Shown here in pieces: positions 1 to 64,000 of a DNA stretch of 64,000 nt; the first letter of the stretch is position 1, and each line of letters starts with the position of its first letter. Made by a program: the position numbers and the translations under genes. Location of the stretch: the NCBI RefSeq assembly GCF_000708885.1, contig NZ_JEOE01000017.1, positions 1 to 64,000 on the forward strand, in the 5' to 3' direction. The notes under the pieces are model-generated. The model was not told the DNA's origin, did no database searches, and worked only from the letters and a program-made list of their open reading frames with translations. Origin of the DNA: Cellulomonas sp. HZM (GTDB lineage: Bacteria; Actinomycetota; Actinomycetes; Actinomycetales; Cellulomonadaceae).

Positions 1-195
1 CGCCACCACCCGCCACCTGCCACCACCCGCCCCCTGCGCCCACCCGCTACCGCCCACCCGCCAGCGCCACGGCGACCGTCCTCGAGCGCGGGTCGTACGC
101 CGCGAGCGCGCGCCGCGGGCAGTGCGCGCTCGGCGCGTGGGATACGCGCTCGGCGCGGGCCGGTGCGTGCTCGGGGTGTGCAGGGCGGCGCGACG

Positions 196-1524
196 TCAGT
201 CGGAGGCGAGCGCGAACCGCATCGGCACGAGCTTCGCGTGGGACTCGGCGAGCTCGGCCGCCGGGTCGGACGCGGCGACGACGCCGCACCCGGCGAACAG
301 CCGCACGTGCCGGGGGTCGTGGGGGTCGACCGCGCCGGAGCGCAGCGCGATGCCCCACTCACCGTCGCCGTCGGCGCCGAACCACCCGACGGGCCCGGCG
401 TACCGCCCGCGGTCCATGCCCTCGACGCGGCGGATGAGCTCGCGCGCCGCGTCGGTCGGCGTGCCGCACACCGCGGCGGTCGGGTGCAGCGCCGCGGCGA
501 GGGCCAGCGACGACGGGTGCTCCGCGGCGTCGCCGGGCGCGGCGAGCACCCCTGTCACGTCGGACGCGAGGTGCAGCACGTTGGGCAGGTGCAGCACGAA
601 CGGCACGTCGGGGACGTTGCTCGACGAGCAGAACGGCTCGAGCGCGCGCGCCACCGACCGCACGGCGTACTCGTGCTCCTCGAGGTCCTTCGACGAGCGG
701 GCGAGGATCGCGGCGCGCGCGACGTCGGCGTCGTCGTCCCCGGTCCGGCGCACGGTGCCCGCGAGCACGCGCGACTGCACGAGACCCTTCTCCGAGCGCA
801 CGAGCAGCTCGGGCGTCGCGCCGAGCATGCCGTCGACGCTGAACGTCCAGCACGAGGGGTACCGCTCGGCGAGCCGCCCGAGCGCCCATCGCACGTCGAG
901 CGGGCGCTCGGTGCGCGCGTGCACGTCGCGAGCGAGCACCACCTTGTCCACCTCGCCCGCGCGGATCGCCGTGATGCCACGGGCGACGACGTCGGCCCAG
1001 TCGTCTGCCGAGGAGTCGTCGTACTCGACGCGGCCGGGGTCGACGGGCGAGGTGCGGGGGCGGACGACGTCCGCGAGCGTCGGTGCGGGGCCGAGCTGAG
1101 CGCCTGCGGAGATCGTCGTGAGCCACGTCCGGTCGCCGCGCCGGCCGACGACGACCTGCGGGACGACGACGACGCCACCCGCGGCGGACTCGTCGTCGAA
1201 CGCGAACGACCCGAACGCGACCGGACCCGTGCCGGGCAGCCGCACCTCGTCACGCACCACGGCGTGGGCGAGCAGCTCGTGCCACGCACGCTCGGCATCG
1301 GCGAACCGCCCCGAGCCGCCGACCTCGAACCGCGCGGCCTGCCCCCAGCCCACGAGGCCGTCGCCGCGCCGGACCCACGCGAGCGGTGCGTCCGAGGGGA
1401 GCAGGTCGAGCAGGTCGGCGGCGGCCGGAGCGCCGTCGTGCAGCCGGTCGAGCGCGACGGTCCGCACGACGAGGGGCAGCGGCACACCGCCCGTCAGGGC
1501 GTCCGCGGAGGTCAGCGTGCTCAT
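196..1524 (-). CDS. menF: Isochorismate synthase (MenF/EntC family)
   Basis: 442 residues from the ATG at 1524. The family converts chorismate to isochorismate, the entry step of classical menaquinone synthesis. The C-terminal chorismate-binding domain is clear: [12 protein letters not shown] in the middle, [19 protein letters not shown] from about residue 373, then [11 protein letters not shown] and FAGCGVV. The N-terminal third is variable, as usual in the family. The frame stays open to 1677, but that would run into the divergent menG start, so the ATG followed by STLTSAD is preferred. A salicylate- or siderophore-type isochorismate synthase has the same fold; the neighbouring menG favours MenF. 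Confidence 0.9.
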
Positions 1525-1654
1525 CGTCGTCCAGCGTATGCCTGCTCCGGTCTGGACCACGCTCCGGGCGGCCCGGGTGCGACGGACGTCACGGCCGGCC
1601 CGCGCGAGTACGTCGTGCGAGAACGTCGTGCGAGAACCTGCGACGATGGACGGC

Positions 1655-2353
1655 ATGTCGCGAGCCAGCCTGGACAAGGACCCCCGCGAGGTCGCCGAGA
1701 TGTTCGACGGCGTCGCCCGCCGCTACGACCGCACGAACGACGTCATCTCGCTCGGTCAGGACCGGCACTGGCGGCGCGCCACGATCGCCGCGGTCGGCGC
1801 TGAGCGAGGCGACACCGTGCTGGACCTGGCGGCCGGCACGGGGACGTCGTCGGAGCCGATGGCCGACGCCGGCGTGCGGGTGCTGCCGTGCGACCTGTCC
1901 CAGGGGATGCTCGCGGTCGGCAAGCGGCGCCGACCGGACCTGCCGTTCGTCGCGGGGAACGCGCTGCAGCTGCCGTTCGCCGACGAGTCGTTCGACGCCG
2001 TGACGATCTCGTTCGGCCTGCGCAACATCCCGGACACCGCGGCCGCGCTCGCGGAGATGCTGCGCGTGACCAGGCCCGGAGGCCGGCTCGTCGTGTGCGA
2101 GTTCTCGACGCCGAAGAACAAGGCGTTCCGCTCGGTGTACGCGAACTACCTGGTGCGCGCGCTGCCGCCGGTCGCGCGCGCGGTGTCCAAGGAGCCCGAC
2201 GCGTACGTGTACCTCGCGGAGTCGATCCAGGCGTGGCCCGACCAGCGCGAGCTGGGCCTGCTCGTGAAGCGCGCGGGCTGGGAGCAGGTCGCGTTCCGCA
2301 ACCTGTCGGGCGGCATCGTCGCGCTGCACCGCGGCGTCAAGCCGACCTCCTGA
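1655..2353 (+). CDS. menG: Demethylmenaquinone methyltransferase (MenG/UbiE)
   Basis: 232 residues. It catalyses the last step of menaquinone synthesis, SAM-dependent C-methylation of demethylmenaquinone. Visible family signatures are [19 protein letters not shown] at the N-terminus, the SAM-binding motif LDLAAGTG (about 56-63), [27 protein letters not shown] and a C-terminal [10 protein letters not shown]. Two starts are possible, ATG 1646 and ATG 1655; the second gives [10 protein letters not shown], which matches actinobacterial homologues best. It is divergent from menF across about 130 bases, an arrangement consistent with shared control of the pathway. Confidence 0.93.
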
Positions 2354-2410
2354 CGCGGGGCCGTCACCCGTTCGGCCCTGCGCCCGAGGTGCCCGAAATG
2401 GGCGGGAAAG

Positions 2411-2455
2411 CGCTTGCCGGGGTGAACGGCCTGGGTGGTGGCACCCGGACAAGCG
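2411..2455 (+). other. Nested stem-loop in the leader of the exported-protein operon
   Basis: An outer 6-bp stem CGCTTG (2411-2416) with CAAGCG (2450-2455) encloses a 7-bp hairpin, CTGGGTG (2431-2437) with CACCCGG (2442-2448), loop GTGG. It sits in the 209-base gap between menG and the first exported-protein gene. It could be a structured 5' leader or part of the menG 3' end. I could not match it to a known riboswitch class. Confidence 0.3.
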
Positions 2456-2476
2456 TCCTGGACGGGTGAACAACTC

Positions 2477-2501
2477 GCCGGGGCCGTCATCCGGCCCCGG
2501 C
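2477..2501 (+). terminator. GC-rich hairpin, probable menG terminator
   Basis: A perfect 10-bp stem, GCCGGGGCCG (2477-2486) and CGGCCCCGGC (2492-2501), with loop TCATC. There is no T run, which is common in actinobacterial terminators. It could also act as an attenuator in the leader of the gene at 2563. Confidence 0.5.
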
Positions 2502-2562
2502 ATCCTTCCGACCTGATCCGTAACGGCGACGCGCCGGACCGGACGACGGAAGGCAGAAGGAC

Positions 2563-3177
2563 ATGCGCAAGACGACGAAGGGCGCGCTGGCGATCGGTGC
2601 CGGCGTCGCGCTCCTGCTGGGCGGTGCGGGCACGCTCGCGGCGTGGCAGGTGCAGGCGAGCTCGGCCGCACAGACGGTGACGGCCGGTGACCTCAACGTC
2701 GCCACCGGCACGGGCCAGTGGTACTGGGGTTCGGCGACGATCAACACGACGACCAACGCGGTGACGTGCACCGCGGCCGACACCTCGAAGTCGATCGCGA
2801 ACATCGCGAACGTCAGGATCGTCCCGGGCGACTGCGTCGTGCTCGTCACGCCGGTCACGATCACCGCGATCGGTGACCACCTCACGGCGACGCTCACCGC
2901 CGCGGGCAGCGCGCTCACCACGACGCCCTCGGGCTCGGAGTCGAACTTCACGCTCACGTCGTCCGTCGCCCCGGTCTCCGGCGCGACGGGCCTGACCGCA
3001 TCGGGCGGGAACATCAACGTGACGCCGACCGGCACCCCCGCGGCGCCCAACGCGAACATCACGTCGGTCGTGATCTTCAAGGGCGAGACGACCGCCCGCA
3101 ACGGCGCGACCGTCGCGGTCGGTGTCCCGGCGGTCACCGCCACGCTCAAGCAGACCGCGCCGGCCGTCGCCCCCTGA
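2563..3177 (+). CDS. Exported protein with alternate (SipW-type) signal peptide, TasA-like
   Basis: 204 residues. The N-terminus, MRKTTKGALAIGAGVALLLGGAGTLAAW, is the alternate-type signal peptide of proteins processed by a dedicated SipW-like signal peptidase: short basic head, Gly/Ala/Leu core ending in GTLAAW, then a mature start rich in Ser, Ala and Thr. The mature part is rich in Thr, Ser and Ala and looks all-beta, with two Cys pairs unlikely to be catalytic. TasA and camelysin relatives form extracellular fibres; a structural surface role is inferred. An AAGGCAGAAGGA purine stretch precedes the ATG. It is the first gene of a five-gene cluster that contains the matching peptidase. Confidence 0.8.
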   Translation: MRKTTKGALAIGAGVALLLGGAGTLAAWQVQASSAAQTVTAGDLNVATGTGQWYWGSATINTTTNAVTCTAADTSKSIANIANVRIVPGDCVVLVTPVTITAIGDHLTATLTAAGSALTTTPSGSESNFTLTSSVAPVSGATGLTASGGNINVTPTGTPAAPNANITSVVIFKGETTARNGATVAVGVPAVTATLKQTAPAVAP

Positions 3178-3191
3178 CGGTCACACCTTCC

Positions 3192-3683
3192 GTGCGTCGC
3201 CTCTGGATCGCGCTCGCGACGGCCGTCGTGCTCACCCTCGCGGGTGGCACGGCGGCCTTCGCGGCGTGGTCCCGCACGGCGTCGACCGCGGCGACGTCCC
3301 TCACCGCGGGGGACATCTCGCTCTCGGCGACGTGGGCGACCGCACCCACGCTCACGGCGCTGACGCCGGGTGCGACCCGGCAGGGCGTCGCGAAGCTGAC
3401 GCACTCGGGCAACGGGCGCTGGCAGTACCAGCTGCCGTCGTCGACGGGCGCGTCGACCATGAGCGGCCTCACGGTCGCCTACACGACGGCCACCGGCACG
3501 GCCACGTCGAGCTGCACGACGACCGCTGTCGCCGCCGACGCGTGGAGCGCCACGCAGGCCAACGGTTCGACGGTCTACGTGTGCGTGACCGTGAGCCTCT
3601 CGACCACCGCACCGAGCACGGTCCAGTCGACCCCCGCGTCGATCGCGATCGTCGTGCAGGCACGCAACCAGCCCACCAACTGA
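3192..3683 (+). CDS. SipW-dependent-type exported small protein
   Basis: 163 residues from GTG 3192, 14 bases after the previous stop. The signal segment RLWIALATAVVLTLAGGTAAFAAW followed by SRTASTAATSLTAGDISL resembles the SipW-dependent signal peptides of TasA/camelysin-type proteins. The mature part is Thr/Ser-rich, has two Cys (CTTT, VCVTV) and looks like a beta-sandwich. No enzyme motif is seen. No strong ribosome binding site is visible, so translation may be coupled to the upstream gene. It is probably a second fibre or accessory subunit of the same surface structure. Confidence 0.72.
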   Translation: MRRLWIALATAVVLTLAGGTAAFAAWSRTASTAATSLTAGDISLSATWATAPTLTALTPGATRQGVAKLTHSGNGRWQYQLPSSTGASTMSGLTVAYTTATGTATSSCTTTAVAADAWSATQANGSTVYVCVTVSLSTTAPSTVQSTPASIAIVVQARNQPTN

Positions 3684-3710
3684 CGCCCGCCCATGCCGGA
3701 GGTTCGAGCA

Positions 3711-4265
3711 GTGCAGAGCGCAGCAGCGACGGCACCGCAGCGCACCGCGCGCCGCGGGTGGCGTCGCCGCGCGCGCCACGCGGGGCGGCCCGCGGCCGTC
3801 CTCCTCGCTGTGGTCGCGGCCCTCGTGCTCGGCGGCGGTGGCGCCGCGTGGGCCTGGTGGACGGTCGGCTCGACGCTGCCGACGGTGGCGGCGGCAGCGG
3901 CGGCGGTGCCCCCGCCCACGGGGACGTTCGGCTGCACGCCGCGGTCCAACGGCGGTGGGCTGCTCGCGTACAACAGCTCGCTGGACCTCACCTGGGGCGC
4001 CGCGACGACGACGCCCACCAGGTACCTCGTGCACGTCGTCGGCAGCGACGGGACCGTCCTCGACGTCGACGCCGGGACCGCGCTGACGCTCAACCTCGTC
4101 AACACCGACCTCGACCCGTCGGCGACGACGACCTACACCGTCACGGTCGTGGCCCAGAAGGCCTACACGTCCGTGACGTGGTCGTCCACGGCGCTGACCC
4201 AGACGGTGAAGGCCACCCGCAAGACGTTCATCATCTTCCCGTACTACGAGATGTCGTGCGCCTGA
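3711..4265 (+). CDS. Membrane-anchored or secreted protein of the SipW cluster, unknown function
   Basis: 184 residues from GTG 3711, chosen because GGAGG lies at 3698-3702 with an 8-base spacer; an in-frame ATG at 3693 has no such site. A very basic head (RTARRGWRRRARHAGRP) precedes one hydrophobic segment ending in GGGGAAWAWW, then an Ala/Pro linker and a beta-rich domain resembling a fibronectin-type fold (LTWGAATTTPTRYLVHVV, TYTVTVVAQKAYTSVTWSS). The AWAWW end of the signal resembles its two upstream neighbours. It may be a minor subunit or carrier of the fibre. The stop is 1 base before the next ATG, indicating tight coupling. Confidence 0.65.
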   Translation: MQSAAATAPQRTARRGWRRRARHAGRPAAVLLAVVAALVLGGGGAAWAWWTVGSTLPTVAAAAAAVPPPTGTFGCTPRSNGGGLLAYNSSLDLTWGAATTTPTRYLVHVVGSDGTVLDVDAGTALTLNLVNTDLDPSATTTYTVTVVAQKAYTSVTWSSTALTQTVKATRKTFIIFPYYEMSCA

Positions 4266-4266
4266 C

Positions 4267-4896
4267 ATGACGACGCAGACCGCCCCCGACAGCGTCCCCG
4301 AGGCGACCATCGACCTCGCGGCCGGCGCCGCGCCGCGCCACTCGCGCGCGCCGCGCGACGAGCGGCTCGGGGTCGTGCGTGCCCTCGGCGGCGTGGTCTC
4401 GGGCGCGGCGCTCGCGGCGGCGGTGCTGCTCGCCCTGGCGCTCGTCGTCGTGCCCCTCCTGCTGGGGGCCACGCCGTACACGATCCTCACGGGCAGCATG
4501 CAGCCGACGATGCCGCCGGGCACGCTCGTCGTGACGCGTCCGACCCCCGTCGACCGGATCGACATCGGCGACGTCGTCACGTACCAGCTGCACTCGGAGC
4601 AGCCCGAGGTGGTGACGCACCGCGTCGTGGGCGTCGGCACGCAGTCCGACGGCTCGCACGTGTTCCTGACGCGCGGCGACGCGAACAACGCGGACGACGA
4701 TCCCGTGCTCGCGGTGCAGGTGCGCGGGGTCGTCGCCTACCACGTGCCCTACCTCGGCTACGTCAACACGTGGGTGGGAGCGAACCGGCCCGGGTGGGCG
4801 CTCAAGGCCGTCGCCGGCGGTCTCATCGCGTACGGCGGCGTGCTCCTCGTCGCAGGCGCGCGGGAGCGACGACGGCGCGCCCGGACGGCCTCGTGA
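4267..4896 (+). CDS. Signal peptidase I, SipW/ER-type (Ser-His)
   Basis: 209 residues. This membrane serine peptidase cleaves signal peptides on the outer face of the membrane. One TM helix (about 42-67) is followed by LTGSMQPTMPPG with the nucleophile Ser77, then GDVVTYQ and VVTHRVVGV with His118. A His in place of the usual Lys defines the archaeal/ER/SipW branch. TRGDANNADDD supplies the later Asp region, and a second hydrophobic segment (about 175-200) ends in a basic tail. Its place directly after three proteins with alternate signal peptides indicates they are its substrates. The stop overlaps the next start (GTGA at 4893). Confidence 0.9.
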   Translation: MTTQTAPDSVPEATIDLAAGAAPRHSRAPRDERLGVVRALGGVVSGAALAAAVLLALALVVVPLLLGATPYTILTGSMQPTMPPGTLVVTRPTPVDRIDIGDVVTYQLHSEQPEVVTHRVVGVGTQSDGSHVFLTRGDANNADDDPVLAVQVRGVVAYHVPYLGYVNTWVGANRPGWALKAVAGGLIAYGGVLLVAGARERRRRARTAS

Positions 4897-5693
4897 CGCG
4901 CGGGCCGGCGGGGCGGGGTGCGGCGCGGCGCGGGCTCGTCGGGCGTGCGCGCCGCGGGCCGGCGCTGACGGCGGTGCTCGCGGGCCTGGTGGTCCTGCTG
5001 CCGGCGGCGCTCGGCCCCGCGGTGCTGCCGGCCGCTGCCGCGGCGACGGCCGACCAGCTGCTGCTCTCGACCGACGGCGTCACCTGGGGCACGACGATCC
5101 CCGGGCGCCTGTTCGCCGGGGTCGACGTGGCCGTCCCCGGCGACACGCTCGCCGGCACCCTCTGGGTGCGCAACACGTCGTCGGACCCCGCGCGCGTGGA
5201 CCTCGCGGCCGCGCACGGCCTCGGGTCGGGAGCCGACTCCCTCCTGGGTGCGCTCGAGCTGACCGTCGACGGGCACCCGGTGGCGGGCGGCACGCGGTGG
5301 CACGGCCCGGGCGTCGCGGCCGGCGCGACCGTCCGCCTCGACCTCGCCGTGACGTTCGACGCCGACGCGGCGCTCGGGGCGCGCTCGCAGGTCACGCACG
5401 TGCTCGACGCGGTGCTCCTCGTGCAGACGGCAGACGGCGCCGGCGCGACCCCGACCGCCGACCCGCCCACCCCGACGCCCGACCCACCGACCCCGTCGCC
5501 CAGCGGGCCCACGTCGGGCCCGCCGTCCACGCCCGCGCCGTCTCCGACCGCGTCGGGCGGCGCGGCACCGGGGGACGGTCTCGCGCACACGGGGTCGGAC
5601 GCGGCCGACCTGGTGTGGCCGGCGCTGGGCGCGGTCGTGGTCGGGGCGCTGCTGCTCCTCGCCCGCCGCCGACGCGCCGACGACGAGCCCTGA
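4893..5693 (+). CDS. Secreted protein with C-terminal LAHTG wall-sorting signal
   Basis: 266 residues from GTG 4893 (GTGA overlap with the peptidase gene). The basic, hydrophobic N-terminus ends near LPAAAAATA, giving a Sec-type signal. A beta-rich domain follows (about 45-185), then a Pro/Thr/Ser stalk (PTPTPDPPTPSPSGPTSG), then LAHTG, a hydrophobic helix and an RRRRADDE tail. That is the layout of sortase substrates in actinobacteria. It would be the wall-attached base or partner of the fibre made by the upstream genes; this role is inferred from position. No sortase gene lies in the window. Confidence 0.72.
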   Translation: MTRGPAGRGAARRGLVGRARRGPALTAVLAGLVVLLPAALGPAVLPAAAAATADQLLLSTDGVTWGTTIPGRLFAGVDVAVPGDTLAGTLWVRNTSSDPARVDLAAAHGLGSGADSLLGALELTVDGHPVAGGTRWHGPGVAAGATVRLDLAVTFDADAALGARSQVTHVLDAVLLVQTADGAGATPTADPPTPTPDPPTPSPSGPTSGPPSTPAPSPTASGGAAPGDGLAHTGSDAADLVWPALGAVVVGALLLLARRRRADDEP

Positions 5694-5924
5694 CCGCCAC
5701 GCTCTGACCGCCGCGCCCCGTGGTCATCTCGGAGGGGGCTCGTCCGACGCGCGGCTCTCCACCCGATCGGCGGCCACGGCAGGTGGTGACGAGGCGCCGG
5801 GGCCTGCGCCACGTGGTGAGACGGCGTCTCGCGCGTCGACACGCCGGCGATGCGTGGGCGTGGACGGGGCAGGCTCGTCGGCCGCTGAAGCCCCAGATCA
5901 CGGGGCCTTCTTCACCCGGCTGCA
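5694..5924. other. Intergenic region, no gene seen
   Basis: The gap between the wall-anchored protein and the flavoprotein gene is 322 bases. This first part has no frame with convincing codon bias or homology. The promoter-proximal part (5925-5973) is described separately. Confidence 0.6.
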
Positions 5925-5943
5925 TGAGGTTAGCCATACCTTC
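5925..5943 (+). promoter_or_regulatory. Iron-box-like (DtxR/IdeR) palindrome upstream of the nuo operon
   Basis: TGAGGTTAGCCATACCTTC fits the 19-bp DtxR/IdeR consensus TTAGGTTAGSCTAACCTAA at about 14 positions, including the left half AGGTTAG and the right ACCT. It ends 2 bases before the -35-like element of the promoter at 5945-5973. Such placement just upstream of -35 would suit activation rather than repression. Function is inferred from the match alone. Confidence 0.4.
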
Positions 5944-5944
5944 G

Positions 5945-5973
5945 CAGACATCCCCAGAACGCGTGGCTATAGT
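5945..5973 (+). promoter_or_regulatory. Candidate promoter for the flavoprotein-nuo operon
   Basis: -35 CAGACA (5945-5950) and -10 TATAGT (5968-5973) are separated by 17 bases. This would give a leader of about 35 bases before the ATG at 6016, which has GAGG at 6007-6010. Confidence 0.55.
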
Positions 5974-6015
5974 CGCCGCAGCCGATAGTGAACGACGTCA
6001 CAAACGAGGTCGAGC

Positions 6016-7311
6016 ATGGTGCGCAGGGCGACGGATGACGCGGACGTCATCGTCGTGGGAGCGGGTCCCGCCGGGGCCGCGACCGCCTTCCACTGTGCCT
6101 CCGCGGGCCTCGACGTCCTGCTCCTCGACAAGGCGTCCTTCCCGCGCGACAAGATCTGCGGCGACGGCCTGACCCCCCGCGCGGTCGCCGAGCTCGTGCG
6201 CATGGGTCTGCCCCTGCGCGAGCAGGACGGCTGGATCCGCAACAAGGGCCTGCGTGTGATCGGCGGCGGCCACCGCATCGAGCTGCCGTGGCCCGAGATC
6301 TCGTCGTACCCGTCGTACGGCCTGGCCCGTGCGCGCATGTCGTTCGACCACCTGCTGGTCGAGCACGCGCGCTCCGCAGGCGCGAAGGTGCACGAGCGCA
6401 CCAACGTCGTCGGCGCGGTGCGCGACGAGCGCAGCGGCCGGGTCGTCGGTGCCACGGCCCGCCCCGTCGACGCGAACGGGCGCCGCGCGGGCGAGGACGT
6501 CGTGTTCCGTGCGCCGGTCGTCGTCGCGGCCGACGGCGTGAGCGCGCGGTTCGCCACCGGCGTGGGCCTGGCCAAGCGCGACGACCGACCCATGGGCGTC
6601 GCCGTGCGCACCTACTTTCGGACCCCGCGGCACGACGACCCGTGGATGGAGTCGTGGCTCGAGCTGTGGGACGGCGAGCCGGGCCGCTCGACGCTCATGC
6701 CCGGATACGGCTGGATCTTCTCCCTGGGCGACGGCACCGCGAACGTCGGGCTCGGCTCGGTCAGCTCCACGGCCGCCGCGACGAAGGTGGACTACAAGGC
6801 GCTGTTCGCCGCGTGGATGCGCAACGCGCCCGCCGAGTGGGAGTTCACCGACGAGAACCAGCTGGGCCCCGTGCGCGGCGCGGCGCTGCCGATGGGCTTC
6901 AACCGCGGCCCGCTGTACGGCAACGGGCTCATGCTCGCGGGCGACGCGGCCGGCATGGTGAGCCCGTTCAACGGCGAGGGCATCGCGTACGGGCTGCAGG
7001 CCGGACGGGTCGCCGCGGACGCGATCGCGCAGGGGCTCGCACGCGGCTCGGCCGCGGGGCGCGAGCGCGCGTTCGCCACGTACCAGACGCGCATGAAGGA
7101 CGACCTCGGCGGGTACTACACGCTCGGCCGGGTGTTCGTGCGGCTCATCGAGCACCCCGAGGTCATGCGCGTCTGCACCCGGTACGGGCTGCCGCGTCCG
7201 CTTCTCATGAAGTTCGTCCTGAAGCTGCTCTCGGACTGCTACGAACCCCGTGGTGGTGACATGGTGGACAGGACGATCTCCGCCCTCGCCCGGATCGCGC
7301 CCGCCGCATGA
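6016..7311 (+). CDS. Geranylgeranyl reductase-family FAD-dependent oxidoreductase (MenJ-like)
   Basis: 431 residues. The N-terminal FAD-binding fold VIVVGAGPAGAATAFHC is followed by LDKASFPRDKICGDGLTPRA, the hallmark of the family that reduces double bonds in isoprenoid chains. A second FAD contact is LAGDAAGMVSPFNGEGIAYGLQAGR. Likely roles are partial saturation of the menaquinone side chain (as for MenJ) or reduction of archaeal-type lipids; the menaquinone and complex I context favours the first. It is the first gene of the nuo operon (46 bases to nuoA), as in other actinobacteria. The start has GAGG 5 bases upstream. Confidence 0.85.
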   Translation: MVRRATDDADVIVVGAGPAGAATAFHCASAGLDVLLLDKASFPRDKICGDGLTPRAVAELVRMGLPLREQDGWIRNKGLRVIGGGHRIELPWPEISSYPSYGLARARMSFDHLLVEHARSAGAKVHERTNVVGAVRDERSGRVVGATARPVDANGRRAGEDVVFRAPVVVAADGVSARFATGVGLAKRDDRPMGVAVRTYFRTPRHDDPWMESWLELWDGEPGRSTLMPGYGWIFSLGDGTANVGLGSVSSTAAATKVDYKALFAAWMRNAPAEWEFTDENQLGPVRGAALPMGFNRGPLYGNGLMLAGDAAGMVSPFNGEGIAYGLQAGRVAADAIAQGLARGSAAGRERAFATYQTRMKDDLGGYYTLGRVFVRLIEHPEVMRVCTRYGLPRPLLMKFVLKLLSDCYEPRGGDMVDRTISALARIAPAA

Positions 7312-7357
7312 CCCGCAAGCTCGCCCCCCGTACCTCGACGTCGAGGAGCCACGCACG

Positions 7358-7720
7358 ATGACCAACCCGTACGTGCCGCTGCTGATCCTCATGGGGATCG
7401 CCGCCGTGCTGACGCTCGGCGGCGTGAGCGCGAGCGCCGTCATCGGCCCGAAGCGCTACAACCGCGCGAAGCTCGAGGCCTACGAGTGCGGCATCGAGCC
7501 CACGCCGCACGCGATCGGCGGCGGGCGGTTCCCGATCAAGTACTACCTGGTGGCGATGACGTTCATCGTGTTCGACATCGAGGTGGTGTTCCTCTACCCG
7601 TGGGCCGTGAGCTTCGGCGACCTCGCGATGTTCGGTCTCGTCGCGATGCTGATGTTCCTGGTGCTCATCACGGTGCCGTTCGTCTACGAGTGGCGCCGCG
7701 GGGGGCTGGAGTGGGACTGA
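7358..7720 (+). CDS. nuoA: NADH-quinone oxidoreductase subunit A
   Basis: 120 residues from ATG 7358. This is the small membrane subunit of complex I with three TM helices. The conserved loop [34 protein letters not shown] is present; it holds the functionally important Cys between helices 1 and 2 near the quinone cavity. A GAGG site precedes the ATG. An upstream in-frame extension to 7250 overlaps the flavoprotein gene and is not conserved. First of fourteen nuo genes. Confidence 0.96.
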
Positions 7721-7748
7721 GCACGACGAGCGAGAGGACGGCCTGAGC

Positions 7749-8300
7749 ATGGGTATCGAAGAGGCACCCTCCGGGTTCCTGCTGACGACCATCGAGGACC
7801 TCGTCGGCTACTTCCGCAAGGGTTCGCTGTGGCCGGTGACGTTCGGACTGGCGTGCTGCGCGATCGAGATGATGGCCGCCGGCGCGCCGCGCTACGACCT
7901 GTCGCGCTTCGGCATGGAGGTGTTCCGGGCGTCCCCGCGCCAGGCCGACCTCATGATCGTCGCGGGCCGTGTGAGCCAGAAGATGGCGCCCGTCGTGCGG
8001 CAGGTCTACGACCAGATGTCCGAGCCCAAGTGGGTCCTGTCGATGGGCGTGTGCGCGAGCTCGGGCGGCATGTTCAACAACTACGCGATCGTGCAGGGCG
8101 TCGACCACATCGTGCCCGTGGACGTCTACCTCCCGGGCTGCCCGCCGCGCCCGGAGATGCTCATCAACGCGATCCTCACGCTGCACGACCAGATCTCGAA
8201 GGAGCCGATGGGCGTCAACCGCCAGGAGGCGGCCGCCGCCGCCGAGGCCGCCGCGCTCGCGGCGACACCGACGTCGCACATGACGGGCCTGCTGCGGTGA
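7749..8300 (+). CDS. nuoB: NADH-quinone oxidoreductase subunit B
   Basis: 183 residues. This peripheral-arm subunit carries cluster N2, which passes electrons to quinone. The adjacent Cys pair is seen in [11 protein letters not shown], with further ligands in [15 protein letters not shown] and [14 protein letters not shown] short Ala-rich tail ([15 protein letters not shown]) is specific to this branch. RBS GAGAGGA lies upstream of the ATG, and the stop overlaps the nuoC GTG (GTGA). Confidence 0.97.
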
Positions 8301-9214
8301 GCGACGACGTGACCGACGAGAAGAAGGACGACGTCGGCGCCCCGCACGCGCCCGTGACCGCCCCCAAGGACGCGACGCGCGACGAGCAGGCGACGACGGC
8401 GACCACGGGCGACAAGGCGGACGCGGCACAGGCCGCCAAGCCGGGGGCGGGCGCGACGAGCGACGCCGCGGCGGCGCAGTCGGCGACGGCCGCGGCCCTC
8501 GAGGCCGGCTCCCAGAACGTGCCGGCCGACGACACGGTCGCGGCGCGCACCCCGCTCGAGGTGGTCGACGTGCGGCACGGGCTGTTCGGCGTGCACGGCA
8601 GCGGCGACACGTCGGGCTACGGCGGCCTCGTCACGACGGTCGTGCTGCCCGGTCCGAGCGAGCGCCCGTACGGCGGCTGGTTCGACGAGGTCGTCGACGT
8701 GCTGACCGAGCTGCTCGACGCGTCGGGCACGGGGTACGCGAACGCGGTCGAGCACGTCGTGGTGGACCGCGGCGAGCTCACGCTGCACGTGCACCGCGAG
8801 CACCTCGTCGAGGTGACCCGCCACCTGCGCGACGACCACGACCTGCGCTTCGAGCTCAGCCTCGGCGTGAGCGGCGTGCACTACCCGCACGAGACGGGCC
8901 GCGAGCTGCACGCGGTCTACCACGTGGTGTCGGTGACGCACGGCCGCCGGCTGCGGCTCGAGGTCGCGGTGCCCGACGAGGACCCGCACGTCCCCTCCAC
9001 GGTGTCGGTGTACCCGGCCAACGACTGGCACGAGCGCGAGACGTTCGACTTCTTCGGCATCGTGTTCGACGGCCACCCCGGCCTCGCGCGCATCGAGATG
9101 CCCGACGACTGGCCGGGCCACCCGCAGCGCAAGGACTACCCCCTCGGCGGCATCCCCGTCGAGTACAAGGGCGCGACCATCCCGCCCGCGGACCAGCGGA
9201 GGTCCTACTCATGA
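8297..9214 (+). CDS. nuoC: NADH-quinone oxidoreductase subunit C
   Basis: 305 residues from GTG 8297, overlapping the nuoB stop. The conserved 30-kDa subunit domain covers about residues 90-300 ([42 protein letters not shown]). The first 80 or so residues are a low-complexity Ala/Thr/Asp/Lys extension ([16 protein letters not shown]), absent from short NuoC proteins and probably disordered. A shorter start inside the domain would break the overlap pattern of this operon. Confidence 0.95.
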
Positions 9215-10551
9215 GCACGACGCACGCGACGGGCCACATCGTCGACGACGAGACGGCGGGCATCCCCAGCTTCGAGGCGTCGGGCGGCGACTGGTCGCAG
9301 ATCGCCGAGGAGGCCGCGCGCCTGGGCGAGGAGCGCATCGTCGTCAACATGGGTCCGCAGCACCCGTCGACGCACGGCGTGCTGCGGCTCATGCTCGAGA
9401 TCGACGGCGAGACGGTGACCGAGGCCCGCGCGGGCATCGGCTACCTGCACACCGGCATCGAGAAGAACATGGAGTTCCGCACCTGGACGCAGGGCGTCAC
9501 GTTCTGCACGCGCATGGACTACGTCGCGCCGCTGTTCCAGGAGGCTGCGTACTGCCTGGGCGTCGAGAAGCTCCTGGGGATCACCGACGACATCCCGCAG
9601 CGGGCGAGCGACATCCGCGTGCTGATGATGGAGCTCAACCGCATCACGTCGCACCTGGTGTGCATCGCGACGGGCGGCAACGAGCTGGGCGCGACGACCA
9701 TCATGACGGTCGGCTTCACGGCCCGCGAGGAGATCCTCAAGATCTTCGAGCTGGTGACCGGCCTGCGCATGAACAACGCGTACATCCGCCCCGGCGGCGT
9801 CGCGCAGGACCTGCCCCCGGGTGCGGTCCAGCAGACGCGCGACGCGCTCGTGCAGGTCAGGCACTACGTGCGCCAGCTCGAGGACCTCATGCTGGCCAAC
9901 CCGATCCTGCACCTGCGGACCAAGGGCGTCGGCTACCTGGGACTCGCGGGCTGCATGGCCCTGGGCATCACCGGGCCGATGCTGCGCAGCGCGGGACTGC
10001 CGTACGACGCGCGCAAGACCGACCCGTACTGCGGGTACGAGACGTACGACTTCGACGTCCCGACGTCGCAGGACGCCGACGCGTGGGGCCGGATCGTGGT
10101 GCGGCTCGAGGAGATCTACCAGTCGATGCGGATCGTCGAGCAGGCGCTGGACCGCCTCGAGAAGAACCCGGGCCCGGTGATGGTGGGCGACAAGAAGATC
10201 GCCTGGCCCGCACAGCTCGCGATCGGCACGGACGGCATGGGCAACTCGCTCGACCACATCCGCGAGATCATGGGCACCTCGATGGAGGCCCTGATCCACC
10301 ACTTCAAGCTGGTGACGGAGGGCTTCCGCGTCCCCGCCGGCCAGGTGTTCCAGACCGTCGAGCACCCGCGCGGCGAGCTGGGCGTCCACCTGGTGTCCGA
10401 CGGCGGCACGCGCCCCTACCGCGCGCACTTCCGCGACCCGTCGTTCAACAACCTGCAGGCCACGTCGATCATCTGCGAGGGCGGCCAGGTGGCGGACGTC
10501 GTCGTCGCCGTCGCGTCGATCGACCCGGTGCTCGGAGGGGTGGACCGCTGA
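9211..10551 (+). CDS. nuoD: NADH-quinone oxidoreductase subunit D
   Basis: 446 residues; ATGA overlap with nuoC. This 49-kDa subunit forms the quinone-binding pocket with NuoB. Visible motifs are [19 protein letters not shown] with the pocket His, [35 protein letters not shown] and the C-terminal [21 protein letters not shown]...VLGGVDR. Length and motifs are normal for a complete subunit. Confidence 0.97.
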
Positions 10552-11428
10552 TGACCGTCGAGCCCGTCGTCGGCCGCACGAACGGCCAGACGCACCGCAC
10601 CGCGTACGACGAGGCGACGCGCGCGCGCCTCGCGGCGGACGCGGACGCGATCGTCGCGCGCTACCCGCAGGAGCGCTCGGCGCTGCTGCCGATGCTGCAC
10701 CTGGTGCAGGCCGAGGACGGCTACGTGAGCCCGCGGGGCATCGCGTTCTGCGCCGACCACCTGGGCCTGACGACGGCCGAGGTGTCCGCCGTGGCGACGT
10801 TCTACACGCAGTACAAGCGCCACCCCAACGGCGAGTACACCGTGGGCGTGTGCACCAACACGCTGTGCGCCGTGATGGGCGGTGACGCCATCTGGGAGCA
10901 CGTGTGCGACCACCTCGGCATCGGGCACGACGAGACCACGCAGGACGGCAAGATCACGCTCGAGCGCGTCGAGTGCAACGCAGCCTGCGACTACGCGCCG
11001 GTCGTGATGGTCAACTGGGAGTTCTTCGACAACCAGACCCCGGAGTCGGTCGCCGACGTCGTCGACCGTCTCCGGTCCGGGGAGCCCGTCGCCCCCACCC
11101 GCGGCGCCGACTCGGTCGCCACGTTCCGCGAGGTCTCGCGCGTGCTGGCCGGGTTCGACGACGGCCGGGCCGACGAGGGCGTCGGGGCCGGTGAGCCGAC
11201 GATCCGCGGCACGGTCCTCGCACGCGAGAACGACTGGCGCGCGCCGGCGTTCCCGGGCGAGGAGGGCGGCGGCTCGTCGCGGACCGCTGCTCGCGGCGGC
11301 GGCTCGACGCACGAGCCGAAGACCGGCGGCGAGCAGTCGAGCGCCGAGCGGCCGGCGACGACCGCGGGCGACGCCTCGTCGGCCGCGCAGGAGAAGCAGC
11401 AGGCCTCCCGAGACGCGAAGGAGCAGTG

Positions 11429-11429
<1 letters not shown>
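10551..11429 (+). CDS. nuoE: NADH-quinone oxidoreductase subunit E
   Basis: 292 residues from ATG 10551, sharing a base with the nuoD stop. This 24-kDa thioredoxin-like subunit binds the [2Fe-2S] cluster N1a: CTNTLC and [15 protein letters not shown] supply the four Cys. The catalytic-arm domain ends near residue 185; the remaining 100 residues are a Gly/Ser/Ala/Glu low-complexity tail typical of actinobacterial NuoE. Confidence 0.96.
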
Positions 11430-12762
<1,333 letters not shown>

Positions 12763-12766
<4 letters not shown>

Positions 12767-15345
12767 CGATCACGTCGGCCGGTCCGACCACGCCGCTCGT
12801 GCCTGCGGCCCCGCCCGCCGCGCCGCAGGAGCCGGCAGACACCGTCACGTTCACGATCGACGGCATCGAGACGAGCGTCCCCCAGGGCACGCTCGTGATC
12901 CGCGCCGCCGAGGAGCTGGGCATCCAGATCCCGCGGTTCTGCGACCACCCGCTGCTGGCCCCCGCGGGCGCGTGCCGGCAGTGCCTGGTCGAGGTGTGGG
13001 CACCCGGCCGCGACGGCAACCCTGCGAAGATGCCCAAGCCGCAGGCGTCGTGCACGCTCGAGGCGACGCCCGGCATGGACGTGCGCACGCAGCACACGAG
13101 CGCCGAGGCGGACAAGGCTCAGCACGGCGTCATGGAGCTGCTGCTCATCAACCACCCGCTCGACTGCCCGGTGTGCGACAAGGGCGGCGAGTGCCCGCTG
13201 CAGAACCAGGCGATGAGCAACGGGCGCGCCACGAGCCGGTTCGTCGACGTCAAGCGCACGTTCCCCAAGCCGATCTCGATCTCCACGCAGATCCTGCTGG
13301 ACCGCGAGCGGTGCGTGCTGTGCCAGCGGTGCACGCGGTTCTCCGAGGAGATCGCGGGCGACGCGTTCATCGACCTGCAGAAGCGCGGTGCGCAGCAGCA
13401 GATCGGCACGTTCGACACCCAGGTGCTCGGCTACGTCGGCGACGCGCCCGTGGGCGAGTCGACCGAGGACGTCAGCGGCAAGCCGTTCGCGTCCTACTTC
13501 TCGGGCAACACCGTGCAGATCTGCCCGGTCGGTGCCCTCACGAGCGCCGCGTACCGGTTCCGCTCGCGCCCGTTCGACCTCGTGTCGACGCCGGGCATCT
13601 CGGAGCACGACTCGAACGGCTCCGCGATCCGCGTCGACCACCGCCGCGGTGTGGTGCTGCGCCGGCTCGCGGGCGACGACCCCGCCGTGAACCGGGAGTG
13701 GATCAGCGACAAGGACCGCTTCGCGTTCACCTGGCAGTCCGCGCCCGACCGCCTGACGACCCCGCTCGTGCGGCGTCCCGGCGCCGACGGCTCGCGCGGC
13801 GAGCTCGAGCCCGCGAGCTGGGTCGAGGCGCTCGGCGCCGCGGCCGCGGGCCTGCGCGCCGCGGAGTCCGTGGGCGTGCTCGCGGGCGGGCGGCTCACGC
13901 TCGAGGACGCCTACGCGTACGGCAAGCTCGCACGCGTCGCGCTGGGCACCAACGACGTCGACGGCCGCGCACGACCGCACTCCGACGAGGAGGAGGCGTT
14001 CCTCGCCCACCACGTCGCGGGCCGCACGCTCGAGGTGACGTTCGCGGACCTGGACCGGGCGCCCGCGGTGCTGCTCGTCGGGCTCGAGCCCGAGGAGGAG
14101 GCCGGCGTCCTGTTCCTGCGCCTGCGCGCGGCGGCGCTGCACCACGGCACGCGCGTGCTCTCGGTCGCGGCGCTCGCGACGCGCGGGCTGACGCGTCTGA
14201 ACGGCACGCTGCTCGCAGCGGCGCCCGGGACCGAGGCGGAGGTGCTCGACGGGATCGTCGACGGCGCCGACGACGAGCTCGGGTCCGCCGCCGAGATGCT
14301 CGCGGCCGACGGTGCCGTGGTGCTCGTCGGCGAGCGACTGGCAGGCGTGCCGGGCGGGTTCTCCGCGGTGCTGCGGCTCGCCGCCCGTTCCGGTGCCCGG
14401 CTCGCGTGGGTGCCGCGGCGTGCCGGCGAGCGCGGTGCGGTCGAGGCCGGCCTGCTGCCGACGCTGCTGCCGGGCGGGCGCCCGGTGGCCGACGACGCCG
14501 CGCGGGCCGAGCTCGCCGCGGCATGGCGCGTCGACGAGCTGCCGGCGGTACCCGGGCGGTCGACCTCGCAGATCGTCGCCGCCGCGCGCGACGGCAGCCT
14601 CGGCGCGCTCGTCGTCGGGGGCGTGGACCCCGCCGACCTGCCCGACCCGGCGCTCGCGCGCGACGCACTGGACCGCGTGGGCTTCCTCGTCTCGCTCGAG
14701 GTGCGGCCCTCCGAGGTGACCGAGCGCGCGGACGTCGTGCTGCCCGTCGCGCCCCCCGTGGAGAAGCCCGGGACGTTCGTGACGTGGGAGGGGCGCCCGC
14801 GTCCGTTCCCGCAGGCGCTCGTCTCGCACGCGCTGCCGGACCACCGCGTGCTCGACCGCCTCGCGGCCGAGCTCGGCGTGGACCTCGGCCTCGCGACCGT
14901 GAACGACGTGCACGCCGAGCTGGACCGTGTCGGCGGCTGGTCGGGCGCCCGCGTCGCCGCGCCCGACGTCGAGGCCGCCGAGCCGCCCGCCGTCGCACCG
15001 GGCACGGCCGTGCTCGCGACGTGGCACCAGCTGCTCGACGCGGGCCGCCTGCAGCAGGGCGAGCCGCACCTCGCGGGCACCGCCAAGCGCCCGACCGCCC
15101 GCGTGTCTGCGGCCACCGCCGCCGCGGCGGGCGTCGCGGACGGCGACCTGCTGGCCGTGAGCACCGACGCGGGCACCGTCACGATCCCCGTCGCGGTGAG
15201 CGACATGCCGGACCACGTGGTGTGGCTGCCGACGAACGCGCCGGGCTCGGCCGTGCGGGACACGCTGCACGCCGACTCGGGCACGCTCGTGCGGATCGCG
15301 AGTGCCGGCACGACGAGCACCATCACCACCCTCGGGGAGGCCTGA
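12763..15345 (+). CDS. nuoG: NADH-quinone oxidoreductase subunit G
   Basis: 860 residues; ATGA overlap with nuoF. The N-terminal [2Fe-2S] ferredoxin domain ([15 protein letters not shown], then a later Cys), the HxxxCxxC-type site [17 protein letters not shown], and the [4Fe-4S] motif [12 protein letters not shown]...CPVGAL are intact. A molybdopterin-oxidoreductase-like domain follows, degenerate in complex I. The residues after about 350 are Ala-rich and diverged, normal for actinobacterial NuoG. Confidence 0.96.
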
Positions 15346-16697
15346 TGCACGCGGGCATGCTGGGCGCGGCGGTCGCGCCCGTGACGGCGGACTTCAGCCA
15401 GGACACGTGGTGGCTGTGGGTCATCAAGGCCGTCGTCATCATCGTGTTCCTGCTGACGAGCGTGCTGTTCGCGATCTGGTTCGAGCGCAAGGTCGTCGCG
15501 CGCATGCAGGTGCGTCCCGGCCCCAACGTGCACGGCCCGTTCGGTCTGCTGCAGTCGCTCGCCGACGCCATGAAGCTCCTGTTCAAGGAGGACATGACGG
15601 TCTCCGCGGCGGACAAGATCGTCTACCTCGTCGCGCCGATGATCGCGGTGTTCTGCTCGCTGCTGACGTTCGCGGTCATCCCGCTCGGCCCGGCGGTGAA
15701 CCTCTTCGGCCACCACACGCCGCTGCAGCTCACCGACTTCCCGGTCGCGGTGCTCTACATCCTTGCGTGCGCGTCGGTAGGCGTGTACGGCATCGTGCTC
15801 GGCGGCTGGGCGTCGAACTCGACGTACCCGCTGCTCGGCGGCGTGCGCTCCACGGCCCAGGTCATCAGCTACGAGCTCGCGATGGGCCTGTCGCTCGTCA
15901 CGGTGTTCCTCATGGCGGGCTCGATGTCGACGTCGCAGATCGTGTCGTCCCAGACGAAGCTGTGGTGGTTCATCCCGCTGCTGCCCGCGTTCGTCATCTA
16001 CGTGATCTCGATGGTCGGCGAGACCAACCGCCTGCCGTTCGACCTCCCGGAGGCCGAGGGCGAGCTCGTCGGCGGGTACACCACCGAGTACTCGTCGATG
16101 AAGTTCGCGTGGTTCTTCCTCGCGGAGTACATCAACATGCTCAACGTCTCCGCGGTCGCGACGACGCTGTTCCTCGGCGGCTGGCGCGCACCGTTCGGCA
16201 TCTCGCTGATCAACGACGGCATGTTCAACACGGGCTGGTGGCCCGTGCTGTGGTTCCTGGTGAAGCTGTGGGCCGTCATGTTCTTCTTCGTCTGGGTCCG
16301 TGGCTCGGTGCTGCGCTTCCGGTACGACCAGTTCATGAACCTCGGCTGGAAGCTCCTCATCCCGGCCGCGCTCGTGTGGTTGGTCGCGGTCGCCGCGTTC
16401 AAGGGGCTGCGCGACTTCAGCGACCTCGACCTGCGCACGTGGCTGTTCGTGCTCGCGGGGGTCCTGGTGCTCGCGATCGTCGTCTCGCTGTTCTTCCCCG
16501 AGAAGAAGGCGCCGGAGCCGACGAAGGCCGCGGCGCCGCGCGAGTTCGACCCCTTCGCGGCCGGCTACCCCGTCCCGCCCCTGCCCGGCCAGGTGCTCCC
16601 GCCCTCTCCGCGCAAGGGCCGCGTGACCGCGGCAGCGAGCGTGCCCGCGGGGGCGCCCGACCCGTCCGAGACCACCCCGGAGGTGCACGGTGGCTGA
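15345..16697 (+). CDS. nuoH: NADH-quinone oxidoreductase subunit H
   Basis: 450 residues from ATG 15345. Membrane subunit with eight or more helices that joins the quinone site to the proton-pumping arm. Conserved loops: [33 protein letters not shown], and [25 protein letters not shown], a quinone-chamber segment. The last 60 residues are a Pro/Ala/Lys-rich soluble tail. It overlaps nuoI by 8 bases. Confidence 0.97.
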
Positions 16698-17511
16698 ACC
16701 GCGCAAGAAGCCGGCCGTTGCGAAGGCAGCGCCCGGCAAGGCAGCGCCTGGAGCGACAGCGCCCGGCAAGGGCGTCGCCCCGCGCAAGCCCGCCGGCGAG
16801 GTCGGCGCACCGGCCGACGGGTACCGCTCGGTCGTTCCCCCGGCGACCGGGCTGCGCGCGGCGTTCGCGCCCGTGGGCGGGTTCGGCGTCACGATCTCGA
16901 ACATGTTCCGCGGCACGGTGACCGAGGAGTACCCCTCCGAGAAGGTCCCGGCCAAGCCGCGGTACCACGGGCGCCACCAGCTCAACCGCTACGCGGACGG
17001 CCTAGAGAAGTGCATCGGCTGCGAGCTGTGCGCGTGGGCGTGCCCCGCGGACGCCATCTACGTCGAGGGCGCTGACAACACGCCCGACGACCAGCACTCG
17101 CCCGGCGAGCGCTACGGCCGCGTCTACCAGATCAACTACCTGCGCTGCATCTTCTGCGGCCTGTGCATCGAGGCGTGCCCCACACGCGCGCTCACGATGA
17201 CCAACGAGTACGAGCTCGCCGGTCCGACCCGCGCGGGCATGATCTGGGAGAAGCAGGACCTGCTCGCCCCGCTGCGTGAGGGCATGCTCGCCGCGCCGCA
17301 CCCGATGGTGGAGGGCACGACGGACACCGAGTACTACCGCGGCGAGGTCAGCGGCCCCACGGACGCGCAGCGCGCGTGGGTGCGCGAGCACCGTCCCGAC
17401 GACCCGACGCTGCCCGAGGGCGCCGGCGTCGAGGCCGCGAACGTGCCGGGCGAGACGGCCGCCGAGATGGCGCGGCTCGTGGCGGGCGCGAACAAGCAGG
17501 GCGCCCGATGA
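16690..17511 (+). CDS. nuoI: NADH-quinone oxidoreductase subunit I
   Basis: 273 residues from GTG 16690. This ferredoxin-like subunit holds two [4Fe-4S] clusters (N6a/b): [16 protein letters not shown] and [17 protein letters not shown] 35-residue Lys/Ala/Pro/Gly head ([17 protein letters not shown]) precedes the conserved domain, and an acidic tail follows. The stop overlaps the nuoJ ATG. Confidence 0.96.
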
Positions 17512-18461
17512 GCCCGCTCGCGGCGCACCTGCCAGCGCACCTGCCCGCGCTGCTGCCGACCGCCCTGCCCGCGGCCGTCGACACCGCGGGTCGTGCGTCC
17601 ACGGGCGAGGCGGTCCTGTTCTGGGTGCTCGCGCCGATCATGGTGATCGCGGCGCTCGGCCTGCTGTTCGCCCGCAAGGCCGTGCACGCGGCGCTGTCGC
17701 TCATCGTCGTGATGATCTCGCTCGCGTTCATGTACGTGACGCAGGGCGCGGTGTTCCTCGGGGTCGTGCAGGTGGTCGTCTACACCGGCGCGATCATGAT
17801 GCTGTTCCTGTTCGTCCTCATGCTCGTGGGCGTGGACAGCGCGGACTCGCTCGTCGAGACGATCCGCGGGCAGCGCTGGATCGGCGTGATCGCCGCGCTC
17901 GGCCTCCTCGTCGTGCTCGGGGGCGTCCTGCTCGCGGCGACGTACCCGGTGCCCACGGGCCTCGGCGAGGCGAACGCGGACTCGAACCCGGTGGGCGTCG
18001 CGCACCTCATCTTCTCGGACCACGTGTTCGCGATGGAGGTCGTCGGCGCGCTGCTCGTGACGGCCGCGCTCGGAGCTCTCGTCATGAGCCACCGCCGTCG
18101 GCTCACGCCGAAGCGTGGCCAGCGCGAGCTCGCGGACCTGCGCGTCGCCGGCGGCCACCACCTCGCGCCGCTGCCGGCGCCCGGTGTGTACGCGCGGCAC
18201 AACGCGATGGACGTCCCCGCGCTCGACCCGTACGGCAACCCGATCGACAGCTCGGTGCCGCGCGTGCTGCGCGTGCGCGGTCAGGAGGCCGACGCGAACG
18301 AGTACGCGGCGCGCATCGACCGCGTGCTGGCGGGCGGTGCGGCGCGTGACGTGACACCCGACCCGGAACTCGCGACGACGCCCGGCGGCTCCGCACCACC
18401 GGACGGTGCCGCGGGTGCGGGCACCGACGGCCCGACGACGACGGGGGAGGAGGCCCGGTGA
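17508..18461 (+). CDS. nuoJ: NADH-quinone oxidoreductase subunit J
   Basis: 317 residues; ATGA overlap with nuoI. Five-helix membrane subunit; the [23 protein letters not shown] helix with its pi-bulge region is clear. After the last helix (about 195) lies a soluble tail of 120 residues, partly conserved in actinobacteria ([18 protein letters not shown]) and ending in a Gly/Thr/Ala-rich stretch. The stop overlaps the nuoK GTG. Confidence 0.95.
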
Positions 18462-18757
18462 ACCTCACCAACTACCTCGTGCTGTCGGGGATCCTGTTCT
18501 CGATCGGCTCCGCGACCGTGCTGCTGCGGCGCAACGCGATCATCGTGTTCATGGGCATCGAGCTCATGCTCAACGCGACCAACCTGATGCTCGTGACGTT
18601 CTCCCGCATGCACGGCGCGCTGGACGGGCAGGTGCTCGCGTTCTTCGTGATGGTCGTCGCCGCGGCGGAGGTCGTCGTCGGGCTCGCGATCATCGTGTCG
18701 ATCTACCGGACCCGGCGCTCGGCCTCGGTCGACGACGTGAACCTGCTGAAGAGCTGA
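18458..18757 (+). CDS. nuoK: NADH-quinone oxidoreductase subunit K
   Basis: 99 residues from GTG 18458. Three TM helices with the proton-channel carboxylates in [12 protein letters not shown] and [13 protein letters not shown], as in all NuoK. Normal length. Ten bases separate it from nuoL. Confidence 0.97.
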
Positions 18758-18767
18758 GGGGCGGACC

Positions 18768-20765
18768 GTGCACACCCTGATGACGTGGGCGGCGTCCGCC
18801 CCCACCATGCTGCCGATCTCGGAGATCAGCTCCGGTGCGCAGCCCGTGCGCGGCGGCATCTACGCCGTCGCGCCGCTGCTCGTCGGGCTCCCGCTCGCGT
18901 CCGCGGCGATCCTGCTGCTCGCGGGCCGACGCTCGGACCGCTGGGGCCACTGGCTCGGCGTGCTCGCGTCGACGGGCGCGTTCGTCGTCGGCCTGCTGAC
19001 GTTCCTCGCGATCCTGGGCCGCGACGCGAGCGAGCGCGTGCTCGACGTGCACCTCGGCACGTGGATCGACGCGGGCGCGTTCCACCTCGACGCGGGCATG
19101 CGGCTCGACCCGCTGTCGCTCACGTTCGTGCTGCTCGTGACGTTCGTCGGGACGCTCATCCACGTGTACTCCGTGGCGTACATGGACCACGACCGCGACC
19201 GGCGCCGGTTCTTCGCGTACCTCAACCTGTTCGTCGCGGCGATGCTGGTCCTGGTCCTCGCGGACAGCTACCTCCTGCTGTTCGTCGGCTGGGAGGGCGT
19301 GGGCCTCGCCTCGTACCTGCTCATCGGGTTCTGGAACCACCGCACGCCGTACGCGGTCGCCGCGAAGAAGGCGTTCGTCGCCAACCGCATCGGTGACATC
19401 GGGCTCGTGGTCGCGCTCGGGCTGATGTTCTCGACGTTCGGCGGGGTCGACTTCTCCACGGTGCTCGGCGCCGACATGTCGGGAGTCAGCACCGCGACGC
19501 TCACGGGCATCGGCCTCATGCTGCTGCTCGCGGCGTGCGGCAAGTCGGCCCAGTTCCCGCTGCAGTCGTGGCTCGGGGACGCGATGGCGGGCCCGACACC
19601 CGTCTCGGCGCTCATCCACGCCGCGACGATGGTCACCGCGGGCGTCTACCTCATCGTGCGCTCGTCGGCGATCTTCGACGCCGCACCCACCGCGCAGCTC
19701 GTCGTGGTGGTCGTCGGCGCGATCACGCTCCTGTTCGGGGCGATCGTCGGCTGCGCGAAGGACGACATCAAGAAGGCGCTCGCAGCCTCGACCATGTCGC
19801 AGATCGGCTACATGGTGCTCGCCGCGGGCCTCGGCCCCGTCGGGTACGCGTTCGCCATCTTCCACCTCGTGACCCACGGCTTCTTCAAGGCCGGGATGTT
19901 CCTGGGCGCCGGGTCCGTCATGCACGGCATGGACGACCAGGTGGACATGCGCCGGTTCGGCGGGCTCGCGCGGTACATGAAGATCACCTACCTGACGTTC
20001 ATGGCGGGCTGGCTCGCGATCCTCGGCATCCCGCCGTTCTCGGGCTACTGGTCGAAGGACAAGATCATCGAGGCCGCGTTCATCCCGACCGACGGCCACA
20101 CGTGGCGCGCGTGGGTGTTCGGCATGGTCGCGCTGCTCGGGGCGGGCATCACGGCGTTCTACATGTCGCGCCTGTTCTTCATGACGTTCGAGGGCGAGAA
20201 GCGCTGGTCGACGAAGGCCGACGGGAGCGCGCAGCACCCGCACGAGTCCCCGGCGCTCATGACGTGGCCGATGATCATCCTCGCGGTCGGCTCGGTCGCG
20301 CTCGGCGCGTTCCTGGGCCTGGGCAACCGCTTCGTCGACTGGCTCGCACCCGTCACGGGCAGCCACGAGGAGGGCGACCCGGTGCTCGCTGCGCCGGTGC
20401 TCGTCGGGCTCACGCTGCTCGTCGTGGTCGTCGGCGCGGTCATCGCGTGGCGGCGCTACGCGATCTCGACCGTGCCCGTCACGCCACCCGTCGGCACCGC
20501 GCTCACCCGCGCCGCCCGCGTCGACCTGTACCAGGACGTCGTCAACGACGCCCTGCTGGTCGAGCCCGGCCAGCACCTGACCCGCACGCTCGTGTACGCG
20601 GACAAGGCCGTCGTCGACGGCGCCGCGGTGGGCGTCGGGCAGTCGAGCGTGGGCCTCGGCCGCCTGCTCCGCAAGACCCAGACCGGCTTCGTCCGCTCGT
20701 ACGCGGCGACGATGCTCCTCGGTCTGGTGGTCCTCGTCGTCGCCGTCCTGGTCACCCAGAGCTGA
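18768..20765 (+). CDS. nuoL: NADH-quinone oxidoreductase subunit L
   Basis: 665 residues from GTG 18768. Antiporter-like proton-pumping subunit with the long lateral helix. Motifs: [18 protein letters not shown] with the key Glu, [38 protein letters not shown] with the pumping Lys, and STMSQIGYM. The C-terminal part (about 520-665) carries the amphipathic and final helices. Complete. Confidence 0.97.
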
Positions 20766-20780
20766 GGAGCGCACCCACCG

Positions 20781-22313
20781 ATGTCCTCCGACTTCCCCTG
20801 GCTGACCGCCCTCGTCGTGCTCCCCCTCGTGGGGGCCGCGGTGCTGGCGCTGCTGCCCGCCGGAGCCCGATCGAGCGCGCGCGGCGTCGCGCTCGGCTTC
20901 TCGCTCGCCGAGCTGCTGCTCGTCGTCGGCGCGCTGTCCGCGTTCGACACGTCCCGCGCGGGCGAGCACCAGCTCCTCGAGACCCATCAGTGGATCCCGT
21001 CGATCGGCGCGTCGTACGCGGTCGGCGTCGACGGCGTGGGCATCGCGCTCATCGCGATGTCCGTGCTGCTCGTGCCGCTCGTCGTGCTCGCCGCGTGGCG
21101 CGAGCAGGGCTCGTCCGACGGGCCCACCGACCAGCTGCGCGCCTACCTCGCGATCACGCTGGTGCTCGAGGCTTTCATCGTCGCGGTGTTCGCGGCACGG
21201 GACGTGTTCTTCTTCTACGTCCTGTTCGAGGCGATGCTGATCCCCGTCTACTTCCTCATCGGCCGTTTCGGCGGTGCGCAGCGGCGGTACGCGGCGATCA
21301 AGTTCCTCATCTACTCGCTGTTCGGCGGGCTCATCATGCTCGTCGCGGTGATCGTGCTCTACCAGCACGGCCCCGGCGGCGCGCAGGGCTTCCTCACGGA
21401 CAACCTCACCGGCATCACGCTCGACCCCACCACGGAGAAGTGGCTGTTCGCCGGGTTCTTCCTCGCGTTCGCGATCAAGGCGCCGATGTTCCCGGTGCAC
21501 ACGTGGCTGCCCGACGCGGCGCAGAACGCGACGCCCGGGACGTCGACGCTGCTGGTCGGCGTGCTCGACAAGGTCGGCACGTTCGGGATGCTCACGCTGT
21601 GCCTGCCGCTGTTCCCCGCGGCGTCGCGGTGGGCCGCGCCGTTCGTCATCGTGCTCGCGGTGGTCTCGATCCTGTACGGCGCGCTGCTCGCGATCGGGCA
21701 GAAGGACCTCATGCGGCTCATCGCGTACACGTCGGTGTCGCACTTCGGGTTCATCGTGCTGGGGATCTTCGCGTTCACGTCCACGTCGGTGGCCGGCTCG
21801 TCGTTCTACATGGTCAACCACGGGCTCTCGACGGGTGCGCTGTTCCTCATCGCGGGCTTCCTCGTGCAGCGGCGCGGTTCGCAGCAGATCGCCGACTTCG
21901 GCGGGCTGCAGAAGGTCGTGCCGATCATGGCCGGGACGTTCCTCGTCGCGGGCCTGTCGGCGCTCTCGCTGCCCGGCCTGTCGACGTTCATCTCGGAGTT
22001 CCTGGTGCTCGTCGGCACGTTCGCGCGGCACCCCGCCGCCGCGATCGTCGCGACGCTCGGCGTGGTCCTCGCCGCGATCTACGTGCTGTGGACCTACCAG
22101 CGCATCTTCACCGGCCCGGTGCGTGACGGGCTCGAGACGATGCCCGACATGCGCGTGCGCGAGCGGTGGGCCGTCGCGCCCCTGATCGCCGCGATGCTGG
22201 TGCTCGGCTTCGTGCCCGGCCCGGCGCTCGACCTGGTCCGCCCGCCCGCGCACACCACGCTCGAGCAGGTGGGCGTCACCGACGTGCCGGTGACGGCCGA
22301 AGGGAGCAAGTGA
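20781..22313 (+). CDS. nuoM: NADH-quinone oxidoreductase subunit M
   Basis: 510 residues. Second antiporter-like subunit: FYVLFEAMLIPVYFLIGRFGG holds the conserved Glu, AIKAPMFPVHTWLPDA the Lys, and AYTSVSHFGFI the broken helix region. RBS GAGGAGCG lies upstream of the ATG. The stop overlaps the nuoN start. Confidence 0.97.
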   Translation: MSSDFPWLTALVVLPLVGAAVLALLPAGARSSARGVALGFSLAELLLVVGALSAFDTSRAGEHQLLETHQWIPSIGASYAVGVDGVGIALIAMSVLLVPLVVLAAWREQGSSDGPTDQLRAYLAITLVLEAFIVAVFAARDVFFFYVLFEAMLIPVYFLIGRFGGAQRRYAAIKFLIYSLFGGLIMLVAVIVLYQHGPGGAQGFLTDNLTGITLDPTTEKWLFAGFFLAFAIKAPMFPVHTWLPDAAQNATPGTSTLLVGVLDKVGTFGMLTLCLPLFPAASRWAAPFVIVLAVVSILYGALLAIGQKDLMRLIAYTSVSHFGFIVLGIFAFTSTSVAGSSFYMVNHGLSTGALFLIAGFLVQRRGSQQIADFGGLQKVVPIMAGTFLVAGLSALSLPGLSTFISEFLVLVGTFARHPAAAIVATLGVVLAAIYVLWTYQRIFTGPVRDGLETMPDMRVRERWAVAPLIAAMLVLGFVPGPALDLVRPPAHTTLEQVGVTDVPVTAEGSK

Positions 22314-24010
22314 TGTTCACGGCCCCCCACGTGGACTGGGCGCACCTCGCACCGGTCGCGATCGTCCTGCTCGCCGCGGTCATCGGCGTGCTGCTCGAGG
22401 CCTTCGTGCCGGCGCGCGTGCGCCGCACCGTGCAGCTCGCGTTCACGCTCGCGGCGCTCGCCGGCTCGCTCGTCGCGGTCGCGGCGCTGTGGCACGGGGT
22501 ACGCACCTCGGGCGGCGTGAAGGTGCTCGGCGGCTCGCTCGTCGTCGACGGTCCCACGCTCGTGCTGCAGGCCACCATCCTCGTGCTCGCGATCATCGCG
22601 ATCCTCGTCGTCGCGGACCGGACGGAGACGGGCGAGGACGCGTTCGCACCGTCCGCCGCCTCCGTGCCGGGATCGGACCACGAGGCGCTCGCCCGCCGCC
22701 TCGGCCTGCAGCAGACCGAGGTGTACCCGCTGCTGCTGTTCGCCACGGGCGGCATGCTCGTCTTCCCGGCCACCGCCGACCTGCTGACGCTGTTCGTCGC
22801 GCTCGAGGTGCTCTCGCTCCCGCTGTACCTGCTCACCGGCATGGCCCGGCGCCGGCGCCTGCTCTCGCAGGAGGCGTCGATGAAGTACTTCCTGCTCGGC
22901 GCGTTCGCCTCGGCGCTCATGCTGTTCGGCATCGCGCTCGTGTACGGCTACTCGTCGTCGCTGCACTACGCGGACATCGCGACGAAGATCGGCTCGCCGA
23001 CCGACCTCGACACGCTGCTGCTCGTCGGGTCCGTCCTGATCCTCGCGGGTCTGCTGTTCAAGGTCGGCGCCGTGCCGTTCCACGCGTGGACCCCCGACGT
23101 CTACCAGGGCGCGCCCACCCCGATCACGGGGTTCATGGCGGCGTGCACCAAGGTCGCGGCGTTCGGCGCGCTCCTGCGCTTCGTGTACACGGTGATCCCG
23201 GGCCTCAAGTGGGACCTCGACGTGGTGCTGTGGACCGTGACGATCGCGACGATGGTCGTCGGGACGGTCATCGCGATGGTGCAGACGGACATGAAGCGCG
23301 TGCTCGCGTACTCGTCGGTCGCGCACGCGGGATTCATCCTCACGGGCGTCGTCGCGCTGGACGCCCAGGGCGTCTCGTCGGTGCTGTTCTACCTGTTCGT
23401 CTACGGCCTCGCGACGATCGGCGCGTTCGGCGTCGTGTGGCTCGTGCGCGAGCGGGACGCGGACGGCCTGGTGCTCGGCGAGGCGACGCACCTGTCGCAG
23501 TGGGCCGGCATCGGGCGCCGGCACCCGTGGCTCGCGGCGTCGTTCGCGCTGTTCCTGCTCTCGTTCGCGGGCATCCCGCTCACGGCCGGGTTCATCGGGA
23601 AGTTCGGGGTGTTCTCGGCGGCGGCCGACGGCGGCGCGTGGCCGCTCGCGCTCGTCGGCGTGCTCGCATCGGCCGGTGCGGCGTTCTTCTACGTGCGCAT
23701 CGTCGTGCTGATGTTCTTCGCGGACGTGCCGGAGGTCGAGGAGAGCGGCGAGCCGGCGGCCTCGACGGCCTCGGTCTCGGCCGACGACGCGGTGGAGCCC
23801 GGGACCGACGTCGAGCTCGCGACGCCGCAGGGCGCCGCGGTCGCGACGCTCGTCGAGGAGCGCCCGGCGACGACCGTCACGACCGTCGTGCGCAGCGAGG
23901 GTCTCGCGGCCGTGGCGATCGGCCTGTGCGCGGTCGCGACGGTCGTGCTCGGCGTCTTCCCGACGCCGGTGCTCGACCTCGTGCAGCACATGTCGACGTT
24001 CCTGCCCTGA
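22313..24010 (+). CDS. nuoN: NADH-quinone oxidoreductase subunit N
   Basis: 565 residues from ATG 22313 (a GTG one codon earlier is also in frame). Third antiporter-like subunit: FVALEVLSLPLYLLTGMARRR, FKVGAVPFHAWTPDVYQGAP and AYSSVAHAGFILTG. A soluble insert of about 60 residues (EVEESGEPAASTASVSADD...) separates the last two helices, an oddity of this branch. It is the last gene of the operon; 64 bases separate it from the polyprenyl synthase gene. Confidence 0.96.
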   Translation: MFTAPHVDWAHLAPVAIVLLAAVIGVLLEAFVPARVRRTVQLAFTLAALAGSLVAVAALWHGVRTSGGVKVLGGSLVVDGPTLVLQATILVLAIIAILVVADRTETGEDAFAPSAASVPGSDHEALARRLGLQQTEVYPLLLFATGGMLVFPATADLLTLFVALEVLSLPLYLLTGMARRRRLLSQEASMKYFLLGAFASALMLFGIALVYGYSSSLHYADIATKIGSPTDLDTLLLVGSVLILAGLLFKVGAVPFHAWTPDVYQGAPTPITGFMAACTKVAAFGALLRFVYTVIPGLKWDLDVVLWTVTIATMVVGTVIAMVQTDMKRVLAYSSVAHAGFILTGVVALDAQGVSSVLFYLFVYGLATIGAFGVVWLVRERDADGLVLGEATHLSQWAGIGRRHPWLAASFALFLLSFAGIPLTAGFIGKFGVFSAAADGGAWPLALVGVLASAGAAFFYVRIVVLMFFADVPEVEESGEPAASTASVSADDAVEPGTDVELATPQGAAVATLVEERPATTVTTVVRSEGLAAVAIGLCAVATVVLGVFPTPVLDLVQHMSTFLP

Positions 24011-24062
24011 TCGGCGTCCTCGTCCGGCGCCGTCCGGTGCGGGGTTCGGGCGTGCCGCGGGA

Positions 24063-24074
24063 TAGGTTCGTCCC
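24063..24074 (+). promoter_or_regulatory. -10 element for a leaderless polyprenyl synthase transcript
   Basis: TAGGTT (24063-24068) lies 6 bases before the GTG at 24075, with no Shine-Dalgarno sequence between. This spacing is typical of leaderless actinobacterial transcripts and sets the start codon of the next gene. Confidence 0.5.
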
Positions 24075-25082
24075 GTGACCTCGACCCCGGCCGTGCCGCT
24101 CGCCGACCCGGAGCTGGCCGATCGCCTGACCGGACGCCTCGCCCTCGTGGAGGAGCAGCTGCGCGGCGCCGTCGCGCACGCGGACGCGTTGGCCGACGAC
24201 GCCTCGCGCCACCTCGTCAACGCGGGAGGCAAGCGCCTGCGTCCGCTGCTCACGCTGCTCACCGCCGAGCTGGGCGACGGTGCGCGCCGCGAGGTGCTCG
24301 ACGCGGCGGTCGTCGTCGAGCTGACTCACCTCGCGACGCTCTACCACGACGACGTCATGGACTCCGCGCCCATGCGCCGCGGTGCGCCCACGGCGCACGA
24401 GGTGTGGGGCAACTCGGTCGCGATCCTCACGGGCGACCTGCTGTTCGCGCGCGCGTCGTCGACCGTCGCGGGGCTGGGCCCGGAGGCGGTACGCATCCAG
24501 TCGGCGACCTTCGAGCGGCTGTGCCTCGGCCAGCTGCACGAGACGGTCGGACCGCGTGGCGACGAGGACCCGGTGGCGCACTACCGGCAGGTGCTCGCCG
24601 ACAAGACCGGATCGCTCATCGCGACGTCAGCGCGTCTGGGTGCGATGTTCGCCGGCTGCGCACCCGACGTCGTGGCGACCGTCACCGCGTTCGGCGAGCG
24701 CATCGGTGTCGCGTTCCAGCTCGCCGACGACGTCATCGACCTGACCTCCGACGGCTCCGTGACGGGCAAGACCCCGGGCACGGACCTGCGCGAGGGGGTC
24801 CCGACGATGCCCGCGCTCCTGCTGCGTGCGCGCGTCGCGACCGGCGTGGCCGACGACCACGACCGCGAGGTGCTCGCGCTGCTCGACACCGACCTCTCCG
24901 ACGACGCGGCGCTCGCTGCCGCCGTCGCCGCGCTCGCCGCACACCCCGTCGTCGCCGAGACGAGGGCGCAGGCGGTGGCTCTCGTGCACGAGGCCGTGGC
25001 CGAGCTCGAGCCGCTGCCCGACGGGCCCGCGAAGGACGCGCTCGTGTCGTTCGCGGAGCTGCTGGTGGACCGCGCGTCCTGA
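24075..25082 (+). CDS. Trans-polyprenyl diphosphate synthase (menaquinone side chain)
   Basis: 335 residues from GTG 24075. Condenses isopentenyl diphosphate units into a long all-trans chain. Motifs are GGKRLRPLL, the first Asp-rich motif DDVMD (92-96) with SAPMRRG after it, GDLLFARA, and the second DDVID (218-222) followed by TGKTPGTDLREG. Family and context point to the menaquinone tail (hepta- to nonaprenyl); the chain length cannot be read from sequence with certainty. A classical nuo neighbour in actinobacteria. Confidence 0.92.
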   Translation: MTSTPAVPLADPELADRLTGRLALVEEQLRGAVAHADALADDASRHLVNAGGKRLRPLLTLLTAELGDGARREVLDAAVVVELTHLATLYHDDVMDSAPMRRGAPTAHEVWGNSVAILTGDLLFARASSTVAGLGPEAVRIQSATFERLCLGQLHETVGPRGDEDPVAHYRQVLADKTGSLIATSARLGAMFAGCAPDVVATVTAFGERIGVAFQLADDVIDLTSDGSVTGKTPGTDLREGVPTMPALLLRARVATGVADDHDREVLALLDTDLSDDAALAAAVAALAAHPVVAETRAQAVALVHEAVAELEPLPDGPAKDALVSFAELLVDRAS

Positions 25083-25102
25083 CCCGTCGGGGTCTGTGCC
25101 AC

Positions 25103-25155
25103 GGCGGGTGACCAGCACGTCGACCAGCACGTCGACCAGCACCGTGTCACCCGCC
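25103..25155 (+). terminator. Terminator hairpin with tandem 12-bp repeats in its loop
   Basis: Perfect 10-bp arms GGCGGGTGAC (25103-25112) and GTCACCCGCC (25146-25155) enclose about 33 bases made of ACCAGCACGTCG repeated (25111-25122, 25123-25134, and a third changed copy 25135-25146). It probably ends the polyprenyl synthase transcript. Confidence 0.5.
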
Positions 25156-25284
25156 TGGTCGACGTCGTCCACAGCCGTGCCGGTCCACGGTGCCGCGCGT
25201 GGTCGCGCGTCTGGCACGATGTGCGCGCGACCCGACGCAGGGGAGCGCCCGGCCCGTCGGCCGGTCGGTGGTGGAGGAGTTGCC

Positions 25285-26619
25285 GTGAGCACGAGCTTCG
25301 GTGTGCCGGTGAGCCCCGGCACGGTGGCGCCCGTGGGCAGGCGCGTGCTCGGGTACGTGATCGACGGCCTCGTCGTCGCCGTGGTGTACCTGGTCGCGCT
25401 GCTGCTCACGCCGGGAGCCACCGGTGCGGCCGCGTCGCCGTCGGCGCGCCTGCTGCCGATGCTGCTCGCGCTCGTCGCGGGCGTGGCGCTGTGGATCAGC
25501 GAGTCGTTCACGGGCGCGACCGCGGGCGGAGCGCTGCTCGGGTACCGCACGCTCTCGGCGACCACGGGCCGTCCCGCGGGGCTGCTCGTCATCTTCCTGC
25601 GCGACCTCGTGCTCGGCGTGTCCGGCGTCGTCCCCGTGGTCGGACCGCTGCTCGTGTCGGCCTCCGGTCTGTTCGACCCGGGGCCCGCGCAGCGAGGGTG
25701 GCACGACAAGCTCGTGGGCACGATCGTGCTGCGCGCGGACGCGCTGCGCAGCGGGGCCGGTGACCGCACGGCAGCGTGGGACCGCGCGGTCGAGCGGGCT
25801 GTCGGCGGCCCGGCGGCAGGACGTGCGGGCGGGGTTGCTGCAGGACCCGCGGCGGCACCTGCCCGCCTGCCGGTCGTGCCGCCGATGCCGCCGATGCCGT
25901 CCCCGCCTGTCGCACTCCTCGGCGACGTGACCGGAGACGCGAGCGCTGGCGATGCGGTGGTGGCCGTCGGTGCTGCCGGCCGTGAGGCCGTGCGCGACGA
26001 GCAGGTCGAGGTGCCTGCCGACCTGCAGGAGCCCGCACCCGAACCCGCCGCCGTGCGCCCCCGCGGCGGCCCGGTGGCGTCGGCGTACGCCGAGCGCCTC
26101 GCCGCGGCAGCCGCGGCGGCCGACGACGCGCCCACGTACGAACGCACACGCGCCGCGCACGTCGACCCGCCCGCACCCATCATCACCGGTTACCCCGGCC
26201 AGGCATCGGTGCCGCCGGTCCCGCGCCAGCAGGACCTCGGCGACCTCGAGTACACCCGCATGCGTGAGAGCGTCCCGACCGAGCGCGAGCACACGCTGCG
26301 GCTCGTGTTCGACACGGGCCCGCGCATCGACGTCGTCGGCGACGGCCTGGTGGGCCGCAGCCCCGAGGGCGAGCTCGGCATCGTGCACGTCGTCGTGATC
26401 GACGACCCGGATCGCTCGGTGTCCAAGGTGCACCTCGCGTTCGGCATCGCGGACGGCGGCGACGAGCTGTGGGTCGTCGACCGCGGTTCGGTCAACGGCA
26501 CGGTGCTCGTCGACCCCGACGGTGCCGCCGCGAAGCTGCCCGGCGGGGTGCGCGCGCTCGTCGGCCCGGGCTGGACGATCCGGTTCGGGCAGCGGGCCGC
26601 CCGCGTCGAACGGCGCTGA
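25285..26619 (+). CDS. RDD-family membrane protein fused to an FHA domain
   Basis: 444 residues from GTG 25285 with GGAGGAG at 25273-25279. The N-terminal RDD domain (about 15-150) has three hydrophobic helices with the RRVLGYVIDG and GWHDKLVGT signatures. A long Ala/Pro/Gly linker follows (150-330). The C-terminal FHA domain (about 340-444) has GDGLVGRSPEGE, SVSKVHLAFG and VDRGSVNGTVL, the conserved Arg, Ser and Asn of phosphothreonine binding. It probably docks phosphorylated partners at the membrane. The PP2C gene follows after 83 bases, so the two may share a Ser/Thr phosphorylation pathway; no kinase gene is adjacent. Confidence 0.85.
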   Translation: MSTSFGVPVSPGTVAPVGRRVLGYVIDGLVVAVVYLVALLLTPGATGAAASPSARLLPMLLALVAGVALWISESFTGATAGGALLGYRTLSATTGRPAGLLVIFLRDLVLGVSGVVPVVGPLLVSASGLFDPGPAQRGWHDKLVGTIVLRADALRSGAGDRTAAWDRAVERAVGGPAAGRAGGVAAGPAAAPARLPVVPPMPPMPSPPVALLGDVTGDASAGDAVVAVGAAGREAVRDEQVEVPADLQEPAPEPAAVRPRGGPVASAYAERLAAAAAAADDAPTYERTRAAHVDPPAPIITGYPGQASVPPVPRQQDLGDLEYTRMRESVPTEREHTLRLVFDTGPRIDVVGDGLVGRSPEGELGIVHVVVIDDPDRSVSKVHLAFGIADGGDELWVVDRGSVNGTVLVDPDGAAAKLPGGVRALVGPGWTIRFGQRAARVERR

Positions 26620-26659
26620 CGAGGTCGACGGGCCCGGGGCGGCCGCACGTCCGCCTGGT

Positions 26660-26665
26660 TATGCT
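26660..26665 (+). promoter_or_regulatory. Candidate -10 (TATGCT) for the PP2C gene
   Basis: TATGCT lies 37 bases before the ATG at 26703, in the 83-base gap after the RDD-FHA gene. No clear -35 is seen. Confidence 0.3.
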
Positions 26666-26702
26666 GGCCGACGACCACCCCAGCCTCCCGCGAGGACCCC
26701 TC

Positions 26703-27488
26703 ATGACCCCTGCGAGCAGCGTGCGCGTGGCCGTGGGCGTCGCCACCGACCGCGCTGGCCGCAGCTCCAACGAGGACGCGCTGCACGCCGCGGACGGCGT
26801 CTACGTGGTGGCGGACGGCATGGGTGGGCACGAGTCGGGCGAGCTCGCGAGCCGCACCGCGGTCGACGCCCTGCGCACTCTCGCGGAGGGGAGCCCGGAC
26901 CTGGCTGCCGCACGCGCGGTCCTGCGCACCGCTCACCAGAAGGTGCGCGCGCTGCCGGCGCGGGACAAGCACCGCCGCCCGGGCACCACGGCATCCGGCG
27001 TGGTGCTGAGCGAGCACGAGGGCGTCGCGTGCTGGCTCGTGCTCAACGTGGGCGACTCGCGTACGTACCGCATGGCCGGCGGCGTGCTCGAGCAGGTCAC
27101 GCGCGACCACTCGGAGGTCGCGGACCTCGTCGAGCGCGGCGTCGTCGCCCGGTCCGATGCGGCGCACCACCCGCGTCGTCACGTCGTGACGCGCGCGCTG
27201 GGCGGGAGGTCCGCGCAGGTCGAGCCGGACGTGTTCTGGCTGCCGGTCAGCCCGGGCGACCGCATGCTCGTGTGCTCGGACGGACTGACCGACGAGCTCA
27301 CGGACGCGCGCATCGAGGCCGAGCTCAAGGCGCAGCCGGATCCGCAGGTCGCTGCCGACCGCCTCGTTGCCGCGACCCTCGCCGCGGGCGGGTCGGACAA
27401 CGTGACGGTGCTCGTCGTGGACGCCGAGGTCGAGCACGGATCTCGCAGCAACCCGACCGGGGTTGTCCGTATTCTGGCCGGAGACTGA
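26703..27488 (+). CDS. PP2C-family Ser/Thr protein phosphatase
   Basis: 261 residues from ATG 26703. Metal-dependent protein phosphatase. Core motifs are in order: DRAGRSSNEDAL, VVADGMGGHESGELAS, LNVGDSRTYRM, QVTRDHSEV, CSDGLTDEL and GGSDNVTVLVVD, giving the full set of metal-binding Asp residues. No TM segment, so cytosolic. Target proteins are unknown; the preceding FHA protein is a reasonable partner. Confidence 0.92.
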   Translation: MTPASSVRVAVGVATDRAGRSSNEDALHAADGVYVVADGMGGHESGELASRTAVDALRTLAEGSPDLAAARAVLRTAHQKVRALPARDKHRRPGTTASGVVLSEHEGVACWLVLNVGDSRTYRMAGGVLEQVTRDHSEVADLVERGVVARSDAAHHPRRHVVTRALGGRSAQVEPDVFWLPVSPGDRMLVCSDGLTDELTDARIEAELKAQPDPQVAADRLVAATLAAGGSDNVTVLVVDAEVEHGSRSNPTGVVRILAGD

Positions 27489-27509
27489 GGGCAGCCTCAC
27501 CCAGCGCCG

Positions 27510-27515
27510 TAGGAT
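27510..27515 (+). promoter_or_regulatory. Candidate -10 (TAGGAT) for the ferredoxin reductase gene
   Basis: TAGGAT lies about 70 bases before the GTG at 27585. It fits the TAnnnT pattern used by several genes in the window. No convincing -35 was found. Confidence 0.3.
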
Positions 27516-27584
27516 GTGGGCGAGCACCGCCCAGACCGTGACGCATCCGGCGAGGGCACCCCGATCGGAAGGCACCCGGTTCCC

Positions 27585-28970
27585 GTGAGCACCCCGACCC
27601 TGCGCGTTGCCGTCGTCGGCGCCGGCCCGGCCGGCATCTACGCCTCGGACATCCTGTCCAAGAGCGGCCTGGACGTCAGCATCGACCTGTTCGAGCGCCT
27701 GCCCGCCCCGTTCGGCCTCGTGCGGTACGGCGTCGCGCCGGACCACCCGCGCATCAAGCAGATCATCGTCGCGCTGCACAAGGTGCTCGAGCGCGGCGAC
27801 ATCCGTCTGCTCGCGAACGTCGACTACGGCACCGACCTCAAGCTCGACGACCTGCGCCAGTTCTACGACGCGGTGATCTTCTCGACGGGCTCGATCCGGG
27901 ACGCGGCCCTGCCGGTCCCCGGCATCGAGCTCGACGGCTCGTACGGCGCCGCGGACTTCGTGTCCTGGTACGACGGGCACCCGGACGTGCCGCGCACGTG
28001 GCCGCTCGAGGCGCAGCACGTCGCGGTGCTCGGTGCTGGCAACGTGGCGCTCGACGTCGCGCGCATCCTCGCCAAGCACGCGGACGACCTGCTGCCCACC
28101 GAGATCCCCGCGAACGTCTACGACCTGCTGAAGGCCTCGCCGGTCACGGACGTGCACGTGTTCGCCCGCCGCGGTCCCGCGCAGGTCAAGTTCTCACCGC
28201 TCGAGCTCCGCGAGCTCGGGCACGTGCCGGACGTCGACGTGATCGTGTACCCGGAGGACTTCGAGTTCGACGAGGGCTCGATGGCGGCGATCCACTCGTC
28301 GAACCAGACCAAGCAGGTCGTCAAGACGCTCACCGACTGGACGCTCAAGGAGTCGGAGGAGAACACGGCGAGCCGTCGCATCCACCTGCACTTCCTGCAC
28401 AAGCCGGTCGAGATCCTGGGCGAGGACGGCAAGGTCGTCGGGCTGCGCACCGAGCGCACGGCGCTCAACGGCGACGGCAACGTCACCGGCACGGGGCAGA
28501 CGCAGGACTGGGAGGTCGGCGCCGTGTACCGGGCCGTCGGCTACTTCGGCTCGCCGCTCGTCGACATCCCGTTCGACGACGTCGCGGGCGTGATCCCCAA
28601 CCGTGAGGGCCGCGTCACGGACGTCGACGGCGAGCACCTGCCGGGCGTGTACGCGACGGGCTGGATCAAGCGCGGCCCGGTCGGCCTCATCGGCCACACC
28701 AAGTCGGACGCCTCCGAGACGATCCGCCACCTCACCGAGGACGTCGAGGCGGGCGGTGCGGCGTTCTACTCCGCGACCGACCGCGACCCCGCGGCGGTGA
28801 CCGAGTTCCTCACGCAGCGCGGCGTCGACGTCATCGAGTGGTCCGGCTGGGAGCTGCTCGACGCGTACGAGCGCGGGCTGGGCGAGCCGCACGGGCGCGA
28901 GCGCGTGAAGGTGGTTCCGCGCGACCACATGGTCGCGGTGTCTCTCGGCCGCGAGGTCTCCGAGGTCTGA
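27585..28970 (+). CDS. fprA: Ferredoxin-NADP+ reductase, adrenodoxin-reductase type (FprA)
   Basis: 461 residues from GTG 27585 (STPTLRVAVVGAG). This FAD enzyme moves electrons between NADPH and ferredoxin. The FAD fold VVGAGPAGIYASDIL is followed by LFERLPAPFGLVRYGVAPDHPRIK; the NADP fold is VLGAGNVALDVARIL; the C-terminal TGWIKRGPVGLIGHTKSDA is the second FAD contact of the family. A frame extension to 27516 lacks a ribosome binding site; the chosen GTG begins at the conserved N-terminus. It is cytosolic and supplies or drains ferredoxin pools. Confidence 0.92.
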   Translation: MSTPTLRVAVVGAGPAGIYASDILSKSGLDVSIDLFERLPAPFGLVRYGVAPDHPRIKQIIVALHKVLERGDIRLLANVDYGTDLKLDDLRQFYDAVIFSTGSIRDAALPVPGIELDGSYGAADFVSWYDGHPDVPRTWPLEAQHVAVLGAGNVALDVARILAKHADDLLPTEIPANVYDLLKASPVTDVHVFARRGPAQVKFSPLELRELGHVPDVDVIVYPEDFEFDEGSMAAIHSSNQTKQVVKTLTDWTLKESEENTASRRIHLHFLHKPVEILGEDGKVVGLRTERTALNGDGNVTGTGQTQDWEVGAVYRAVGYFGSPLVDIPFDDVAGVIPNREGRVTDVDGEHLPGVYATGWIKRGPVGLIGHTKSDASETIRHLTEDVEAGGAAFYSATDRDPAAVTEFLTQRGVDVIEWSGWELLDAYERGLGEPHGRERVKVVPRDHMVAVSLGREVSEV

Positions 28971-29025
28971 CCCGTCCGCCGGGCCCGCACCGGGCCCGCA
29001 CCGGGACCCGACGGCACGACACCGC

Positions 29026-29059
29026 AGCCGCCCCCGTCCGGAACCGGACGGGGGCGGCT
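29026..29059 (+). terminator. Strong terminator hairpin after fprA
   Basis: Perfect 16-bp arms, AGCCGCCCCCGTCCGG (29026-29041) and CCGGACGGGGGCGGCT (29044-29059). Its last base is also the first base of TAGCGT (29059-29064), a candidate -10 for htpX. Confidence 0.75.
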
Positions 29060-29114
29060 AGCGTTGGAGTGCTCGACGGCGGATCGCGCCGTGCACTCGA
29101 GGAGGTCAGCGGGG

Positions 29115-29990
29115 ATGGGTCACCGGCACTACAACGGGCTCAAGACGGCGATGCTGTTCGGCGTCATGTGGGCGGTCGTGCTCGGCATCGGGTGGCTCGT
29201 CGGCGGCGGCACGGCCAAGTACGTGCTGCTGTTCGCCGGTGTCGGTCTGATCATGACGGCCGTCAGCTACTGGAAGTCGGACACCATCGCCATCAAGGCG
29301 ATGCGCGCGCGTCCCGTGAGCGAGGCCGAGCAGCCGGCCATGTACAAGATCGTGCGAGAGCTCTCCACGGCCGCGCGTCAGCCCATGCCGCGCCTGTACG
29401 TCTCGCCGACCAACGCGCCCAACGCGTTCGCCACGGGCCGCAACCCGCAGAACGCGGCGGTGTGCTGCACCGAGGGCATCCTCGCGCTGCTCGACGAGCG
29501 CGAGCTGCGGGGCGTGCTCGGGCACGAGCTCATGCACGTGTACAACCGGGACATCCTCACGTCGTCGATCGCGGCGGCGATCGCCGGTGTCATCACGAGC
29601 CTCGCGCAGATCGCATTCTGGTTCGGCGGCGGGGACCGCGAGCGCAACCCGCTCGGTGGGCTGCTGCTCGTGATCCTCGCGCCGCTGGCGGCCACCATGA
29701 TCCAGCTCGGCATCAGCCGCACGCGCGAGTACGACGCGGACGAGGACGGTGCCGCCCTCACGGGCGACCCCATGGCGTTGGCCTCGGCGCTGCGCAAGCT
29801 CGAGCAGGGCACCGCCGCGCGCCCGCTGCCGCAGGACCGCGAGCTCGTCGACGTGTCGCACCTGATGATCGCGAACCCGTTCAAGGGCGAGGGCATGGCG
29901 CGGCTGTTCTCGACGCACCCCCCGATGGCCGACCGCATCGCGCGCCTCGAGGCGCAGGCAGGCACGCAGGGCGGCATCACGCGGTACTGA
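29115..29990 (+). CDS. htpX: Membrane zinc metalloprotease HtpX (M48)
   Basis: 291 residues from ATG 29115, with GAGG upstream. Quality-control protease of the membrane. The zinc site is HELMH (137-141), with the third ligand in REYDADEDGA. Two helices lie near the N-terminus (12-50) and two flank the SSIAAAIAGVITSLAQIAFW region. Length and layout are normal. htpX also lies beside menaquinone genes in other actinobacteria, so the position is expected. Confidence 0.93.
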   Translation: MGHRHYNGLKTAMLFGVMWAVVLGIGWLVGGGTAKYVLLFAGVGLIMTAVSYWKSDTIAIKAMRARPVSEAEQPAMYKIVRELSTAARQPMPRLYVSPTNAPNAFATGRNPQNAAVCCTEGILALLDERELRGVLGHELMHVYNRDILTSSIAAAIAGVITSLAQIAFWFGGGDRERNPLGGLLLVILAPLAATMIQLGISRTREYDADEDGAALTGDPMALASALRKLEQGTAARPLPQDRELVDVSHLMIANPFKGEGMARLFSTHPPMADRIARLEAQAGTQGGITRY

Positions 29991-30076
29991 GCCGATCAGG
30001 TCGCGCGTCCAGGTCTCGCCCGGACGTGGGACCTTCGGTGTCACGGTTCCGCGACGGGATCGACGATGATGGGCGC

Positions 30077-32251
30077 ATGCGACTGCTTCGTCCCGTCGCG
30101 GCCCTCGGGGCCGCAGCCCTCGTCCTGCTCGCCGCCGCGCCCGCCCTGGCGGACCCGTTCCCGGTGCAGCAGATCGACGGTTCGACGCCGGTGACGGACG
30201 AGAGCTGGGCGCTGCCGCAGCCAGACCAGAACTCGGCGGCGCTCTCGAAGGACGTGCTGAGCCTGACGACCCCGAGCCCCGGCTTCCAGGCGGGCACAGC
30301 GGTGATCGACGACTCGTTCCGCTCGGACGTCGCGTTCACGGTCGACTTCGACTACAAGGCGTACGGCGGTGGCAACCCGGGTGACGCCATGACGTTCTTC
30401 CTCATGGACGCGGCCACCGCGCCCAACCTGGGTGGGTCGGGGGGTTCGTCGGGCTACGTGGCGATGCAGGGCGGGTACGTCGCGGTCGGCCTCGACAACG
30501 CGGGCAACTTCAGCGCCGACAACCAGTTCCCGAACCGTCCCTCGTCGGTCACGCTCCGCGGTGCGGCGCTCGCCGCCCCGACGGCGTGGCCAGTGCTCGA
30601 CGTCACCGGCGCCCCGGGCGGCACCGTGTCGACGTCGGCGACGCAGTCCCGCCACGTGCAGGTCCAGGTCGAGCCGTCCGGCACGGACAGCCTCACGGTG
30701 ACCGTGCGGATGGACGCAGCCGCGGGCGGGCCGCTGCAGACCGTGTACGACCACGTGGACGTGCGCTCCCTGGGCCGTGGCCAGCCCGCACGACCGGCGC
30801 GGCTCGACCTGGGGTTCTCGGCGGGCACGGGCGGTGCGACGAACAACTACGAGGTCTCGAACGTCGTGGCGACCGCGGACGCCGACCTCTCGGTCGCCAA
30901 GTCGGGGCCGACGAGCGTCGCCCCGGGCTCCGACGTCACGTGGACCGTCACGGCGAGCAGCGACGACACGAACCCCGTCGAGGGTGCCGTGGTCACGGAC
31001 ACGATCCCCGCGGGACTGACGGGCGTGACGTGGAGCTGCACCCCGCAGACCGGGGGGACCTGCCCGGACCCCGCGACGGGTGACGCGACCGCCGGGCAGC
31101 CGCTGGACGTCCCGGTCGACCTGCTGCGCAGCGGCTCGGTGCAGATCACCGTGGCCGGCACGGCGCCCGTGGGGCTCGCGGGGACGACGGTGACCAACAC
31201 CGCGACGATCACCTCGGGCACGCGCACCGAGACCGACCCGTCGGACAACTCGGCGACGACGAGCACCCGGGTCCGCGAGCTCCCGGACCTGACGCCGACC
31301 GTGAGCGTCGACCCGACGCCCCTGGTGTACGGGCAGGGCGTGACCTGGACCGTGGACGTCGAGAACCTCGCGACCGTCGACGGCCTGGCGCCCGGCGCGA
31401 CCGTGCACGTGAGCGTCCCGCCCGTGGTCGCGTCCGGCTCGGTCGTCGCCCCGGCGGGCTGCACGCCGCAGGGCGACGGGTACGACTGCGACCTCGGCAC
31501 GCTCGCGGCGGGCGGCTCCACGACGGTGACGTTCACCGCGACCGTGTCGGGCGCGCTCGACGCGTGCACCGACGGCACGTCGACGTTCGCCGCGACGACG
31601 TCGAGCGACCTGCCCGACGCCGACGAGGACAACGACTCCGACTCCGTCGCCGTGCCGTGCACCGTGCCGGTCGACCTGGCGGTGGTCAAGACCGGAACGG
31701 CTCAGGCCACGGTCGGGGACGAGGTCACGTACACGGTGACCGTCTCGAGCGCGGGCGACGTGCCCGCACCTGCGACGACCATCAGCGACGACCTGCCGCC
31801 GGGCCTCGACGACGCGACGTGGACGTGCACCGTCTCGGACGGCTCGTCGTGCGCGCCCGCGTCCGGCACGGGGGACGTGTCCGCGGTCGCGACGATCCCC
31901 GCGCACGGCACGGCCGTCGTCGTCGTGACCGCGTCGACCACGACCGTGGGCGAGGTGACGAACGTGGCTGGCGTGACCACGTGCGACGTGTGCACCGGCG
32001 TCGGCGTCCTCACGGCGTCGGCGACGACGTCGGTGGTCGCCGCGCCCGTGACCCCGACGCCCACCCCGACCCCGACCGACACCTCCACGGCGACGCCCGC
32101 CCCGACCCCGTCCGCATCGCCCGCACCGACCGGTCCGGGCGAGCTCGGGACGACGGGCGCCGACGCGGTCGCCCCGCTGGTGTGGGCTGTCATACTCGTC
32201 GCCGCCGGCATCGTCGTGACGATCGTCGTGCGCCGGAGGTCCCGCGGCTGA
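30077..32251 (+). CDS. Wall-anchored surface protein: lectin-like domain plus DUF11-like repeats
   Basis: 724 residues from ATG 30077. A Sec signal peptide ends at PALA (about 24). Residues 25-275 look like an L-type lectin sandwich (GGNPGDAMTFFLMD, GYVAVGLDNAGNFS). Three repeated beta domains follow, each beginning with a DLSVAKSGPTSVAPGSDVTWTV-like strand: about 277-400, 400-530 and 535-650, the first and third closest to the DUF11 pattern. A Thr/Pro stalk (TPTPTPTDTSTATPAPTP) leads to LGTTG, a hydrophobic helix and RRRSRG, a sorting signal variant. It probably mediates binding to glycans or surfaces. Confidence 0.78.
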   Translation: MRLLRPVAALGAAALVLLAAAPALADPFPVQQIDGSTPVTDESWALPQPDQNSAALSKDVLSLTTPSPGFQAGTAVIDDSFRSDVAFTVDFDYKAYGGGNPGDAMTFFLMDAATAPNLGGSGGSSGYVAMQGGYVAVGLDNAGNFSADNQFPNRPSSVTLRGAALAAPTAWPVLDVTGAPGGTVSTSATQSRHVQVQVEPSGTDSLTVTVRMDAAAGGPLQTVYDHVDVRSLGRGQPARPARLDLGFSAGTGGATNNYEVSNVVATADADLSVAKSGPTSVAPGSDVTWTVTASSDDTNPVEGAVVTDTIPAGLTGVTWSCTPQTGGTCPDPATGDATAGQPLDVPVDLLRSGSVQITVAGTAPVGLAGTTVTNTATITSGTRTETDPSDNSATTSTRVRELPDLTPTVSVDPTPLVYGQGVTWTVDVENLATVDGLAPGATVHVSVPPVVASGSVVAPAGCTPQGDGYDCDLGTLAAGGSTTVTFTATVSGALDACTDGTSTFAATTSSDLPDADEDNDSDSVAVPCTVPVDLAVVKTGTAQATVGDEVTYTVTVSSAGDVPAPATTISDDLPPGLDDATWTCTVSDGSSCAPASGTGDVSAVATIPAHGTAVVVVTASTTTVGEVTNVAGVTTCDVCTGVGVLTASATTSVVAAPVTPTPTPTPTDTSTATPAPTPSASPAPTGPGELGTTGADAVAPLVWAVILVAAGIVVTIVVRRRSRG

Positions 32252-32296
32252 GCGCCCCGCTCCGGCACCTGCGGACGCACGAGAGGAGCGGTGGCC

Positions 32297-34261
32297 GTGA
32301 TCGAGCCCACCGTGCTGGACGACGCGCTCGCGTCCCGATGGGTCCGCCGCGTGCCGGTGTGGACCACCCGATGGCTGCTCCCGTTGGCGACGCTGGTCGT
32401 CGGGATCCTCGCGATCTCCCTGCCCGGGGGTGAGGTGTGGACCGCGGCCCAGGTCGCCGACGGCACCGCCCAGCGCTCGGCCGCGCTCGTCGGGTTCGCC
32501 GCAGGGGCTGTCGTCGTCTCGGTGTGGCGCCCGGCCTGGGGCGTGTGGCTCGTCGCCGCGACCGGTGCGCTGGGGACGGCATGGCCGCCCTCGGTCGCGG
32601 TCCCGGCGGCGTGGTGGGCGGTCCTCGGGCTCGTCGCGGCGGTCGTCGGTGTCCTGGACGCCGCCGCTGCCGCGCACCAGCGCGTCGTGGCGCGCTCGTC
32701 CGGAATGGTCGTCGTGCCGGACGTGGACGACGACCTACGGCGGCTGATGCTGCGTCCGCGGGTCGGCGTGCTCGCCGTCGGCGTCGTGGCGCTCGTCGGA
32801 GTCGCCCCGCTGACCGGCCTGTACCACCACGACCTGACGTCCGCGCAGGAGTTCCGCGCGGCTGCCGTGCACGGTACGGGGACCGTGACGAAGGTGGACG
32901 ACGACGGCTTCTGGTTCGACGCCGACGTCGACGGCCGCACGATCCGGGTCTCGGAGAACTCGCTGTCCGCGAGCGTCGGCGACGAGGTCCCGGTGACCTA
33001 CCTGCCCGACGGCTCGCGTGCCGAGCGCACCGACGACGCGTTCGACCCGACGGGGCCGCTGGTCGCGATCGCGGTGCTGCTCCTGGTCGCCGTGACGGCG
33101 TTCCTGGTCGAGCTCGACCGGCGCGCCCGCGCGCACCGGCTGCTGCGGAACGGCGGGGTCGCGTGGCGGGTCGCGGTCGCCCCGAGCTCGTCGTCGCGCC
33201 TGGACGTCGCCCCGCTCGACGCCCCGCACCGCGTCGTCGCCCAGCTCGCCCTGACGACGACCGACGAGCGGGTCGACGGCGCGCGCGACGGTGCCGCTGG
33301 CGGGCCCGGCGGCATCGACGGCACCGACGGGTCGGACGAGAACGAGCACGACGACGAGCGCCCGACGAGCGAGCTGTCCGACCACGAGCTGCTCGCGTGG
33401 CTGCGCGACATGCACCGTGAGGGAGAGGACGACGAGGACGACGAGGACTGGCACCGGCCGTCCGACACCGAGGCGGTCGTCGTGGGTCTCGATGCGCTCG
33501 GCGACCGACCGGTGGTCCAGGTCGACGGCGCGTGGTGGGCGAGCAGGTTCCCCGCGCGCGAGCGGATGTCGCTGCCGTGGTCGGCGGCGGGCCGTCGTGC
33601 GCGTGGTCCCCTGGCGCCGGGTATGCGCTCGGAGGGCGCCGTCGAGCGGGAGCGACGGCTCGACGCGAGCCTGTCGGAGCGAGGTCCGGCCGGTCGCGAG
33701 CACGAGGACCCAGCGGGCGAGCCCCGGTCGGTCCGCGTGCTCGGGGTGGCAGCGCGCGTGCTCCGGCGCACGCCGCTCGTGGTCCCGTTCGCCGTCGCGC
33801 CGATCGTCTTCGTCGCGGCCCGCTGGCTCTTCGCACCGCCCGACGGACCCGGCTGGGTCGCCCTGATCGGCGGGTCGCTCGGCACCGCCGCGCTGGGTGG
33901 CGGGTGGGTCGAGCGCGCACGCCCGCGGCTGCGGATCACGCGTGCGGGGCTGCGCACCACCGGCCCGTTCGTCGACCGCACGATCGCCTGGGCCGACGTG
34001 ACGCGCGTCCTCACGTCCGAGGACGGCCTCGTCGTGCGCACCACGGACGACGCGTTCGGCGTGCCGTTCGTCCCCGACGTCTCGCCGCCGCTGCTCGCGG
34101 GCGACCCGGACGTGACGACCGCGGCGCACCTCCTGGAGGAGGCGCGCCGCGGTGCGGGGCAGGCGAGCGGTCCGAGCGCCACCACACCGTCGCTGGCCGC
34201 GCTCGCGGGCCTGGCCTGGGTCGCTGCGCTCGTCGGCGGGGCGCTCAGCGTCCTGCTGTGA
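32297..34261 (+). CDS. Large membrane protein with PH-like C-terminal domain, unknown function
   Basis: 654 residues from GTG 32297, chosen because GAGGAG at 32283-32288 is 8 bases upstream; an in-frame GTG at 32291 is too close. Helices lie at about 20-110 (four segments), 155-180 and 255-280. A beta-rich soluble segment (GTVTKVDDDGFWFDADVDGRTIRV) resembles DUF3592-type domains. The middle is very acidic (SDENEHDDERP, GEDDEDDEDW). After two more helices, the C-terminus has a PH-like strand pattern (RPRLRITRAGLRTTGPFVDRTIAWADVTRV) and a last helix. No catalytic motif is seen. Confidence 0.7.
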   Translation: MIEPTVLDDALASRWVRRVPVWTTRWLLPLATLVVGILAISLPGGEVWTAAQVADGTAQRSAALVGFAAGAVVVSVWRPAWGVWLVAATGALGTAWPPSVAVPAAWWAVLGLVAAVVGVLDAAAAAHQRVVARSSGMVVVPDVDDDLRRLMLRPRVGVLAVGVVALVGVAPLTGLYHHDLTSAQEFRAAAVHGTGTVTKVDDDGFWFDADVDGRTIRVSENSLSASVGDEVPVTYLPDGSRAERTDDAFDPTGPLVAIAVLLLVAVTAFLVELDRRARAHRLLRNGGVAWRVAVAPSSSSRLDVAPLDAPHRVVAQLALTTTDERVDGARDGAAGGPGGIDGTDGSDENEHDDERPTSELSDHELLAWLRDMHREGEDDEDDEDWHRPSDTEAVVVGLDALGDRPVVQVDGAWWASRFPARERMSLPWSAAGRRARGPLAPGMRSEGAVERERRLDASLSERGPAGREHEDPAGEPRSVRVLGVAARVLRRTPLVVPFAVAPIVFVAARWLFAPPDGPGWVALIGGSLGTAALGGGWVERARPRLRITRAGLRTTGPFVDRTIAWADVTRVLTSEDGLVVRTTDDAFGVPFVPDVSPPLLAGDPDVTTAAHLLEEARRGAGQASGPSATTPSLAALAGLAWVAALVGGALSVLL

Positions 34262-34264
34262 GGA

Positions 34265-34762
34265 TCACCGGTAGTTCGTGAACTGCAGCGCGGCGTCCAC
34301 GTCGGCGCCCTTGAGCAGCGCGATGACCGCCTGCAGGTCGTCGCGGCTCTTGGCCGACACGCGCAGCTCGTCGCCCTGGATCTGCGTCTTGACCGACTTG
34401 GGGCCCTCGTCGCGCACGATCTTGGCGAGCTTCTTGGCCACCTCGGAGGACAGGCCCTCCTTGATCGCGGCGCTCAGCCGGTACTCCTTGCCGGACGGCT
34501 TGGGCTCGCCGTCGCCGAGGTCCAGCGCCTTGAGCGAGATGTCGCGGCGGATGAGCTTGGACTGGAACACGTCGAGGATCGCGAGCACGCGGTCCGAGGA
34601 GTTCGCGATCATCAGGACGTTCTCGCCGCTCCACGCGATCGACGCGCCCACGCCCTTGAAGTCGTAGCGCTGCGCGATCTCCTTCGCGGCCTGGTTGAGG
34701 GCGTTGTCGACCTCCTGCCGGTCCACCTTGCTGACGACGTCGAACGACGACTCGCTCGCCAT
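34265..34762 (-). CDS. YajQ-family nucleotide-binding protein
   Basis: 165 residues. The whole length matches the UPF0234/YajQ family: [33 protein letters not shown] at the N-terminus, [26 protein letters not shown] and [26 protein letters not shown] at the C-terminus. Some members bind cyclic di-GMP; others are suggested to bind RNA or tRNA. It is convergent with the upstream gene with a 3-base gap. Start ATG 34762 has GAGGGAGG upstream. Confidence 0.93.
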
Positions 34763-34844
34763 GACTTCCTCCCTCGCGCCGGCTGCGACCGGCCTCGCTG
34801 CATCCGTCCGGCCACCCGTTTCGCTCCCGGGGGCCCGGTGTTGC

Positions 34845-34850
34845 TATCCT
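34845..34850 (+). promoter_or_regulatory. -10 element (TATCCT) for tRNA-Tyr
   Basis: TATCCT in the context GTTGCTATCCTTCC, 70 bases upstream of the tRNA. A weak -35 (around 34820) is too uncertain to place. Confidence 0.4.
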
Positions 34851-34920
34851 TCCACGGCACGCCGCGGCGTCGCCCGGTCCCGGATCCGTCCGGGGGCCCG
34901 GAGCGCGCGGTACGCACCCC

Positions 34921-35002
34921 GGCGGGTTACCCGAGTGGCCAAAGGGGGCTGACTGTAAATCAGCTGGCAACGCCTACGGGGGTTCGAATCCCTCACCCGC
35001 CA
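34921..35002 (+). tRNA. tRNA-Tyr (GTA)
   Basis: 82 bases without CCA. Acceptor GGCGGGT (34921-34927) pairs with ACCCGCC (34995-35001). The anticodon GTA is at 34955-34957 in the loop CTGTAAA. A long variable arm (class II, expected for bacterial Tyr) precedes the T loop GGTTCGAATCC. A terminator starts 10 bases downstream. Confidence 0.95.
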
Positions 35003-35012
35003 CGTTGTGAAC

Positions 35013-35054
35013 GACGAAGGGCCGTCATCCCCGATGGGAGGACGGCCCTTCGTC
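35013..35054. terminator. Bidirectional terminator between tRNA-Tyr and the DHA2 pump gene
   Basis: 14-bp arms GACGAAGGGCCGTC (35013-35026) and GACGGCCCTTCGTC (35041-35054), loop of 14 bases. It serves the tRNA from the left and the convergent transporter gene from the right. Confidence 0.8.
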
Positions 35055-35074
35055 ATGTGCGACCGATCGGCCCG

Positions 35075-36580
35075 TCACTCGGCGAGCAGCGCGAGCTCCT
35101 GCTCGATCTCCTCGGCGAGCTGCTCGCCGACCGGCTGGGGCCGACGCGGCGTCCGGACGAGGGTCGCGAGCATCACGACCGTCACCGCGATGAGCCCGGC
35201 TCCGACGAGGAACGCACGGCTGGCACCCACGGCGAACGCGTGCTGCGCGATCTGGGCGGCGGTGTCGCCGACGGGTGCCGCGGCGCGCGCCGCGCTCTCG
35301 GCGAGCGTCACCAGCACCGCGAGGCCCAGTGCGCCGCCGATCTGCTGCGCGGCGTTGACCAGACCCGAGGCGGCACCCGCGTCGCGCGGGTCCACGCCCT
35401 GCAGGCCCGCCGCGGTGAGCGGCACGAACGCGAGGCCGTTGCCGATCCCGAACAGCATGAGCGAGACCAGGATCTGCGGGTAGCCCGAGTCGACGCTCAG
35501 CCGCGACAGGAGCAGCAGCGCGACGGTGGTGATCGTCAGCCCGACGACCATCGGCAGCCGGATGCCGACGCGGCCCATGAGCCGGGCGGACACCTGCGAG
35601 AAGACGAGCAGCATGACCGTGATCGGCAGGAACGCGACGCCCGTGGCGAGCGGCGAGTACCCGAGCACGTCCTGCAGGAACTGGGTGAGGAAGAAGAACA
35701 GCCCGGTCATCGCGGCCATGAGCAGCAGGCGTCCGGCGAGCGCGGCCGAGCGGGTGCGGTCGCCGAACAGCCGCAGCGGGGTGATCGGTGAGGCCGCGCG
35801 CAGCTCGACGAGCACGAACGTGGTGAGCAGCACGCCGCCCACGACGAACGACCCGACCGCCCGGCCGTCGCCCCAGCCGGACTCCGCCGCACGGACGAAC
35901 CCGTACACGAGCGCGGTCATGCCGATGGTCGAGGTGAACGCGCCGGCGAGGTCGAACCGTCCGCGGTGGCGCGGCGTCTCGGTGAGCACGGCGCGTGCCA
36001 GCAGCACGAGGCCGATGCCGATCGGGACGTTGACGAACATCACCCAGCGCCACGACACCCACTGCGTGAGCATGCCGCCGGCGATGAGCCCGATCGCGGA
36101 GCCGCCGATCGAGACGGCCGAGAAGTAGCCGAGGGCCCGGGCGCGCTCGCGGCCCTCGGGGAAGCGCGCCATGAGCAGCGCGAGCGCGGACGGCGCGGCG
36201 AACGCGGCGCCGACGCCCTGCGCCGCGCGGGCGAGCAGGAGGACGGTCGTCGACTCGGCGAAGCCGCCGACGAGCGAGCTGAGAGTGAACAACGAGATGC
36301 CGGCGAGCAGCACACGCTTGCGGCCGACGATGTCGCCGGCCCGGGCGCCGAGCAGCAGCAGGCCGCCGAACGCGAGCGTGTAGGCGTTGAGCACCCATGA
36401 CAGCCCGGTGGGTGTGAAGCCGAGCGCGCGCTGCATGTCCGGCAGCGCGACGTTCACGATGGTCGTGTCGAGCACGAGCATGAGCTGGGTGGTGAGGATC
36501 GCCGCCAGCACGAGAGCCGGGGACGCGGAGCGCAGACGGCCGGTGGCCGTCGCTGCGGTGGGGGAGCTGGTCGCGGACAC
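35075..36580 (-). CDS. MFS multidrug efflux transporter, DHA2 (EmrB/QacA) family
   Basis: 501 residues from GTG 36580 with GGAGG just upstream. Drug/proton antiporter with 14 predicted helices. Motif D1 (LDTTIVNVALPDMQRALGF) is in helix 1, motif A-like GARAGDIVGRKRVLLAG between helices 2 and 3, and motif C-like GSAIGLIAGGMLTQWVSWRW with the adjoining FVNVPIG. The gene is divergent from a TetR regulator, the standard set-up for inducible efflux. Substrate cannot be told from sequence. Confidence 0.9.
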   Translation of the reverse strand: MSATSSPTAATATGRLRSASPALVLAAILTTQLMLVLDTTIVNVALPDMQRALGFTPTGLSWVLNAYTLAFGGLLLLGARAGDIVGRKRVLLAGISLFTLSSLVGGFAESTTVLLLARAAQGVGAAFAAPSALALLMARFPEGRERARALGYFSAVSIGGSAIGLIAGGMLTQWVSWRWVMFVNVPIGIGLVLLARAVLTETPRHRGRFDLAGAFTSTIGMTALVYGFVRAAESGWGDGRAVGSFVVGGVLLTTFVLVELRAASPITPLRLFGDRTRSAALAGRLLLMAAMTGLFFFLTQFLQDVLGYSPLATGVAFLPITVMLLVFSQVSARLMGRVGIRLPMVVGLTITTVALLLLSRLSVDSGYPQILVSLMLFGIGNGLAFVPLTAAGLQGVDPRDAGAASGLVNAAQQIGGALGLAVLVTLAESAARAAAPVGDTAAQIAQHAFAVGASRAFLVGAGLIAVTVVMLATLVRTPRRPQPVGEQLAEEIEQELALLAE

Positions 36581-36620
36581 GCGGACCTCCGCGGGGTTAG
36601 TATGTGGGGAAGTGGAGAGA

Positions 36621-36646
36621 GCCTCCGTTTGGAACTATACGGAGGC
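36621..36646. promoter_or_regulatory. Operator-like palindrome between the efflux pump and TetR genes
   Basis: GCCTCCGT (36621-36628) and ACGGAGGC (36639-36646) form perfect 8-bp arms with a 10-bp spacer. The site contains a TATACG/TATAGT sequence usable as -10 on either strand, so binding would block both divergent promoters. Likely operator of the TetR protein at 36747. Confidence 0.55.
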
Positions 36647-36746
36647 ACCCTCCGGTTTGGCAACAGGTGCATGCCGTCGCGACGACGCGACGTGCGTCAC
36701 GAACCTGGGGCGGGCCGGCGGGCCGACGACGAGAGGAGCGCGCGAG

Positions 36747-37334
36747 GTGACCGACGAGAAGCCGCGTCCCCTGCGCGCCGACGCCGCACGCAACCGCCGC
36801 AAGGTGATCGAGGCGGCGACCCTCGCGTTCGACGAGCACGGGACGGACGCCTCGCTCGAGGAGATCGCACGCACGGCCGGCGTGGGCGTCGGCACGCTCT
36901 ACCGGCACTTCCCGACCCGCCTCGACCTCATCGCCGCGGTGTACCGGGACAACCTCGACGCGTTCGTCGTGCGTGCCGACGAGCTGCTCGCGCACGGGCC
37001 TGCCGGCGAGGCGCTCGACGAGTGGGTGCTCGGGTTCGTCGACTACGTGACCCGCAAGCGGGGCATGGCGACCGCACTCAAGGTCGGCCTCGGTCCGGAT
37101 GCCGCGCAGGTCATGGGGGAGGGGCGCGTGAAGCTCGAGGCCGCTGCGCGCCGGATCGTCGAGGCGGCGCAGGCGCAGGGCGCCGTGCGCGCCGACCTCG
37201 AGGCGGGTGACCTCATGCGGGCCGTCAGCGGCGTCTGCATGGCGGGTGCCGAGGCGGTCGACCGCGACAGGACGGAGCGTGCGCTGCGCCTCGTCCTCGA
37301 CGGCGTCCGCTGGACTGCTCCCACGCCGTCCTGA
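36747..37334 (+). CDS. TetR-family transcriptional regulator
   Basis: 195 residues from GTG 36747, RBS GAGAGGAG at 36731-36738. The N-terminal helix-turn-helix is ADAARNRRKVIEAATLAFDEHG...SLEEIARTAGVGVGTLYRHFPTR. The C-terminal ligand domain is of the AefR/YcdC-related type seen next to DHA2 pumps (LLAHGPAGEALDEWVLGFVDYVTRKRG). It very probably represses the divergent efflux gene and itself through the palindrome at 36621-36646. Confidence 0.9.
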   Translation: MTDEKPRPLRADAARNRRKVIEAATLAFDEHGTDASLEEIARTAGVGVGTLYRHFPTRLDLIAAVYRDNLDAFVVRADELLAHGPAGEALDEWVLGFVDYVTRKRGMATALKVGLGPDAAQVMGEGRVKLEAAARRIVEAAQAQGAVRADLEAGDLMRAVSGVCMAGAEAVDRDRTERALRLVLDGVRWTAPTPS

Positions 37335-37384
37335 CCGACCCCGGCCGCCCCTGACCGACCCCGGCCGACCCTGCCCGACCCCGC
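37331..37384. repeat. 20-bp direct repeat at the 3' end of the TetR gene
   Basis: Two near-identical copies (37331-37350 and 37351-37370, differing at one base) and a partial third (37371-37384) of CTGACCGACCCCGGCCGCCC. The first copy contains the TetR stop codon. Confidence 0.7.
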
Positions 37385-37432
37385 TCTCTCGCACCCGTGC
37401 CGCCGGACCCACGCGTCCGGCGACGATCGGAT

Positions 37433-37509
37433 CAGCGGCACTTGTGACGCGTGCGCCACGTGATGCCGTCGCCGCGCCTCACCAGCCCCACTGGTCACAA
37501 GTGCCGCTG
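37433..37509. repeat. 16-bp perfect inverted repeat with a 44-base loop
   Basis: CAGCGGCACTTGTGAC (37433-37448) and GTCACAAGTGCCGCTG (37494-37509). The region 37335-37746 has no gene. The element could be a terminator for tetR, a small structured RNA, or a dispersed intergenic repeat; no T tract follows. Confidence 0.6.
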
Positions 37510-37561
37510 GATGTGAATCGCACCGTCGGCGCGCGGGGGCGACCACGGGTTGCTCGATGTT

Positions 37562-37578
37562 CGGTTCGGGCCGAACCG
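37562..37578. promoter_or_regulatory. Operator-like palindrome upstream of the GH2 gene
   Basis: CGGTTCGG, one central G, CCGAACCG: perfect 8-bp arms, 33 bases upstream of the candidate -35 of the glycoside hydrolase gene. Candidate site for a sugar-responsive regulator; which one is unknown. Confidence 0.4.
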
Positions 37579-37610
37579 CTGCGAATCTGATCGCTCTTTG
37601 TCCGAAACTG

Positions 37611-37639
37611 TTGCCTTTGCGATCGATCCTGGTCACAAT
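37611..37639 (+). promoter_or_regulatory. Candidate promoter of the GH2 gene
   Basis: -35 TTGCCT (37611-37616) and -10 CACAAT (37634-37639), spacer 17. The leader to the ATG at 37747 is about 100 bases. Confidence 0.35.
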
Positions 37640-37746
37640 CGGGAGCACTCACCGCGAACCCGACGAACCACCGACACCCCGATGAACCACGGGTCGGCCC
37701 CGGGACGCGGCGAGAAGCACCCACTCAACGACGAGAGGTCAGGACG

Positions 37747-40700
37747 ATGCACCACAGGACTCGGGCACGGCAGGGGCGGCTCGGCGCCGTCCTCGTCGGA
37801 GCCCTGGCGCTGGCGACCGCAGGGGCGCTCGTGCCCGCGGGCGCCCAGGCGGCTCCACGGGCCACCGGCACGACGACGGCCACGACGGCCACGGCCACCG
37901 CCGCAGCGGACCGCACCGGGCTGCGCGGCGACTACTTCACCATCAGCAACACCAGCACCTTCGCGCTCGAGGACGCGAACCTCGTCAGCTCCCAGCTGGA
38001 CCCCGACGTCGACGTCGCCGACATGCTCCCGGTGTACCGCGCCGCGACGGGCCGCGCGGAGAACGTCGGCGTCCGCTGGACGGGCACGGTCACCGCGCCC
38101 AAGACGGGCGACTACACGTTCTCGGCGATCGGCGACAACGGCTTCCGTCTCTGGGTGGGCGGCAAGGACGACGACCACCGGCTCATCGACTTCTGGGTCA
38201 ACCAGTGGGACGTCGAGCAGACCGCGACGCACGCGGTCCACCTCGAGGCGGGCCAGGCGGTGCCGTTCGAGTTCGACCAGTTCCAGGCGACCGGAGGCGC
38301 GAACGTCCACCTGCGCTGGGCCTCGACGGACGCGGGCATCGCCAAGACGGCCGTGCCGCAGGAGGCGTTCACGCCGCCCGCCGACTTCACGCCGTACGAC
38401 GTCGCGGCGCAGGTGCAGGCGAGCGGCAAGAAGGTCACGCTGACCTTCCCCGCGGCCGTGGCGGGTGCCGACTCCGCGGCCGACCACGTGCGTGTCTCGG
38501 TCGACGGGACCGACTACCCCGTCTCGACCGTCGCGGCCTCGGGGAAGAAGCTCACGATCACGCTCGGCGCCGCGGTGCTCACGGGCTCGGTCGTGCGCGT
38601 GGTCTACGACGGTGCAGGCTCGCTCACCGCGGGCGGGACCGCGGTGCCGGAGTTCAACGTGGGCGCGGACAACGCCTCGACGTACGTGCTCACGACGAAG
38701 TTCTCGAAGGACGTCGACAAGGACGCCCCGCTGCCCGAGTACCCCCGCCCGCAGCTCACGCGCGACGAGTGGACCAACCTCAACGGCGTGTGGGACTTCG
38801 AGGCGCTCGACTCCGCGGACGCCGCGGTGCCGACGTCGTGGTCGGATGCCGAGGACGTCGTCGTGCCGTACCCGATCGAGTCGCAGCTGTCGGGCATCGA
38901 GCGGCACGAGGACCACTTCGCGTACCACCGCTCGTTCACGGTGCCGGCGACGTGGGACGTGGGCACGAAGAAGAACCAGCAGCACCTCGAGCTCAACTTC
39001 GGCGCCGTGGACTACCAGACCACCGTGTACGTCAACGGCAAGGTCGTCGCCGAGCACACGGGCGGCTACGACGCGTTCAGCGCCGACATCACGTCCGCGG
39101 TGCGCAACGGCACCAACGACCTCGTCGTGCGCGTCACCGACACCACGGGCGACCAGCCCAAGGGCAAGCAGTCCGCCAACCCCAGCGGCATCTTCTACAC
39201 GCCGTCGTCGGGCATCTGGCAGACGGTGTGGCTGGAGCCCGTGGACGCCGCGCACGTCGACTCGCTGACGCTCACGCCGAAGCTCTCGGACTCGGGTGAC
39301 CGCATCGAGGTCACGGCGGTCTCCGCCGAGGCGTCGTCGAGCGCCACGGCGTTCGTCACCGCGTACGACGCCAAGGGGAAGAAGGTCGCGACGACGAGCG
39401 GCTCGCCCAACGAGGTGCTCTCCCTCAAGGTGGCGAACGCGCACCGGTGGACCCCGGACGACCCGTACCTCTACACGCTCAAGGTGCAGCTCAAGGACGG
39501 CAAGAGCAACGACGTCGTCGGGTCCTACGTGGGCATCCGCTCGATCGAGGTCAAGGAGGTCGACGGCGTCAACCGCGTGCTGCTCAACGGCAAGCGCACG
39601 TTCCTGCTCTCGACCCTGGACCAGGGCTTCTGGCCGGACGGCGTCTACACGGCGCCCACCGACGAGGCGCTCGCGTGGGACATCCAGCAGACCAAGTCCC
39701 TCGGCTTCAACACCATCCGCAAGCACATCAAGGTCGAGCCGCAGCGCTGGTACTACCACGCGGACCAGATCGGGATGCTCGTGTGGCAGGACATGCCGAG
39801 CGGCAGCAACAACGACGCCGCGCAGCGTGCCGAGTGGGAGAAGGAGCTGCACACGATGATCGCGCAGCACGTCTCGGCGACGTCGATCATCGGCTGGATC
39901 CCGTTCAACGAGGGCTGGGGCGAGTGGAACCTGGCCGACACGACGCGTGTCGCGAAGGACGTCAAGGCGCAGGACCCGACGAGGCTCGTCAACGCGCACA
40001 GCGGCATGAACTGCTGCAACTCGCACGGCGACCCGAAGGCCGGCGACATGATCGACTGGCACATGTACACGGGCCCCGCCGCCCCGACGCCGGACGCGAC
40101 GCGTGCTGCGATGGACGGCGAGCACGGCGGGTTCTCGCTGTCGGTCCTCGGCCACGTCTGGCCGGGCGGCTCGGTGAACCCGTACGGCGAGGTCTCGAGC
40201 TCGTCGGCGCTCACCAAGGCGTACGTCGGGAACACGGCGCAGCTCGTCGGGCTCGCACGTGACCGCGTCTCGGGCTCGGTGTACACGCAGATCACCGACG
40301 TCGAGGGCGAGGTCAACGGGTTCTGGACCTACGACCGCCGGGTCCTCAAGATGGACCGCGCGGCTGTCCGGGCGGCGAACCTGAAGGTCATCGCGGCCGG
40401 TGCGGGCGAGCCGGCGGCGAAGGGTCGGGGCGGCGTCGTGGGCGTCGGCGCGTGGTCGTTCGACCAGACGAGCGGGGTCACGAGCCCCGACTCGAGCGGC
40501 CGGGCCGGCGCGGCGACCCTCGTCGGGGGTGCTGAGCTCGTCGCCGGGAAGCACGGCAAGGCGCTCGGCCTGGACGGCAAGAAGGCCCAGGCCACGGCGT
40601 CGGTGCCGAAGCTCGACACCACCCAGAGCTACTCCGTCTCGGCATGGGTGCGCATGGACGCGCTGCCGGACGCGTACTCGACCGCGGTGGCGACCGACGG

Positions 40701-41064
40701 GCTCGGCGGCCGCAGCCCGTTCTTCCTGCAGTACAGCGGGAAGAACAACGCCCAGCAGGGCTTCGCGTTCAGCTTCCCCGAGGGACCGCGTGCGATCGCG
40801 GCGGACGTCAGCGTCCAGACCGGTCGCTGGTACCACCTCGTGGGTGTGCGCGACGCCGACGCAGGGACCCTGTCGGTCTACGTCGACGGCAAGCTCGAGG
40901 CGACCGCCAAGAGCTCGACGACGTACGCCACGACCGGGACCGTGACGATCGGTCGCGGGCAGTGGGACGGCAACGACGTCGACTTCCTGCAGGGTGCGGT
41001 CGACGAGGTCCACGTGTTCGACCGTGCGCTGAGCGCGGCCGACGTGGCGAAGCTGGCGAAGTGA
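37747..41064 (+). CDS. Secreted multidomain GH2-family glycoside hydrolase (PA14 - GH2 - LamG)
   Basis: 1105 residues; GAGAGG precedes the ATG. Sec signal peptide to about AQA/AP (36). A PA14-type sugar-binding domain (about 57-205; TGDYTFSAIGDNGFRLWVGG) and a short beta domain (about 215-300) precede the GH2 sugar-binding, Ig-like and TIM-barrel parts (about 325-860). Candidate acid/base Glu722 is in IPFNEGWGEWN; candidate nucleophile Glu792 is in DGEHGGFSL, matching the EFGG-type motif of the family. A C-terminal LamG-like domain (about 900-1100; YSVSAWVRM, GRWYHLVGVRD) ends the protein. Specificity (beta-galactosidase, glucuronidase, mannosidase or other) cannot be settled from sequence. 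Confidence 0.85.
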   Translation: MHHRTRARQGRLGAVLVGALALATAGALVPAGAQAAPRATGTTTATTATATAAADRTGLRGDYFTISNTSTFALEDANLVSSQLDPDVDVADMLPVYRAATGRAENVGVRWTGTVTAPKTGDYTFSAIGDNGFRLWVGGKDDDHRLIDFWVNQWDVEQTATHAVHLEAGQAVPFEFDQFQATGGANVHLRWASTDAGIAKTAVPQEAFTPPADFTPYDVAAQVQASGKKVTLTFPAAVAGADSAADHVRVSVDGTDYPVSTVAASGKKLTITLGAAVLTGSVVRVVYDGAGSLTAGGTAVPEFNVGADNASTYVLTTKFSKDVDKDAPLPEYPRPQLTRDEWTNLNGVWDFEALDSADAAVPTSWSDAEDVVVPYPIESQLSGIERHEDHFAYHRSFTVPATWDVGTKKNQQHLELNFGAVDYQTTVYVNGKVVAEHTGGYDAFSADITSAVRNGTNDLVVRVTDTTGDQPKGKQSANPSGIFYTPSSGIWQTVWLEPVDAAHVDSLTLTPKLSDSGDRIEVTAVSAEASSSATAFVTAYDAKGKKVATTSGSPNEVLSLKVANAHRWTPDDPYLYTLKVQLKDGKSNDVVGSYVGIRSIEVKEVDGVNRVLLNGKRTFLLSTLDQGFWPDGVYTAPTDEALAWDIQQTKSLGFNTIRKHIKVEPQRWYYHADQIGMLVWQDMPSGSNNDAAQRAEWEKELHTMIAQHVSATSIIGWIPFNEGWGEWNLADTTRVAKDVKAQDPTRLVNAHSGMNCCNSHGDPKAGDMIDWHMYTGPAAPTPDATRAAMDGEHGGFSLSVLGHVWPGGSVNPYGEVSSSSALTKAYVGNTAQLVGLARDRVSGSVYTQITDVEGEVNGFWTYDRRVLKMDRAAVRAANLKVIAAGAGEPAAKGRGGVVGVGAWSFDQTSGVTSPDSSGRAGAATLVGGAELVAGKHGKALGLDGKKAQATASVPKLDTTQSYSVSAWVRMDALPDAYSTAVATDGLGGRSPFFLQYSGKNNAQQGFAFSFPEGPRAIAADVSVQTGRWYHLVGVRDADAGTLSVYVDGKLEATAKSSTTYATTGTVTIGRGQWDGNDVDFLQGAVDEVHVFDRALSAADVAKLAK

Positions 41065-41154
41065 GGATCCGCGTGATCCTGCGGCTCCGGGGGCGCTAGC
41101 CGGGCCGCGGCAGGTGGTGTGGTGCGGGGCGTGGGCGCCGGCGGCGGAGCGGAT

Positions 41155-41184
41155 TTCGCCGTCGGCGCTCACGTCTTGTACTCT
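41155..41184 (+). promoter_or_regulatory. Promoter of the tRNA-Thr/tRNA-Met/rpmG group
   Basis: -35 TTCGCC (41155-41160) and -10 TACTCT (41179-41184), spacer 18, ending 10 bases before the mature tRNA-Thr. Confidence 0.5.
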
Positions 41185-41194
41185 GGTCCGCGCT

Positions 41195-41267
41195 GCCCCG
41201 ATAGCTCAGTCGGCAGAGCGTCTCCATGGTAAGGAGAAGGTCAAGGGTTCGATTCCCTTTCGGGGCT
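41195..41267 (+). tRNA. tRNA-Thr (GGT)
   Basis: 73 bases without CCA. Acceptor GCCCCGA (41195-41201) pairs with TCGGGGC (41260-41266). The anticodon stem TCTCC/GGAGA encloses ATGGTAA; anticodon GGT at 41228-41230. T loop GGTTCGATTCC is intact. Confidence 0.95.
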
Positions 41268-41318
41268 CTGTGGTGTGTCCGGTCCCGCGTCGTCAGGCGC
41301 GGGACGGGCCGCTCACTT

Positions 41319-41392
41319 GGCGGGGTAGCTCAGGTGGTTAGAGCACACGGCTCATAATCGTGGTGTCGCGGGTTCGAGTCCCGCTCCCGCTA
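41319..41392 (+). tRNA. tRNA-Met (CAT), elongator type
   Basis: 74 bases. Acceptor GGCGGGG (41319-41325) pairs with TCCCGCT (41385-41391) with G-U pairs at both ends. Anticodon CAT at 41353-41355 in loop CTCATAA. The anticodon stem lacks the three G-C pairs of initiator tRNA, so an elongator is likely. Follows tRNA-Thr by 51 bases and precedes rpmG, a conserved actinobacterial order. Confidence 0.93.
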
Positions 41393-41477
41393 CCGCCGAA
41401 GAAACGAAGGGTGGCGCGTCGGCCGGCGCTCCACGAAGACGAATGCAGCGCCGTGGGCGCGAGAGGTGGCAAGGGCC

Positions 41478-41648
41478 ATGGCCAGCAAGAGCTCGGACGT
41501 CCGTCCGAAGATCACGCTCGCATGCACGGAGTGCAAGGAGCGGAACTACATCACGAAGAAGAACCGTCGGAACGACCCCGACCGGCTCGAGATGAAGAAG
41601 TTCTGCCCGCGGGACAACCGCCACACGCTGCACCGCGAGACCCGCTGA
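41478..41648 (+). CDS. rpmG: 50S ribosomal protein L33
   Basis: 56 residues from ATG 41478 ([31 protein letters not shown]). L33 sits at the E-site side of the large subunit. Zinc-ribbon (C+) L33 proteins carry two CxxC pairs. Here the first pair is intact (CTEC) but the second reads CPRD, leaving only three Cys. The basic body and C-terminal HRETR are typical. Its place after tRNA-Thr/tRNA-Met and before the MaoC genes is conserved. Confidence 0.93.
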
Positions 41649-41818
41649 ACCTGTCTCCGTCAGGAGGCGGTCCAGCCGCACAGCACACGAAGCGCGCCAC
41701 CGGCACACGCCGGGAGGCGCGCTTCGTCGTCCTGTGGACCGGCACGCGACGGTGCGCCGGGGTAGGGCAGGATCGGACGACGAGCACGCACGACCACACG
41801 GACGACGAGGGAGCGACG

Positions 41819-42277
41819 ATGCCGGTCGACACCAGCTACGCGGGACGTGAGTACCCGCCGAACTCCGTGTATGAGGTCGGAGCCGTGAAGATCGCCGAGT
41901 TCGCCGCGGCCGTCGGCGCGACCCACGCGGCGCACACGGACGCGGATGCGGCCCGCGCGCTCGGGTACCCCGCCGTGATCGCGCCGCCGACGTTCGCGGT
42001 CGTGGTCGCGCAGCGCGCCGAGTCGCAGCTCTTCGAGGACCCCGCGGCCGGAATCGACTTCAGCCGCGTCGTGCACGCAGACGAGCGGTTCACGTACCAC
42101 CGGCCGATCCACGCGGGGGACCGGCTCGTCACGGTCCTGCACGTCGACCAGATCGTCGAGCGCGCCGGGCTCGCGATGATCACCACGCGCGCGGAGATCG
42201 CGGCCGAGGACGGCGAGGCCGTCGCGACGGTCGTCTCGACGCTCGCGGTCCGCCCCGAGACGACGGAGGAGTCCTGA
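41819..42277 (+). CDS. MaoC-like dehydratase, N-terminal-type subunit (HadA-like)
   Basis: 152 residues from ATG 41819. Hot-dog fold of the FAS1-like dehydratase/MaoC type: YEVGAVKIAEFAAAVGATHAAHTDADAARALGYPAVIAPPTFAVVV. It lacks the Asp/His catalytic motif found in its partner, as HadA subunits of (3R)-hydroxyacyl-ACP dehydratases do. The stop shares its last base with the next ATG (TGATG), so a heterodimer with the next product is likely. The pair rpmG-hadA-hadB is known from mycobacteria. Confidence 0.85.
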   Translation: MPVDTSYAGREYPPNSVYEVGAVKIAEFAAAVGATHAAHTDADAARALGYPAVIAPPTFAVVVAQRAESQLFEDPAAGIDFSRVVHADERFTYHRPIHAGDRLVTVLHVDQIVERAGLAMITTRAEIAAEDGEAVATVVSTLAVRPETTEES

Positions 42278-42699
42278 TGGCCCCGCAGCTCGCCGACCTC
42301 ACGGTCGGCCAGGAGGTCGCGCGCGCGCAGGTCGTCGTCGACCGGGCGCGCCTCGTGCGCTACGCCGGCGCGTCGGGGGACTTCAACCCGATCCACTGGA
42401 ACGACCGCGTCGCGTCGTCGGTCGGGCTGCCCGGCGTCATCGCGCACGGCATGTGGACCATGGGTGCCGCAGCCGGGCCGGTGGCCGACTGGGCGGGTGA
42501 CCCGGGCGCCGTCGTCGACTACCAGGTGCGGTTCACGCGGCCGGTCCCCGTGCCGGACCCGGGCGAGGCGGTCGTCGAGGTCGTGGGCGTCGTCGGGGCG
42601 CTGGACGCCGAGGCGGGGACCGCGCGGGTCGACCTGACGGTGACCGTCGAAGGAGCGCGCGTGCTGGGCAAGGCGCAGGCGGTCGTGCGGCTCGCCTGA
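42277..42699 (+). CDS. MaoC-like (3R)-hydroxyacyl dehydratase, catalytic subunit (HadB-like)
   Basis: 140 residues. Hydratase-2 motif DFNPIHWND with the catalytic Asp and His, followed by GVIAHGMWTMG. Together with the upstream subunit it should dehydrate 3-hydroxyacyl-ACP in fatty-acid elongation. The stop is the start of a 13-bp repeat. Confidence 0.88.
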   Translation: MAPQLADLTVGQEVARAQVVVDRARLVRYAGASGDFNPIHWNDRVASSVGLPGVIAHGMWTMGAAAGPVADWAGDPGAVVDYQVRFTRPVPVPDPGEAVVEVVGVVGALDAEAGTARVDLTVTVEGARVLGKAQAVVRLA

Positions 42700-42738
42700 G
42701 TCGACCGGCTGGGTCGACCGGCGGAGTCGGCCGGCTGG
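42700..42738. repeat. Three tandem 13-bp repeats after the HadB-like gene
   Basis: GTCGACCGGCTGG (42700-42712), GTCGACCGGCGGA (42713-42725), GTCGGCCGGCTGG (42726-42738), in the gap between the convergent dehydratase and LacI genes. Confidence 0.7.
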
Positions 42739-42765
42739 GTCCGGGCCGAGGCCCTTCGCGGGACG

Positions 42766-43827
42766 TCAGGCGGGCGGCGGCCCCGTCGTCGTGCCGACGC
42801 GCAGGCTCACGGGCATCTCGTGGTCGGCGACCTCCTCGCCGGCGAGCAGCTCCTCGACGATGCGACCGAGCGTCGCACCCTTGTCGGTGAGCGGCTGCAC
42901 GACGGTCGTGAGCTCGTCGGGTGCGAGCCACGGCAGCTCGATCCCGTCGAAGCCGGCGACGGACACGTCCTGCGGGACCCGCAGCCCCAGCTCGCGCGCC
43001 GCGAGGACGACGCCCGAGGCGAGCAGGTCGGACTGGCACACGACGGCCGTGGGCCGGTCCGGCTCGCCGAGCAGGGCCCGGCCGGCGGAGGCGCCGTGCT
43101 CGACGAGCGACGCGGGCGTCTCGTAGACGACGACGGGCCGCACGCCGGTGTCGAGGACGCCGTCGAGCCGTCGCCGCGTGATCTCCCACATCGGTCGCTC
43201 GAGCCGTGCCTCGTCGACCGGTCCCTCGTGCCGGTCTCGGTCCATCGGGAGCGTCACGGTCGCGATGCGGGTGTGGCCCAGGTCGAGCAGGTGCTGCGTC
43301 GTCGCGGCCATGCCGGTGCGGTCGTCGATGCCGACCACGCACACGCCGGGCAGCTTGCGTCCCTCGACCACGACGGTCGGGATGCCACGGCGCTGCAACG
43401 TCGAGAGCACGGGGTCGTCGTCGTTGCCGCCCCACATCACCACGGCGACGTCCATCGCGGCGGACTCCAGCAGCGGGTCGACGGCCGGCGCGTCGGGCGC
43501 GGCCGAGCCGGGGACCAGGAGCACGCCGAGGTCGAGCGGGCCGAGGTGGCCGACGAGGCCGTCGAGCACCTGCGTCGAGACGGGGTCACGGAACGCGCGT
43601 GCGAGCGCGTCGCCGATGACGACGCCGACGATGCCCGAGCGCCCGCGGCGCAGCTGGCGGCCGAGCGGGTTGGGACCCGCGTAGCCCAGCTCGCGCGCCG
43701 ACTCGAGCACGCGCTCGCGCGTGGCCGCCGCGATCGGGCCGGCGCCGGAGAAGGCGAGCGACGCGGTCGACACGGACACCTGTGCGGCGGCCGCGACATC
43801 GGCGAGGGTCGGGCGGTGGGCGGACAG
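42766..43827 (-). CDS. LacI-family transcriptional regulator, apparent CTG start
   Basis: 353 residues if translation begins at CTG 43827. The helix-turn-helix RPTLADVAAAAQVSVSTASLAFSGAG is complete only with this start; upstream in frame to the stop near 43999 there is no ATG, GTG or TTG. A GGAGG (43833-43837 on the plus strand as CCTCC) lies 5 bases before the CTG. The next standard start, GTG 43785 or 43779, would cut off the first DNA-binding helix. The periplasmic-binding-protein-like ligand domain follows (VGVVIGDALARAFRDP, TQHLLDLGHTRIATV, GFDGIELPWLAPDELTTVVQP). It is divergent from two MFS genes, its likely targets. Confidence 0.82.
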   Translation of the reverse strand: MSAHRPTLADVAAAAQVSVSTASLAFSGAGPIAAATRERVLESARELGYAGPNPLGRQLRRGRSGIVGVVIGDALARAFRDPVSTQVLDGLVGHLGPLDLGVLLVPGSAAPDAPAVDPLLESAAMDVAVVMWGGNDDDPVLSTLQRRGIPTVVVEGRKLPGVCVVGIDDRTGMAATTQHLLDLGHTRIATVTLPMDRDRHEGPVDEARLERPMWEITRRRLDGVLDTGVRPVVVYETPASLVEHGASAGRALLGEPDRPTAVVCQSDLLASGVVLAARELGLRVPQDVSVAGFDGIELPWLAPDELTTVVQPLTDKGATLGRIVEELLAGEEVADHEMPVSLRVGTTTGPPPA

Positions 43828-43998
43828 GTGGACCTCCGGCGGGGCCGACGGGTGGCGACCGGGAGGACGCCGCCCGTGCGAGCGTGGGGTGCGTGGGTGG
43901 TGCTGCGCGGGTCGTCGTTCGGAGTCCGCACGGGCCGCGAGGCGCGGCGCGGTCGTGTTGACGCCGCGGCCAGCGTACCCGCAGAATGTCGACGTTCC

Positions 43999-44050
43999 TC
44001 AAATCGATTCGACAGACCCGCTCGGCAATCGATCGAATCGATTCGATCGA
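43999..44050. promoter_or_regulatory. Paired palindromic operator between LacI and MFS genes
   Basis: A perfect 22-bp palindrome at 44029-44050 (core GAATCGATTC) and a second, weaker palindrome at 43999-44012. The same 11-mer AATCGATTCGA starts at 44002 and 44036, 34 bases apart, about three helical turns. These AT-rich CG-centred sites look like LacI-family operators and sit 61 bases upstream of the MFS start. Confidence 0.65.
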
Positions 44051-44110
44051 GCGCATGCCCGGCTCACCGCCATCTCGTCCCGTCCGCCTCGTCCGCACCC
44101 GGAGACCCTC

Positions 44111-45559
44111 GTGCCCGTCCCCGCCCGCACCGGGCCCATCCCCGCGCCAGCACCGGCCGACGACGTCGCACGCGCCCGCCGCCTGCTCCTCGGGCTGTTC
44201 GCGCTCGCGGGCATCACGTTCTCGAGCTGGCTCGCACGCATCCCGACCGTGCGCAGCGAGCTCGGGCTCTCGACCGCCGAGCTCGGCGGCGTGCTCCTCG
44301 TCGGCTCCGTGGGCGCGCTCGCCACCGTGCTCGCGGCGGGCATCGTGGTGCAGCGCTTCGGCAGCCGTGCCTCGCTGGTGGCGTCGACCGCCGTGCTCGC
44401 CGTCGGCTACGTGCTCATGGGCGTCGGCCCGGGGGTCGGCTCGGTTCTCGTGCTCTCGGTCGGCGTCTTCCTCAACGGCGTCGCCGTGGCGCTCGGCAAC
44501 GTGCCGCTCAACGTCGAGTCGGCACGCATCGAGCGGGCAATGGGTCGCACCGTCATCCCGCAGTTCCACGCGGCGTTCTCGATCGGTGCCGTCGTCGGCT
44601 CGGGGCTGGGTGCGGCTGCGTCGCACCAGGGCGTGTCCGTGCCGCTGCAGTTCACGCTCGTCGCCGCGGTCGCGGTCGTGTGGCGCCTCGCGTCGCTGCG
44701 CGGCGTGGTGCTGCCGCCGGGCGCAGGCGAGCTCGGGTCGGCCCGACGCGAGCGGGTGCCCGGCGCACCGCGAGCCCGGCGGCTCGGCTCGGCACTCGAC
44801 GCGTGGCGCGAGCCGCGCACGCTTCTCATCGGGGTCGTCATCATGGCCGCCGCGCTCTCGGAGGGGTCCGCCAACGACTGGCTCTCCCTCGCGGTCGTCG
44901 ACGGCTTCGACCGGCCGGAGTCGACGGGGGGCGTCGTGCTCGGCGTGTTCGTCGCCGCGATGACGGCCGTCCGGTTGCTCGGCACGCGGCTGGTCGACCG
45001 GTTCGGACGTGTGGCCGTGCTGCGCTCGTCGGGTCTCGTCGCGATCGCCGGCCTCCTGCTGTTCGGCTTCGCCCCGACGTTCGCGTTGGCCGGCGTCGGC
45101 GTCGCGCTGTGGGGCTTCGGCGCGGCGCTCGCGTTCCCGGTCGGGATCGCCGCGGCGTCCGACGACCCGCTGCGTGCCGCCGGCCGGGTCGCGGTCGTCT
45201 CGTCGTTCGCGTCGGTGGCGTCGATCGCCGCACCCCCGCTGCTCGGACTCGCCGCGGAGCACACCGGGGCGCGGCACGCGCTGACCCTGATCGTGGTCGC
45301 GATGGTCGCGAGCGTGAGCCTGGCACGCCAGGTCGCTCCGCAGGTCGCTCCGCAGGTCGCGTCTGGCGCGCCCGCGGGGGACCGTGGGGACGTGCAGGAC
45401 GTGCAGGACGTGCAGGACGCGCAGGACGTGCAGGACGCCAGCACCGACCTCGACGCGTTGGCGCGCGGGCCGATGCTCGTCGACGACGTGCTCCTCGCGA
45501 GCGGGTTGGTCGCGGCGGGAGCCGCCACGGGCACCCCCGAGCCGTCGAGGGCCGCCTGA
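44111..45559 (+). CDS. MFS transporter (first of a tandem pair)
   Basis: 482 residues from GTG 44111, with GGAGA 10 bases upstream. Twelve hydrophobic helices; signatures GITFSSWLARIPTVRSELGLSTAELGGVLL and GSANDWLSLAVVDGF match the YbjJ-like MFS branch. The helices end near residue 405; the rest is a soluble tail with the heptamer-like run VQDVQDVQDAQDVQDA. Substrate unknown; regulation by the divergent LacI protein suggests a sugar or related compound. Stop overlaps the next start (TGATG). Confidence 0.83.
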   Translation: MPVPARTGPIPAPAPADDVARARRLLLGLFALAGITFSSWLARIPTVRSELGLSTAELGGVLLVGSVGALATVLAAGIVVQRFGSRASLVASTAVLAVGYVLMGVGPGVGSVLVLSVGVFLNGVAVALGNVPLNVESARIERAMGRTVIPQFHAAFSIGAVVGSGLGAAASHQGVSVPLQFTLVAAVAVVWRLASLRGVVLPPGAGELGSARRERVPGAPRARRLGSALDAWREPRTLLIGVVIMAAALSEGSANDWLSLAVVDGFDRPESTGGVVLGVFVAAMTAVRLLGTRLVDRFGRVAVLRSSGLVAIAGLLLFGFAPTFALAGVGVALWGFGAALAFPVGIAAASDDPLRAAGRVAVVSSFASVASIAAPPLLGLAAEHTGARHALTLIVVAMVASVSLARQVAPQVAPQVASGAPAGDRGDVQDVQDVQDAQDVQDASTDLDALARGPMLVDDVLLASGLVAAGAATGTPEPSRAA

Positions 45560-46797
45560 TGCCCGCGCCCCGCACGCCGGTGCAGCGCGCCTCCCTCGCG
45601 GTGTTCGCGGTCTTCTTCCTCAACGGGTTCAACTTCGCGTCCTGGGCGTCGCGGCTCCCGGCCGTGCGCGACGGGCTCCACTTCTCGCAGGCGCAGATGG
45701 GTGCGCTCCTGCTCGTCATCGCGGTCGGCTCGCTCGTCGCGCTGCCCATCGCCGGCATGGTCGTCGAGCGACTCGGCGCGCGGCGGACCGTGGGCGGCTT
45801 CGCGCTCGTCAACGCCGCCGGGCTCGTGCTGGCGTCGGCAGGCATCGGCACCGACGTGATCGTCGTGACCGCGCTGGGGCTCGTGGTGTTCGGCGTCGGC
45901 ACCGGCGTGTGGGACGCCGCGATGAACATCGAGGGCGCAGCGGTCGAGCAGCAGCTCGGGCGGACCGTGATGCCGAGGTACCACGCGAGCTTCTCCTTCG
46001 GGACGTTCGCTGCCGCCGGGGTCGCGGCGGTCGTCGCGGGCCTCGGCGTGCCGGTGTGGATCCACCTGCCCGTCGCGGTCGCGGTGTCGTCGGTCTGCGT
46101 GCTCGTGGCCGTGCGTGCGTTCCTGCCGTCGTCCGACGAGCACGTCACGACGACCGACGAGACGACGGTCGCGCCCACGGGAGCCCGTCGCGCCCTCGCC
46201 GCGTGGCTCGAGCCGCGCACGCTGCTCGTCGGCCTCGTGGTGCTCGCCGCGGCGCTCACCGAGGGGTCCGCGAACGACTGGGTGAGCCTCGCGGTCGTCG
46301 ACGGGTTCGACGCGCAGGACGCCGTGGGCGCCATGGCGTTCGCGGTGTTCGTCGGCGCGATGACGACCATGCGCTGGTTCGGCACGTGGCTGCTCGACCG
46401 GTACGGACGCGTCGTCGTGCTGCGTCTGTGCAGCGCGCTCGCGCTCACCGGGCTGCTCGTGTTCGGTCTCGTCGACAACCTCGTCGTCGCCGTCCTGGGC
46501 GTCGTCCTGTGGGGTGCGGGTGCCGCGCTCGGCTTCCCGGTCGGGATGAGCGCCGCGTCCGACGACCCGGTGCGCGCCGCCGCACGGGTCAGCGTCGTGT
46601 CGACCATCGGCTACAGCGCGTTCCTGGCGGGTCCGCCGCTGCTCGGCCTGCTCGCGCACCACGTCGGCTACCGGGAGGCGCTGCTCGCGGTAGCGGTGCC
46701 GATCGTGCTCGGGCTCCTGGTCACGAACGCCGCGGCACCGCTGCGGGCGACGACCGCCGACGACCCCGAGTCCGCCCCGGTGGACGTCGCGAACTAA
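45559..46797 (+). CDS. MFS transporter (second of a tandem pair)
   Basis: 412 residues from ATG 45559. Clearly homologous to the preceding protein along its length: FNFASWASRLPAVRDGLHFSQAQMGALLL, GSANDWVSLAVVDGFDAQD and GFPVGMSAASDDPVRAAARVSVVST align with GITFSSWLAR, GSANDWLSLAVVDGFDRPE and FPVGIAAASDDPLRAAGRVAVVSS. An old duplication. It lacks the soluble C-terminal tail of its neighbour. Translationally coupled to it. Confidence 0.85.
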   Translation: MPAPRTPVQRASLAVFAVFFLNGFNFASWASRLPAVRDGLHFSQAQMGALLLVIAVGSLVALPIAGMVVERLGARRTVGGFALVNAAGLVLASAGIGTDVIVVTALGLVVFGVGTGVWDAAMNIEGAAVEQQLGRTVMPRYHASFSFGTFAAAGVAAVVAGLGVPVWIHLPVAVAVSSVCVLVAVRAFLPSSDEHVTTTDETTVAPTGARRALAAWLEPRTLLVGLVVLAAALTEGSANDWVSLAVVDGFDAQDAVGAMAFAVFVGAMTTMRWFGTWLLDRYGRVVVLRLCSALALTGLLVFGLVDNLVVAVLGVVLWGAGAALGFPVGMSAASDDPVRAAARVSVVSTIGYSAFLAGPPLLGLLAHHVGYREALLAVAVPIVLGLLVTNAAAPLRATTADDPESAPVDVAN

Positions 46798-46807
46798 CCT
46801 GGGTCGC
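46795..46807 (+). promoter_or_regulatory. -10 element for a leaderless murB transcript
   Basis: TAACCT (46795-46800) contains the stop codon of the MFS gene and lies 7 bases before the murB GTG. No Shine-Dalgarno sequence is present, which supports leaderless initiation at GTG 46808. Confidence 0.45.
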
Positions 46808-47881
46808 GTGGACGTGACGACGGCACCTGCCCTTGCGGACCTGACCACCCTGCGCGTGGGCGGTCCCGCGGCCCGGTACGTCGAGACGAGCACCGAGGCC
46901 GAGCTGGTCGACGCCGTGCGCACGGCCGACGACGAGGGGACGCCGCTGCTCGTCGTCGGGGGCGGGTCCAACCTGCTCGTCGCCGACGAGGGCTTCGACG
47001 GCCTCGTCGTGCGGGACGTGCGCACCGGGATCGAGGTGCCGGACCACTCCGCGTGCGCCGGCGTGACGTACACGATCCCGGCCGGCACGCCGTGGGACGA
47101 CGTGGTGGCCGAGGCGACGAGCCACCGCCTGTACGGCATCGAGGCGCTCTCGGGCATCCCTGGCTCGACGGGCGCGACGCCCGTCCAGAACGTCGGCGCC
47201 TACGGCCAGGAGGTCGCGCAGAGCATCGCGACCGTCCGGGTCTGGGACCGCGAGCGCGCGCGCGTGCGCACGCTGCCGCTCGTCGACCTGCGCTTCGGCT
47301 ACCGCACGTCGCTGCTCAAGCGGTCGATGCGGGCGTCGGTCGACGACGAGCGCGCCCCCTGGCACCCGACGCCGCGGTACGTCGTCCTCGACGTCACGCT
47401 CCAGCTCCGCCAGGGCGCGCTCTCGGCGCAGATCGCCTACCCGGAGCTGGCGCGGACCCTCGGCGTCGAGGTCGGCGAGCGTGCACCGCTGCTCGACGTG
47501 CGGGCCGCGGTGCTCGAGCTGCGCGGCCGCAAGGGCATGGTGCTCGACCCGTCGGACCCCGACACGTCGAGCGCCGGCTCGTTCTTCACCAACCCCGTGG
47601 TGCCCGAGGCCCAGGTGCCCGAGGGGGCGCCGCGCTGGCCGGCGGCGGACGGCCTGGTCAAGACGAGCGCCGCATGGCTGATCGAGCAGGCGGGCTTCGG
47701 CCGCGGGTACGGCGCGGGGCCCGCGACCGTGTCGACCAAGCACACCCTCGCGCTCACCAACCGCGGGGGAGCGACCGCCGCGGACGTCGTCGCGCTCGCA
47801 CGCGAGGTGCGCGACGGGGTGCTCGCGTCGTCGGGCATCGAGCTCGAGCCGGAACCCGTGCTGGTCGGCGTCTCGGTGTAG
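46808..47881 (+). CDS. murB: UDP-N-acetylenolpyruvoylglucosamine reductase
   Basis: 357 residues from GTG 46808. Reduces the enolpyruvyl group to lactyl in UDP-MurNAc synthesis, using FAD and NADPH. Motifs: FAD-binding VVGGGSNLLVADEGFDG, GIEALSGIPGSTGATPVQNVGAYGQE, FGYRTSLLK, the catalytic Ser in SSAGSFFTNPVV and KTSAAWLIEQAGFGRGYG, with the late Glu near the C-terminus. Long type I enzyme. Essential for peptidoglycan. Confidence 0.95.
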   Translation: MDVTTAPALADLTTLRVGGPAARYVETSTEAELVDAVRTADDEGTPLLVVGGGSNLLVADEGFDGLVVRDVRTGIEVPDHSACAGVTYTIPAGTPWDDVVAEATSHRLYGIEALSGIPGSTGATPVQNVGAYGQEVAQSIATVRVWDRERARVRTLPLVDLRFGYRTSLLKRSMRASVDDERAPWHPTPRYVVLDVTLQLRQGALSAQIAYPELARTLGVEVGERAPLLDVRAAVLELRGRKGMVLDPSDPDTSSAGSFFTNPVVPEAQVPEGAPRWPAADGLVKTSAAWLIEQAGFGRGYGAGPATVSTKHTLALTNRGGATAADVVALAREVRDGVLASSGIELEPEPVLVGVSV

Positions 47882-47977
47882 CTCGTCCCCCGAACCGGCT
47901 CCGCGCCAGGACGAGCTCCGCTAGGTTGCGAACGACCGCGCGCGGAACCACCGCACGCCCTGCGTCGAGGAGCACCG

Positions 47978-48241
47978 ATGTCGATGCCTCGTCCCACCCC
48001 CGCCGCGACGTTCTGGACGGGCGTCGTGCTCGTTGCCGTCGGGATCGTCGGCTACACGCTCGCCGCCGGCCGGGTCTTCGATACGTCGGGCCTGCGTCTC
48101 ATGATCTTCGTGACCGACGTGCTCCAGTCCGCCACGATCCTCGGGATCGTGCTGGTCGGGGTGTCGCTCGTGCTGCAGCGCCTCGAGCCCGCGCGCACGC
48201 TCCCGCAGCCCGAAGCGCAGCCGACCTCGGGCCCGTTCTAG
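47978..48241 (+). CDS. Small two-helix membrane protein, unknown function
   Basis: 87 residues. Two hydrophobic segments (about 11-30 and 40-64) joined by AGRVFDTSGLRLM; a hydrophilic Pro-rich tail. No recognised motif. GAGGAGC precedes the ATG. Its TAG stop overlaps the TAG of the convergent gene in a shared CTAG. Confidence 0.6.
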   Translation: MSMPRPTPAATFWTGVVLVAVGIVGYTLAAGRVFDTSGLRLMIFVTDVLQSATILGIVLVGVSLVLQRLEPARTLPQPEAQPTSGPF

Positions 48242-49293
48242 CCGGAGCGCTCGGCGTCCGCAGGCTCGGCCACGTCGGGGCGGGTCAGCCAGTCGTCGAC
48301 CGCAGCGGTCAGGCGCGCCTTGGTCGTCGCCGACGCGCGCGACGCCAGCACCGACGAGCGGGCCAGCCGCGCCAGCTCGTCGTCGGAGAAGCCCAGCTGC
48401 TCGCGCGCGAGCCGGTACTGGTCGGTCAGGCGCGAGCGGAACAGCAGGGGGTCGTCGGCCCCGAGCGCGACGAGCGCCCCTGCCTCGGTGAGCGTGCGCA
48501 GCGGGACCTCGCGCGCCGAGCCGTAGACCCCGAGCGACACGTTCGACGCCGGGCACACCTCGAGCGCGACGCCGCCGTCGACGACGCGCTCGAGCACCCG
48601 CGGGTCCTCGGCGCTGCGCACGCCGTGGCCGAGGCGGTCCGGCTCGAGGTGGTCGAGCACCGCGTCGACGTGCGACGGGCCGAGCAGCTCCCCGCCGTGC
48701 GGCACCGACGCCAGGCCGGCGCGCCGCGCGATCGCGAAGGCCGGTGCGAACTCGCCCGTGTCACCCCGGCGCTCGTCGTTGGACAGCCCGAAGCCGACGA
48801 CCTGCCCCGGCCCGTCGCCCGCGTGCCGCGCGGCGAGCCGCGCGAGCGTGCGCGCCTCGAGCGGGTGGCGCATGCGCGACGCCGCGACGATCACCCCGAC
48901 CTCGATGCCCGCGTGCTCACCCGCGGTCCGGGCCGCGTCGAGCACGATCTCGAGGGCCGGCGTGATGCCGCCGACGAACGGTGCGTACGACGTCGGGTCC
49001 ACCTGGATCTCGAGCCGCCCCGAACCCTCGGCGGCGTCGTCGAGCGCCGCCTCGGTGACGATCCGGCGCATGTCGTGCTCGCTGCGCACGCATGCGCGCG
49101 CAGCGTCGTAGAGGCGCTGGAACCGGAACCAGCCACGCTCGTCGGCGGGGACGTGCAGCGGGTCGTCGTCGAGCAGCGCGGACGGGAGCCGGATGCCGTG
49201 CGCCGCCGCCAGGTCGGCGAGCGTCTGCACCCGCATCGACCCCGTGAAGTGCAGGTGCAGGTGCGCTTTGGGCAGTTGGTCCAGGTCACGCAC
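48238..49293 (-). CDS. Adenosine deaminase-family hydrolase
   Basis: 351 residues from GTG 49293 (VRDLDQLPKAHLHLHFTGSM). Zinc-dependent amidohydrolase fold. Metal ligands: HLHLHF at the N-terminus, the His in SVPHGGELLG, and the Asp in ALGADDPLLFRSRL; RLGHGVR is the catalytic His region. Hydrolytic deamination of adenosine is the family reaction; a related purine substrate is possible. The aminodeoxyfutalosine branch is unlikely because the genome uses MenF/MenG. Upstream in-frame residues are Arg-rich and not conserved. Confidence 0.85.
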   Translation of the reverse strand: MRDLDQLPKAHLHLHFTGSMRVQTLADLAAAHGIRLPSALLDDDPLHVPADERGWFRFQRLYDAARACVRSEHDMRRIVTEAALDDAAEGSGRLEIQVDPTSYAPFVGGITPALEIVLDAARTAGEHAGIEVGVIVAASRMRHPLEARTLARLAARHAGDGPGQVVGFGLSNDERRGDTGEFAPAFAIARRAGLASVPHGGELLGPSHVDAVLDHLEPDRLGHGVRSAEDPRVLERVVDGGVALEVCPASNVSLGVYGSAREVPLRTLTEAGALVALGADDPLLFRSRLTDQYRLAREQLGFSDDELARLARSSVLASRASATTKARLTAAVDDWLTRPDVAEPADAERSG

Positions 49294-49433
49294 CGCGCCA
49301 GTGTGCCACCGCGCACGCATCTCACCCGCTCGCCGCCACGACGTCACCCGGACGGCTGGCCCGCGCGGTCGTCGTCGCCGTCTAGCCTGGCCGCGCCGCA
49401 GACCGCGGCACAGGGGGCACACAGGAGGAACCG

Positions 49434-51212
49434 ATGGACGACGCGACGACCGCCGCCCACCCGCAGGCGCCCGCGCACGAGCTCGCTCGCATCGCGACGC
49501 ACCGGCCCGAGCTGCGCGCGATCGTCGCCGCGAACCCGGCCGCGGAGCCGGCGCTGCTGGCCTGGCTCGGATCCCTCGGGGACCCGCGGGTCGATGCCGC
49601 GCTCGCGGCCCGGGCCGACGGTCCGACGCATCCGACGCGTCCGGCGGCGCCCGCCCAGGCGTCCTCGTGGTCTCCGCAGGAGCAGCCCCGGACGGGGTCG
49701 TGGACGCCCGCTCCGCAGGGCGCCCCGACCACCGCGACGTCGTCGGGTGCGGACGCCGCGCTCGCCGCGCTGCGCTCGCTCGCGCCCGTGCAGGAGCAGG
49801 TCGAGGAGACGTGGGTGCAGCCCCCGGTCGAGCGGCGTCGCCGTCGCGGGCTGTGGATCGGCGTCGCAGCCGCAGCCGTGGTCGTCGTCGGGGGAGCGGC
49901 GCTCGCGGCGTGGCTGCTCGTCTTCCAGAAGCTCGACGGCTCGTCGACCCCGGCGGGCGCGGCCGAGCAGATGCTGCACGGCGTCGCGGACAAGGACCTG
50001 GTGGCAGCGTACGGCTCGCTCTCGCCTGCGGAGGTCGGCTCGCTCACCGACGCGTTCTCGGGGCTGTCGACGTCGAGCGGGTCGTCGACCGATGCGTACA
50101 AGAAGGTGGTCGACGCGCTCGACATCGATCTCACCGGACTCAGGACGACCTCGGTGAGCATCGGCGACGGGCTCGAGAAGGTGTCGGTCGTCGGGGGCCG
50201 CCTGACGATCGACGGCGACGCCGAGAAGATCGTCGACTCGTTCCTCGAGGCGTCGAAGGCGAGCAGCACCGAGTCGGACGCGATGCTCGACGAGGTACGC
50301 ACGCAGGCGGTCGCGGAGCTCGAGGCGAAGCTTCCCTGGAGCGTCGACCTCTCGCAGCCGACGGGCGACGCCGGCATCGACCACGCCTTCGTCGTGACCG
50401 TCCGCGAGCACGGTCGCTGGTACGTGAGCCCGCTCATGACGATCGGGGAGTACGCGATCGGCGCCGACGCGAGCAGGCGTGGCGCGATGCCGACGGGTGA
50501 CGGCAAGGCGGCTGCGTCGCCCGAGGCGGCCGGCACGGCGTTCGTCGACGCGCTCGCCGCGTTGAGCTCGGGGGACATCGACCCGCTCGCGGACGTCCTG
50601 CCGACGGCCGAGCGGCGTTTCCTCGCCGTCTACGGCCGGTCGATCGAGAAGCAGGACGTGTCTGCGGACGACGTCTTCACCGCGAAGGACGCGACGTTCA
50701 CGTCGGAGGAGATCGGCTCCGACCTGCGGCGGCTGACCGCGAAGCACGTCGTCGTCGAGCAGGGCGACGAGTCGGTCACGATCGCGGGCGTGTGCGCCTC
50801 CGACGCGTCCAGCGGGCAGAAGATGTGCCTCGACGACTCCAAGGTCGGCAAGCAGCTGGGGCTCGGCGACCTTGGGCTCGTCGCGGTGAAGGGCGACGGG
50901 GGCTGGCGCGTGTCGGTCCTCGCGACGATCGGCGACGCGGCCCGCGTCGTGTCGGAGCACTACACCGAGCTCAAGGAGTCGGGCGAGCTCGACGAGGACA
51001 GCCTCCAGGAGATGCTCGGCAACGCCATGATGTACGGCTACGGCCGGGCGGATGACGCCGGCACCGATGACTGGGCCGTGGACGCCGGCTCCGGCGACTA
51101 CGGCACGGACGACTACGGCACGGACGACTACGGCACGGACGACTACGGCACGGACGACCTCGGAATCGGCCCGGACGACCTGGCCCCCGACGACTCGGGC
51201 GCCGAGGGCTGA
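49434..51212 (+). CDS. Membrane-anchored protein with LRV-type N-terminal domain and DYGTD-repeat tail
   Basis: 592 residues; GGAGGA precedes the ATG. The N-terminal 65 residues (HELARIATHRPELRAIVAANPAAEPALLAWLGS) match the variant leucine-rich domain seen in actinobacterial membrane proteins. A Pro/Ser linker, RRRRR and one TM helix (about 143-166) follow, then two similar extracytoplasmic domains (about 175-335 and 355-525; STPAGAAEQMLHGVADKDLVAAY is echoed by ASPEAAGTAFVDALAALSSGDID). The tail is acidic with four copies of DYGTD. Function unknown; probably extracytoplasmic sensing or binding. Confidence 0.7.
   Translation: MDDATTAAHPQAPAHELARIATHRPELRAIVAANPAAEPALLAWLGSLGDPRVDAALAARADGPTHPTRPAAPAQASSWSPQEQPRTGSWTPAPQGAPTTATSSGADAALAALRSLAPVQEQVEETWVQPPVERRRRRGLWIGVAAAAVVVVGGAALAAWLLVFQKLDGSSTPAGAAEQMLHGVADKDLVAAYGSLSPAEVGSLTDAFSGLSTSSGSSTDAYKKVVDALDIDLTGLRTTSVSIGDGLEKVSVVGGRLTIDGDAEKIVDSFLEASKASSTESDAMLDEVRTQAVAELEAKLPWSVDLSQPTGDAGIDHAFVVTVREHGRWYVSPLMTIGEYAIGADASRRGAMPTGDGKAAASPEAAGTAFVDALAALSSGDIDPLADVLPTAERRFLAVYGRSIEKQDVSADDVFTAKDATFTSEEIGSDLRRLTAKHVVVEQGDESVTIAGVCASDASSGQKMCLDDSKVGKQLGLGDLGLVAVKGDGGWRVSVLATIGDAARVVSEHYTELKESGELDEDSLQEMLGNAMMYGYGRADDAGTDDWAVDAGSGDYGTDDYGTDDYGTDDYGTDDLGIGPDDLAPDDSGAEG
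51096..51155 (+). repeat. Four perfect 15-bp tandem repeats in the gene tail
   Basis: GACTACGGCACGGAC repeated exactly at 51096, 51111, 51126 and 51141, encoding DYGTD four times, followed by a diverged copy. Identity at DNA level suggests recent slippage. Confidence 0.9.
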
Positions 51213-51230
51213 CCGCGGGTCGCTGTCACC

Positions 51231-52085
51231 TCACCCGTCGTCGCGTCGGCGCCACCTGAAGGTGCGCACGCCGAGCACGAGCGCGCCCGCGAGCCATCCG
51301 AGCAGCACGACCGCGGTGAGCCCGTGCTGCCACGTGCCGGTCGGCTCGAGCGCGGCGGCCTCGTCGGGGAGGAACACCGAGCGCATGCCCTGAGCCATCC
51401 ACTTGAGGGGGAACAGGGCCGCGGCGTGCTGCATCCAGGCCGGCAGCTGGTCGAACTGGAAGAACACGCCGGAGACGAACTGCAGCACCAGCACGACAGG
51501 CGTCACGACCGCGCTCGCCGAGCGCCCGGATCGCGGCAGCGACGAGAACGCGACGCCGCACACCGATCCCGTCGCGGTTCCGAGCACGAAGACCCAGGCG
51601 AACGTCGCCCACCGGCCGGCCGACTCCGGCAGCGGCACGTCGAACAGCAGCCGGGCCACGAGGAGCAGCAGGACCACCTGCAGCAGCGAGCTCGTGAGCA
51701 CCTGGCCGACCTTGCCGACGAAGTACGACGCGGCGGGCAGCGGGGTCGCACGCAGCCGCTTGAGGCCGCCTTCGTCCCGTTCGACGGCGATCGAGATCGC
51801 GAGGTTCTGGAAGCTCGACAGCATCACGCCGGTCGCGACCATGCCCGGGAGGAAGTACTGGGCGAACGGGATCGACGTCGAACCGACGTCGACGCTCGAG
51901 CCGTCGCTGCCGAACACCGTCGCGAAGATCGCGAGCATGATCACGGGATAGGCGAAGATGAAGATGACCGCGTCGCGCTCGCGGAAGAAGGTCCGCACCT
52001 CGTAGCGGGTCCGGGCGAGCCCGAGCGCAGCCACCCCGGGCAGCACCGGGGGTCGGCGTGGTCGTGGCACGGACCCGGTGCTCAT
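51231..52085 (-). CDS. ABC-2-type exporter permease
   Basis: 284 residues from ATG 52085. Six hydrophobic helices; the FLPGMVATGVMLSSFQNLAISIAVERDEGGLKRLRATPL segment is typical of drug- or polyketide-type ABC-2 permeases, as is the C-terminal FPLKWMAQGMRSVFLPDE. Its ATG overlaps the stop of the ATPase gene (ATGA), so the two are translated together. Confidence 0.9.
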   Translation of the reverse strand: MSTGSVPRPRRPPVLPGVAALGLARTRYEVRTFFRERDAVIFIFAYPVIMLAIFATVFGSDGSSVDVGSTSIPFAQYFLPGMVATGVMLSSFQNLAISIAVERDEGGLKRLRATPLPAASYFVGKVGQVLTSSLLQVVLLLLVARLLFDVPLPESAGRWATFAWVFVLGTATGSVCGVAFSSLPRSGRSASAVVTPVVLVLQFVSGVFFQFDQLPAWMQHAAALFPLKWMAQGMRSVFLPDEAAALEPTGTWQHGLTAVVLLGWLAGALVLGVRTFRWRRRDDG

Positions 52086-52957
52086 CGCGTCGCCTCGTCG
52101 GTCTCGCGCCTCTCGTCGTCGCCGACGAGCGCCAGGTACACGTCCTCGAGCGTCGGGCGCAGCACCTGCAGCCCCGGGACCTCCCCGAGCCGGTCCGCGA
52201 GCCGTGCGACGAGGGCCGTGGGCGCGTCGGTGCGCTCCTCGTGCACGGACCCCTCCTCCTCCCAGCGCACGAGCGCGTGCCGCGCCGAGCGGCCTCCGAG
52301 CGTGTGCGGCGGACCCTCGGCCACCACGCGCCCGTGGTTCACGACGACCACGCGGTCCGCCAGGTGCTCGGCCTCCTCGAGGTAGTGCGTCGTGAGCAGC
52401 ACGGTCGTGCCGTCCGCACGCAGGCCGGCGACGAGGTCCCAGAACGAGCGCCGCGCCTGCGGGTCGAACCCCGTGGTCGGCTCGTCGAGGAACACGAGCT
52501 CGGGGCGGCCGACGACGCCGAGCGCCACGTCGAGCCGACGGCGCTGGCCGCCGGAGAGCTGGCGGGCACGCGTCCGCACCTTCTCGCGCAGCCCGACGGC
52601 GTCGATGACCTCCTCCGGGTCACGTGCCGAGGGGTAGAACCGCGCGAAGTGGTGCACGAGCTCACCGACGGTCGACTCGGCGAGGTCGTTCGTGCTCTGC
52701 AGCACGACGCCCAGCCGCGCGCGCCACGCGCGGTCGCCCTCGGCGGGGTCGACCCCGAGCACGCGCACGTCGCCCTCGTCGCGGCGGCGGAACCCCGTGA
52801 GGATCTCGACGGTCGTCGTCTTGCCCGCGCCGTTGGGTCCGAGCACGGCGACGATCTCGCCGCGGCCCACACGCAGGTCGACCCCGTCGACGGCCGGCGT
52901 CTCGCCGTAGCGCTTGCGCAGCCCGACGACCGTCACGGCGTCGGCGGGCGACGTCAC
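52082..52957 (-). CDS. ABC transporter ATP-binding protein (DrrA-like)
   Basis: 291 residues from GTG 52957. Walker A GPNGAGKTT, signature LSGGQRRRLDVA, Walker B LVFLDEPTTGFD, switch His in LLTTHYLEEAEHL, then a C-terminal extension of the daunorubicin-resistance ATPase type. It energises the next gene's permease. Substrate unknown. Four bases separate it from the upstream aminotransferase stop. Confidence 0.92.
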   Translation of the reverse strand: MTSPADAVTVVGLRKRYGETPAVDGVDLRVGRGEIVAVLGPNGAGKTTTVEILTGFRRRDEGDVRVLGVDPAEGDRAWRARLGVVLQSTNDLAESTVGELVHHFARFYPSARDPEEVIDAVGLREKVRTRARQLSGGQRRRLDVALGVVGRPELVFLDEPTTGFDPQARRSFWDLVAGLRADGTTVLLTTHYLEEAEHLADRVVVVNHGRVVAEGPPHTLGGRSARHALVRWEEEGSVHEERTDAPTALVARLADRLGEVPGLQVLRPTLEDVYLALVGDDERRETDEATR

Positions 52958-52961
52958 GGCT

Positions 52962-54179
52962 CTACTGGGCCTCGCCGAGCAGCCGCTGCACGCGCGTGAC
53001 GCCCTCGACGAGGTCGTCGTCGGAGAGCGCGTACGAGAGCCGCAGGAACCCGCTGGGACCGAAGGCCTCGCCGGGGACCACCGCCACCTCCGCCTCCTCG
53101 AGGATCAGGGTGGCGAGGTCGGCGGACGTCTCCACGGTCGTCCCGCGGATCGTGCGGCCCAGGAGCCCCTCGACGGACGGGTACGCGTAGAACGCGCCTT
53201 CCGGTGCGGGGCACGTGACGCCGTCGATCGCCGAGAGCATCTCGACCATGGTGCGCCGGCGCCGGTCGAACGCCGTGCGCATCGCCTCGACGGCCGTGAG
53301 GTCCCCGGTGAGCGCCGCGACCGCCGCCCGCTGCGAGACGTTGGCGACGTTCGACGTCAGGTGGCTCTGCAGGTTCGTCGCGGCCTTGATGACGTCGCTC
53401 GGGCCGATCATCCAACCCACGCGCCAGCCCGTCATCGCGTACGTCTTGGCGACGCCGTTGAGCACGATCGACTGCTCCGCGAGCTCCGGGACCACGCGCA
53501 CGACCGGGGTGAACACCGCGTGGTCGTACGTGAGGTGCTCGTAGATCTCGTCGGTGATGACCCAGATGCCGTGCTCGAGCGCCCAGCGACCGATCTCGGC
53601 CGTCTGCTCGGGGGAGTACACCGCACCCGTCGGGTTGGACGGGGAGTTGAACAGCAGCGCCTTGGTGCGCGGGGTGCGCGCCGCCTCGAGCTGCTCGACC
53701 GTCACGAGGTAGCCCTGGTCGACCCCTGCGAACACCTCGACCGGTTCGGCCCCGGTCAAGCGGATCGCCTCGGGGTAGGTGGTCCAGTACGGCGCGGGCA
53801 GCAGCACCTCGTCGCCAGGGTCGAGGATGGCGGCGAACGCCTGGTACACGGCCTGCTTGCCGCCGTTGGTGACGAGCACGTCGGCCGGGCGGACCTCGTA
53901 GCCCGAGTCGCGCAGGGTCTTGGCCGCGATCGCCTCGCGCAGCGCGGGCAGGCCCGCCGCGGGCGTGTACCGGTGGTTCGCGGGGTCCTGCGCGGCGCGC
54001 ACGGCGGCGTCGACGATGTACGACGGCGTGGGGAAGTCGGGCTCGCCGGCGCCGAACCCGATCACCGGCCGACCCGCGGCCTTGAGCGCCTTCGCCTTCG
54101 CGTCGACGGCGAGCGTCGCCGACTCGGCGATCGCTGCGAGGCGGGCGGAGACGCGGGGGCGGGAGGTCTGCTCGGTCAC
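52962..54179 (-). CDS. Pyridoxal-phosphate aminotransferase, aspartate aminotransferase family
   Basis: 405 residues from GTG 54179 ([28 protein letters not shown]); ATG 54188, three codons earlier, is possible. Class I fold: [41 protein letters not shown], and the PLP Lys in [16 protein letters not shown]. The conserved Arg near the C-terminus is in GFLRLSYA. Aspartate or a related amino acid is the likely donor. Transcribed away from tRNA-Trp. Confidence 0.9.
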
Positions 54180-54287
54180 GCGCTCCATAGTGGCAGAGGT
54201 CACGCCCGCGGCGCGGCGGCATTTCGTCCTGCGACCACGTGGCGCGACGCGCGGTCGCGCGCGGCCGTCGTGACCCGAGGACGGCGG

Positions 54288-54317
54288 TTCGACCCATCGC
54301 CTCGCGTCGCGTACAGT
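54288..54317 (+). promoter_or_regulatory. Promoter of tRNA-Trp and probably secE-nusG
   Basis: -35 TTCGAC (54288-54293), spacer 18, -10 TACAGT (54312-54317), about 75 bases upstream of the tRNA. Confidence 0.5.
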
Positions 54318-54392
54318 GATCCGTCGGCGGTTGACGAACGCCATGATGAGCCGCGCCCTCGGGTGCCCTCGCCGTGGTGCAGTGGCCGTCGT

Positions 54393-54465
54393 AGGGCAGT
54401 GGCGCAATTGGTAGCGCAGCGGTCTCCAAAACCGCAGGTTGCAGGTTCGAGTCCTGTCTGCCCTG
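54393..54465 (+). tRNA. tRNA-Trp (CCA)
   Basis: 73 bases without CCA. Acceptor AGGGCAG (54393-54399) pairs with CTGCCCT (54458-54464), discriminator G. Anticodon stem GCGGT/ACCGC with loop CTCCAAA; anticodon CCA at 54426-54428. Its position before secE-nusG is conserved. Confidence 0.96.
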
Positions 54466-54481
54466 CGCACGCGTTCCCGGT

Positions 54482-54540
54482 CGGTCCGGTCACGGACCGG
54501 ATCCGGTCGGGGTGCGAGCAGGACCGCCGGACGGTCCGGC
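54482..54540 (+). other. Hairpins between tRNA-Trp and secE
   Basis: CGGTCCG (54482-54488) with CGGACCG (54493-54499), loop GTCA; then GCCGGAC (54526-54532) and GTCCGGC (54534-54540) around a central G. They may trim or partly end the tRNA transcript while letting secE be read. No gene lies in 54466-54614. Confidence 0.4.
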
Positions 54541-54614
54541 GCGACGCGTCGGGTCGTCCCCTTCGTCGGGACCCGTCCGGGGTACCGACCACGACGAGAC
54601 GTGAGGGCCCAGAC

Positions 54615-54881
54615 GTGAGCGAGACCGCTGCCTCCGCGGCATCCGAGTCGGCGCCCAGGCCGAAGGCCGACCGCAAGGACGAGCGCCGCGGACTGTTCGC
54701 GCGCATCGCGCTGTTCGTGCGCCAGGTCGTCGCCGAGCTCAAGAAGGTCGTGCGCCCGACGCGCTCGGAGCTGATCACGTACACGAGCGTCGTGCTGGTG
54801 TTCGTGGCGGTCGTGATGGCGTTCGTGACCGTCGTCGACATCCTCATCGGCAAGGTCAGCTTCTGGGTCTTCGGCGGCTGA
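54615..54881 (+). CDS. secE: Preprotein translocase subunit SecE
   Basis: 88 residues from GTG 54615, with GTGAGGG upstream. Clamp subunit of the SecYEG channel. The conserved amphipathic segment [24 protein letters not shown] precedes a single TM helix. A short Ala/Ser/Lys head (about 30 residues) is normal for actinobacteria. nusG follows. Confidence 0.96.
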
Positions 54882-54946
54882 CGCCCCCGCAGGACCCCGG
54901 GCCGCCCGTCGGGCGCCCCCCACGCATCCAGAAAGCAGGTTCGCAC

Positions 54947-55759
54947 GTGTCGCAGGAGTCGCAGGAGCCCACCCCGGCTGACCTCGAGCTCGAGGACGCC
55001 CTCGCGTCGGTCGAGGCCGTCGAGGAGTCGGCGGGCGACGTCGACGCGCCCGCCACGGACGAGAGCGACGAGCAGGTCGAGGCCGCCGACGAGGTCGCCG
55101 ACGCGGCGGAGACCGAGGCCCTCGAGCCCGGGACCGACGAGCCCGACGTCGACGAGGACCCCGTCGCGGCGTTCAAGGCACAGCTGCGCAGCCAGCTCGG
55201 CGACTGGTACGTCATCCACTCCTACGCGGGCTACGAGAACCGCGTGAAGGCGAACCTCGAGAACCGCACGCAGAGCCTCAACATGGAGGACTTCATCTAC
55301 CAGGTGGAGGTCCCCATGGAGGAGGTCGTGGAGATCAAGAACGCGCAGCGCAAGGTCGTGCGCCGCGTCCGGATCCCCGGCTACGTCCTGGTCCGCATGG
55401 ACCTCACCGACGAGTCGTGGGGCGCCGTCCGCCACACGCCGGGCGTCACCGGCTTCGTCGGTCACACGCACCAGCCCGTCCCGCTGACGCTCGACGAGGT
55501 GTTCTCGATGCTGGCCCCGACGATCGAGGCCCCGGCCCCGAAGGCGGCCGCGTCGGGCGCCGCGGCGTCGTCGGCCCCCAAGATCCAGGTGGACTTCACG
55601 GTCGGCGAGTCGGTCACCGTCACCGACGGCCCCTTCGACACGCTGCCCGCGACGATCTCCGAGATCAACGCCGAGGCCGCGAAGCTCAAGGTGCTCGTCT
55701 CGATCTTCGGCCGGGAGACCCCGGTCGAGCTCTCGTTCAGCCAGGTCGCCAAGATCTGA
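54947..55759 (+). CDS. nusG: Transcription termination/antitermination factor NusG
   Basis: 270 residues from GTG 54947. NGN domain from about 85 ([59 protein letters not shown]) and C-terminal KOW domain ([25 protein letters not shown]...[14 protein letters not shown]). The first 80 residues are an acidic Glu/Asp/Ala extension typical of actinobacteria. Binds RNA polymerase and couples to ribosomes or Rho. Confidence 0.96.
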
Positions 55760-55838
55760 CCGGACGCCCCCGCGCAGCGGGGTCCTGCAACCGGGTCATC
55801 GCCCACGGCGTCGGCCCACGACACGAACGGAAGTCGCA

Positions 55839-56270
55839 ATGCCCCCGAAGAAGAAGGTCACCGGCCTGATCAAGCTCCAGATCAAGGCCGGCGCCGCCAC
55901 CCCCGCGCCGCCGATCGGCCCCGCGCTGGGTCAGCACGGCGTGAACATCATGGAGTTCTGCAAGGCGTACAACGCGGCGACCGAGGCCCAGCGCGGCAAC
56001 GTCATCCCCGTCGAGATCACGGTGTACGAGGACCGCTCGTTCACGTTCATCACGAAGACGCCGCCGGCCGCCGAGCTCATCAAGAAGGCCGCGGGCGTCG
56101 ACAAGGGCTCGCCCACGCCGCACACCGTCAAGGTGGCGACGCTGACGCGCGAGCAGGTCCGTGAGATCGCGAGCACCAAGCTCGAGGACCTCAACGCGAA
56201 CGACCTGGACGCCGCCGAGAAGATCATCGCGGGCACCGCCCGCTCCATGGGGATCAAGGTCGCCGAGTAA
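55839..56270 (+). CDS. rplK: 50S ribosomal protein L11
   Basis: 143 residues. GTPase-centre protein. N-terminal [35 protein letters not shown] with the Pro pair of the thiopeptide-binding region, C-terminal rRNA-binding [10 protein letters not shown]. Normal length. The pair rplK-rplA is often controlled by L1 binding its own mRNA. Confidence 0.98.
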
Positions 56271-56346
56271 GGCGTCCCGCCCCACCAGTGGCAGGGCCAT
56301 GTGCGGCCCGATCGACCACGACTGCTGACACGAGGAGAACAAGCAG

Positions 56347-57066
56347 ATGCCGCAGCACAGCAAGGCGTACCGCAACGCCGTCGAGAAGATCGAGGCCGGC
56401 AAGGCCTACAGCCCGCTCGAGGCCGTGCGCCTCGCGCAGGAGACCTCGACCACCAAGTACGACGCGACCGTCGAGGTGGTCTTCCGCCTCGGTGTCGACC
56501 CGCGCAAGGCGGACCAGATGGTCCGCGGCACGGTGAACCTGCCGAACGGCACGGGCAAGACCGCGCGCGTCATCGTCTTCGCGACGGGTGAGCGTGCCGA
56601 CCAGGCGCGCGCCGCCGGTGCCGACGAGGTCGGTGGCGACGAGCTCATCGACAAGGTCGCCAAGGGCTACACGGACTTCGACTCCGCCGTCGCCACGCCC
56701 GACCTCATGGGCAAGGTCGGTCGTCTGGGCAAGGTCCTGGGTCCGCGTGGCCTCATGCCGAACCCGAAGACCGGCACCGTGACGATGGACGTGGCCAAGG
56801 CCGTGTCCGACATCAAGGGCGGCAAGATCGAGTTCCGCGTGGACCGTCACGCGAACCTCCACTTCATCATCGGCAAGACGTCGTTCTCCGACGTCCAGCT
56901 GGTGGAGAACTACGCTGCGGCGCTCGACGAGATCCTGCGTCTGAAGCCGTCGGCCTCGAAGGGGCGCTACATCACCAAGGCGACGATCTCCACGACGAAC
57001 GGCCCCGGCATCCTGCTCGACCAGAACAAGACCCGGAACCTGACGTCGGAGGACGACGCGGCCTGA
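56347..57066 (+). CDS. rplA: 50S ribosomal protein L1
   Basis: 239 residues, GAGGAGA before the ATG. L1-stalk protein; [53 protein letters not shown] and [21 protein letters not shown] are family signatures. Followed by a strong terminator. Confidence 0.98.
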
Positions 57067-57100
57067 CGGCCCGCGCTCTTCGCAGCACCACGCAGCACCA

Positions 57101-57141
57101 CGTCGAAGGCCCGATCCCCCCTGCGGATCGGGCCTTCGACG
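57101..57141 (+). terminator. Strong terminator after rplA
   Basis: Perfect 17-bp arms, CGTCGAAGGCCCGATCC (57101-57117) and GGATCGGGCCTTCGACG (57125-57141), loop of 7. Marks the boundary between the ribosomal block and the protease cluster. Confidence 0.85.
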
Positions 57142-57231
57142 TCCTGCTGACGTGCCGGCCGCCCCTCAACGGCCGTACGTCCAGGACCGGTCCCTCCCCC
57201 GGTCCCTCGGCGGGTCGACGCCCGCCGGAGC

Positions 57232-58050
57232 TCAGCGGGCGTCGCCGGCGACGTCCCTGCCGACGCGCACCGCTCCGCGCACCAGCTCGAGCGGCCGGGA
57301 CCACAGCCCGGCCAGCCACGCCAGGTCCTCGTCGTCGGGCTCGGACAGCACCGCGAGCTGGGCGGTCCACTCGACCGCGGTCGCGAGCGTCCGGGCCACC
57401 GCCATGCCGCGCGTCGGCATCGCGGAGCCACCGGCGTCGCGATACCGCGCGACGAGAACGGCGGCCGGGTCCAGGTGCCACGCAGGATCCAGCGCCGGGA
57501 CGAGCCCCACTGCCAGCCAGTCGAGCGCGCACGCGACGTCCCAGCGCGGGTCGCCCAGCCGCCCCGTGGGCGAGCCGTCGGCGGGCGGGCGGATCCACGC
57601 GTCGACCCGCCCTGCGTCGCGCACGACGACGACGAGGTCTCCCGTGACGTCGCCGTGGGTCGCCTGCACAGCCGTCCACTGACGCGCCGCGGTCTCGACG
57701 TAGCGGGCGACGGCCGCGTTGGCCCGCACCGCCCAGGCCGGTCCCGCCTGCGCGGGGAGCTCGTCGAGCCACGCCGGGAACGGCTGCTCGAGCACCCACG
57801 GCAGGGGAGCGTCGTCCACCTGCGCGGTCACGGCCCCGCGGTGCAGGTCGACGAGTGCCTTCGCCCACGCGCTCAGCAGGTCGTCGAGCTCGGCGCGCAG
57901 CCGCGTGCTCGCGCCGTGCAGGTGCAGGCGCTCGACGAGGTCCTCGAGCTCGCGCACGAGCGAGACGCGGGGAGCGTCGCCGAGGCGGACGGCCTGCACG
58001 GCGTGCAGCGCCGGCCTGCGCCGGACCTCGTGCTCCTGCGTGACGGTCAT
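57232..58050 (-). CDS. Kinase-fold (APH-like) protein, probably catalytically inactive
   Basis: 272 residues. The second half resembles the C-lobe of aminoglycoside/choline-kinase-like enzymes: ATHGDVTGDLVVVV (H132-D134, HGD motif) and GRLGDPRWDVACALDWLA (166-180). In active members HGD is followed by an Asn five residues on and by an ID metal site before GDPxWD. Here these read DL and WIRPP, so ATP/metal chemistry looks lost. The N-lobe is short and lacks a clear Lys/P-loop. It lies 87 bases after the PFTE protease gene on the same strand, so they probably form one transcript. A regulatory or scaffold role is inferred. Confidence 0.6.
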   Translation of the reverse strand: MTVTQEHEVRRRPALHAVQAVRLGDAPRVSLVRELEDLVERLHLHGASTRLRAELDDLLSAWAKALVDLHRGAVTAQVDDAPLPWVLEQPFPAWLDELPAQAGPAWAVRANAAVARYVETAARQWTAVQATHGDVTGDLVVVVRDAGRVDAWIRPPADGSPTGRLGDPRWDVACALDWLAVGLVPALDPAWHLDPAAVLVARYRDAGGSAMPTRGMAVARTLATAVEWTAQLAVLSEPDDEDLAWLAGLWSRPLELVRGAVRVGRDVAGDAR

Positions 58051-58137
58051 CGCCCTGCTCCTCGGGTCGTCAGGTGGGTTCCGGGTCGGTCCTTCGTGGT
58101 CGGTGCTCCGTCGCGGGTGCGCCGACCACCGCCGGCC

Positions 58138-60108
58138 TCAGCGGGTTCGTCGCGTGGAGGCCGCGAGGTAGCCCGCCCAGTAGGTACGGCGCGCCCGCAG
58201 CTGCGCGCGGACCGCGACCTCGACCTGGGCCGCACGCGCCATCCGACGGCCCACCAGGCGGACCCGGGCGTCGAAGCCGTCGAGGCCGGGCGGGATGTCG
58301 GCGGCCTCGGTGAACGGTTCGGTGAACGGTTCGGTGAAGGGCTCGGTGAAGGGCTCGGTGAAGGGCTCCGTGAACGGCTCCGTGAACGGCTCGGTGAACG
58401 GGTCCGCGGAGAGCGCCTCGGTGAACGGCTCTGTGAATGGTTCCGTGAAGGGTTCGGTGAACGGGTTCGTGCCGAGCGCCTCGGTGAACGGCTCGGTGAA
58501 CGGCTCGGTGAAGGGCTCCGTGAACGGCTCCGTGAACGGGTTCGTGCCGAGCGCCTCGGTGAACGGCTCCGTGAACGGCTCGGTGAACGGCTCGGTGAAC
58601 GGCTCGGTGAACGGCTCGGTGAACGGCTCGGTGAACGGGTTCGTGCCGAGCGCCTCGGTGAACGGCTCGGTGAAGGGCTCCGTGAACGGCTCCGTGAACG
58701 GCTCTGTGAACGGCTCCGTGAACGGCTCGGTCCGCTCGGAAGAGCCGTCGGCGCGTGCGCTCGTCCCGCGCTGCGCCTCGTCGGCACCCCGGGTCCCGGT
58801 CCTGGTGGCGACCGCCGCGGAGATCGTCCCACCGGCACCGGCACCGGCACCGGCACCCTCGCCGTCGTCGTCCGGCCGGACCGTCACAGCCGCGGCCCGG
58901 GCCTGCGCTGCTGCGGCACGGGCCGCGGCCGCACGCGCGGCCCGAGCCCGGGCGGCGGCTGCCGCGCTGCCCGGCAGCGGCGGGAGCCACGCGTCACGGC
59001 GCACCTCCGCGGTGAGCGCCGCCCGCCGCGCCCGCAGCGCGGCGCCGGCACGGTACGTGAGCATCGCCTCTGCCCGGGGCGCGCTGAGCACGTCCACGCC
59101 GAGGGTCTCCTCGACTGCGGCGATCGGGCTGGCCACGGAGAACGACCCGTCGTCCTCGCCCGCCCACAGCAGCCCGACGACGTTCCCCTCGTCGTCGACG
59201 ACCGCGGAGCCGGAGTCGCCGCCCGCGGAGAACCTGTCGCTGCCCTCGTCGGGCCGGATGCGGATCTGGTCGCGCAGCGTGTGCCAGCCGATCCCTGGGC
59301 CGAAGTCCACCGCGGTCGTGTAGTCGGTCGAGACGACGGTGCCGCCGCGCACGCCCGTCGTGCGCCCGCTCTTGCGCACGTGCTGGTCCTCGGTCGCAGA
59401 CGCGGTGCCGGCGACCAGGCCGAGCCCCACGATGCCGGGCCACCAGGGCGCGCCGGGTGCGAGCGCGACGACGGCCGCGTCGACCCGGTCGGTGAGCGTC
59501 CCGCGCACGAGCGCGCCGATGCGGTCGCGCGCGGCGACGCCGCGATCGGCGAGCGCGGGCTGGATCCAGGTGCTGCCGAGGTCCTCGAGACCGTCTCCGG
59601 CGGCGACGTGCCAGTTGGTCAGGCCGAGCGTGCGGCCGGTGTGACGCTCGGTGACGAGCACGCCGAGCGTGCCGTTCACGGTGCGCAGCTGGGGGTGCCC
59701 GTCGACGGGCACGGTCACCGCGTCGGCAGGACCGAAGCTGAGGCCACCGGCGAGCGGGCGCGTGCGCAGCCGGGTGCGGGGTGTGCCGGCCTGCTCGTCG
59801 GCCGCGACCGCCTGCTCCTGGACGGACAGGGGCGAGACCCTGTGCACGACGACGTCGGTCGGCACCCCGTCGTAGCTCGCGGGGATGCGCTCGTCGTCAC
59901 GCAGCTCGTCGTCCGCGCGCTTGCGCTCGACGTGCACGACGATCGCCTGGCGTCCCGTCGGGGAGCCGTCGGACCACTTCTCGCCGATGTCGACGCCCAC
60001 CACGCCGGGACGGGCGAGCAGCGCGTCCTCGACGCTGCGCTTGGTCGGCCGGATGTCGTCGCGCGTGAGCGCGTCAGCCTGGGGGGCGGTGCCGTCCTGC
60101 TCGCTCAT
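58138..60108 (-). CDS. Cytosolic trypsin-like serine protease with 30 PFTE repeats
   Basis: 656 residues from ATG 60108; GAGG lies 8 bases upstream. No signal peptide. An N-terminal alpha/beta domain (about 15-95; ALLARPGVVGVDIGEKW) precedes an S1-type protease domain (about 120-340) with the full triad: His167 in TNWHVAAG, Asp210 in RVDAAVVAL, Ser299 in GGDSGSAV. An Ala/Arg helix-rich linker (345-410) and a Gly/Ala stretch lead to residues 462-601: 30 PFTE tetrapeptides in blocks of 6, 7, 5, 4 and 8, split by ALGTN three times and ALSAD once. A basic helix of 55 residues ends the protein. Divergent from the sigma/CHAT operon. Confidence 0.82.
   Translation of the reverse strand: MSEQDGTAPQADALTRDDIRPTKRSVEDALLARPGVVGVDIGEKWSDGSPTGRQAIVVHVERKRADDELRDDERIPASYDGVPTDVVVHRVSPLSVQEQAVAADEQAGTPRTRLRTRPLAGGLSFGPADAVTVPVDGHPQLRTVNGTLGVLVTERHTGRTLGLTNWHVAAGDGLEDLGSTWIQPALADRGVAARDRIGALVRGTLTDRVDAAVVALAPGAPWWPGIVGLGLVAGTASATEDQHVRKSGRTTGVRGGTVVSTDYTTAVDFGPGIGWHTLRDQIRIRPDEGSDRFSAGGDSGSAVVDDEGNVVGLLWAGEDDGSFSVASPIAAVEETLGVDVLSAPRAEAMLTYRAGAALRARRAALTAEVRRDAWLPPLPGSAAAAARARAARAAAARAAAAQARAAAVTVRPDDDGEGAGAGAGAGGTISAAVATRTGTRGADEAQRGTSARADGSSERTEPFTEPFTEPFTEPFTEPFTEPFTEALGTNPFTEPFTEPFTEPFTEPFTEPFTEPFTEALGTNPFTEPFTEPFTEPFTEPFTEALGTNPFTEPFTEPFTEPFTEALSADPFTEPFTEPFTEPFTEPFTEPFTEPFTEPFTEAADIPPGLDGFDARVRLVGRRMARAAQVEVAVRAQLRARRTYWAGYLAASTRRTR
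58306..58725 (-). repeat. 12-bp tandem repeat array encoding (PFTE)30
   Basis: 420 bases: 30 units coding Pro-Phe-Thr-Glu plus four 15-base separators. Units differ at synonymous sites (Glu GAG/GAA, Pro CCG/CCC, Thr ACC/ACG/ACA) while the peptide is unchanged, which argues for selection on the protein. No spacers, so not CRISPR. Confidence 0.95.
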
Positions 60109-60226
60109 GTCCTCGTCCTCGGGGTCGTCAGGGCCGTCTGGGGGTGTCGTCCGGAGCTGTCGGTCGAGGGAGGGTGCCGGACGCCCTCGTGCTGCTCGGT
60201 GCTCAGGAGCACGGGTGGCCGGCTCT

Positions 60227-60286
60227 GATACATCCGTCCGGGTGATGTTCTCGCAGGTCGGCGGTCGCACGTGGGTGCCATGTATC
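60227..60286. promoter_or_regulatory. Inverted heptamers between the protease and sigma operons
   Basis: GATACAT (60227-60233) and ATGTATC (60280-60286). Read outward on each strand the context is ATGTATCAGAGCC (towards the protease) and ATGTATCTGAGGGCC (towards the sigma gene). A shared promoter element or operator is likely. The whole divergent gap (60109-60445, 337 bases) holds no convincing gene; short frames starting at each ATGTATC (42 and 51 codons) are possible but unsupported. Confidence 0.5.
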
Positions 60287-60371
60287 TGAGGGCCGCACGG
60301 CGGCTCCTCCCGTGCGACCCGGCAGGACCGGGGTGCGGCACCTCAGGGGGCGGTGCCGCGCCCCGACATCC

Positions 60372-60401
60372 TTGTCCGGGGTGTCCGGGCCGTCCTACGC
60401 T
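60372..60401 (+). promoter_or_regulatory. Candidate housekeeping promoter of the sigma/CHAT operon
   Basis: -35 TTGTCC (60372-60377), spacer 18, -10 TACGCT (60396-60401), about 45 bases before the sigma-factor start. Confidence 0.45.
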
Positions 60402-60445
60402 GGCGAGGGCGGCCGCCCGACGAGGCCCGCTGTGAGGGGTCCATG

Positions 60446-61075
60446 ATGAGTGACGACCTGGTGGAGCCGGTGGACACCGCGCTCCGCGACCAGGGGGAGA
60501 GCCTGGTCGACCAGGCCGCGCACGCCGTCGAGGCGTACCGCGCGGGAGAGCGTGAACCGCTCGCCGCCCTGGTGCACGTGATGACCCCGTTGCTGTGGCA
60601 CACGGTGCGTGCGCAGGGGGTCGACCAGGAGCACGCGCAGGACATCGTCCAGAACGTGTGGCTGACCCTGGTGCGGGACATCGACCAGATCCGCGACCCG
60701 CGGGCGACCCTGCAGTGGATGCTCGTCACCGCGAAGCGCGCGGCGTGGCGTGCGGTGCGCCGCACGCGCGACGAGGCGCTCCGGCAGGACGCCGACGAGC
60801 ACGCGACCGACTGGCTCACGACCCCGGTCGACGAGCTGCCGGACAGCCTCGCGGTCCGCTCGGAGCGTGACAAGGTGCTCTGGGAGCACGTGCGGGCGCT
60901 GCCCGACAGGTGCCGCCGCCTCCTGGGCCTGGTGGCCCTCGTCGAACGTCCCGACTACGCGGTCGTGTCGCAGGCGCTGGGGATGCCGGTCGGAAGCATC
61001 GGCCCGACGCGCGGCCGCTGCCTCGCCAAGCTCCGCACGTCCCTCGCCGCCGACCCCACCTGGAGCCTGTCATGA
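60446..61075 (+). CDS. Sigma-70-family RNA polymerase sigma factor (ECF-like)
   Basis: 209 residues from ATG 60446, 6 bases after GAGGGG (60434-60439); ATG 60443 is too close. Region 2: LLWHTVRAQGVDQEHAQDIVQNVWLTLVRDIDQIRDP and LQWMLVTAKRAAWRAVRR. Region 4: ALPDRCRRLLGLVALVERPDYAVVSQALGMPVGSIGPTRGRCLAKLR. No regions 1 or 3, so ECF size. No typical anti-sigma gene is adjacent; the next gene product is a candidate partner. It may direct transcription of this cluster. ATGA overlap with the next gene. Confidence 0.88.
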   Translation: MSDDLVEPVDTALRDQGESLVDQAAHAVEAYRAGEREPLAALVHVMTPLLWHTVRAQGVDQEHAQDIVQNVWLTLVRDIDQIRDPRATLQWMLVTAKRAAWRAVRRTRDEALRQDADEHATDWLTTPVDELPDSLAVRSERDKVLWEHVRALPDRCRRLLGLVALVERPDYAVVSQALGMPVGSIGPTRGRCLAKLRTSLAADPTWSLS

Positions 61076-61575
61076 GCGACGACGACGCGACGCTGACCCT
61101 GTTCGCCCACGGGACACTCGACCCTGCCGACCGTGCGGTGCTCGACGCGCTCGCACGTCTCGTCGACGCGGTCGACCCGGTGCCCGACGGGCTCGTCGAC
61201 CGGATCGGTGTGGCCCTCACGATCGAGGCCCTCGAGGCCGAGGTCGCCGCGCTGCACCTGACGGGGGAGCCCGCGCTCGCGCTGCGTGCGGACGAGACCA
61301 GCATCGAGGCGGGCACGATCACGTTCACCACGGACGTGCTGACCGTCATGATCTCGGTGCACGCCGAGGCGGACCGCGTGCGCGTCGACGGCTGGGCCGC
61401 CCCGGCGGACGTCATCGAGGTCGAGCTGCACCAGGGCGGTGACGTGACGACGACCGTGTCGGACGCGGACGGCCGCTTCTCGTTCGTCGACGTGGAACGA
61501 GGGCCGGCACGCCTCGTCATGCGTCGTCCCTCCGACCCCACCGTGCCTGTCGTCACTCCCCAGATCGAGCTCTAG
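61072..61575 (+). CDS. Small protein with C-terminal transthyretin-like beta domain
   Basis: 167 residues; ATGA overlap with the sigma gene. The N-terminal half is helical (DPADRAVLDALARLVDAVDPVPDGLVDRIGVALTIEALEAEVAAL). The C-terminal part (WAAPADVIEVELHQGGDVTTTVSDADGRFSFVDVERGPARLVM) has the strand pattern of carboxypeptidase-regulatory/transthyretin-like domains. No TM segment. Being coupled to the sigma gene, it may act as its regulator, or as an adaptor for the CHAT protein 6 bases downstream; both are inferences. Confidence 0.65.
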   Translation: MSDDDATLTLFAHGTLDPADRAVLDALARLVDAVDPVPDGLVDRIGVALTIEALEAEVAALHLTGEPALALRADETSIEAGTITFTTDVLTVMISVHAEADRVRVDGWAAPADVIEVELHQGGDVTTTVSDADGRFSFVDVERGPARLVMRRPSDPTVPVVTPQIEL

Positions 61576-61581
61576 GCGCAC

Positions 61582-64000
61582 ATGACCGCAGCCAACGGCC
61601 CGTCCAGGACGGGGCCGTCGTCCCTCGACGCCGTCGTCGAGGCGGTCCGGCGCGCCGAGACCCAGAACGCAGAGGGGCGGCCTGAGCGCGCTCGGCGGCT
61701 GCTGCGAGCGGCGTTGGCGCGGCTCGACGCGGTGGACCGCCGCAACGTCGAGCCCGCGGTGGTGCGGGCGCGTGCGCGTGCTCTGACGGAGCTGCTCAAG
61801 AGCGAGTTCGAGACGGGCCGCGCGAACGAGGCGACGGACCTGCTGGACGCGATGCTCGCTGACGGCGCGGCGAGCGTGTGGCCGGGCGTCGTCCCCGCGG
61901 TCGACGGTGCGCGCGGCCTGGCAGCGCTGCGGGCGGGACGGCACGACGAGGCGCTGAGCCGGCTCGACGCAGCGGTCGCGGCGATCGACGTGGCCGACCC
62001 GGTCGACGGCTGCCGTGCGCTGCTCAACCGCGGAGTGCTGCACCTGGAGCGGCGCGACCTGCCGCGCGCGCGGGCGGACTTCACCGAGTGCGCGCGCCGC
62101 TCGCGCGCCGCGGGCTTCGACCGTCTCGTCTTCAAGGCGGAGCACAACCTGGGTGACGTGCTGTTCCACGCGGGTCGGCTGCCGGAGGCGCTCGCGCAGA
62201 TGGAGGCCGCTGCACGCTCGCTGCCGGGTCCGCCGCGGCCGACCGCGCTGCGCGACCGCAGCGACGTGCTGCTCGAGGCAGGACTCGTGGGGGTCGCGGA
62301 CCAGACGTTGGCCGAGGCGGCCGCGATGTTCGCGGCCGAGCACCTGACGCGCGACGTCGCCGAGTGCGAGCTCGGCCGGGCGGAGTGCGCGCTGCTGCGT
62401 GGTGACCCACGGGCGGCGCGCGGGTTCGCGGCCTCCGCGCTGCGACGGTTCCGCCGCCGGGGCGACGAGGCGTGGACCGTGCGCGCGACGCTGCTCGGCC
62501 TGCAGGCCGACGTCGCGCTGCTCGCGCTCGAGCCGCCGACCACGCGCACGCGTGCAGCGTGGGCGGCATTGTCCCGGCGGGCAGCGGTGCTGCAGGACCT
62601 GTGCGAGCGCACCGGGCGCCCGGTGTGGAGCCTCGCTGCGTCGTACGTCCGCATCGAGGCGGACCTGGCTCGCGGTGCGATCGCCGACCCCGTCGCGCTC
62701 GCAGACGAGCTGGGCCCCGTGAGCCCGCGGGACGCACTCTCGGTGCGCCTGTACGGGCGTCGTGTGCGCGCGATGCTCAGCCTCGCGGCCGGTGACCCGG
62801 GCCGTGCGTCGCGCTACGTGCGTGCGGGGCAGCGCGACCTGCAGACGCACCGGGCCCGGTTCGGGTCCCTGGACCTGCGCACAGCCGGGGCGGTGCACGG
62901 CTCGGCGCTCGCCGAGCTCGACATGCGGATCGCGCTCGCGACGGGCCGCGCGGGGACCGTGCTCGAGTCGGCCGAGCGCGTGCGGTCCGTCATCGGCGGC
63001 TCGCCGCGCGTCAACCCGCCGAACGACCCGGAGACGGCCGCGCTCCTGTGGGACCTGCGCAAGCTCATCGACGAGGGCCGTGTCGCGCCGAGCCTGCCGG
63101 CCGCGGATCCCGTGCGGGTGCGCCACATGCGCGAGGCGAGCCGCCTCAAGCACGAGATCCTCGCGCGCTCGTGGCACGAGCGGGGGCGCGCGCGCGAGTC
63201 GCGTCAGGCGCGTGCGGCGGACGTCCGGACTGCGGTCGCGAGCCGGGACGGCAGCGTGCTCGTGGACGTCGTCGAGCACCACGACGAGCTGGTCGCGGTG
63301 CGGGTGGACGGCAGCGGCACGTCGCTGCACCGGCTCGGTGCCGCGGCGCCTGTCGCGGAGCTCGTGCGCAGGGTGCACGCCGACCTCGAGGTCCTCGCGA
63401 ACCCGCTCGTCCCGCGCGACCTCCGCGCCGTCGCGCACCGCTCGCTCGAGGGCGGCCTCGCGCGCATCGAGGCGCAGGTCGGCGCCGCGCTCGAGGCTCC
63501 CGACGAGCTCGTCGTCGTCGCCGCGGGGTGGCTCGGCGTGCTGCCCTGGGGGCTGCTCCCGTCCCGCGTGGGCCGCCCGACCGTCGTCGCGCCGTCCGTC
63601 CACCACTGGATGACCCACACGGGCTCCGCGTCGCACGCGGCGCCCACGGCTCGTGTCGCTGCCGTCGCGGGTCCGGGGCTGCGGCACGCCGAGGCGGAGG
63701 TCCTGGAGATCACCCGCATGTGGGACGGCGGCCGCGCGTTCGTCGGCGACGAGGCGACGGTGTCCCGGACGGCGGAGCTGCTGGCCTCGCCGGGCATCGT
63801 GCACCTCGCCGCGCACGGCCGGCACGAGCAGGACAACCCGCTGTTCTCGTCGTTGCGCCTGAGCGACGGCCCGCTGTTCGCGCACGAGCTCGACAGCGGC
63901 GGGCAGGTCCCGGGGCTCGTGCTGCTGTCCTCGTGCGAGGTCGGCCGCGCGAGCATCCGGGCCGGGGGCGAGGCGCTCGGCCTCGCGAGCGTGCTCCTGC
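61582..64000 (+). CDS. TPR-CHAT (caspase-like) protease, C-terminus cut by window end
   Basis: 806 residues visible from ATG 61582; the frame is open to the edge. The first 500 or so residues are helical pairs with TPR-like phasing (AALRAGRHDEALSRLDAAVAAI, ALLNRGVLHLERRDLPRARADFTECARRS, EHNLGDVLFHAGRLPEALAQMEAAARS). The CHAT domain occupies about 590 onward: LPWGLLPS, the catalytic His745 in HLAAHGRHEQDNPLFSSLRLSDG and the catalytic Cys785 in LLSSCEVGRA. The dyad is intact. No signal peptide or TM segment, so a cytosolic Cys protease held by a TPR scaffold. Third gene of the sigma operon. Confidence 0.88.
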   Translation, partial: MTAANGPSRTGPSSLDAVVEAVRRAETQNAEGRPERARRLLRAALARLDAVDRRNVEPAVVRARARALTELLKSEFETGRANEATDLLDAMLADGAASVWPGVVPAVDGARGLAALRAGRHDEALSRLDAAVAAIDVADPVDGCRALLNRGVLHLERRDLPRARADFTECARRSRAAGFDRLVFKAEHNLGDVLFHAGRLPEALAQMEAAARSLPGPPRPTALRDRSDVLLEAGLVGVADQTLAEAAAMFAAEHLTRDVAECELGRAECALLRGDPRAARGFAASALRRFRRRGDEAWTVRATLLGLQADVALLALEPPTTRTRAAWAALSRRAAVLQDLCERTGRPVWSLAASYVRIEADLARGAIADPVALADELGPVSPRDALSVRLYGRRVRAMLSLAAGDPGRASRYVRAGQRDLQTHRARFGSLDLRTAGAVHGSALAELDMRIALATGRAGTVLESAERVRSVIGGSPRVNPPNDPETAALLWDLRKLIDEGRVAPSLPAADPVRVRHMREASRLKHEILARSWHERGRARESRQARAADVRTAVASRDGSVLVDVVEHHDELVAVRVDGSGTSLHRLGAAAPVAELVRRVHADLEVLANPLVPRDLRAVAHRSLEGGLARIEAQVGAALEAPDELVVVAAGWLGVLPWGLLPSRVGRPTVVAPSVHHWMTHTGSASHAAPTARVAAVAGPGLRHAEAEVLEITRMWDGGRAFVGDEATVSRTAELLASPGIVHLAAHGRHEQDNPLFSSLRLSDGPLFAHELDSGGQVPGLVLLSSCEVGRASIRAGGEALGLASVLL

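Follow-up and report, generated by a model that had tools for sequence, protein, structure and literature searches.

An ECF54-like sigma factor module with a TPR-CHAT protease and an exchanged second protease in Cellulomonas

Genes and elements of the locus

The window, a stretch of 64,000 nucleotides of contig NZ_JEOE01000017.1 from Cellulomonas sp. HZM, was analyzed for a module found at its end. Cellulomonas is a soil bacterium. The core of the module is a tight triad of genes encoding a sigma factor, the protein BET, and a TPR-CHAT protease, sited between the ribosomal protein genes rplA and rplJ. The following features were found.

56347 to 57066, plus strand: rplA (L1), left border of the interval; ribosomal name given by eye
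57232 to 58050, minus strand: KIN, accessory gene (272 aa) that lies 87 bp downstream of the trypsin gene; family unknown
58138 to 60108, minus strand: Nal1/trypsin-like serine protease, 656 aa, replacing the subtilase of other genera
58306 to 58725, minus strand: (PFTE)n repeat tail of the serine protease, with 30 PFTE units and a C-terminal segment beyond them
60205 to 60231, plus strand: 27-base element AGGAGC-N16-GATAC, copy 1
60282 to 60308, minus strand: 27-base element AGGAGC-N16-GATAC, copy 2, facing copy 1
60372 to 60397, plus strand: TTGTC-N17-CCTA, conserved stretch 5' of the sigma factor gene
60443 to 61075, plus strand: ECF-type sigma factor, 210 aa
61072 to 61575, plus strand: BET, 167 aa, with a predicted helical N-domain, disordered linker, and Ig/FNIII-like beta domain
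61582 to 64000 in the window (gene end at contig position 64194), plus strand: TPR-CHAT protease, 870 aa
L002:13503, past the window end: rplJ (L10), right border of the interval; ribosomal name given by eye

The sequence-only reading had described two divergent operons, and this was borne out: the two minus-strand genes (57232 to 60108) diverge from the three plus-strand genes (60443 to 64194), and all are real and intact. The CHAT gene was read in the contig for the 194 bases by which it extends beyond the window. Since the sigma factor and BET genes overlap in an ATGA and BET is followed by CHAT after 6 bases, sigma factor, BET, and CHAT look like one unit. The trypsin gene stood as called except for its start, which is most likely 60108 instead of 60270. 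No export signals were seen by eye in the proteins. KIN had been named pseudokinase-like, but neither the KIN protein nor two homologues matched any Pfam family at E ≤ 1; kinase ancestry was therefore rejected as unsupported, a THGD motif at residue 131 being at most suggestive.

The sigma factor matched TIGR02937 and Sigma70_r2, both above the cut-off. In the available part of PMC8999054, the ECF54 group (Huang 2015; Casas-Pastor 2021) is described with CHAT, carboxypeptidase-like, and subtilase neighbors; control by proteolysis is merely proposed there, and that part names no anti-sigma factor and mentions neither tandem repeats nor the 27-base element. The locus in the window likewise has an ECF-type sigma factor gene beside CHAT, whereas a Nal1/trypsin-like protease takes the place of the subtilase neighbor, and the counterpart of the "carboxypeptidase" is BET, a helix-plus-beta protein in whose 167 aa no enzyme domain was found. 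Since the context matches the published neighborhood, as far as that part of the source describes it, this kind of module is already known, and by gene context its identification as an ECF54-like sigma factor module is well supported.

BET itself matched CarboxypepD_reg with an E value of 2e-4, under the curated cut-off. Its predicted model has three helices, a linker with pLDDT values below 50 (residues 59 to 79; 61246 to 61308), and a beta sandwich, and the protein looks soluble by eye. Among the 6 structure chains matched by a BET profile at E ≤ 1, there was no Csx30 and no anti-sigma structure. In fold comparisons, too, BET matched neither Csx30 nor an anti-sigma domain, which is not evidence against such a relation; the structural alignment covers only the beta domain. 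With its predicted disordered linker, BET is a candidate anti-sigma factor and CHAT substrate.

Conservation and position of the triad

BET was present in 98 of 150 genomes of the family. A sigma factor gene lay immediately 5' of BET in 98 of these 98 genomes, and CHAT shared contig and strand with BET in 97. For these synteny counts, one sigma factor and one CHAT row were taken per genome and second copies were left out, for example tandem CHAT genes and the extra sets in G016 and G091, as was a weak further BET row in G101; where CHAT was fragmented, the row closest to BET was used. BET-sigma pairs without CHAT were found at 12 of 36 loci of other families, some of which are incomplete. The idea that all five genes form one unit had to be given up, because KIN occurs in only 9 of the 150 genomes, all 9 of which have the trypsin, and the trypsin accompanies only 14 of 98 triads. 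Likewise, the two operons do not generally co-occur; the triad is without the trypsin in 84 of 98 genomes.

L1 and L10 were both in the fetched stretch at 85 of 136 loci (L10 only at 11, neither at 40; some loci share a genome), and the module also lies between L1 and L10 in two Jatrophihabitans MAGs of another family (L074 and L108). If this position were functional, the module could be a stress circuit of the translation machinery that senses ribosome trouble. However, unrelated genes (F16 and the x11/x12 pair) occupy the rplA-rplJ interval in other genera, and the module is found elsewhere in Phycicoccus, Pedococcus, and Occultella. The interval may therefore simply tolerate inserts, and we consider a ribosome-sensing role very improbable.

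As to mobile elements, BET was compared with plasmids and the CHAT domain with phages; the former gave a single partial record (11.9 Mb, Nonomuraea) and the latter a single unannotated record (E value of 2e-25). A single BET copy was found in 97 of the 98 genomes. Since it is present in single copy and, in most of the family, at a fixed place, the module looks like a resident circuit, not a scattered island. This bears on an explanation in which CHAT is the effector and the role of the sigma factor is limited to induction of the operon; activated CHAT and the serine protease would then cleave proteins of the cell in an abortive or stress-death response, and BET would be a CHAT inhibitor released by proteolysis. 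Such a role would suit a trypsin relative in G346 (L133) that is fused to a nuclease-like C terminus, presumably NucA. Moreover, the parts of PMC7159879 and PMC8195603 available to us predict caspase-like and trypsin-like proteases in actinobacterial conflict systems, and in one of these, EACC1, a membrane EACC1 protein precedes the caspase gene (PMC7159879). Against an effector role stand the single copy and the fixed site in most of the family, and none of the five proteins (CHAT as its part in the window) matched a PADLOC model at E ≤ 1. We therefore regard it as rather unlikely.

Exchange of the second protease and its tandem repeats

Relatives carry a subtilase at the locus (e.g., PF00082 in L034), and the gap between BET and CHAT was bimodal, with less than 400 bp in 16 genomes and 1562 to 2176 bp in 81. 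The module trypsin, defined as the 14 genome-search matches at E ≤ 5.7e-79, was present in 14 of the 16 short-gap triads but in 0 of the 81 with a subtilase-sized gap. These 81 belong to the 84 trypsin-less triads, and of the first 16 trypsin-less triads retrieved, 15 indeed have a subtilase between BET and CHAT. The remaining trypsin matches (35 to 40% identical, elsewhere in the genomes, and often past a stop) were treated as ordinary S1 proteases. A subtilase of the module family was absent at E ≤ 1e-20 from all 14 trypsin genomes, that of the window included, with G034 as a positive control. On a tree of sigma factor plus BET from 84 loci, a quick method gave one change between trypsin and subtilase, with the 4 loci that have neither protease uncounted. 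Within the Cellulomonas clade, a divergent Nal1/trypsin-like protease with no relation to the subtilase holds its place, a lineage-specific replacement that is apparently new with respect to the open-licence literature. G009 and G067 have the triad but lack both a subtilase and the module trypsin, and thus, the second protease is dispensable.

Matches of the trypsin to the Pfam families Trypsin_2, Trypsin, Nal1_C, and NAL1_N were all under their cut-offs, and a profile of 12 relatives matched the solved NARROW LEAF 1 protease (7y77) with an E value of 2e-7. The module protease and plant NARROW LEAF 1 (NAL1) share this profile relation and the Ser/His/Asp triad, whereas the PFTE tail and the bacterial sigma-CHAT operon are found only with the module protease. 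As had been proposed, both proteases in the window retain their catalytic residues, which are H167 (codon from 59610), D210 (59481), and S299 (59214) in the trypsin and H745 (codon from 63814) and C785 (63934) in CHAT. Active sites are not commonly lost in orthologues either: among aligned homologues, the triad was intact in 23 of 23 module trypsins and 95 of 95 subtilases, and His and Cys were conserved in CHAT in 127 of 127. Alignments and synteny together support the claim that proteases with intact active sites accompany a dedicated sigma factor.

The PFTE tail is real; its 30 units lie in residues 462 to 601 and are encoded in 8 different 12-base spellings. Of 12 aligned relatives, 9 contain [FY]W[AS]G[YF] in the C-terminal segment that follows. 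Short tandem repeats, often P-[FY]-T-x, are common to both second proteases. A repeat test was positive for 16 of 16 complete module trypsins and 47 of 105 subtilase-model genes; complete trypsin relatives not belonging to the module gave 0 of 10, and unassigned genes at the same loci gave 3 of 532. Also positive were chitinase-like F16 genes (14 of 17) and nusG (5 of 71); 31 of 79 BET-type subtilases have no repeat, and the "repeat" of L091 is an acidic run. Since the enzyme was exchanged and a similar repeat is found on both, the repeats look like a working part, and the pattern points to the repeat peptide as a functional part of the module. Position and docking would then outweigh the catalytic fold.

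In another reading, the order of events is reversed: the serine protease would act first, activated by loss of its repeat region, which would be a cleavage ladder and not a dock, and CHAT would be only a scaffold or the enzyme that cuts the repeats. This would agree with the subtilase repeats, which sit N-terminal to the catalytic Asp and separate the catalytic domain from an N-domain, at the site expected of a propeptide junction, and with a unit sequence that varies strongly among lineages. The trypsin repeats, however, are a C-terminal tail with no junction, and the constant part is CHAT rather than the serine protease. A reversed order is therefore improbable in our judgment.

Candidate promoter and proposed control of the sigma factor

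The 27-base element, which is bipartite with the consensus AGGAGC-N13-CC-[TA]GATAC, recurs at modules of several actinobacterial families. In 156 loci there were 86 distinct sites, 80 of them intergenic, versus a total of 4 matches for three scrambled patterns. Since the element was discovered in trypsin-type loci, only the numbers from other loci are independent, namely 29 of 90 for subtilase-type and 3 of 14 for F18-type loci. A whole-genome search gave 44 sites in 12 genomes versus 12 for the reversed pattern, and thus, chance accounts for a considerable share of the scattered sites. The evidence on direction is mixed: the reverse reading alone fits 22 sites and the forward reading alone fits 7, and sites preceding DUF202 genes read forward. 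The element is a candidate promoter or operator conserved across several families. TTGTC-N14-19-CCTA was found in 28 of 29 trypsin-type loci, and we take the TTGTC-N17-CCTA stretch before the sigma factor gene to be housekeeping-promoter-like.

CHAT matched PF12770 above the cut-off. The top match of its predicted model was Csx29 (Z score of 26.9, rmsd of 6.0, 534 residues), and further matches were separase (Z score of 24.8) and DdvA (Z score of 20.8, rmsd of 5.1, 618 residues). The latter entry (PDB 8rot) we take, by its title, to be DdvA, a transmembrane anti-sigma factor. Its solved structure thus resembles the CHAT model, whereas the module has a separate BET protein. In Craspase of type III-E CRISPR, the TPR-CHAT protein Csx29, the small Csx30, and CASP-sigma are encoded in one locus; the available part of PMC10028731 demonstrates cleavage and sigma factor inhibition and reports sigma-binding motifs in the locus. 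As far as that part goes, the module resembles this system in combining a TPR-CHAT protease, a small protein, and a sigma factor in one locus, with a CHAT fold nearest to Csx29; it differs in the extra serine protease and in a BET that has no sequence match to Csx30. No gene large enough for, or similar to, a CRISPR effector (Cas7-11/gRAMP) was found among the rplA-rplJ gene calls.

The earlier proposal of a protease cascade acting with the sigma factor fared well in part: a protease-regulated sigma factor is still the best reading, but the trypsin is a lineage-specific replacement and not a defining part. In this ECF54-like, protease-controlled module, the sigma factor would be expressed basally and bound by BET through its helical N-domain. 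A signal sensed by the TPR part would activate CHAT, which would cleave BET within the disordered linker and free the sigma factor. The free sigma factor may then transcribe from the 27-base elements, giving more of its own operon and of the second protease. The repeats would be docking tags that keep this protease on the CHAT/BET complex, where it may either complete BET degradation, in a second step that follows the initial cleavage, or reset the system. With the repeats as the dock, we hold this scheme at somewhat below even confidence. A bolder version is tentative and on balance unlikely: the module would be a CRISPR-free relative or analogue of Craspase, in which CHAT cuts BET, the freed sigma factor starts transcription at the 27-base element, and P-[FY]-T repeats serve as a portable multivalent tag that docks an exchangeable second protease, so that a tagged unrelated enzyme could take the slot.

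The locus supplies concrete parts, a candidate anti-sigma factor or substrate and a candidate promoter or operator. The protease swap with repeats on both enzymes is a natural experiment, and it marks out the repeats as functional. If CHAT has BET as its substrate, the module would work like Csx29, Csx30, and their sigma factor but independently of CRISPR.

Gene layout and the conserved triad

The genome of the window has Cellulomonas as its nearest named relatives when compared by CHAT. The interval from rplA (L1) to rplJ (L10) holds two divergent units:

60443-61075, rightward unit: ECF-type sigma factor; profile match above cut-off
61072-61575, rightward unit: BET, a 167-aa helix/beta protein, in ATGA overlap with the sigma gene; beta domain below profile cut-off
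61582-64194, rightward unit: TPR-CHAT protease (CHAT), ending 194 bases past the window; CHAT and TPR profiles above cut-offs
58138-60108, leftward unit: Nal1/trypsin-like protease with a tail of 30 PFTE units; trypsin profile below cut-offs
57232-58050, leftward unit: KIN, a small gene without known family; zero Pfam families matched

Profile searches of each protein thus placed sigma, CHAT and TPR domains above the cut-offs and the trypsin and beta domains below them; KIN, which the sequence-only reading had called pseudokinase-like, gave no Pfam family. The catalytic residues of both proteases are kept, as had been stated, and the CHAT gene could be read to its end outside the window.

The five genes had also been read as one module. 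In homologue searches of 150 family-level genomes, sigma was found in 104, BET in 98, CHAT in 105 and KIN in 9. Sigma was immediately 5' of BET in all 98 BET genomes, and CHAT shared the contig and strand of BET in 97; in the sole exception (G139, 430 contigs), the CHAT match was on a different contig. The BET-CHAT gap was sharply bimodal, with <400 bp in 16 genomes and 1562 to 2176 bp in 81, and the trypsin accompanied 14 of the 16 short gaps and none of the 81 long ones. With these counts for KIN and the trypsin, the five-gene unit did not hold; judged from gene content, the unit is the triad sigma-BET-CHAT.

Across the class, BET was found in 55 of 296 genomes, spread over many families, and 36 BET loci from this set had a CHAT gene nearby in 24 cases and a subtilase-model gene in 26. 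At several loci (e.g., L153-L155, L157 and L159), sigma and BET were present without CHAT or subtilase within ~10 kb; BET-sigma pairs therefore exist apart from CHAT, too. At L153-L155 and L159, the pair lies beside a common gene set (~193, 368 and 215 aa). A Nitriliruptorales MAG (L102) carries three BET, two subtilase and two CHAT genes in a single cluster, and a stretch of the unannotated 7.5-kb "Bacteriophage sp." entry MT838002.1 (4093-4632) is 44% identical to the CHAT domain of the window. In some genera, the rplA-rplJ interval holds an unrelated x11/x12 pair or the chitinase-like family F16 (L002:12227-13161, L028, L062, L030 and L041), so the interval seems to be insertion tolerant.

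Protease swap and peptide repeats

In the first 16 non-trypsin BET loci examined (L028-L043), a subtilase-family gene was located between BET and CHAT in 15, with the PF00082 match demonstrated in L034; only L029 (genome G009) had nothing in between. The 14 trypsin genomes and the two no-gap genomes without trypsin, G009 and G067, all lacked a match to a subtilase profile (A6, E ≤ 1e-20); the positive control, G034, was matched with an E value of 3e-243. When 84 sigma+BET pairs were placed on a tree by a quick method, with SH-aLRT as the only support measure, one change sufficed for the trypsin and subtilase states, and the branch of 22 trypsin loci plus L058 was starred at 99; L058 was scored as "none," although a trypsin gene is present farther away, beyond a second module. 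The subtilase is 5' of sigma, not after BET, in Phycicoccus, Pedococcus, Occultella and Jatrophihabitans.

In a third layout (L044-L047, L058 and L180-L182), a subtilase, a sigma gene and family F18 are found close to CHAT in other orientations, in several genomes again in the rplA-rplJ interval; L058 (Cellulomonas sp. 73-92) has this layout and a trypsin-type module. Tandem CHAT genes occur in Promicromonospora/Antribacter (L036, L037, L094-L097, L099, L103, L110, L113 and L114), where subtilases long enough for testing had no repeat. In L133 (G346, 682-2541), a Nal1-like trypsin is fused to an extra C-terminal domain, which we take to resemble a NucA-type nuclease.

The 30 PFTE units of the window's trypsin are encoded by eight different 12-mers. 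PFTE or PFTQ repeats were present in 12/12 aligned trypsins, and 9/12 had the motif [FY]W[AS]G[YF] close to the C-terminus. A stricter test was positive for 16/16 complete module trypsins and 3/17 truncated at the end of a locus or contig, and for 0/10 complete relatives at non-module loci. BET-type module subtilases carry tandem 5-7-mers N-terminal to the catalytic domain, either of the P-[FY]-T kind (PYTQPH, PFTSH, PFTQSH, PYTESH, PFTRGA) or others (GHPMYA, PMVQGM, GYGDGV). A looser test found repeats in 48/79 BET-type subtilases (one of the 48 being an acidic run) and 1/12 F18-type subtilases; the stricter one found them in 47/105 subtilase-model genes, 3/532 genes without family assignment and 0/152 CHAT, 0/111 BET and 0/124 sigma genes. 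Since F16 (14/17; chitinase-like by eye) and nusG (5/71) were also positive, tandem repeats per se are not module specific. Grafting or convergence could explain why two unrelated proteases from the same module both bear P-[FY]-T-x units.

A bipartite 27-base element

Alignment of the trypsin-sigma intergenic regions revealed a bipartite element. The window contains two copies of GGAGC-N15-17-GATAC, which face each other in this intergenic region, whereas shuffling expects 0.16. With ≤1 mismatch and a spacer of 16, 156 loci gave 86 distinct sites, 80 of them intergenic (consensus, AGGAGC-N13-CC-[TA]GATAC), compared to four matches altogether for three scrambled patterns. The element was present at 26/30 trypsin, 29/90 subtilase, 3/14 F18 and 3/22 other loci, including Jatrophihabitans, Phycicoccus, Pedococcus and Occultella. 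A search for the exact pattern, with a spacer of 15-17, in 12 trypsin genomes gave 44 sites, compared to 12 for the reversed control; G081 had no site, and the other 11 genomes had 1 to 7 each. At modules, 22 sites fit the reverse reading only and 7 the forward only. Separate from the element, TTGTC-N14-19-CCTA, which is presumably housekeeping-promoter-like, lies 5' of sigma, mostly at ~70 bp, in 28/29 trypsin-type loci.

The element (≤1 mismatch) also precedes a gene pair for small membrane proteins, the first DUF202, in 10 of 19 genomes with the gene (count by inspection): 8/11 with the trypsin module, 2/5 with the F18-type only and 0/3 without CHAT match. Here, the forward reading fits. 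Examples are L209, L202, L196, L216 and L217; the pair adjoins genes that, by eye, resemble YggS and YccF. In the genome of the window, the element is missing from this position. The pair is a possible regulon member.

Predicted structures and a possible proteolytic circuit

The BET model (pLDDT 81) has helices at 3-12, 18-34 and 41-61, a stretch with pLDDT <50 (59-79) and then a seven-strand sandwich with modest likeness to Ig/FNIII-like domains (best Z 8.9 over 75 residues); profile comparison related BET to F18 with a probability of 95.9. For the CHAT model (pLDDT 84.5), the best match is Csx29 of Craspase (Z 26.9, rmsd 6.0, 534 residues); separase (Z 24.8) comes next, followed by DdvA, an anti-sigma factor (Z 20.8). 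At the sequence level, the match of the CHAT profile to Csx29 (E 4e-4) is confined to the CHAT domain.

Conservation, the protease swap, the repeats, the element and the intact active sites are the observations on which we base a scheme. BET would be the anti-sigma factor and the substrate of CHAT, the sigma factor would act at the 27-base element, the repeats might be docks, and the second protease might be a finisher or reset. In the Csx29-Csx30-CASP-sigma circuit (PMC10028731), a TPR-CHAT protease cleaves a sigma-factor inhibitor, and the locus contains sigma-binding motifs. This circuit is the working analogy, and the module may work like it. Membership is not claimed, since the locus has no CRISPR effector and a search for Csx30 homology found none. 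For ECF54, proteolytic regulation is considered probable in a review, because carboxypeptidase, subtilase and CHAT genes are conserved nearby (PMC8999054). Judged by this review, the module is a variant within an already described ECF54-like gene context.
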